A stretch of 25,734 nt of DNA, taken from positions 1 through 25,734 of IMG/VR virus record IMGVR_UViG_3300025543_000181, one strand, 5' to 3'. The DNA is from a virus. Made by a program: the position numbers and the translations under genes. Position 1 is the stretch's first letter. The number at the start of each line of letters is the position of its first letter. The notes under the pieces were generated by a model, which was given only the letters and a program-made list of their open reading frames with translations, was not told where the DNA came from and made no database searches. This document shows positions 1 through 25,734 of this stretch, piece after piece.

Positions 1-256
1 AATCAGAATCGGTGTTTGACGTTGCAGCTGCACCTACTGCCGATACCGATGAATTAGAGCTTTCACCAGAAGTATTGCCGGCCGTGTCACCTTTAGTTCC
101 ACCACCATCATTTCCACTACCTGCGTTATCCCCACCAGTCGCTCCACCACCTTGTGAGCCAGTTCCGAATATAGCTTCATTAACTTGGAATTCAGCGAAA
201 TTGCCGCGGAATGTTCCGTTTGCTTTAGCTAAGTTATATCTCTCTAGTTGAGTCAT
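1..256 (-). CDS. Gly/Ser/Asn-rich virion protein, N-terminal part (truncated by window edge)
   Basis: The minus-strand frame opens with ATG at 256 and stays open to base 1, so only the first 85 or so residues are seen. It begins MTQLERYNLAKANGTFRGNF, then after about residue 35 becomes a low-complexity Gly/Ser/Asn/Asp/Thr stretch of the kind that forms a flexible linker between an anchoring head and a distal domain. It lies 31 bp downstream of the stop of the large baseplate/fibre gene and runs the same way, so it is most likely the next late virion gene (fibre, adhesin or accessory baseplate component). This is an inference from position and composition; no family was recognised. The opposite-strand frame at 12-251 is Pro/Ser-rich purely as a mirror of the Gly codons and is not a gene. 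Confidence 0.7.
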   Translation of the reverse strand, partial: MTQLERYNLAKANGTFRGNFAEFQVNEAIFGTGSQGGGATGGDNAGSGNDGGGTKGDTAGNTSGESSNSSVSAVGAAATSNTDSD

Positions 257-287
257 AATGTTATCTTATTATTTAGTGTTATCATAA

Positions 288-3200
288 TTATTTTGCCTTA
301 TCGTATACAGATACAATGGAATTAGCTTCTGATATTAATAATGGGTCAGTAGATGCACTTTTAATATACGGTAACGGTCCTTCTGGTGCAAGTTTAAATG
401 CATAATCTAATAATAGTAATTCAGTTTGCCTATCGGGGGTAATCGCCATTACTTGAAAATATTTATTCTTCTCATCATCTTCTTTAAACTTTATTTTTAA
501 AAATTCTAAAGATTCTTTGAATCGGCTGGCTTGCTGATTACCTGTAAAGATTGGTAATGGTTCATCATCTGAATTAATTAAATTACCACTTAATTCTTGT
601 TCGAATCCATCACGTGCTTCTTGCTCAAGCCTATCTCTTTCTTCTTGCTCAAGTCTATCTCTTTCTTCTTGCTCAAGTCTATCTCTTTCTTGTAGTTCAT
701 TGTTTGCAGCTTCATCATTCACATCGAATGTATCAAGACCGCTATTAACAGTATCAAACTCAATCCGTCTAAGGTCTTCATATTCACGTCGTATCACATC
801 GGTTTCAATTCTAGAAGCAAACTCAGCTCTACGAGTCTTTTCAATACTAGCCAACTTACCAATCTTTTTTCTGAATGCTTTTTTCTCAGCTTTATATTCT
901 TTTAAAAGTTGATGCTTCACAAACTCCCATACATACAATTCTCGCAAATCGATAAATGTGGCTGGTTGATTCGTTAGAGCACCAACCTCCAAGTTACCTC
1001 CAGCTGCGGTTGTTGATGTATAGATTAATACATTAGCATCTGCTGCAAATATTTCAATTACAGGCTTACCATCTGGTGTATCGGGTGAATTCGTTGTTAA
1101 TGAATCCGATGTCAGTTTACATCCTAAGAATGTTAGATTCTCCATTGCGAATGATTTCTCATCAGCTGATACGGATGATGGTACTAATGATGATGATGAT
1201 GGTAACCCTAATGATGCAGATAATCGTGTACTATAAAAATAAACCTTTGATTTTGCGTAAGTTGATAGTTTAGCGTTTATTGCTGTGGATGATGTTACAT
1301 TATAATTCCAATAGCCATTTGTTTGTGGTGCCCACCCTTCCCCGTAACCAACATCGGCTGTAGATGATGTTGGTACTAATATGCTGTATTTATATGCTGA
1401 TGGTGCATACATATCTTTAATTTGCGGATTACCAATTGATTGTAGATTTTCCTTTGTAGATACAACTGTATCAGTATCAAGTGGTATTAAAGTAAAATTG
1501 TAATCATTGTATGTAAATATAGGAAGTTTTACTGGTTGTAGTATCACCGATTCATATTGTTTTAAATATTCGGTATTTGGTATTTTTACCGGCTCTTCTA
1601 CTATAGTCGTATATTCAGTATAGTCAGCACTAAGTGGCTTCTCATGTTGTTTTAATGTTACATCATATTGTGGTTGTGTATATGTTACCTTTGTTTTAGA
1701 TTTAAATTTAGGTCGTTCTAATATATGTGGTTCAATTAAGATACCCGAGTTGTAATCAACTCTAGCCGGCATAGTTTGTCTAATCTGTTCAAACACAGTT
1801 TGGTCATATCTTGCTAATATATTAATTACAGTATTTATTAAATTTTTAGAAGTGTATTTTTTGAATACGTTTCTTCTTAAATAATCTAATTCTTCATTCT
1901 GCTCAGTATAACCTTCTCTAGTATCAGGATTACCAATATAATCATCTATCTCAAAATAACCAGTATGATTGTAGATATCTTCGTTATACATTTTTGTAGC
2001 AGAAAGATATACACCAACTTGATTTGAATCTACAGGCGCAGAATCATATTGTGATTTTTCCTTTTTCTTATCAGGGTCTAATATTCCAGTTAATCTGCTA
2101 GGTTCAAGTCTAACTTTATTGTTCATTATATTGTTAGCTCCAGCAGAAGGAACTTTTGTATAATATTCTTCGGTAACACCTCTTAAATCATCAGCTTCAA
2201 AATTGAAAAGTGATGCCGTTAATGGGCTACCGTTTTCAGATGTAAGTATATTTCTATTTGGATGTGATGATACTATACTATAAGCGCTTGTTACACTTTT
2301 CAATTGAGAATCAGGAATGAACCTAAATTTCAAATCAAAGTAAGATGATGTTGCTGAATTACCATGATACGTTTCTCTCGACAGAGTGTGTTCATCAACA
2401 ACGATATCTTTTAATGGATTTGCCCAATATCTAATTTCTTGGATAGAACCACTTAAATATTCAGCAGCGTTCCAAAGTGTTAATCCAGTAGCAGTTGGTA
2501 AATCTTTACCAATAGTTAAATCCCCACTACCAGTCCAAGCTGCGTTGTATGATGATTCGCTTGAACCATCAACTGAAATACTAGCTGATTTATTTGTAAT
2601 GATATCATCTTTTCTGCTTCTACGATATTGTATTTTGTAAGTGTTATCTGCTGTTATATCATCAACTGATGATTCTCTTTGTACTAATAAAGTACTCATA
2701 GTTGAATCAAATACCATAACATCATTTATAGATGCTGATTTATATCCGGCGCTACCACTTAGAAAAAAGTGAATATTACCTCTACCAACTCTAGATGAGT
2801 TTGGTTCTAATACTACACCAAAATCTAATCCTTTATTTAATACGGCGGTTGTTCTACTTAAATTTTGTTGAATTTGAATTTCTATTGTATCAATTGGGTT
2901 TGGGTCGTTCACTAAGTATGTAGATGAATCTACATCAGTTATTTTATCCCAAGGAAGTGTAATATAATTATCAGTATCAAATCTTAAATGATATACAAAC
3001 TTATCGTGTTCCCATATTGGTCTAACATCTTCAACCATAGGTCCACCATACTCTTTAATAGATAGAAATGTTTGTGGGATACCATATGTTGCAATTAATG
3101 CTTTTACTGCTCTAGCAGAACCTTTTGATTTTAATAAGTAAGGTATGTTGTTTACAACTCTACGCCAAACTTCATAATTAATTTGTTCGTGTGGTTTGGA

Positions 3201-5204
3201 TTTCAATGAACCACTCTGTGCTGGTGTACCTTGTGAGTTTGTTCCTAATGCATATTCCCAAAGGTTAGATGTATCTTTTCCATGAGTTAATTTCCAACCC
3301 ATTGATTTTGCTACATCATAAAGAAGTTCGTTTGGCATACCATCATAAGGATGCTCTTCCCTCGTATTTATTGAAGTTAATGTTTTTACATAACTCCATG
3401 TAATATCGAAGTGATGTCCAACCATATCAATAAATAAAATATAATCTTTATTCAAAGGGTCTTCTACAATTGATGCTGGTATTGAGCGTGTTAATCGTGC
3501 TTCGTTCTCAGAATCAAATAAACTAGCAGATGAAATTAACCCATTAAAGTAATTTTCACCCGTAGGGGAAGTAGTTGAATACGTTACAATTGGATATGAT
3601 GATTCTTTAGGCCATGCGCTAAATGTAAATGCGGATGAACTGTAATGTGTATATGTACTACCTGTTTCATAATACATCCACTTTTCCCAACCATCAAATC
3701 CACTCGTTACATTATCTCTCCGTTGAATTGATTGGGATATGTTTGTTATTGCAGCTGAACCACTAACCGATTCTAACGTTGTTATTCTAGTATTGTATGA
3801 TTCTATTAATCCTAATTTATATTTAAAATTATGAACACGCTCTTCTGCTGATGAGTAGTTTACAAAGTTTTTAAAATCAGAATAATCTATATTAGGTGTA
3901 GTGTTACCAAATGATGAACTAAGATACTTATCAACAATTTGTTGAGATGTTGATAGATTAGCATCTAATAACTCATTCCAATTTTTTAAATTAGTGCCTT
4001 GAGATTTACCATAGTTACCGAGGTCTATCTTAAAGTTGGGTGGTGAGAAATCTGATGTTTCAATCGATTTACTAAATGGGAAAACTGATACTCTATCAAT
4101 ATATGAGTCGTGAACCAATCGTGCTATTGTTGGGCTTAGTAACTGTTGAGTATCTTTTAAAGGTTTATATAATTTAACTACAACATTTTTTAAAGTAGTA
4201 GTATCAGCTAATGATGTATCATAATATCTTACCTTAGAAAAGTTTTTGATGGCTTGGTTAATAACAGTACCATTCTCTGGTCCATTAAATTTTCTATCAT
4301 TATCAGTTGCATCGTTAGTATAATAAATAATATTATCATTTGTATCTAATTCGGGCTCGTATGAAAGTGTACCATTATCATTAACAATGTTGAATTTTGC
4401 AGCTCTACCAGTAGCTTTAGGTGGAATGAGGGTTCTTGTAAAAGTTGTTGTAGCTGCTGTAACATTACTAATACCAACGGCTGAGGTGTTTCCATTATAT
4501 TCATACGAATTAGAAGAGGTGGATGGGTCTTCCATCGGAATTTCTTCAACAACTGTATATTCATCCGTTACCTCTACCCAAAGCCCGTCTTCACCATATA
4601 AAGGATAAAATGTTGTTTTTTTATCATTGGTATTTGTTCCAATTGGATATGGTGCATTCTTTACAATTTCACCTACTTTTGGGTTGTTATTAAAATCAAA
4701 CCCTACAATTGGAATTAGTTCGTTATTACCTAAGTTTAATACTAAATCATCGTTATAGTTTGATGATAAATTTGATTGTACATATTGATATAAATCACTA
4801 AAAGTTTCGCTATCAGAAATTGTTAATTCTAATTCAGTTGAATCGGATGATATCCTATTAATATCTAATTCACCAGTTAAAGTGTTAACAAAGTTATATA
4901 GAACACTATAATAACCACTTTTTACCCCTGATAGTCTTACATCTAATTCAGGCTTTATTAATATATTATATGGTGTTGTTTTTTCAGATAGTTCGTATTC
5001 AATATCAGTTTGTTGAGATTGTATTAATGAATCAGCTGAATATAAATGTGATTCAACTTTTGAATTATTTAGTAAATCTTCTGAGATAGGTTCGGTAAAA
5101 GTAGGTATTTTTACAATATCAGCAGCAGAATATATTGCAGTATTTTCTACAGGCTCCTTTGAGGTTGTTAATATATCTTTATTTTGAAATCTGTCTATTG
5201 CCAT
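288..5204 (-). CDS. Large baseplate/tail-fibre structural protein with LamG-like domain and C-terminal coiled coil
   Basis: This 1638-aa protein is by far the largest gene and sits at the distal end of the baseplate block, where T4-like phages carry gp7/gp8/fibre genes. Residues about 675-722 contain YEVWRRVVNNIPYLLKSKG followed by a KALIATYGIP-type helix. This resembles the 'L.N.P.LLK.KGT..al..ll..yGip' core of P2 gpI-like baseplate proteins; the homology is suggestive only. Residues about 732-945 look like a concanavalin/LamG jelly-roll, ending in SGSIQEIRYWANPL and a downstream helix. Such domains commonly bind glycans. Residues about 1435-1535 are strongly charged and helical and include three to four copies of the 8-residue unit ERDRLEQE, a likely coiled coil. 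The upstream gene ends at 5221, leaving 16 bp. Probable role: a structural link between baseplate and fibres with a host-surface-binding module. Confidence 0.8.
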   Translation of the reverse strand: MAIDRFQNKDILTTSKEPVENTAIYSAADIVKIPTFTEPISEDLLNNSKVESHLYSADSLIQSQQTDIEYELSEKTTPYNILIKPELDVRLSGVKSGYYSVLYNFVNTLTGELDINRISSDSTELELTISDSETFSDLYQYVQSNLSSNYNDDLVLNLGNNELIPIVGFDFNNNPKVGEIVKNAPYPIGTNTNDKKTTFYPLYGEDGLWVEVTDEYTVVEEIPMEDPSTSSNSYEYNGNTSAVGISNVTAATTTFTRTLIPPKATGRAAKFNIVNDNGTLSYEPELDTNDNIIYYTNDATDNDRKFNGPENGTVINQAIKNFSKVRYYDTSLADTTTLKNVVVKLYKPLKDTQQLLSPTIARLVHDSYIDRVSVFPFSKSIETSDFSPPNFKIDLGNYGKSQGTNLKNWNELLDANLSTSQQIVDKYLSSSFGNTTPNIDYSDFKNFVNYSSAEERVHNFKYKLGLIESYNTRITTLESVSGSAAITNISQSIQRRDNVTSGFDGWEKWMYYETGSTYTHYSSSAFTFSAWPKESSYPIVTYSTTSPTGENYFNGLISSASLFDSENEARLTRSIPASIVEDPLNKDYILFIDMVGHHFDITWSYVKTLTSINTREEHPYDGMPNELLYDVAKSMGWKLTHGKDTSNLWEYALGTNSQGTPAQSGSLKSKPHEQINYEVWRRVVNNIPYLLKSKGSARAVKALIATYGIPQTFLSIKEYGGPMVEDVRPIWEHDKFVYHLRFDTDNYITLPWDKITDVDSSTYLVNDPNPIDTIEIQIQQNLSRTTAVLNKGLDFGVVLEPNSSRVGRGNIHFFLSGSAGYKSASINDVMVFDSTMSTLLVQRESSVDDITADNTYKIQYRRSRKDDIITNKSASISVDGSSESSYNAAWTGSGDLTIGKDLPTATGLTLWNAAEYLSGSIQEIRYWANPLKDIVVDEHTLSRETYHGNSATSSYFDLKFRFIPDSQLKSVTSAYSIVSSHPNRNILTSENGSPLTASLFNFEADDLRGVTEEYYTKVPSAGANNIMNNKVRLEPSRLTGILDPDKKKEKSQYDSAPVDSNQVGVYLSATKMYNEDIYNHTGYFEIDDYIGNPDTREGYTEQNEELDYLRRNVFKKYTSKNLINTVINILARYDQTVFEQIRQTMPARVDYNSGILIEPHILERPKFKSKTKVTYTQPQYDVTLKQHEKPLSADYTEYTTIVEEPVKIPNTEYLKQYESVILQPVKLPIFTYNDYNFTLIPLDTDTVVSTKENLQSIGNPQIKDMYAPSAYKYSILVPTSSTADVGYGEGWAPQTNGYWNYNVTSSTAINAKLSTYAKSKVYFYSTRLSASLGLPSSSSLVPSSVSADEKSFAMENLTFLGCKLTSDSLTTNSPDTPDGKPVIEIFAADANVLIYTSTTAAGGNLEVGALTNQPATFIDLRELYVWEFVKHQLLKEYKAEKKAFRKKIGKLASIEKTRRAEFASRIETDVIRREYEDLRRIEFDTVNSGLDTFDVNDEAANNELQERDRLEQEERDRLEQEERDRLEQEARDGFEQELSGNLINSDDEPLPIFTGNQQASRFKESLEFLKIKFKEDDEKNKYFQVMAITPDRQTELLLLDYAFKLAPEGPLPYIKSASTDPLLISEANSIVSVYDKAK
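614..693 (-). repeat. 24-bp tandem repeat encoding coiled-coil heptad-like units
   Basis: About three near-identical 24-bp units lie in tandem inside the large baseplate gene. Each encodes the octapeptide ERDRLEQE, with a fourth degenerate copy (ARDGFEQE). Copies differ by single bases, which suggests recent duplication by slippage or recombination. An 8-residue period in a charged helix would lengthen a coiled coil, so copy number could tune the length of a stalk. Confidence 0.85.
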
Positions 5205-5220
5205 ATTATCTTCTATTATA

Positions 5221-6318
5221 TCAATTAGATATTAATTGAATATCCCAAAAACTACTATCTACATAATACCCAACCTCAGCGTTGTTACCAGTACCACAAG
5301 CACCGGCTATCTGCCACTCATCAAACTCTTTCATATCTTCGTTTAGGATTGTGATTCCATTTACGTGATTGAACCCATTACTTTTTGGAGGCCGTTTATC
5401 ATTTCCAGCAACTGCATCAAAATTAGTTACGGTGTTTCGTATCCCAAATGAATTAATCGAAGTTTCTGCAGATGATTTTCTGATTCGTTGGAATCGAGTA
5501 TCTATAGCAACAGGCAACAATATATACCGATTTTCAAGAGGGGTTGATAGGTTGTAGGCTCTTTGTGGTGAACCATATCCATAGAAATGCCTCATTGCCC
5601 GTTGAATCTGTAAATTAGTGTAATTACCTTTAATACTACTATCGCGACCTACAAAAGCTCGTCTTAAATCTACATATCGGTCTAAGTAGGCGGTAGCCTG
5701 TGCATCAGTCATACCAGAGTAAAACTCGCCTTCAGCGCCAGGTAAGTTGATACCGTCCTGCATGCTGTATTTTCCTTCGCTAATTGCTAGAGTCCTTATG
5801 GCAACATCATTCTTAGTAATTTTTGGATATGTGGGTTCTCTTCTATCGAATGAGCGAATTTGGTATGTTAGCTTTAAATCGTTACCACTATCTATCAACT
5901 CTTTTGTAATAGTATATCTACCTGGTGTTGCTTGTGGTGGCCCGAATACAACTTTACTGAACCCTAAATTACCACTACCATATGGCTTTTCACCATTGGT
6001 TGATTCAAAACTTTGGTTATATGAATAATACTTTTTATCATTTGGAGGTAACTCATATCTAGCGCTGAATTCATCTCTGAATCCTGTGAAGTTTCTTAAA
6101 TCCAATTTCTCTTCATTAATAATTGTAAGTTCAAGTGATGGGCCTACGTTTACTAATTCAGTTGGTTGTCTATATAATACTTTGTTAAACGCATCTTTAC
6201 CATAAACAGTTTTAGATGCTGCAAGTTTAACAGTACCATACGAATCCGTTCCCTCTGGGTCTAACGTATATGATATTATTTGTTTAGATGTATTTCTTTT
6301 TACTTTTCTATTCGCCAT
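5221..6318 (-). CDS. Putative virion structural protein (365 aa), baseplate/tail accessory
   Basis: No family was confidently recognised. The N-terminus is basic (MANRKVKRNTSKQ), the middle looks beta-rich, and residues about 200-255 carry a 'TDAQATAYLDRYVDLRRAF ... HFYGYG' pattern. That pattern resembles the short 'YL..NPDV..A...HY...G' repeat found in many secreted and phage structural proteins; the resemblance is weak evidence. The C-terminus is rich in aromatic and Gly residues. Its ATG overlaps the stop of the upstream gene by one base (TAATG), indicating translational coupling, and it lies between two putative surface-binding proteins. It is therefore most likely a virion component assembled onto the baseplate. 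The start is fixed by the coupling; no strong Shine-Dalgarno is seen. Confidence 0.75.
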   Translation of the reverse strand: MANRKVKRNTSKQIISYTLDPEGTDSYGTVKLAASKTVYGKDAFNKVLYRQPTELVNVGPSLELTIINEEKLDLRNFTGFRDEFSARYELPPNDKKYYSYNQSFESTNGEKPYGSGNLGFSKVVFGPPQATPGRYTITKELIDSGNDLKLTYQIRSFDRREPTYPKITKNDVAIRTLAISEGKYSMQDGINLPGAEGEFYSGMTDAQATAYLDRYVDLRRAFVGRDSSIKGNYTNLQIQRAMRHFYGYGSPQRAYNLSTPLENRYILLPVAIDTRFQRIRKSSAETSINSFGIRNTVTNFDAVAGNDKRPPKSNGFNHVNGITILNEDMKEFDEWQIAGACGTGNNAEVGYYVDSSFWDIQLISN

Positions 6319-7412
6319 TACCTAACCACTTTAAATACATAACCATCAAAATACTCTTGTCTACTATCTCTATCAACTCTAAATTCAAACTGATAGAATC
6401 GTTCAGGTTGAAGTGTATTAAACCAAAAATCAAAATAGTTACCAGTCGAATCACAACTAATTTTAGTATAAGTTGTATCGAATGGTGCTAACACTAAATT
6501 GGTTTCAACATCTCTAACCTGGTAATAAGTATTTTGAGGAAGAGATTTAACATCATTATATAGAGAAGAAGTTGAGAAAGTTCTTTGTGGGAATCGCTGC
6601 CTACCCACTACTCTTATTCTTGACTTCGAATTTTCCTTATATTCTGCCATTAAATTCTTTGGGTATATCAGAATATCATCGCCTGTTAATGATGATAGTG
6701 ACCCAGTAGTATATGCTGAATCATCCCATCTAACTTCTAATGTTGGTACATATATAGTATGTGTTTCGTTTGAGAAGAATTTAGATGAACCATATCTGGT
6801 AGAACCACTCTCTTCTAATAATGGTCGTTTTACAATAAATCCATTGTTATCTCTTGAACCACTCATCCAATCTTTAACATACTCAGAAACTTCTACTTTT
6901 AAGTCATTAGTATATTTGTTAAAGGTTTGTGAGTATGCTGTGTTATTTGCTGATGCGGTATACCAAGTACCACCACCATCATTATGTATGTATGAACCAG
7001 TCGTTCCACTTGCAAATGAACCCGTCGACCATAGTGAACTATTTCTATATTGCCAGCTTACACCATCCGTTTGAATTGGTGAATCATAAAATTGACCTTT
7101 ACCTTCTGTCCAACTTTGTGAAACAGGATATATATCTAACTGATATTCAGACTGTACTCCAACTTGTTCAGTTGATGTGAGGTTTAAATAAAATTTACAA
7201 TTAGATGATATCGTTCCTGCTGATATTGATGCTGATATTGTTGAGATATCAAATTGTGTTAATATTCTACTGTTACCTATTAGAATACTATCAGTAAGAG
7301 TATCATAAAATTTAGTTACTTCTAATATTTCATCACCACCAGCATTCTGTGCTCTTAATGCATCCTGTTCGTATATCGTAGAATCCTTTTGTCCGTATAT
7401 TCTATATATCAT
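6318..7412 (-). CDS. DNRLRE/CBM-like putative virion surface protein
   Basis: This 364-aa protein has the hallmarks of a DNRLRE-type (disaggregatase-related) carbohydrate-binding beta-sandwich in residues about 1-235: YPVSQSWTEGKG, GVSWQYRNSSLWSTG, then VSEYVKDWMSGSRDNNGFIV. The 'W.eg.g ... GvsW.yrn...W...G ... V...V..W..g...N.Gf.l' order is typical of that fold in cell-surface glycan-binding proteins. The C-terminal part (about 240-364) is a second beta-rich module that I cannot name. It is preceded by a clear ribosome binding site (AGGAG, 7 nt before ATG) and sits directly after baseplate wedge gp6, followed by TAATG coupling to the next gene. Likely role: a tail or fibre adhesin, or chaperone-like attachment module. 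Virion location is inferred from context. Confidence 0.72.
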   Translation of the reverse strand: MIYRIYGQKDSTIYEQDALRAQNAGGDEILEVTKFYDTLTDSILIGNSRILTQFDISTISASISAGTISSNCKFYLNLTSTEQVGVQSEYQLDIYPVSQSWTEGKGQFYDSPIQTDGVSWQYRNSSLWSTGSFASGTTGSYIHNDGGGTWYTASANNTAYSQTFNKYTNDLKVEVSEYVKDWMSGSRDNNGFIVKRPLLEESGSTRYGSSKFFSNETHTIYVPTLEVRWDDSAYTTGSLSSLTGDDILIYPKNLMAEYKENSKSRIRVVGRQRFPQRTFSTSSLYNDVKSLPQNTYYQVRDVETNLVLAPFDTTYTKISCDSTGNYFDFWFNTLQPERFYQFEFRVDRDSRQEYFDGYVFKVVR

Positions 7413-7423
7413 TGTTTATCTCC

Positions 7424-9364
7424 TTAGAATGATTGAGTTATCACTTTACCTTTTATATCCAAATTAGGAAATTTAACTTCAAATATTGATGAATCTTTAG
7501 GTGGATAAATTACACCCATTTTGGTAGCAGTGTTAATGCTATATTTGTTAGGTGAATAATTACCATTATATTTATTAGTTATCTGTAACCCACCAACTCC
7601 TTGTGCATCTGGTCGAGGTACTGATTGGACTCCTTGAATACCATCTAACAATACATATATTTGAGATAATGTTATAGGTTGGTTTATACTCCAATTATCA
7701 ATATTAAAATAATCTTTTAATGCTGCTATACATCTTAATAACGTTTCATTTGAATTAGCATCTGGTAAAACTATAATATCAAATTGAATTGCTATGTTAA
7801 CAATAAATGCATCTTTGATATTAACTGCATCAGTTAACATTCTATAATATGAAATATATGTTTTAAGATTAGTTTTAGTTGCGTTGTTTAATTGAGTTAA
7901 CTTTTTCTTATTATCATAACCCAATGTATATAAATTTAATGCTAATGGGTTTGGAATCTCCGTTGATACTACACTACCATCTACCTTTTTGTTTTCTATT
8001 TGATAATCTTGTAGTATGTATGCTTTTGCTACCGAACCAAATTGTGGTGGTAATGCGTAACATCTCATAATGTAATCTTCTCTACTTACAGTTCTATTTT
8101 GAGCTGCAAAGTATGCCATTGCATTGTTACGAATCTCATCATCAGTTTCTTTACTCCTACCACCAACTGCAGGAGTTGGATTTGTAACTGCTAATGAATT
8201 TTCTGAGAATCGTAAGGTGTCTTGATTTAAATTTAATGTATTATCATTTTCAAATACTCTACCAGTTATGTTAATCAAATCTTTAGCAGGTACATTATCT
8301 TTAATTCCGTTACCAACAAAATATTCAACTGTAAGGGTTGTATTGGATGGTGCTACTCCGTATGTTTTTGTATATAAGAAGTTTGATGGGTCGATACCTT
8401 GGTCTAATGATGCGTTAGCGGTGTATAGCGCTGCACCAACATTATCTGGATTAGGGATTATTTCTTCATCAGCGTTTGATGATATACCTGCTCCAAACTG
8501 AATTGTTAAATTACTTTCATCTTCAAATTTAGTAATGAATCTTTTAGGAACTCTATTCAGTTGTAACAAATATGGAGTCTCACCTGCATGCTGTGAGAAA
8601 TCTAATGTATTGTCTTGATTATTTTCAATTTGTTCAAATACAGTATCTTGTGCTAAGAATGGAACTTCAGTCCATATATCACCATCTTCATCTGTTATAG
8701 ATTTTATTTTAATTATGTTTGAATCGGTTATCCGTATCTTATCATAAATCTTAGCTGAACCGAATGTAAATGTTTGTGTCTTTACAGTACCACTTGTAGC
8801 CTTTACTTGTTTTTTAAGTAAATAGTATATTGGTTCGTTTGTACTTTCATTAATACTATATACCGAAACTTCTGTTGGATTAAACGATGATGAAAATTGA
8901 AAGTCAATATCAGTTGTTGTTCTAAATTCAACATCTTGAAATTCATCAGAACCAACACTCATATTTCTAGCAACCTTTAACCCATAATCGAAATCCGGTC
9001 TTACAGTATCAGCTGAACCTTTAGATGGTACTAATTGAAACACATCTAATGTTACTGCTGATGGTACTATATTTTTAGGCTTATATCCATAAGTTGCGGC
9101 TAGATTAAATAGGTTTGCTTTCTCTTCTGCATTTATAAGTAACGATTCTCTTAGTTGAGTGTCTGTATAAAATGATAGAACATCACCAACATACGATGCC
9201 ATCTCAATGAACATCATACCAGGAGATGATTCGTTAAAATCATTAAATGTATTTGGGAAATAGTTTTTAGAAAACTCAATTAAGTTTTTTCGTAATTGAC
9301 CAAAATCCTTTCCAACTAAGGAAACATCTTTTCTTACTAAATCTGTTTTATTTGTCTTTGCCAT
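7424..9364 (-). CDS. gp6: Baseplate wedge protein gp6-like (baseplate J family)
   Basis: This 646-aa protein matches the T4 gp6/baseplate J type. Residues about 40-76 read FNESSPGMMFIEMASYVGDV followed by LSFYTDTQLRESLL, an N-terminal segment typical of gp6 homologues in marine T4-like phages. Residues about 400-450 carry GGRSKETDDEIRNNAMAYFA followed by the AQNRTVSREDYIMR segment, the conserved region of baseplate J proteins. In T4, gp6 dimers form the inner iris of the wedge and join the six wedges into a ring. Its neighbour upstream is gp25, the usual partner. A purine-rich AAGGG lies about 7 nt before ATG. Length matches the family. High confidence from motif and synteny. Confidence 0.95.
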   Translation of the reverse strand: MAKTNKTDLVRKDVSLVGKDFGQLRKNLIEFSKNYFPNTFNDFNESSPGMMFIEMASYVGDVLSFYTDTQLRESLLINAEEKANLFNLAATYGYKPKNIVPSAVTLDVFQLVPSKGSADTVRPDFDYGLKVARNMSVGSDEFQDVEFRTTTDIDFQFSSSFNPTEVSVYSINESTNEPIYYLLKKQVKATSGTVKTQTFTFGSAKIYDKIRITDSNIIKIKSITDEDGDIWTEVPFLAQDTVFEQIENNQDNTLDFSQHAGETPYLLQLNRVPKRFITKFEDESNLTIQFGAGISSNADEEIIPNPDNVGAALYTANASLDQGIDPSNFLYTKTYGVAPSNTTLTVEYFVGNGIKDNVPAKDLINITGRVFENDNTLNLNQDTLRFSENSLAVTNPTPAVGGRSKETDDEIRNNAMAYFAAQNRTVSREDYIMRCYALPPQFGSVAKAYILQDYQIENKKVDGSVVSTEIPNPLALNLYTLGYDNKKKLTQLNNATKTNLKTYISYYRMLTDAVNIKDAFIVNIAIQFDIIVLPDANSNETLLRCIAALKDYFNIDNWSINQPITLSQIYVLLDGIQGVQSVPRPDAQGVGGLQITNKYNGNYSPNKYSINTATKMGVIYPPKDSSIFEVKFPNLDIKGKVITQSF

Positions 9365-9373
9365 CTATAACCC

Positions 9374-9811
9374 TTATTCTATTGTAGTTGTTCCAGCCGA
9401 ATCTACAAATATCGTTATCTGTTGATTAGCCCCTTGTTCTGTAACTTTGAAATCTAATGATATGTTTACATAATTTCTATCAAAATCAGGGGTTACTGTA
9501 AGTTTATCAATTACTATATATGGTAACCAAAACCCAATATCTTCACGTATTTGTTCATCTAAGGCAGTACTTAAATCCCCATCCATCTGTTCAAACATAA
9601 GAGAATATACATCTGAACCAAACTCAGGTTGAAATAATCGTTCACCCTTTCTGGTTAATAATAAATTCTTTAAATTAGATATCGCCTGCTCTTCAGTTGT
9701 ATAACTTAAAGAAAATAATCCATTGTTCTTACCGAATGGTAATGTTATACCAATTGCTACATCTTTTTCAAAATCTAGTGGGTTGTAAAAGTTTTCTTTT
9801 CTTTGAGCCAT
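9374..9811 (-). CDS. gp25: Baseplate wedge protein gp25-like (GPW/gp25 family)
   Basis: This 145-aa protein has the GPW/gp25 signature: a short N-terminal strand region, then NLKNLLLTRKGERLFQPEFG followed by SDVYSLMFE, then a helix (LDEQIREDIGFWLP) and a C-terminal sheet (VTPDFDRNYVNISLDFKV). In T4, gp25 is the conserved sheath-initiator in the inner baseplate, binding gp6 and gp53 and nucleating sheath polymerisation. Length is close to family norm. The AAGGA ribosome binding site lies inside the last codons of the upstream gene, about 8 nt before ATG, so the two are translationally linked. Confidence 0.96.
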   Translation of the reverse strand: MAQRKENFYNPLDFEKDVAIGITLPFGKNNGLFSLSYTTEEQAISNLKNLLLTRKGERLFQPEFGSDVYSLMFEQMDGDLSTALDEQIREDIGFWLPYIVIDKLTVTPDFDRNYVNISLDFKVTEQGANQQITIFVDSAGTTTIE

Positions 9812-9814
9812 TTA

Positions 9815-10312
9815 TTACTTTCCTTTTTTAGCGTTAATGGTTTTCATTAATGCTGAATAATCTTTAGTTAATGCTGCTCCTACTGCTGCTACTTGCTCAT
9901 TGTTAGTATCAACCGGCTTTCCATCTATATCAGTAGTTGGTATCATATTCGATTGGCCATTTCCATACCCAAGTGCATCTGCCATTCCGGCTCTGTTAAA
10001 TCCTTGTGCTTGGTTTGCTCCGAATTGACCATCCATATTTCTCCACTCACCATCATTGGCGGTTTCATTTAATATAGAATTTAAAGTTGGGTTTTTTGTA
10101 AACTCTTGGATTGGTTTAGCTTTTGGGGTATTTGCCCTAGATTCTTCCAATACATGAGAAATGTCCAGCGGGTCTCTCTGTTTAGTTTTGCGTACTTCTT
10201 TGATAATTGGTTTAGAACTATTTCTAACCTCTTTTAAAATTGGTTTAAGTTCCTCTTTAACTACCTTTCGTACAATCAATTCTAATAGTGTTGCTAAGTC
10301 TTTTGCTTTCAT
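9815..10312 (-). CDS. Hypothetical virion-associated protein (165 aa) with charged N-terminal helix
   Basis: No family recognised. Residues 1-45 form a Lys/Glu-rich amphipathic helix (MKAKDLATLLELIVRKVVKE onwards) that could be a coiled coil. The middle is Asn/Gly/Gln-rich and likely disordered (about 70-135), and the last 30 residues are a short basic helix ending NAKKGK. It lies between the proline-rich 190-aa gene and gp25 in an otherwise structural block, so a tail or baseplate assembly role is plausible. The AT-rich gap of about 40 bp before it is the largest in this part of the late block. Confidence 0.65.
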   Translation of the reverse strand: MKAKDLATLLELIVRKVVKEELKPILKEVRNSSKPIIKEVRKTKQRDPLDISHVLEESRANTPKAKPIQEFTKNPTLNSILNETANDGEWRNMDGQFGANQAQGFNRAGMADALGYGNGQSNMIPTTDIDGKPVDTNNEQVAAVGAALTKDYSALMKTINAKKGK

Positions 10313-10351
10313 TGTGTTTCTGTTTGTATATAAATATTAAAGTCTTTTGTT

Positions 10352-10924
10352 TTATGACACACCCATCCAAGGAAAAGGTGGGCCTGGTATTGGTGGTGCT
10401 GGTGGTGCTGGGATTAATCCATTATATAATCCGTTTACAGTTAGTAGATGTGTTGTGAATGCTGATATTAACTTACCACATATAATACTACCCATTGGGG
10501 TTGGTGCTGGTGGGTTGTTAAATGCTGCCCATAACCCCACATCTAATGGAGATGGAGTTCCACCTGTTAGAACCGTAACGCCAGAGGTTGGTGATACATA
10601 TCCTGGTGGTGGTGGTAAGGGTGTCCATGTAACTGCAGCCCAATACTTTACAGTCTCAGTAGCCCATTTTAAAAACATAGGTGGGGTTGGTGGGCCTTCG
10701 GAATCTTTTATCTGATTGAAGGTATCCAATATTGCATCTTCAATTGGTTTAGTCGGAGGTGCTGATATGATTGCTGAACCTGGTATTAATGTAATCATTC
10801 CACTAGCAACCGATACCCCATATGCATCTGCAATAACTTTAGCAGTATCTGCTTCTGTTTTTTCTATAGGAGCATCTAAGTAAGGTGCAACCGTTGATTG
10901 AAATGATGGGAATAATACAGGCAT
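10352..10924 (-). CDS. Proline-rich putative tail/baseplate protein (190 aa)
   Basis: No named family. Helical segments rich in Ala occur at about 20-45 and 60-75, then WATETVKYWAAVTWTPLPPP, then a segment with AAFNNPPAPTPMGSIICGKL, and a C-terminus of nearly continuous Pro/Ala/Gly (IPAPPAPPIPGPPFPWMGVS). Similar proline-capped proteins of this size occur beside the hub/spike gene in some T4-like marine phages, from memory and not checked. The start codon follows the hub gene stop directly (TAA then ATG), so it is co-translated with it. It could be a hub accessory or tail-tip component. The opposite frame at 10347-10715 is a mirror of the Pro codons. Confidence 0.68.
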   Translation of the reverse strand: MPVLFPSFQSTVAPYLDAPIEKTEADTAKVIADAYGVSVASGMITLIPGSAIISAPPTKPIEDAILDTFNQIKDSEGPPTPPMFLKWATETVKYWAAVTWTPLPPPPGYVSPTSGVTVLTGGTPSPLDVGLWAAFNNPPAPTPMGSIICGKLISAFTTHLLTVNGLYNGLIPAPPAPPIPGPPFPWMGVS

Positions 10925-11905
10925 TTATTGAGCCATTAATTTTAAATCGGTTAATAATTTTTGAACATCTGCTACGTTTGTTGCAGGGCCAGTAGGTCCG
11001 ACTCCAGTTGCAAATGTTGCAGTCCCAGCGGTTAAATCTGCTACCTGTTGAACTAATGATTCTAATAGTGTAAACATCTTATCCATATCCATTGCCCATG
11101 CGGGTGTTGCTATATTTACGGATTTAGCTCCACTAAGTATAATGTAATCAGATTTTGAATTAAGAATAATTCTATCTGAATTAACTATGGTAGATGGTTT
11201 ATCAAAATCAGATTGTGGAGTTAACCCAGTTCCTATATTTTTTTGAGATGTTTTGAGTTTAACTTTTTGAGATGAGGTTAACCATATAGATGATAAATCT
11301 TCATCCACATTTTCTATAATAAATTTATTATAAGAACCAGCTGACTTTCTTCCATTTGATAATATCGTTATTGGGTCTTCGGGTGTTGATGAATTCCAAG
11401 ATGGGTCTTCTGTTGTATCAGCTCCTTCAGGAGAGTACCCAAATCTAAGAGAGTGCCCAAACCTACCTTCTATAAGTAAATCACCTAAGAATGGTTGTAA
11501 TGAACCTACATCAGTTCGTTCTACAAACCCATCACCTAAATCTACTGAAGAATCACCACCCTCTGAATTTGGATTCCCAGCTGATGTTGAACTGTAATCA
11601 GCTACTGTTTGGGTTAAGGGAGCTCCAGCCACAGCTGGTAATGCGTTATGATGAATATTTTGTTGAATTGATATTACATCAATATAATATAATCTAGATA
11701 CCGTTTTTGTACTATTCCCTTCTGCTAATGTTGCTGGTACAATAATAACGGATTCACCGATTAATGGTACTCTTTTAATATTAGTATTGAGTGCATATGC
11801 TATAGCTACTTGATTATTAGGTGTTAATCTTACCTTTATAGCATAAGTTGTTGAAAAATCATCATCAGTTAAATTAATAGCAATTACTTCTCCAGATTGT
11901 ACCAT
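10925..11905 (-). CDS. Baseplate hub/central spike gp5-like protein (OB-fold)
   Basis: This 326-aa protein starts with a beta-barrel-like region (about 1-80: TYAIKVRLTPNNQVAIAYAL ... VPLIGESVIIV), consistent with the OB-fold of gp5-type spike proteins. A Ser/Gly-rich linker follows (about 100-128), then FLGDLLIEGRFGHSLRFG at about 138-156, a motif I associate with gp5-like proteins of T4-like phages. A later strand-rich part (IWLTSSQKVKLKTSQKNI, IILNSKSDYIILSGAKSVNI) looks like the start of a beta-helix/needle. No lysozyme domain is present, unlike T4 gp5. It is coupled to the upstream gene by TAATG overlap, with a purine-rich AGGGGG 8 nt before ATG. The hub role is well supported by context; the exact subunit is less certain. 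Confidence 0.8.
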   Translation of the reverse strand: MVQSGEVIAINLTDDDFSTTYAIKVRLTPNNQVAIAYALNTNIKRVPLIGESVIIVPATLAEGNSTKTVSRLYYIDVISIQQNIHHNALPAVAGAPLTQTVADYSSTSAGNPNSEGGDSSVDLGDGFVERTDVGSLQPFLGDLLIEGRFGHSLRFGYSPEGADTTEDPSWNSSTPEDPITILSNGRKSAGSYNKFIIENVDEDLSSIWLTSSQKVKLKTSQKNIGTGLTPQSDFDKPSTIVNSDRIILNSKSDYIILSGAKSVNIATPAWAMDMDKMFTLLESLVQQVADLTAGTATFATGVGPTGPATNVADVQKLLTDLKLMAQ

Positions 11906-12270
11906 TACAAATCCCCCTCTTCTACCATCGTATCAATTTTAGCATCTATTGCTTCTGCGTTTGCCATTAATTGTTTTTTCTCATCTTCAGTCAAACCTAA
12001 ACCACCACCATCTTCTGAGTTTGCATCTTTCATCATTCGCTGAACGATAGCTGCGAGTTTTACTATTTGGTCATCATTTCTAACTGATACATCCATATAT
12101 TCCTTAATTAAAGGAACTACAACAGTAGCATCATTTATATTAGTAACCAATGGTTCTAATTGAGCGATAAGAAGTTTAATCTGCTTATCCTTCTTTTTTG
12201 AATTATGATAAACATCCGACATTATATCTGCAAATGTTTTACCTTTAAATAATTCACTATCTTTATCCAT
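11905..12270 (-). CDS. Conserved phage protein of unknown function (121 aa), helical, downstream of sigma factor
   Basis: I place the start at ATG 12270 (MDKDSELFKGKTFADIMSDV) rather than at the longer frame opening at 12336. An exact AGGAG lies 4 nt upstream of 12270, and the extra 22 residues would overlap the sigma factor by 74 bp. With this start the overlap is only 8 bp (ATGGATAA). The protein is almost entirely helical and contains a KKKDKQIKLLIAQLEPLV helix, a PLIKEYMDVSVRNDDQIVKL segment and an acidic C-terminus. It resembles, from memory, a small conserved protein near baseplate genes in marine T4-like phages. Possible roles are tail assembly or a sigma-linked regulator; neither is shown. 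Confidence 0.78.
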   Translation of the reverse strand: MDKDSELFKGKTFADIMSDVYHNSKKKDKQIKLLIAQLEPLVTNINDATVVVPLIKEYMDVSVRNDDQIVKLAAIVQRMMKDANSEDGGGLGLTEDEKKQLMANAEAIDAKIDTMVEEGDL

Positions 12271-12985
12271 AGTTCTCCTGTAATTCGTAGTGTATCGATA
12301 AGAATCCTGTGATATTGTATTCACGATACAATTCAAGATATAAACGTTTCATTTTATTTATTACTTTTGTAATATATTGTGTATCCACCCCAGTCCTTTC
12401 TCTAATAAGTATGTAAAGTGCTTTCTTATTGTAAGAATATAAATCAGTACGGGTTCTAAATAATTCATTTACGCTATCGGCTATTGACCTATCTCTATCT
12501 TTTAAGAATAAATCGTATAGATGTAAATCAATATACTTAACATATTGGTCCATAAAATCCGATTTGGATTCCCTAATATTATCTAAAGCTAACTCACTTG
12601 AAATATCTCTATTTAAATCTATTGCCGATACTTCTGCTTTAGATTTCATTCTAGCATAGTTAGCATTATTCTCATTGAATAAATAGTTGCGAGCTACAAC
12701 TGTAAAGTAAGAGAATGCTCTCCCATTATCACCATTGAACCTATCAATCTTTTCATTTAAGAATGCTACAACGTTTGCTTTGATATCCTCATATGGTTCT
12801 TGAAAATAGTAAGTCTTATAAGTATGGATTACATTCTCTGATAATTTATCAAATGGGTAATGGATAAACCTATTGTATATTTTATTTTTAAGTCTATCAT
12901 CATCACAATTATTATATGCATTGATAGCTATCTCAGTTATCTGTGTGAAATACCTCTTACTTCTCTTCTTTCTCCGCTTCGCCAT
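12263..12985 (-). CDS. gp55: Late transcription sigma factor, T4 gp55-like
   Basis: This 240-aa protein has a basic N-terminus (AKRRKKRSKRYFTQ) followed by a sigma-70 region 2-like helix set. The core is EPYEDIKANVVAFLNEKIDR then GRAFSYFTVVARNYLFNENN, equivalent to the -10-recognition segment in T4-type gp55. The C-terminal half has helices RDRSIADSVNELFRTR and YITKVINKMKRLYLELYREY, which could form a small region 4-like or clamp-binding module. In T4, gp55 directs host core RNA polymerase to late promoters (TATAAATA) with gp33 and the sliding clamp. Here it immediately precedes the virion genes, fitting that role. It overlaps the upstream membrane protein gene by 29 bp. No strong ribosome site is seen. 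Confidence 0.85.
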   Translation of the reverse strand: MAKRRKKRSKRYFTQITEIAINAYNNCDDDRLKNKIYNRFIHYPFDKLSENVIHTYKTYYFQEPYEDIKANVVAFLNEKIDRFNGDNGRAFSYFTVVARNYLFNENNANYARMKSKAEVSAIDLNRDISSELALDNIRESKSDFMDQYVKYIDLHLYDLFLKDRDRSIADSVNELFRTRTDLYSYNKKALYILIRERTGVDTQYITKVINKMKRLYLELYREYNITGFLSIHYELQENYG

Positions 12986-13253
12986 CTAAATTATATTCGT
13001 TATTTAATTGTTCTATTGCTTCTTTTATCTGCTCAAAGATATACCCACTTTCATCATCGGCTTGAAATGAACCCAATCTATCAATGGATGTCATTCTTAA
13101 TAAAGCCTTCTGCATTGATGTGTATACCTTCTCAATTATATTATCAGTATATTCTAATTCTTGCTCTAATATTTCATACTTCCGTAATGAGTTCCATAGA
13201 GCGTAACCTAATACTGTAACTATGACGAGTAATGTTATTATTATATATTCCAT
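12957..13253 (-). CDS. Small membrane-anchored protein, one TM helix plus cytoplasmic helix (98 aa)
   Basis: Residues 3-20 (YIIITLLVIVTVLGYALW) form one transmembrane helix. Residues 22-65 are a charged helix (LRKYEILEQELEYTDNIIEK) that may be a coiled coil. The conserved-looking RMTSIDRLGSFQADDESGYI segment follows, then an acidic tail. A similar 'ID..G.FeaDDEvGyvF' protein next to gp55 is, from memory, frequent in marine T4-like phages but has no known function. The start is one base after the HD gene stop, and the end overlaps the sigma gene by 29 bp, so this is a polycistronic unit. A membrane role during late infection is possible. Confidence 0.8.
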   Translation of the reverse strand: MEYIIITLLVIVTVLGYALWNSLRKYEILEQELEYTDNIIEKVYTSMQKALLRMTSIDRLGSFQADDESGYIFEQIKEAIEQLNNEYNLDGEAEKEEK

Positions 13254-13254
13254 A

Positions 13255-14028
13255 TTAAGCTTCTTCTACATCCCCAAATATAGATTTAAAATCTACTTTA
13301 GCGGGCATTTGTATATTTTGTAACTTTGTTTTTTTAGCGGGTCTACCACCAACGTTCTTAGTACTGATAGTTCCTTGTTTTAATTTCACCCATCTCTCAT
13401 TTTCAAATCGAGCTGCCATAATATCAGCTTGGTGCATTACAAATGGCAATGAAGATTTCAATGCGTTATCAGCACCATATGCTATAAAGTAAGGTTTGTT
13501 ACCATCATCGTATAACCCATCGGTAAGTTTGATACCTAAGTATTCTACTTCTGAAATTGTTATTCCGAAATGATTCAACATCCAAAACGTTCTATCATTA
13601 AGATTCATCCAATGCATTGTTGGATTTGTTTTATATACTTTACCTTGGTTCTCAATATGCCATTGTGAATCGTTTGGGATATACCAACTCTCATCAGCGT
13701 TTCCAACTTTACCTAAGTCATGGTGTAGTGCTGTAAAGATTACAGTTTCTCTATCATAATCACCAATACCAATTCCAACTTCTTCGTACATCTCAAAAAC
13801 CTTAACTGCGTTTTGAGTAACTCTTAATACATGCTCTATATAACCACCAGCAAATGCGTTGTGGAAATGGGCGGTTGATGATGCTGGTGTTAATATTATC
13901 CTATCCTCAAGATGGTCATACATCTTGTTAAGGGATTGTAATCTTTCGCCTGTGAATGTTTGGTTGATTAACTTTCTGAACTTTGTGTAGTTCTCAGTAA
14001 TTTTTGCTTCGTCTAAAATGTGTATCAT
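13255..14028 (-). CDS. HD-domain metal-dependent phosphohydrolase
   Basis: This 257-aa protein carries the HD-superfamily order H...HD...D. The first His is H66 in GGYIEHVLRV, the HD pair is H103-D104 in TALHHDLGKVG, and the last Asp is D202 in VMHQADIMAARF. HD enzymes are metal-dependent phosphohydrolases acting on nucleotides, cyclic nucleotides or nucleic acids. The substrate cannot be read from sequence. The C-terminal 40 residues are basic (GGRPAKKTKLQN) and may bind nucleic acid or a partner. It follows GroES after a 40-bp AT-rich gap with an AATTAAAAATT leader before ATG. Such HD proteins are common in marine T4-like phages; they could adjust nucleotide pools or remove defence signals, which is speculation here. 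Confidence 0.88.
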   Translation of the reverse strand: MIHILDEAKITENYTKFRKLINQTFTGERLQSLNKMYDHLEDRIILTPASSTAHFHNAFAGGYIEHVLRVTQNAVKVFEMYEEVGIGIGDYDRETVIFTALHHDLGKVGNADESWYIPNDSQWHIENQGKVYKTNPTMHWMNLNDRTFWMLNHFGITISEVEYLGIKLTDGLYDDGNKPYFIAYGADNALKSSLPFVMHQADIMAARFENERWVKLKQGTISTKNVGGRPAKKTKLQNIQMPAKVDFKSIFGDVEEA

Positions 14029-14068
14029 AATTTTTAATTTTTATTGTAACTAACTGATTATCAATAAG

Positions 14069-14368
14069 TTAGATGATTTCATCTAATATTGATAGTAACT
14101 CACTCTCTCTGTATATGTTGTATGTGTTCTTACCATTCTTATGTTTGAATCCAGTACCATCTAATAATACGGTATCACCCACTTTTACACTCATTGGAAT
14201 CATCTTACCTGTATGTGTATATAATCCCTTTCCCACTGCTATAACAGTCCCTGTCATAGTTGTATCGTTTCCCTGTGGTTTGTATAATCCACCTGATGTT
14301 TTATCATCGTTTCTTTTAATAATCTCAATGACTACTCTGTCCCCTAAAGGTTTGTATTTTGTTTCCAT
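14069..14368 (-). CDS. groES: GroES-like co-chaperonin (T4 gp31 analogue)
   Basis: This 99-aa protein is a clear Cpn10: it opens KPLGDRVVIEII, followed by the mobile-loop region (KTSGGLYKPQGNDTTMTGTV), then GTVIAVGKGLY and a VKVGDTVLLD strand, ending with the C-terminal YRESELLSIL. Length equals that of bacterial GroES (about 95-100). It would cap the host GroEL, as T4 gp31 does, probably to fold the major capsid protein or other phage proteins. It is closer in sequence layout to cellular GroES than T4 gp31 is. The gene starts 3 bp after the ClpP stop and lies upstream of the HD gene, in one operon. Confidence 0.95.
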   Translation of the reverse strand: METKYKPLGDRVVIEIIKRNDDKTSGGLYKPQGNDTTMTGTVIAVGKGLYTHTGKMIPMSVKVGDTVLLDGTGFKHKNGKNTYNIYRESELLSILDEII

Positions 14369-14371
14369 AAC

Positions 14372-15013
14372 TTATATTATTTTATCTATTATTCCTAATT
14401 CTAATGCTTCCTCTGAGTTTAGGAAGTAATCGTTTTGTTGGTTATCAGACCACCATTGTTTATCTTTATTTGTACATTCAGCCATAATCTCATTACAATC
14501 ATTCTCTAATGATTCAGCAAACTTAGCATTCGATTTTAAATCAGATAACTTACCCCCTGCGTAAGATGATAATTGGTGAACCATTATCTTAGAATGTTTG
14601 GATGCTGCTCTAAGACCAGTTCCTGCTGCTAATAGTAGTGCTGCTGCACTCATTGCCATGCCTCTACAAACTATGTTAGTTTTAATTCCATCACTTTGGT
14701 TTAGGCTTCGGATATAATCTATTAATCCTAATGTTTCTACAACATCCCCACCACCTGAATTTAATAGTACGGTTATTGATTTTAGTTCTGGGTTAATCTT
14801 TTTTAGTAACCTAACCTTTGAAATAATATCAAATGTTAATCCAGCCGATATATCATCTTGGATTAATATAATATTATCTTTAATATCAATACCATAATCA
14901 AACTCTCTAAACTCCTGAAACCACTTTTCCTTTTCTGTTTTTCCTGTGGTTTCGTAGTTTGCATCTATATTACCAGTAGTTGTACTTCTACCATCGTTGT
15001 ATAAATCACTCAT
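14372..15013 (-). CDS. clpP: ClpP-family serine protease
   Basis: This 213-aa protein has the ClpP/crotonase-like fold motifs: SGGGDVVETLGLIDYIR (oxyanion strand and helix, about 86-102), nucleophile Ser122 in GMAMSAAALLLAAG, His146 in SKIMVHQLSS and probable catalytic Asp190 in KQWWSDNQQNDYFLNSEEAL. The triad is therefore intact. An N-terminal extension of about 35 residues is Thr/Asn-rich. The phage could use it with a host Clp ATPase, or for prohead maturation as some phages use ClpP-like proteases; context (next to GroES, far from capsid genes) favours a proteostasis or host-takeover role. It heads the ClpP-GroES-HD-membrane-gp55 run behind its own promoter. Confidence 0.93.
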   Translation of the reverse strand: MSDLYNDGRSTTTGNIDANYETTGKTEKEKWFQEFREFDYGIDIKDNIILIQDDISAGLTFDIISKVRLLKKINPELKSITVLLNSGGGDVVETLGLIDYIRSLNQSDGIKTNIVCRGMAMSAAALLLAAGTGLRAASKHSKIMVHQLSSYAGGKLSDLKSNAKFAESLENDCNEIMAECTNKDKQWWSDNQQNDYFLNSEEALELGIIDKII

Positions 15014-15042
15014 AATACTATAATGTTTTTAATTTGTTAATA

Positions 15043-15074
15043 CAAATATACAAAATTTATTTCACATTACCTAA
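15043..15074 (-). promoter_or_regulatory. Bacteroidetes-type promoter upstream of clpP
   Basis: On the minus strand the -7 box is TATATTTG (15043-15050), an exact TAnnTTTG, and the -33 box is TTAG (15071-15074), one mismatch from TTTG, with exactly 20 bp between. The ClpP ATG is 30 bp downstream of the -7 box. It likely starts the ClpP-GroES-HD-membrane protein-gp55 transcript. The TTAACA upstream element is absent here. Confidence 0.7.
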
Positions 15075-15081
15075 TTTATTT

Positions 15082-16101
15082 CTATAAACCTTCATTCTTT
15101 TTTGTTGAGTCGCCATAGTTTTTACCATTTGGGTTTGGGGTAGTTTCTCCATATAGTGTTTTTTTATCAACTTCATGTAATTTTTCTATCTTAACTTTCT
15201 TTGGTTCTTTAACTACAATTGGAGTTGTATCAGCAACTACCACCACCGCTTCTTCTTCTTTTCGAATTGGTTCAACTACATTTGTATTACCACCTATATA
15301 TTTGTTTATTGCAATTACCATTGCTACTGCTAATGGGTCAAACACAAATACGATTAACAACGTAAACCAATTCACAATTATATCCATCGACTTCCCAGTA
15401 ATCTTTGATAGATATCTTAATGGGCCTACTTCAGCTGCAACTTCGTTATTAGATTCCATATCCAATACTTTTAAATCTAAAGAAGTAATTGAATCTGTAA
15501 GAGCTTCCATTTTAGTGGATACAATAAATCTCTGTTCCTTAGTTTCTTTTAATTGTGCTTGTAGAACTCTTCTTGTTGATGATGAGGTAGTTGTAATGAT
15601 TTCACCTGTCTCTTTATCTTTATACTGAATAGTGTTGTTAGATAACCCCTTAGAGAGTTCTGATATTGATTCGTTAAGTTGAATCTTTTCTAACTTATAA
15701 TCAGCTAAAGATTCCGTAAACCTATCTTTCTTTAATTCAACAACTGCTGTTTGTTTATCGATAATAGTTAATTGGTCAGATGTGATTTGATATGCTGATG
15801 TTAAGAATCCATATATACCTGCTGATGTGATTATCATTAGAACAATAACACCAGTCGTTAAGTAACTTTTAAATAACCAACCTAACTTAGACCAATTATT
15901 ATGTAGGTATGATGCCACTATTAATTTAGCGAACTCAAGTGATGTTGCCATAATCATAACTTCTGTCTTTGCTCCAGCAAATAAGGAACTTAACCCAAAC
16001 ACAGAATAATATGCTGCTGAGAATGATAACGAAATGGTTGAAATTACCATTAGAACACCAAACCCAGCCCTCTTAGTAAAAAAGTTATTAACAATTTTCA
16101 T
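15082..16101 (-). CDS. Four-helix membrane protein with long coiled-coil domain (339 aa), unknown function
   Basis: Predicted topology: TM1 about 13-36, TM2 about 46-66 (VMIMATSLEFAKLIVASYL), TM3 about 80-104 (YLTTGVIVLMIITSAGIYGF), a charged coiled coil about 115-215, then GPLRYLSKITGKSMDIIVNW leading into TM4 (about 241-266, FTLLIVFVFDPLAVAMVIAI), and a 70-residue hydrophilic Val/Lys/Glu-rich tail. The GPLRYLSKITG-plus-TM4 block strikes me, from memory, as conserved in several marine T4-like phages, without a known role. The coiled coil would lie on the outer side of the inner membrane if both termini are cytoplasmic (even number of helices). Candidate roles are superinfection exclusion, membrane remodelling or lysis control. 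It has its own promoter with an operator-like palindrome. Confidence 0.82.
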   Translation of the reverse strand: MKIVNNFFTKRAGFGVLMVISTISLSFSAAYYSVFGLSSLFAGAKTEVMIMATSLEFAKLIVASYLHNNWSKLGWLFKSYLTTGVIVLMIITSAGIYGFLTSAYQITSDQLTIIDKQTAVVELKKDRFTESLADYKLEKIQLNESISELSKGLSNNTIQYKDKETGEIITTTSSSTRRVLQAQLKETKEQRFIVSTKMEALTDSITSLDLKVLDMESNNEVAAEVGPLRYLSKITGKSMDIIVNWFTLLIVFVFDPLAVAMVIAINKYIGGNTNVVEPIRKEEEAVVVVADTTPIVVKEPKKVKIEKLHEVDKKTLYGETTPNPNGKNYGDSTKKNEGL

Positions 16102-16165
16102 ATTATTTTATATATTATTGGTTTTACTAAATTCCTGATTTGTACTTATATATAACTCTATTATC

Positions 16166-16197
16166 TTAAAATAAGACAGTGTTGTTAAAACAACAAA
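16166..16197 (-). promoter_or_regulatory. Bacteroidetes-type promoter upstream of the four-helix membrane protein gene
   Basis: On the minus strand the -33 box TTTG is at 16194-16197 and the -7 box TATTTTAA at 16166-16173, with 20 bp between. The leader is about 65 bp to the ATG at 16101. The 154-bp gap between UVDE and this gene holds this promoter, a palindrome across the spacer and otherwise only AT-rich sequence. Confidence 0.6.
16180..16195. promoter_or_regulatory. Palindrome inside promoter spacer, operator-like
   Basis: The sequence TGTTGTTAAAACAACA consists of 7-bp inverted arms (TGTTGTT/AACAACA) around AA. It occupies the spacer and touches the -33 box of the promoter at 16166-16197, the classical position for a repressor that blocks polymerase. 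No binding protein is known. Confidence 0.5.
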
Positions 16198-16255
16198 TAT
16201 AATAATAAATATTAAAATAAAAAGAATTAAATAATCAAACAAGCTAAACCCCACC

Positions 16256-17164
16256 TCATGCGTGCACGCTTTTGTACTGAGCTAGGGTTAATTCTTTCTT
16301 CTTAGCTTCTACCATAATATCTACATCTAATCCATAAGTATTTATATATTCTGAAATGTAATCTGAATGTGCTTGTGGTTTAATCTTATCATTCTCTTCG
16401 TGTAATGATTTAGATTCTGAATAATGAACTACAGGCTTAATATCACCCCAAGTACTAACTGCAAGTTTAAGAGCTTCTTCTTCTGTTAACCCACCTGTAC
16501 AAAACTTATGATGATGATAATCAAATACAATTGGAATACCGATACGTTCGTGAATGTACATTAAATCTGTTACAGAATACATACTAGCCTTATCATCATT
16601 CTCTACAGTCAATCTGTTTTGTGCCGACTGAGGGAGTCTATCAAAGTTCTTACAGAATCTATCCATAGCAGTAATCTTATCTCCGTAAACACCATTACAA
16701 TGGATATTAATCTTATTGTATGGAGTTTGTGATAATCCCATAAGGTCGAACACTTCAGCATGGTCTGTTAGTTCATCAATGGTATTTTGTACTACTCTAT
16801 CATTTGGCGATGGTAATACGTTGAATGGGCCAGGGTGAGTCGTAATACGTTGACCATACTTAGTAGCAAGATTACCAGCACCTTCTAATAGGGTTTTGAT
16901 ACGATTGGCATGTGGCATATCTGATAACTTATATTCAGAATACCACGGAAATAAACCTGAAGTAATTCTAAAGAAGTTAATGCCGTTCTGATGATTCCAT
17001 TTGATAATTTCAATCAAATCTCTACAATTCTGAAGACTCAGCTCTGATGCGTATTCTACACCACGCTCTTTGAACGTTCTCTTAATCATACTACGATTGG
17101 TAGTAATTCTAGGCTTCTGAGAACCCAATGTTTCGTTGATACAAGCGTATCCTAAATTCTGCAT
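16256..17164 (-). CDS. uvsE: UV-damage endonuclease (UVDE/UvsE family)
   Basis: This 302-aa TIM-barrel endonuclease starts with the typical LGYACIN. Metal-ligand positions characteristic of UVDE are visible: H110 (TTHPGPF), H155 (INIHCNG), E188 (LTVENDD), D215 and the following HHH (FDYHHHKF), H247 (VVHYSES), H266 (AHSDYI) and E286 (DIMVEAKKKE). These bind the metals that cleave the backbone 5' of UV photoproducts, starting alternative excision repair. Length matches bacterial UVDE (about 300). T4 uses the unrelated DenV glycosylase for this job, so this is a functional replacement, useful in sunlit water. It has its own promoter 44 bp upstream. No terminator is evident after it. Confidence 0.95.
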   Translation of the reverse strand: MQNLGYACINETLGSQKPRITTNRSMIKRTFKERGVEYASELSLQNCRDLIEIIKWNHQNGINFFRITSGLFPWYSEYKLSDMPHANRIKTLLEGAGNLATKYGQRITTHPGPFNVLPSPNDRVVQNTIDELTDHAEVFDLMGLSQTPYNKINIHCNGVYGDKITAMDRFCKNFDRLPQSAQNRLTVENDDKASMYSVTDLMYIHERIGIPIVFDYHHHKFCTGGLTEEEALKLAVSTWGDIKPVVHYSESKSLHEENDKIKPQAHSDYISEYINTYGLDVDIMVEAKKKELTLAQYKSVHA

Positions 17165-17207
17165 ATTGTTTATTTTTTATGTTTAACTATTAATTTTTAT
17201 TACTCTG

Positions 17208-17239
17208 TAAATGTAAGATTAAAATGTGGTATTACCAAA
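17208..17239 (-). promoter_or_regulatory. Bacteroidetes-type promoter upstream of uvsE
   Basis: On the minus strand -33 TTTG is at 17236-17239 and -7 TACATTTA at 17208-17215, separated by 20 bp. The upstream AATGTTAA (plus strand) element lies 5 bp beyond the -33 box, as in its sister promoters. Confidence 0.75.
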
Positions 17240-17248
17240 CTTATAATG

Positions 17249-17262
17249 TTAACAATTGTTAA
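17249..17262. promoter_or_regulatory. Perfect 14-bp palindrome upstream of the uvsE promoter
   Basis: TTAACAATTGTTAA is a perfect inverted repeat lying just upstream of the -33 box. It corresponds in place to the TTAACAAATTGTTAA elements at 22654-22668 and 25556-25570, and TTACCAAATTGTTAA at 17515-17529. Likely an activator or repressor site. Confidence 0.65.
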
Positions 17263-17285
17263 AAGTTCTATTAGAATATTCTTAA

Positions 17286-17450
17286 TTACTTACATACATT
17301 ACACGTATGTCCATTTTGAATTTTGGTATTCTTACAAACACCACAATCTACAACCTTACCAGCTTTCTCTGCGTGAGCGGACATTTCACTTATTATCTTA
17401 TCTATCTGTTCTATTGGATTTCCACCAAACCAATTATCTAATTCTCTCAT
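17286..17450 (-). CDS. Small four-cysteine zinc-knuckle protein (54 aa)
   Basis: This short gene starts at ATG 17450 (MRELDNWFGGNPIEQIDKII) and stops at TAA 17286-17288. The C-terminal third reads CGVCKNTKIQNGHTCNVCK, i.e. C-x2-C-x10-C-x2-C, a zinc-ribbon/knuckle spacing; the N-terminal part is a helix. A well-formed promoter lies 25 bp upstream, and a terminator isolates it from the previous gene, so it is an independent transcription unit. Small zinc-ribbon proteins of phages often bind RNA polymerase, nucleic acid or host proteins. The function here is unknown. Coding status is supported by promoter, Cys spacing and ATG/stop. Confidence 0.8.
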   Translation of the reverse strand: MRELDNWFGGNPIEQIDKIISEMSAHAEKAGKVVDCGVCKNTKIQNGHTCNVCK

Positions 17451-17463
17451 AACTTTAATCTTT

Positions 17464-17477
17464 TTATTACATAATAA
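17464..17477. promoter_or_regulatory. Palindrome TTATTA-CA-TAATAA at the start of transcription (zinc-knuckle gene)
   Basis: A 14-bp inverted repeat with 2-bp centre overlaps the downstream half of the -7 box. It is part of a 19-bp sequence (17464-17482) identical at 22913-22931 and 25199-25217. Operator or shared start region. Confidence 0.65.
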
Positions 17478-17529
17478 AGATACGGAATTAATTCCATATT
17501 TCCAAATTTTAATGTTACCAAATTGTTAA
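17475..17529 (-). promoter_or_regulatory. Bacteroidetes-type promoter with upstream element, before zinc-knuckle gene
   Basis: On the minus strand -33 TTTG is at 17503-17506 and -7 TATCTTTA at 17475-17482, with 20 bp between. Upstream sit AATGTTAC (17511-17518, plus strand) and an imperfect palindrome to 17529. It closely copies the 37-bp element of the promoters at 22.6 and 25.5 kb, with a one-base deletion and one substitution. Confidence 0.75.
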
Positions 17530-17542
17530 GTCTTTAAGACGT

Positions 17543-17574
17543 AAAAAGGGGAAGCTTAATTAAAAACTCCCCCC
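17543..17574 (-). terminator. Rho-independent terminator after the hsp20-67aa operon
   Basis: On the minus strand a GGGG-rich arm pairs with CTTCCCC across an AT-rich loop (17548-17574; four G-C pairs plus A-T, wobble and T-A pairs), followed directly by TTTTT (17547-17543). It begins 7 bp after the stop of the 67-aa gene, and the next promoter starts at once downstream. Confidence 0.75.
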
Positions 17575-17580
17575 ATTTAG

Positions 17581-17784
17581 TTAATCAGTTGCTATGTTAT
17601 CTTCTTCAATCGGTTCAACATCTACAATTTCTTCACAGAAATAGAAATAGGGTTCTTTTTTAAAAACCCTATCGGCTCTAAGATGTTCACGCCACGTATC
17701 TACAATGGGTCTATCTGAAATTCTGATTTTCCTTAGAACAATGTACAACGTATCTGATATATTTATAACTTCTTTACATAACAT
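17581..17784 (-). CDS. Hypothetical protein (67 aa) co-translated with Hsp20
   Basis: No family recognised. It has a mixed hydrophobic/charged N-terminal two thirds (YIVLRKIRISDRPIVDTWRE) and an acidic tail (EEIVDVEPIEEDN). Its ATG overlaps the Hsp20 stop by one base (TAATG), so it is translationally coupled, and a terminator follows. A partner or accessory to the small heat-shock protein is possible by position only. Confidence 0.65.
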   Translation of the reverse strand: MLCKEVINISDTLYIVLRKIRISDRPIVDTWREHLRADRVFKKEPYFYFCEEIVDVEPIEEDNIATD

Positions 17785-18137
17785 TATTTAACTGATATTG
17801 TTTTTACCCTCTTATCAGATTCTTCTAAAGGTGGTATTGAGATAGTAAGTACCCCATCCAAAACTTTAGCAGTCGTGGCATCCGCATTCCACTTCTGTTC
17901 TATTTTATACTCTTTGTTAAGTGTTCGGTCGCTAGTTTCTCCATTAATAAACAATCGGTTTCCAACGGATTTGATTGTAATTGTATTTTTGGAGAAACCA
18001 GGTACATCGAATTCCATATTCAATACCCCATCATCTGATATATTCATATGGCTTGAGTTGATGGTATTTTTTTGCGATTGGCTAATATTGTTAGCATATA
18101 GTAACCTATCAATTAGTGTGTTTGCATTGTAATTCAT
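17784..18137 (-). CDS. hsp20: Small heat-shock protein, Hsp20/alpha-crystallin family
   Basis: This 117-aa protein carries an alpha-crystallin domain (about 35-110): LNMEFDVPGFSKNTITIK, GNRLFINGETSD, an EYKIEQKW strand, and the conserved L-x-I-x-IP region DGVLTISIPPLEE. It ends KTISVK, giving the I-x-V motif that docks between subunits. Hsp20 holds unfolding proteins for refolding by ATP-dependent chaperones and is seen in many cyanophages and other marine T4-like phages. Its N-terminal arm (about 35 residues, NANTLIDRLLYANNISQSQK) is short. It is followed without gap by the 67-aa gene. A degenerate promoter copy precedes it. Confidence 0.95.
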   Translation of the reverse strand: MNYNANTLIDRLLYANNISQSQKNTINSSHMNISDDGVLNMEFDVPGFSKNTITIKSVGNRLFINGETSDRTLNKEYKIEQKWNADATTAKVLDGVLTISIPPLEESDKRVKTISVK

Positions 18138-18157
18138 AATAACTTTATTTTAGTTTA

Positions 18158-18202
18158 ATAATTTATAGTATGTAATGTTCAAATGATGTACCATAATGTT
18201 AA
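18158..18202 (-). promoter_or_regulatory. Degenerate promoter copy upstream of hsp20
   Basis: The upstream AATGTTAA (18195-18202, plus strand) and a -7-like TAAATTAT (minus strand, 18158-18165) have exactly the spacing seen in the strong copies, but the -33 position reads ACAT instead of TTTG. This could be a weak promoter that depends on an activator bound to the upstream element. The ATG is 21 bp away. Confidence 0.45.
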
Positions 18203-18212
18203 ATCGGAAATA

Positions 18213-18233
18213 TTGTCATATGGGTTATGACAA
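18213..18233. promoter_or_regulatory. Inverted repeat TTGTCATA-TGGGT-TATGACAA between the 127-aa gene and hsp20
   Basis: Perfect 8-bp arms enclose a 5-nt loop, 4 bp after the stop of the 127-aa gene, and a third TTGTCA half-site follows at 18235-18240. No T-run follows on the minus strand, so this may be an operator or a weak terminator/mRNA-end stabiliser. Confidence 0.5.
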
Positions 18234-18237
18234 ATTG

Positions 18238-18621
18238 TCAGTTAACTGATATTGCGGTTGTCGTACCTATTACTCTATAGTTTAGTGAAATCTCACCATT
18301 ATCGGACATTGCTAGTTTTTTATCTGAAAGAATCATACCATCCATTACCATAGTAGTTACAACCTTATTTAAAAGTTCAACCGAAGCGCCTGTTATTGAA
18401 AGGTAGCCTGATTTATCAATTAATGCAGTTACCTCTTGCCTAATAGGTGTATCATCATCAACAAACTCATCAAATTCAAAATCACTATCATCATCGATAC
18501 CGTAATAATCATTTTGAAAATCACCTAACATTAAATCGTACATATACATTAACTTATCAACATCATCTAATGTATTAAAGAAGTTGTATTCAACTTCATC
18601 CCAATAATTATTATCATCCAT
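18238..18621 (-). CDS. Hypothetical acidic protein (127 aa) with possible winged-helix C-terminus
   Basis: No family recognised. The first 60 residues are very acidic with clusters of Asp (GIDDDSDFEFDEFVDDD) and could mimic DNA or RNA charge. Residues about 60-115 (VTALIDKSGYLSITGASVEL, LNKVVTTMVMDGMILSDKKL) have a helix-helix-strand look compatible with a small winged-helix. AAGGA lies 6 nt before the ATG. It is the last gene of the small-gene cassette, and its stop precedes an inverted repeat. DNA-mimic or host-inhibitor function is a guess from charge only. Confidence 0.68.
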   Translation of the reverse strand: MDDNNYWDEVEYNFFNTLDDVDKLMYMYDLMLGDFQNDYYGIDDDSDFEFDEFVDDDTPIRQEVTALIDKSGYLSITGASVELLNKVVTTMVMDGMILSDKKLAMSDNGEISLNYRVIGTTTAISVN

Positions 18622-18629
18622 AATAGTCC

Positions 18630-18818
18630 TTATTTTAAAGAGTCTAAATATATTTGATACGCCAACCGTGTGGGCTCATGTCCGAATTTTAAAAAGTAAT
18701 CGTTTTTCAACATATACATTTTTAATTCAAAAAGGCGGGTATCTCCTTTGTACTTACTTATGATTTCATATAAAACATTTCTGTGTTGTTCATCTGTTAC
18801 TAGTTCTATTACTTTCAT
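18630..18818 (-). CDS. Hypothetical protein (62 aa)
   Basis: A short, mostly helical, charge-balanced protein beginning MKVIELVTDEQHRNVLYEII, with no recognised motif. It sits 8 bp upstream of the 127-aa gene and 13 bp downstream of the 141-aa gene in the tightly packed cassette. The tidy spacing supports coding. Confidence 0.6.
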   Translation of the reverse strand: MKVIELVTDEQHRNVLYEIISKYKGDTRLFELKMYMLKNDYFLKFGHEPTRLAYQIYLDSLK

Positions 18819-18831
18819 GTATATAAGTATC

Positions 18832-19257
18832 TTAGGTTATTCCTTTTGTTTTATATAATTTGTTTAAATATTCCAAAACCTCTTTTGGAACAATAGTTCG
18901 CTTGGTAGAAACGTGCTCAACCAATACGTTTAAAAATTGATGTATGTGGATAAACTCATCAGAGCTCTGAATACTTTTATGTAACATATTGATTCTATCA
19001 AGCATCTTATCTACATACTCATCACTCATATCAGTATCCGATTCTAAATAATTAGACACCATATATCTCGTAGAGAACCACAACTGTGGTTTAGCATCCG
19101 TTATAATAGACTTCTTTAAAACAGTATTTACAAACTCTTCTAAAGTTAATATGGTTGGAACTGATTGTTCAAACTTTTTATAGGAAACCCAGTCCCGAGC
19201 GTTCTTCATTTCCGGGTCTCCATTTCCAAGTTGATTAAACAAGTCATTGGATTTCAT
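18832..19257 (-). CDS. Hypothetical helical protein (141 aa)
   Basis: An all-helical, hydrophilic protein with no recognised family. Features include VPTILTLEEFVNTVLKKSII, an acidic ESDTDMSDEYVDKMLDRINM segment and a C-terminus VPKEVLEYLNKLYKTKGIT. The ATG overlaps the upstream gene's stop by one base (TAATG), so the pair is coupled. Function unknown. Confidence 0.68.
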   Translation of the reverse strand: MKSNDLFNQLGNGDPEMKNARDWVSYKKFEQSVPTILTLEEFVNTVLKKSIITDAKPQLWFSTRYMVSNYLESDTDMSDEYVDKMLDRINMLHKSIQSSDEFIHIHQFLNVLVEHVSTKRTIVPKEVLEYLNKLYKTKGIT

Positions 19258-19538
19258 TAGAACATACCTAATTTCTGCTTTTGTCTAATAGTAGTTTGTG
19301 CATCTACTAACATTTCCATTACTCTGTTACATTCTGAGTAGGTTAATTCTACATGGTGCTTACCTACAATTAAACTACCTATTACTGTTGACCTATTTTT
19401 AACATTTGTTTCTGTTACTGAATTTGACATTTCAAAATTAATTGAACTGTAATTCTTACCCAACTTATCAAACCGTTCTTGCGTTTTATTATCAAGTGGT
19501 GTTATTTGATTAACATAGGATTTTCTTTCGTGCTTCAT
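19257..19538 (-). CDS. Hypothetical protein (93 aa)
   Basis: Basic N-terminus (MKHERKSYVNQITPLDNKTQ), a central beta-like segment (STVIGSLIVGKHHVELTYSE) and a C-terminal helix (CNRVMEMLVDAQTTIRQKQK). No family recognised. It is preceded by a 56-bp AT-rich gap, one of the few in the cassette, in which I see only weak promoter-like sequence, and is coupled by TAATG to the 141-aa gene. Confidence 0.66.
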   Translation of the reverse strand: MKHERKSYVNQITPLDNKTQERFDKLGKNYSSINFEMSNSVTETNVKNRSTVIGSLIVGKHHVELTYSECNRVMEMLVDAQTTIRQKQKLGMF

Positions 19539-19594
19539 AACTACTAATTTAAATTATACATTTATTATAAATATGAAAACACTATTAATAAAAC

Positions 19595-19894
19595 CTATTT
19601 AACCTTTTTATTTCTTTTAGAAATCCTATTAAATTTCTTTTCAAAATCAGTCGTACTAAGTCTGTTAGGATTTGTTCGTTGAATATTTTTATCAATACGA
19701 ATTATTTCACCTAACCAATACCATGCTAATGCCACAGTAGATTGAGCCGGTATCATATACTCAGAGGTAAGGGAATTACCCTCACCATCTGATACATAAT
19801 ATAAGCCACCACTAGTCCTCTTTGTTAAAGCATTAGGAAATTTCTTTAGTATTTTCTTTTTTAATCGCTTAAACTTTGCTATATCAATTGCCAT
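19595..19894 (-). CDS. Hypothetical basic protein (99 aa)
   Basis: Strongly basic at both ends (KFKRLKKKILKKFPNALTKR and NRISKRNKKVK) with an aromatic middle (GGLYYVSDGEGNSL, ALAWYWLGEIIRID). The charge pattern would suit nucleic acid or ribosome binding, but no family is recognised. It follows the 70-aa gene by 3 bp. Confidence 0.66.
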   Translation of the reverse strand: MAIDIAKFKRLKKKILKKFPNALTKRTSGGLYYVSDGEGNSLTSEYMIPAQSTVALAWYWLGEIIRIDKNIQRTNPNRLSTTDFEKKFNRISKRNKKVK

Positions 19895-19897
19895 TTT

Positions 19898-20110
19898 CTA
19901 TTTGTGATTAAATGCTTTAGTTAAAGCTGAATTTATATAAATGTCAGAATCACCCATTACAGAAAGTCCTTCATATAATTTACCATCTTCCATTTTTACG
20001 GCGTGTACGATGTTATTTAAGGAAATTGCTCGTTCTACAACCTTACCCACTTTATGTTTTTTAAAGATGGTAACTACTACGGTATTCCCTACTGAGTAAT
20101 TTAAATCCAT
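19898..20110 (-). CDS. Hypothetical small beta-barrel-like protein (70 aa)
   Basis: The pattern YSVGNTVVVTIFKKHKVGKVVERA, then VHAVKMEDGKLYEGLSVMGD looks like a small SH3/KOW-like barrel (strand, 'G.V', strand, 'DG..YEG'). This reading is from strand pattern only. Its ATG overlaps the stop of the DUF4494-like gene by one base, so the two are coupled. Confidence 0.65.
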   Translation of the reverse strand: MDLNYSVGNTVVVTIFKKHKVGKVVERAISLNNIVHAVKMEDGKLYEGLSVMGDSDIYINSALTKAFNHK

Positions 20111-20310
20111 TATGATATAACTTTAATAATTTTAGTTTCATTAACGTGAGTTACTTCAAACTCTAACCCATCGTTCTTAAACTCTTCATGTACCTTTGCC
20201 TCTGCATCTGTTACGGATACGGCGTGAACACAGTACTGCTCTACTATTTTCTTTTGTCTACCCTTATCATCGGTAGTTACTACTTTTACTTTTGCGATAT
20301 AATACTTCAT
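20110..20310 (-). CDS. DUF4494-like protein (66 aa)
   Basis: The sequence MKYYIAKVKVVTTDDKGRQK followed by KIVEQYCVHAVSVTDAEAKV matches the core of DUF4494: a strand 'YY..KVkv...dekGk.kk..E.YlV.A.SvTeAEa'. This family is found mainly in Bacteroidetes and their phages and has no known biochemical function. It is shorter than many chromosomal members, ending with a FEVTHVNETKIIKVIS strand. The match is important as host evidence. It starts 13 bp after the 132-aa gene and is coupled to the 70-aa gene. Confidence 0.78.
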   Translation of the reverse strand: MKYYIAKVKVVTTDDKGRQKKIVEQYCVHAVSVTDAEAKVHEEFKNDGLEFEVTHVNETKIIKVIS

Positions 20311-20323
20311 AATTGTTTTGATT

Positions 20324-20722
20324 TTAATTGTTATATTTAATGTTAAATTTAGATTCTAATTCTTGTTCTGTAACCATTTCATACGAACCATTACAGTTAG
20401 TATCTTCCATGTCTTCACATATGGTATGGAAGTATTGAATATAGGTATCACCATCCTTCTGTCTCCCAGATGGAATAACCAACATCCACAATGGTAAATT
20501 AACCGATTTAAACGATTTAAATTCACGTGGGCCGATTTCATCAGGTCCTTTGCCAAACCGTTCTCTTAGACGTGAATAATATTCTTCATCTAATTCTTTC
20601 CACTCTTGCTCATTCATAAGAAACATTTCTGATTCTTCCATTGCCTTAGCCATACCCTCTTTTTCAGAGTCTGATAGCGTACTCCAGTATTCATCTGGAA
20701 TTATGTTTTCTTCTTTCTTCAT
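20324..20722 (-). CDS. Hypothetical acidic protein (132 aa)
   Basis: A Glu/Met-rich, helical N-terminal half (YWSTLSDSEKEGMAKAMEES, EQEWKELDEEYYSRLRERFG) is followed by a more globular part with PLWMLVIPSGRQKDGDTYIQ and two Cys (ICEDMEDTNCNG). The tail is short. No family recognised. It lies 5 bp from the 106-aa gene. A shorter frame within it (20356-20556) is a shadow. Confidence 0.66.
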   Translation of the reverse strand: MKKEENIIPDEYWSTLSDSEKEGMAKAMEESEMFLMNEQEWKELDEEYYSRLRERFGKGPDEIGPREFKSFKSVNLPLWMLVIPSGRQKDGDTYIQYFHTICEDMEDTNCNGSYEMVTEQELESKFNIKYNN

Positions 20723-20727
20723 ATTAT

Positions 20728-21048
20728 TTATTTAATTTGGTTCATTGTATATCCAACTTCACCGCTTTTTGTTATTACTTCTTTTACAATACCCTTATTT
20801 GTTAATTCGTTAAGAGTATTATCAACATTCTCTTTAATTATGTTTCGGCTAAGATTAATTACCACATCCATTATAAGATTAAGTAATTCTTCTTCGTTTG
20901 TTGATTTCGATATAAAATCGGATTTTTCTAATATCTTATAAAACCGTACTTTGAATTTATGCTTATCGATAAACTCATTTTCAAAAAACTTATCATCAGT
21001 CAACTGATTAACGATAGTATCTGCTAAGTGTTTATTATTAAATTCCAT
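20728..21048 (-). CDS. Hypothetical helical protein (106 aa), possible winged helix at C-terminus
   Basis: It is helical throughout the first 80 residues (HLADTIVNQLTDDKFFENEF, EEELLNLIMDVVINLSRN). It ends with VDNTLNELTNKGIVKEVITK then GEVGYTMNQIK, a helix plus beta-hairpin like the recognition helix and wing of small DNA-binding proteins. Its ATG lies inside the end of the 58-aa gene (11-bp overlap) and is preceded by AGGA. It is a candidate regulator for the promoter family nearby, speculative. Confidence 0.66.
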   Translation of the reverse strand: MEFNNKHLADTIVNQLTDDKFFENEFIDKHKFKVRFYKILEKSDFISKSTNEEELLNLIMDVVINLSRNIIKENVDNTLNELTNKGIVKEVITKSGEVGYTMNQIK

Positions 21049-21214
21049 TGGTTCCTGATTTAGCTATGTTAGTTAAGACAATCATATCAGATTGTTCCAC
21101 AAATATACGATTTTTCCATATCAATTCCAAGCAATTTAACAATTCTTTTTCAGTATATGTTTCTGGCAATGCGTTTTGTAACGTATCGGCTGGGTTTAAA
21201 TTTAGTTTACTCAT
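21038..21214 (-). CDS. Hypothetical protein (58 aa), first gene of small-gene cassette
   Basis: I start this gene at ATG 21214 (MSKLNLNPADTLQNALPETY). A longer frame opens at 21244, but that start falls inside an inverted repeat (21233-21265). The upstream bases of 21214 are A/T-rich (AATAAAATT), like the other leaders in this genome. The protein is helical, with Trp/Leu (LLNCLELIWKNRIFVEQS). No family recognised. It overlaps the 106-aa gene by 11 bp. Confidence 0.65.
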   Translation of the reverse strand: MSKLNLNPADTLQNALPETYTEKELLNCLELIWKNRIFVEQSDMIVLTNIAKSGTNGI

Positions 21215-21232
21215 AATTTTATTATAATAGAA

Positions 21233-21265
21233 AGTAACCCCCATCCCATTTAGTTGAGGGTTACT
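21233..21265 (-). terminator. Inverted repeat downstream of the AAA+ gene, possible terminator
   Basis: Arms AGTAACCC (21233-21240) and GGGTTACT (21258-21265) are perfect complements, with a 17-nt loop that holds further C/G runs. On the minus strand TTCTATTATAAT follows, a modest T/A tract. It lies 20 bp after the AAA+ stop and just before the small-gene cassette, so partial termination or mRNA processing is likely. Confidence 0.5.
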
Positions 21266-21285
21266 CTCAGTAGTTAAAGATTAAA

Positions 21286-22557
21286 TTAAAATGGGTTATC
21301 TAATGTATCGGCTTCTACATTGAAAAGGTCTTCTTTTTCGGTAGAACCAACGAACTTCTGAACAAACTGTCGTATGTATGTTCTCTCAGATTGAGCTCCA
21401 CCAGCATCATCAAATAATGGGTAGATAGTAATCTCAGCGGCATCTTCCAAAGTAAACCCATCATAAAGTAGTGAACCAATCTCAACTGCTGTACGAGTCG
21501 AAAGTGCGTTAGTAAGTTGTGGTGTTTCCTTCTTAACTTCTGAACGAGTCATAGAAGTGATTTCAGCAACTGATTGAATACTGCTTATATTAATAGATGG
21601 GTACATCATCTGAAGTAGATTTGTTTCCTCATCTTTAGTTAAAGTATCCATTTCAATAATTTGAAATCTATCAACAATTGCTCTATCCAATTGTCGAGTG
21701 GCGGTGTATTCATTACCAATGTTAGCGGAAGCGATAAAGGAAACACCTTCAGCAACTTTCACAACAGGTGAATCAGAGGCCTCATCTAAACGTAAGTAAC
21801 GTTGCCCAGCATCCAAAACACTCATTAGAATGTTGTGAGCTTCAGGGTGTGCTCTCGTAATCTCATCCAATACAATAACTGTATTTGGAGTTTGGATTGC
21901 TTTCACAAATGGTGAAGGAGAGAACACAGTACCTTTCTTAGTATCGAACTGAGTATTACCGATTAACGTAGCTCTAGGGTCTTGTGTAGAACCTAAGTTG
22001 AATATTTCCATAGTGTAACCTTCAATTGAATTAGCAGCTGCCTTAGCGGCCATAGTTTTACCACAACCAGCTGGTCCGGTCATCATAATGTTCTTACCTC
22101 TAATGATATTACGGATAAGATATTTCCACTTCAGTTCGTTCATAAACAACATCTGTGGTTTTAAATCCTTTGCTTCATTGTGAATGAACTTTAGAAAATC
22201 ATCTTCTAATGGAGCGGCAACAGCCTCTGTTGATGTTGGTGTTGGTGTTGATTTCATTTGGTATTGTTCCAACCCACCATTTGGTTTGTTGAAATTCCCA
22301 ACAGGCTCAGCGCCGTTAAACTTCTCACCTGGCACTCTCCCAAACTCAATTGAACCTTCTGTAAGGTTACCACTCACACGTACCTTAAAACAGTACTTAG
22401 TGGGGTTGTTAGCAGCTGCAACTGCTCTCTTATAAAGAGAACTACCACCCTCATTTAGTTGAGGAACTAAAAATTCAACTCCATTGGAATCAACCAATAT
22501 TAACTCTTTGTTCTCATTTCGAACAACTTTACAAAATACAAATCTCTGTGCTTTCAT
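21286..22557 (-). CDS. MoxR/CobS-like AAA+ ATPase
   Basis: This 423-aa protein has a complete AAA+ core: Walker A GPAGCGKT (161-168), Walker B VIVLDE (227-232), sensor-1 Asn279 in ASANIGNEYTATRQL, an arginine-finger region DRAIVDRF (291-298) and sensor-2 Arg355 in LSTRTAVEIG. The first 100 residues form a separate beta-rich module (FVFCKVVRNENKELILVDSN) followed by a Pro/Thr linker. It belongs to the MoxR-type clade that includes CobS of cobaltochelatase; phage members are often named CobS. The VWA-metallopeptidase gene just upstream is the expected CobT-like partner. MoxR ATPases remodel or load metal into targets chosen by a VWA partner; the substrate here is unknown. A promoter with 5' leader hairpin controls it. 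Confidence 0.9.
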   Translation of the reverse strand: MKAQRFVFCKVVRNENKELILVDSNGVEFLVPQLNEGGSSLYKRAVAAANNPTKYCFKVRVSGNLTEGSIEFGRVPGEKFNGAEPVGNFNKPNGGLEQYQMKSTPTPTSTEAVAAPLEDDFLKFIHNEAKDLKPQMLFMNELKWKYLIRNIIRGKNIMMTGPAGCGKTMAAKAAANSIEGYTMEIFNLGSTQDPRATLIGNTQFDTKKGTVFSPSPFVKAIQTPNTVIVLDEITRAHPEAHNILMSVLDAGQRYLRLDEASDSPVVKVAEGVSFIASANIGNEYTATRQLDRAIVDRFQIIEMDTLTKDEETNLLQMMYPSINISSIQSVAEITSMTRSEVKKETPQLTNALSTRTAVEIGSLLYDGFTLEDAAEITIYPLFDDAGGAQSERTYIRQFVQKFVGSTEKEDLFNVEADTLDNPF

Positions 22558-22583
22558 ATATAACTATTTTTTAATTTTTAATT

Positions 22584-22600
22584 GGGTTAAACCTTAACCC
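22584..22600 (-). promoter_or_regulatory. 5'-leader hairpin in the AAA+ gene transcript
   Basis: In the minus-strand leader GGGTTAA-GGT-TTAACCC forms a 7-bp stem with a 3-nt loop, about 30 nt before the ATG and about 10 nt after the expected transcription start. Because it is so close to the 5' end it may protect the mRNA or bind a translational regulator. Confidence 0.55.
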
Positions 22601-22612
22601 CTTATTACCTTA

Positions 22613-22673
22613 CTAATGTACGACAATTATTTTGATTTACCAAACTTTCAATGTTAACAAATTGTTAAGTCTT
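22613..22673 (-). promoter_or_regulatory. Bacteroidetes-type promoter with upstream element, before AAA+ gene
   Basis: On the minus strand -33 TTTG is at 22641-22644 and -7 TACATTAG at 22613-22620, with 20 bp between. The 37-bp stretch 22637-22673 is identical to 25539-25575 and includes the palindrome TTAACAAATTGTTAA (22654-22668). The stop codon of the 80-aa gene is embedded in this element. Confidence 0.8.
22637..22673. repeat. 37-bp exact repeat, copy 1 (partner at 25539-25575)
   Basis: Identical over 37 bases with the copy in front of the 65-aa membrane gene. Flanks differ at once on both sides, so conservation is selective for the regulatory element and does not reflect a large duplication. 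In both copies the element overlaps the stop codon of the upstream gene. Confidence 0.95.
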
Positions 22674-22907
22674 TGGTAGAGTATAATAGCGAGAGTAATA
22701 ACCAACAGTACCTACCTCTGAATCATCATTATTAATAAACTGAAATCCATTGTAGTTCTTAGAGTTAAAGAGCACCCTTTCTACCATAGTAGAGATACCA
22801 CTCTTAAATCCTACATCAGCATAATCATCAGTTCTACCCAATTGTAAATTGGCCCATTCTACCATCGTAGATACTTCAATTGTTTTTCTTCCTTTCATAT
22901 AACTCAT
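22665..22907 (-). CDS. Conserved hypothetical phage protein (80 aa)
   Basis: The sequence contains TIEVSTMVEWANLQLGRTDD, then FKSGISTMVERVLFNSKNYN, then a YYSRYYTLP end. The pattern 'TMVE.AN.qLaRTD....FK.Gi.tM.E..L....Y.GF' seems familiar from small phage proteins of unknown function; this is recollection, not a search. The gene stands alone between the VWA and AAA+ genes with its own promoter. Met4 is an alternative start 9 bp downstream. Being wedged between the two putative partners, it may be a third component or regulator of them. Confidence 0.72.
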   Translation of the reverse strand: MSYMKGRKTIEVSTMVEWANLQLGRTDDYADVGFKSGISTMVERVLFNSKNYNGFQFINNDDSEVGTVGYYSRYYTLPKT

Positions 22908-22912
22908 CTTTT

Positions 22913-22926
22913 TTATTACATAATAA
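22913..22926. promoter_or_regulatory. Palindrome TTATTA-CA-TAATAA at the start of the 80-aa gene transcript
   Basis: Second of three copies; part of a 19-bp identity (22913-22931) shared with 17464-17482 and 25199-25217. It overlaps the -7 box and expected transcription start. Confidence 0.65.
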
Positions 22927-22955
22927 AGATACGATTAATATCCTTAATAACCTAA
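22924..22955 (-). promoter_or_regulatory. Bacteroidetes-type promoter upstream of the 80-aa gene
   Basis: On the minus strand -7 TATCTTTA is at 22924-22931 and the -33 position reads TTAG (22952-22955), one mismatch, with 20 bp between. A partial upstream element (TTAAAACATT) adjoins. The leader is very short (the -7 box is only 17 bp from the ATG). Confidence 0.6.
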
Positions 22956-22990
22956 TGTTTTAACACTTATTTTAAAAAGTTATTAACAAT

Positions 22991-25189
22991 TTACTGAAAT
23001 AATTTGTTTAACGTCTTAGTTAATGGTATTAAGTTGGTTACATTGATAACCTCAGATGATTTACCATACATCTGCTTGAAACTTTCCATTCCATGAGATA
23101 TATCATAATTATTACCTGATATAAAGTAAGATAACACCTTAACTCCAGCCAACTCCATTTTTTTAACTTGCTTTGCTGTATGTACTATCGCACCATCACC
23201 ACCATATTCAATATCACTATTACTAAACCCTGGATAACCATCAGAGAAGTTAATGAAGTATGAATCAATACCATTAGAAGTTTTAATGATATCATCTAAG
23301 ATAGCCTCAAAACACAAACCTTCAGGAGTAGTACCCGATGGATTAAGATATTGAAATAATTGTTGAATCTTATTAATCTTATCTTTTCGAGAATCATAAG
23401 CGATTAACATAAGTGGTTGAACTGACTGATTAGAATTACCTTGAATACTTCTATAAGATATAACTACATCTAAATTGGGAGTCATTGAAGCCGCCTTAGC
23501 GATTGCAACTGCTGAAGTTTGTGAACTAGTCCATTTACTACCACCCATTGAAGAACTAGCATCAATCGATATATGAACAAGCGCTGGTCTATGTTTATCA
23601 ATTTGAATCTGGTCAAATATGCTTGTGTTACCCATACCTAACTCATGTAGTAATCTGCCTGATATTTTACCATTCTTCATACGGGGTGTAGTTAACGAAC
23701 GTTCCTCAGAACGAAGCTTCAACTTACGACCCAACATAGTTCCAATCTGAATACCTTTAGTTATAGATGGCTGATTACGTTCACATGCCCAAGAGTAACT
23801 ACTTAACATACCAATCGTATCTGATTCAACTAATGCTTTTGAAAAGTTTCTAACTACAACTACTGCAGTTTTCTTTGATTGTCTCCAATAATATTCTGAA
23901 TTATAATCACTACCAACCACTTTTTCTTCAATACCTGCTTTAGATAATGTTTCTAATTTTTGTTGTTCGGTTTTGGAAACTTTCTTCTTTTTTATATCAC
24001 CATTTTGAAATTCCTTTTGTTTCTTAATAGCGTTCTCTAACATTTTCTTCTGACGGTCTGTAAACTTACCATTACCACCACCTTTAGATTCATGCTCAGC
24101 AATAGTGTTATTACCACCAGCTCCACCTGCTCCATTTGGATTGTAAGAAGTAGAACCACTTTGAACCTCATCACCATCAGCATCGCCATTGGAATCATCA
24201 GTACCATTAGAGCCATCTTTAGATTCACCACCTTCACCATCAGTATTATCAGTACCATTAGCTTCTGATGAATCACCACCACCACCATTTCCTTCACCGT
24301 CTTCGCCGGTTTCATTTTCATCAGAACCACTCTCACCGTCACCATCCTCATTTTCTGGTTGAGGTTTTTTAGGTAATGTATCTTCAACCATTGTGAAAAT
24401 CTCACAAGCTAATTCCATTACCTGTTTAGTGTTTTCTAATCTTTTGATATTTTTAAGGTCAATCATATCCCATACTTTCTGTAACATTGGTAGAGCCTCT
24501 AAATCACGATTCTCATTAATGAAATTACAGATACGGAACATATAAGATTCCCAATCATCAGTTCGGTATTCGGAAGAGGCTAACCCCTTATCGATAATTT
24601 TAGCGTTAAAGTATTTATCATACATTGCGTGGTAGTAACCTTTATAACCAGGAGAGGTAGAATAGATGTAGTAATCAATTCGTCTATCTTCAATAATATT
24701 GATTAAATCTTTAACAATACCTTGAACATAAGAACGTGTCTGAGTATAACTCATTCCATGCTTTTCTTCTAAAGATTCCAAATAATCATAAGTGATATGT
24801 TTAGGATAATCGTTAGCTCTTAGGTCTGATAATGTAGTGAAGTCGGTTAGTTTGATATGAGAACCCTCATGCAACGCCAACCCAACGGTTGAATCAAAAT
24901 CCTTACCATCCATCTTAGCTGATATAGTAACTGTTTTACCATCAGTATAAGAATCACCACGCTCATCAAATTTAACCTTAATGTTATCATTAGTTACAAT
25001 GTTAACGAAGTTACCAATTGCTCTCTTATAAGAGGCAAGAGCCATTAGGTTTGAGGATTTTTTATCTTCTTTATCTATTAAAGAAGAATCATCATCTTTA
25101 AACAAATCATTTCCAATCCAATAATTAGAATGTTGGTGCGTATCTTTTTTCATACTTTTTAATTTTAAATTTCTACTAGCTTCAATCAT
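22991..25189 (-). CDS. CobT-like VWA protein with N-terminal zincin-like (HExxH) domain
   Basis: This 732-aa protein has three parts. (1) Residues about 50-270: a metallopeptidase-like domain with H107-E-G-S-H111 in GLALHEGSHIKLTD and a downstream NIIEDRRIDYY (E167) that could be the third zinc ligand. This arrangement recalls the DUF2201-type putative metallopeptidase domain joined to VWA. (2) Residues about 279-375: an extremely acidic Gly/Asp/Asn/Ser/Glu linker, as in CobT/ChlD. (3) Residues about 535-720: a VWA domain with an intact MIDAS, D543-A-S545-S-S547, T620/T621 in PSGTTPEG and D650 in NFSDGYPG. The MoxR/CobS-like ATPase follows downstream. An alternative start is Met13 (25153), preceded by an AATTAAAAA leader. 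It may act in metal insertion, targeted proteolysis or remodelling; unproven. Confidence 0.88.
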   Translation of the reverse strand: MIEASRNLKLKSMKKDTHQHSNYWIGNDLFKDDDSSLIDKEDKKSSNLMALASYKRAIGNFVNIVTNDNIKVKFDERGDSYTDGKTVTISAKMDGKDFDSTVGLALHEGSHIKLTDFTTLSDLRANDYPKHITYDYLESLEEKHGMSYTQTRSYVQGIVKDLINIIEDRRIDYYIYSTSPGYKGYYHAMYDKYFNAKIIDKGLASSEYRTDDWESYMFRICNFINENRDLEALPMLQKVWDMIDLKNIKRLENTKQVMELACEIFTMVEDTLPKKPQPENEDGDGESGSDENETGEDGEGNGGGGDSSEANGTDNTDGEGGESKDGSNGTDDSNGDADGDEVQSGSTSYNPNGAGGAGGNNTIAEHESKGGGNGKFTDRQKKMLENAIKKQKEFQNGDIKKKKVSKTEQQKLETLSKAGIEEKVVGSDYNSEYYWRQSKKTAVVVVRNFSKALVESDTIGMLSSYSWACERNQPSITKGIQIGTMLGRKLKLRSEERSLTTPRMKNGKISGRLLHELGMGNTSIFDQIQIDKHRPALVHISIDASSSMGGSKWTSSQTSAVAIAKAASMTPNLDVVISYRSIQGNSNQSVQPLMLIAYDSRKDKINKIQQLFQYLNPSGTTPEGLCFEAILDDIIKTSNGIDSYFINFSDGYPGFSNSDIEYGGDGAIVHTAKQVKKMELAGVKVLSYFISGNNYDISHGMESFKQMYGKSSEVINVTNLIPLTKTLNKLFQ

Positions 25190-25198
25190 CTCCCTTTC

Positions 25199-25212
25199 TT
25201 ATTACATAATAA
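25199..25212. promoter_or_regulatory. Palindrome TTATTA-CA-TAATAA at the start of the VWA gene transcript
   Basis: Third copy of the 14-bp inverted repeat, within the 19-bp identity 25199-25217. It sits just upstream of the VWA start codon, so a bound protein could block initiation at both RNA and translation level. Confidence 0.65.
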
Positions 25213-25254
25213 AGATAGGCATTTTATAGTTAATAACCAACTCTTTAATGTTAA
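25210..25254 (-). promoter_or_regulatory. Bacteroidetes-type promoter upstream of the VWA gene
   Basis: On the minus strand -7 TATCTTTA is at 25210-25217 and -33 GTTG (25238-25241; TTG core kept) with 20 bp between. The AATGTTAA element (25247-25254, plus strand) is at the standard 5-bp distance. Further TTAACA/TTAATA repeats run upstream to about 25288. Confidence 0.7.
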
Positions 25255-25289
25255 AATATGTTAAAGTTATTAACATAGTTATTAACAAT

Positions 25290-25487
25290 CTAAAGTAAGC
25301 CTTTGACTAGTTTCTTATAATCTATGGATAGTAACCCACACAAACTACTCATTAACGCTATGATTGCAAATATCACCTCGTTAATAACATCCGAAAAATG
25401 GATGTGGTTTTGAATTGTTCCATTCATAGTAAGGAGTGCAACTCCCATTCCTACTGCTGCCAATAAAATTGCTTGATAATTTTTCAT
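25290..25487 (-). CDS. Small two-helix membrane protein (65 aa), holin-like in size
   Basis: It has two hydrophobic helices: residues about 5-23 (QAILLAAVGMGVALLTMNG) and about 37-54 (EVIFAIIALMSSLCGLLS), joined by a short loop with two His, and a basic tail (DYKKLVKGLL). Size and hairpin topology fit class II holins, but no endolysin gene lies in the window and its promoter type is early/middle, so another membrane function such as superinfection immunity or host-envelope modification is equally possible. It has its own strong promoter and a short leader. Confidence 0.7.
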   Translation of the reverse strand: MKNYQAILLAAVGMGVALLTMNGTIQNHIHFSDVINEVIFAIIALMSSLCGLLSIDYKKLVKGLL

Positions 25488-25514
25488 ATTGTATATCTCT
25501 TAATGATTACAATA

Positions 25515-25575
25515 CTAAAGTACGAAAAAAGATTGGGATTACCAAACTTTCAATGTTAACAAATTGTTAAGTCTT
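25515..25575 (-). promoter_or_regulatory. Bacteroidetes-type promoter with upstream element, before the 65-aa membrane gene
   Basis: On the minus strand -33 TTTG is at 25543-25546 and -7 TACTTTAG at 25515-25522, with 20 bp between. Upstream are AATGTTAA and the palindrome TTAACAAATTGTTAA (25556-25570). Arms TATTGTA (25487-25493) and TACAATA (25508-25514) in the leader could pair next to the start codon. Confidence 0.8.
25539..25575. repeat. 37-bp exact repeat, copy 2 (partner at 22637-22673)
   Basis: Identical to the copy upstream of the AAA+ gene. The thymidylate synthase stop codon overlaps its end, so the promoter element has been built into the 3' end of the preceding gene. Confidence 0.95.
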
Positions 25576-25734
25576 AATTTGATAAAGATGCTTTAATTTT
25601 TGGATGGTGTTTGTAACCAACCAATTCTGCTTTAAACTCACCATTAAGTATATCCACATTAGATAGTTTAAGTTTAGGTAGTTCAAATGGAACTCGGTCT
25701 AATTGTTCTTCTGCCTGTTCAATATGATTAAGAT
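25574..25734 (-). CDS. thyA: Thymidylate synthase ThyA, C-terminal end (truncated by window edge)
   Basis: Only the last 52 residues are seen, read in frame from 25732 to the stop at 25574-25576. They begin NHIEQAEEQLDRVPFELPKL and end GYKHHPKIKASLSN. This follows the family's C-terminal layout 'NHiEQa..QL.R.P...PkL ... l.gY.pHP.IKa..a' of dTMP-forming ThyA, which uses dUMP and methylene-tetrahydrofolate. The usual IFDYRFEDFE segment is replaced by a shorter, divergent DILNGEFKAEL. T4-like phages commonly encode ThyA (T4 td). No intron can be judged from the fragment. The next gene's promoter overlaps its stop. Confidence 0.88.
   Translation of the reverse strand, partial: LNHIEQAEEQLDRVPFELPKLKLSNVDILNGEFKAELVGYKHHPKIKASLSN

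Follow-up and report, generated by a model that had tools for sequence, protein, structure and literature searches.

The window analysed here spans 25,734 bases of an IMG/VR virus record and comes from a contractile-tailed phage; its minus strand holds an ORF of only 54 codons that is preceded by a terminator and a promoter. Is this ORF a gene at all, and do the elements in front of it say anything about its function? On this strand the genes run from Hsp20 through an orphan of 67 aa and the 54-aa ORF to UvdE, with the following features.

17784..18137, minus strand: Hsp20, upstream neighbour (Pfam PF00011, E=4.7e-11)
17581..17784, minus strand: orphan gene of 67 aa that forms the left border of the slot described below (no Pfam, PHROGs or NCBIfam family)
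17547..17574, minus strand: intrinsic terminator that closes the 67-aa gene and opens the slot, GGGGGGAG..CTTCCCCTTTTT, 11 pairs
17511..17529, minus strand: upstream box TTAACAATTTGGTAACATT, its second half one base off TTAACA
17475..17505, minus strand: promoter of the 54-aa gene, TTG (-33, 17505) N20 TATCTTTA (-7, 17482-17475)
17484..17495, no strand: perfect palindrome GGAATTAATTCC within the promoter spacer, where many relatives have a terminator hairpin
17286..17450, minus strand: 54-aa ORF (ATG, 54 codons, TAA), predicted helix at about residues 12-30
17208..17260, minus strand: second promoter, that of uvdE, TTAACAATTGTTAACATT...TTTGG N19 TACATTTA
16256..17164, minus strand: uvdE, UV-damage endonuclease, right border of the slot (Pfam PF03851, E=8.3e-63)

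The baseplate wedge proteins of the window are similar to their counterparts in Microcystis phage Mel-JY01 (51%) and in Flavobacterium phage immuto (43.5%). GroES, ClpP, Hsp20 and UvdE lie within 4 kb (14069-18137) and form a phage stress and repair cluster. Elsewhere, at 21286-25189, a MoxR-like AAA ATPase is paired with a large VWA/cobalamin-chelatase-like protein, an arrangement that resembles the CobS/CobT pairs of other phages.

A four-cysteine ORF without a database family

The ORF, MRELDNWFGGNPIEQIDKIISEMSAHAEKAGKVVDCGVCKNTKIQNGHTCNVCK, is exactly as the original prediction described it: C36, C39, C50 and C53 make up a C-x2-C-x10-C-x2-C motif (residues 36-53). The label "zinc knuckle" does not suit it, as the motif is of the C4 type and does not follow the CCHC pattern. 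When the window was shuffled 200 times with its dinucleotides preserved, an ORF of 30-120 aa with C..C-x6-16-C..C turned up 0.02 times per shuffle on average, and four of the 200 shuffles reached the observed count of one. The motif alone is therefore suggestive rather than decisive, and the decision falls to the relatives.

The product is predicted to consist of one amphipathic helix followed by a C-terminal four-cysteine site. The position of the helix was taken from two AF2 models of low confidence (mean pLDDT 60.5 and 56.9). Judging from the four conserved cysteines, the site most likely binds one zinc ion. Searches of Pfam, PHROGs and NCBIfam with the family described below gave no match above a curated cut-off or with a convincing E-value. 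The best Pfam score was E=0.023 (14.6 bits against a cut-off of 26.5) and the best PHROG E=0.13, while NCBIfam returned none; the weak Pfam matches included zf-primase (E=0.076), DUF3797 and the Mcm10 zinc motif, all under their cut-offs. Sequence and profile searches of the PDB yielded chance-level matches only.

Three branches of one phage family

A search with the 54-aa protein retrieved only four contigs at 96-100% identity. These close copies are uninformative, as 3 of 165 bases differ. Degenerate DNA patterns that encode the cysteine skeleton led further, to a 51-aa branch (L114 and L161; scan of 80 loci with 84 matches, 28 of which lay in stretches of more than 160 aa and were left out) and to a 58-aa branch (six loci; scan of 61 loci, with the 43 matches that lack a stop inside the motif listed). 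Searching with the joint alignment brought the family to 20 IMG/VR contigs, namely four with the 54-aa, 14 with the 58-aa and two with the 51-aa form, and a final pattern scan for further members added none.

Identity to the window protein is 41% for the 51-aa branch and 56-63% for the 58-aa branch. Sixteen alignment columns are invariant across the three branches, and all four cysteines are among them. The cysteines are kept in 17 of 17 coding sequences (the window included, several of them identical), a count that partly reflects the method, since cysteine codons were demanded in two of the searches and in the extraction of coding sequences (in the extraction, those of the first CxxC). Within the 58-aa branch, dN/dS was 0.12-0.57 in 27 of 28 pairs, the remaining pair having no amino-acid change; between this branch and the window it was 0.17-0.42, with dS near saturation. 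By these measures the ORF appears to be a translated gene under purifying selection. Frame and cysteines, whose loss in relatives had been named beforehand as the test of the gene, held even in the branches at 41-63% identity. The claim of a real but easily missed gene is thus borne out by a family in 20 contigs, by the retained cysteines and by purifying selection.

No member was found in 50,697 phage records, immuto and Mel-JY01 included, and two contig scans of bacterial and archaeal genomes revealed no relatives. As far as these searches reach, the family seems to be restricted to phages, with three branches and no name. It is a selected protein family below the usual length cut-offs that no database lists. 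The 51-aa gene is the first one after a terminator-like hairpin and a TATATTTA box; its neighbours are unknown genes, with no recognisable replication genes among them.

Terminator and promoter belong to a cargo slot

The original prediction took the terminator and the dedicated promoter as a special investment in a tiny gene, and hence as a sign of a potent regulator or host-takeover factor. We compared the stretches upstream of uvdE in the best 80 of 456 UvdE relatives and in the window; after removal of two with 30 bases or fewer, 79 were left. The 67-aa gene precedes uvdE in 56 of these 79. The gap between the two genes contains a terminator in every one of the 56 loci, although in 33 of them it measures only 72-147 bp and holds no inserted gene. 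The promoter pattern is found in 51 of the 56 gaps, and the matches in L067 and L068 fall inside a coding region.

The contents of the gap vary. The 54-aa gene occupies it in the window, L006, L007, L012 and L026, and a 43-47-aa basic ORF does so in L019, L022, L024 and L035. Two short hydrophobic ORFs are found in L020, L021 and L023, and an ORF of up to 112 aa in L067 and L068. A gene that we take, from our own reading of its motif, to be HAD-phosphatase-like sits there with or without further ORFs in L058, L060, L062, L063, L073, L074 and L077; the gaps of L075 and L076 have the same length as those of L073 and L074. The gap is a cargo slot with at least five unrelated small inserts. Since the terminator is present in all 56 gaps whatever they contain, terminator and promoter are fixtures of the slot. 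As a separate observation, the strongly basic 43-47-aa ORF (L019:7780-8000, L035:7780-8000) represents another unnamed family of small genes.

The claims about the two elements therefore hold in part. A terminator does stand before the 54-aa gene, but it terminates the 67-aa gene and, as a constant feature of the slot, does not belong to this gene. The promoter is present as well, but it is not exclusive: in L012 and L026 the 54-aa gene directly precedes uvdE and no second promoter was found between them. The argument from investment fails on three counts. The terminator occurs in 56 of 56 loci, among them the 33 whose slot is free of inserted genes; unrelated small ORFs hold the same slot in other loci; and the gene of the 58-aa branch is not immediately preceded by a terminator-promoter of its own, its neighbours being small ORFs before it and a DNA polymerase gene after it. 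We have dropped the host-takeover reading insofar as it rested on these elements, which are there whatever the slot contains. More generally, that a tiny phage gene has its own terminator and promoter says little about its importance when both belong to the slot.

Recent exchange of the cassette

The 54-aa gene and its flanks have different histories. Between the window and L012, identity is 162/165 in the ORF and 37/37 in the leader, against 707/901 in uvdE. Between the window and L026 it is again 162/165 in the ORF, against 688/899 in uvdE, 151/200 in the 67-aa gene and 207/341 in Hsp20. The cassette DNA is thus 98% identical in two diverged relatives while uvdE is only 77-78% identical, and therefore the exchange between the window lineage and L012/L026 is recent. 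The border of the exchange in L026 lies at the -7 element and leader, where identity changes from 98% in the cassette to 61-77% in the flanking genes. The reverse case is seen in L008 and L009, which lack the cassette although their uvdE is 94-95% identical to that of the window.

We propose that a cassette of leader and ORF spreads between related phages by exchange at the conserved terminator and promoter sequences. Transcription would begin at the shared promoter. In the window it would stop short of uvdE's own promoter, while in L012 and L026 it would run on into uvdE.

A three-part promoter and its fusion with the terminator

The promoter of the 54-aa gene has the spacing of a promoter found throughout the clade. 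The full three-part pattern, TTAACA-N8-TTG-N20-TAnnTTWR, has 59 matches in 10 of 16 records, and the same pattern read backwards has one. Spacer 20 is in excess with 342 occurrences, compared to 44-142 at the other spacers from 15 to 25 (counted over redundant loci). Exact copies of the three-part promoter lie on the minus strand of the window at 17252-17208, 22657-22613, 25254-25210 and 25559-25515. A phage or host activator may bind at the TTAACA box.

The Bacteroidetes -33/-7 consensus is TTTG / TAnnTTTG (PMC2483708). Together with the likeness to immuto, this consensus hints at a Bacteroidetes host, with the likeness to Mel-JY01 leaving room for others.

Many slots have terminator and promoter merged into a single fused element, TTAACATAGGGGGCTTGTATAAGTCCCCTTTTTTTATTATCTTTA, in which the TTG sits at the hairpin top and the T-run falls into the promoter spacer. 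L026:7730-7796 and L010:1227-1293 are examples, with the -33 TTG exactly 20 nt from the -7. The TTG and TA..TT positions of the alignment are invariant by construction of the search and were not counted as evidence; what counts is the exact N20, the covariation and a count that starts from the hairpins. The spacer is 20 in all 29 distinct fused elements, with 17-21 allowed. Four pairs of the stem show double changes, and none of 500 shuffles reached the covariation score, for a stem shared by all of the 29 rows except L054 and L055. When hairpins were taken first and no promoter was demanded, 10 of 22 distinct terminators contained TTG-N20-TAnnTTWR. The two rows that do not fit (L054:5522-5588 and L055:6281-6347) have a longer, differently placed hairpin and keep TTG-N20-TATCTTTA.

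A stricter version of the fused pattern gave 8 matches in only 6 of 19 records, and therefore the fused form is local, not genome-wide. It is absent from the window, where the GGAATTAATTCC palindrome fills the spacer and terminator and promoter are separate; in L026, the 54-aa gene sits behind the fused form. To share bases between hairpin and promoter in this way is a compact form of terminator-promoter.

The 58-aa branch precedes a DNA polymerase gene

In all 13 contigs that continue beyond the 58-aa gene, among 14 loci, the next gene downstream is that of a family-A DNA polymerase. The distance to this 420-aa gene is 16-17 nt. The polymerase is supported by PHROGs (4e-11), Pfam (2e-5) and PDB (Taq polymerase, 2e-5) and matches the 'DNA polymerase family A' of immuto at 9e-41. 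Downstream of it follow an unknown 697-aa protein, a gp32-like SSB, a UvsX-like recombinase and a 5'-3' exonuclease. The 697-aa protein (L232:9453-11546) is well conserved and had no match in PHROGs, Pfam, PDB sequences or phage records. Immuto has the same module order as the 58-aa loci (polymerase, SSB, recombinase, exonuclease, helicase), with hypothetical genes after its polymerase gene, an example of the small ORFs that T4-like phages have between replication genes, but no member of the family was found in it.

The last codons and the stop of the 58-aa gene (TTTGGATAA.TCAAAATAAATTCGTATATTTACATATGG) hold the -33 and the spacer of the polymerase promoter in six loci. The 58-aa form has an LDNSK tail, missing from the 54-aa form, because its gene end carries this promoter. 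In L232:8150-8200 and five further loci, the polymerase ATG follows the -7 of its promoter by about 3 nt, which could mean a leaderless mRNA or a true start further downstream.

One candidate motif was rejected. The 54- and 58-aa branches share an N-terminal L-D-x-[MW]-F-G-G that resembled a T4-type clamp-binding peptide and is absent from the 51-aa branch. In 2,483 distinct ORFs from the loci, only one other protein of more than 80 aa has a match near a terminus, and the peptide is absent from the recognised replication proteins in the parts of G023, G033 and G051 that were covered.

Possible function of the family

The 58-aa gene has a fixed place before the polymerase gene, and contig G023 contains this gene and, separately, a uvdE with an empty slot. 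Therefore, we favour an accessory role: the family would serve phage replication or repair as a small accessory protein or an adaptor between proteins, and the copy in the window would have moved into the uvdE slot, which is bounded by the terminator and entered from the shared promoter. Neighbourhood is weak evidence of function, and the slot explains why uvdE is the neighbour in the window. For the joint reading, an accessory protein with a C4 zinc site that serves phage DNA replication or repair and moved on PeSL-like cassettes (see below), we estimate a probability of roughly 0.5. A bolder version would make it a dedicated small zinc subunit or regulator of the family-A polymerase replisome, tied to the polymerase gene in most of the phages and captured as a mobile cassette before uvdE in the window lineage, with the hybrid that carries the -33 in its hairpin as an exchange hub for small genes; this we consider unlikely.

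The gene might also be neutral or weakly useful cargo, an interchangeable small ORF that fills a terminator-promoter slot and has no set part to play in the window lineage. The slot itself invites this thought, with its at least five unrelated occupants, its 33 of 56 cases without insert and the missing gene in L008 and L009, which are near the window in uvdE. However, purifying selection and the fixed position before the polymerase in the 58-aa branch are not expected of cargo, nor are a helix and cysteines conserved across 41% identity, so that we regard this explanation as doubtful.

It is improbable, too, that the product is a host-takeover factor, that is, an early small protein binding host RNA polymerase or a host nuclease. 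Its small size and the host-type -33/-7 promoter would fit, and patchy presence with rapid exchange between phages is typical of host-directed accessory genes. On the other hand, terminator and promoter are properties of the slot, and the commonest branch sits in a replication module under purifying selection. PDB sequence searches showed no similarity of the family to known anti-RNAP proteins or solved structures. We found no pointer to RNA polymerase or a host nuclease as target, and the recurrent neighbourhood is that of DNA replication and repair.

That the ORF is spurious, the true gene being the antisense 68-aa ORF at 17246-17452 (plus strand) or nothing, is scarcely credible. The window, L230 and L231 do have an open antisense frame, but all three antisense frames are broken in L245, it is the protein sequence and not the antisense frame that is kept at 41-63% identity with an excess of synonymous change, and promoter and leader agree with the minus strand.

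For an accessory protein of replication or repair, the fixed place before a phage DNA polymerase offers a handle for testing what the family does.

Comparison with known systems

Two CxxC pairs spaced by x10 are known from anti-TRAP and from half of the DnaJ zinc domain, and the arrangement C36-x2-C39-x10-C50-x2-C53 has the same spacing. Anti-TRAP (AT, RtpA) of Bacillus, with 53 residues, two CxxC pairs and zinc, is also close in size to the 54-aa protein, whose own zinc we infer from the cysteines. Anti-TRAP is similar to DnaJ, depends on zinc and has been compared with it by the CXXCXGXG motif (PMC2896485). The glycines of this motif are absent from the family alignment, which has CG[VL]CKNTK and C..C without GXG (CGVCKNTK, CNVCK); therefore, membership with DnaJ or anti-TRAP is not claimed. 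Moreover, the helix precedes the putative zinc site instead of following it, and the PDB profile search gave no sequence match between the family and anti-TRAP or DnaJ.

With the zinc knuckle (CCHC, C-x2-C-x4-H-x4-C), the protein shares a short cysteine-based site, presumably for zinc, in a small protein. It differs in its four cysteines and the x10 spacing; no CCHC is found, and His48 is not conserved in the other branches.

The closest parallel to the slot is PeSL. Arbiol (2010) is said to have described PeSL (promoter early stem-loop) as a composite promoter-terminator motif of T4-type myoviruses, and Comeau (2014) reportedly dealt with PeSL cassettes of the same phages. Such cassettes combine a terminator stem-loop with a host-type promoter, carry small non-essential ORFs behind it and have their exchange borders at these elements. 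The uvdE slot is alike in all of this. A stem-loop terminator (56 of 56 gaps) is joined to a promoter (51 of 56) in an intergenic region, and gene-shuffling borders lie at the terminator-promoter element, as seen in L026 and from the unrelated occupants elsewhere. It differs from PeSL in its promoter, -33 TTG and -7 TAnnTTWR (also written TAnnTTTR) with N20 and a TTAACA box, and in that many loci have the -33 TTG inside the terminator hairpin and the T-run in the spacer. PeSL of T4-type coliphage has a sigma70-like early promoter. The slot promoter, TTG-N20-TAnnTTWR with the TTAACA box, is not of this kind, and therefore we do not file the slot element as T4 type. By analogy, the predicted element works like PeSL, which would extend the idea of such hybrids as points of gene exchange to phages with Bacteroidetes-type promoters.
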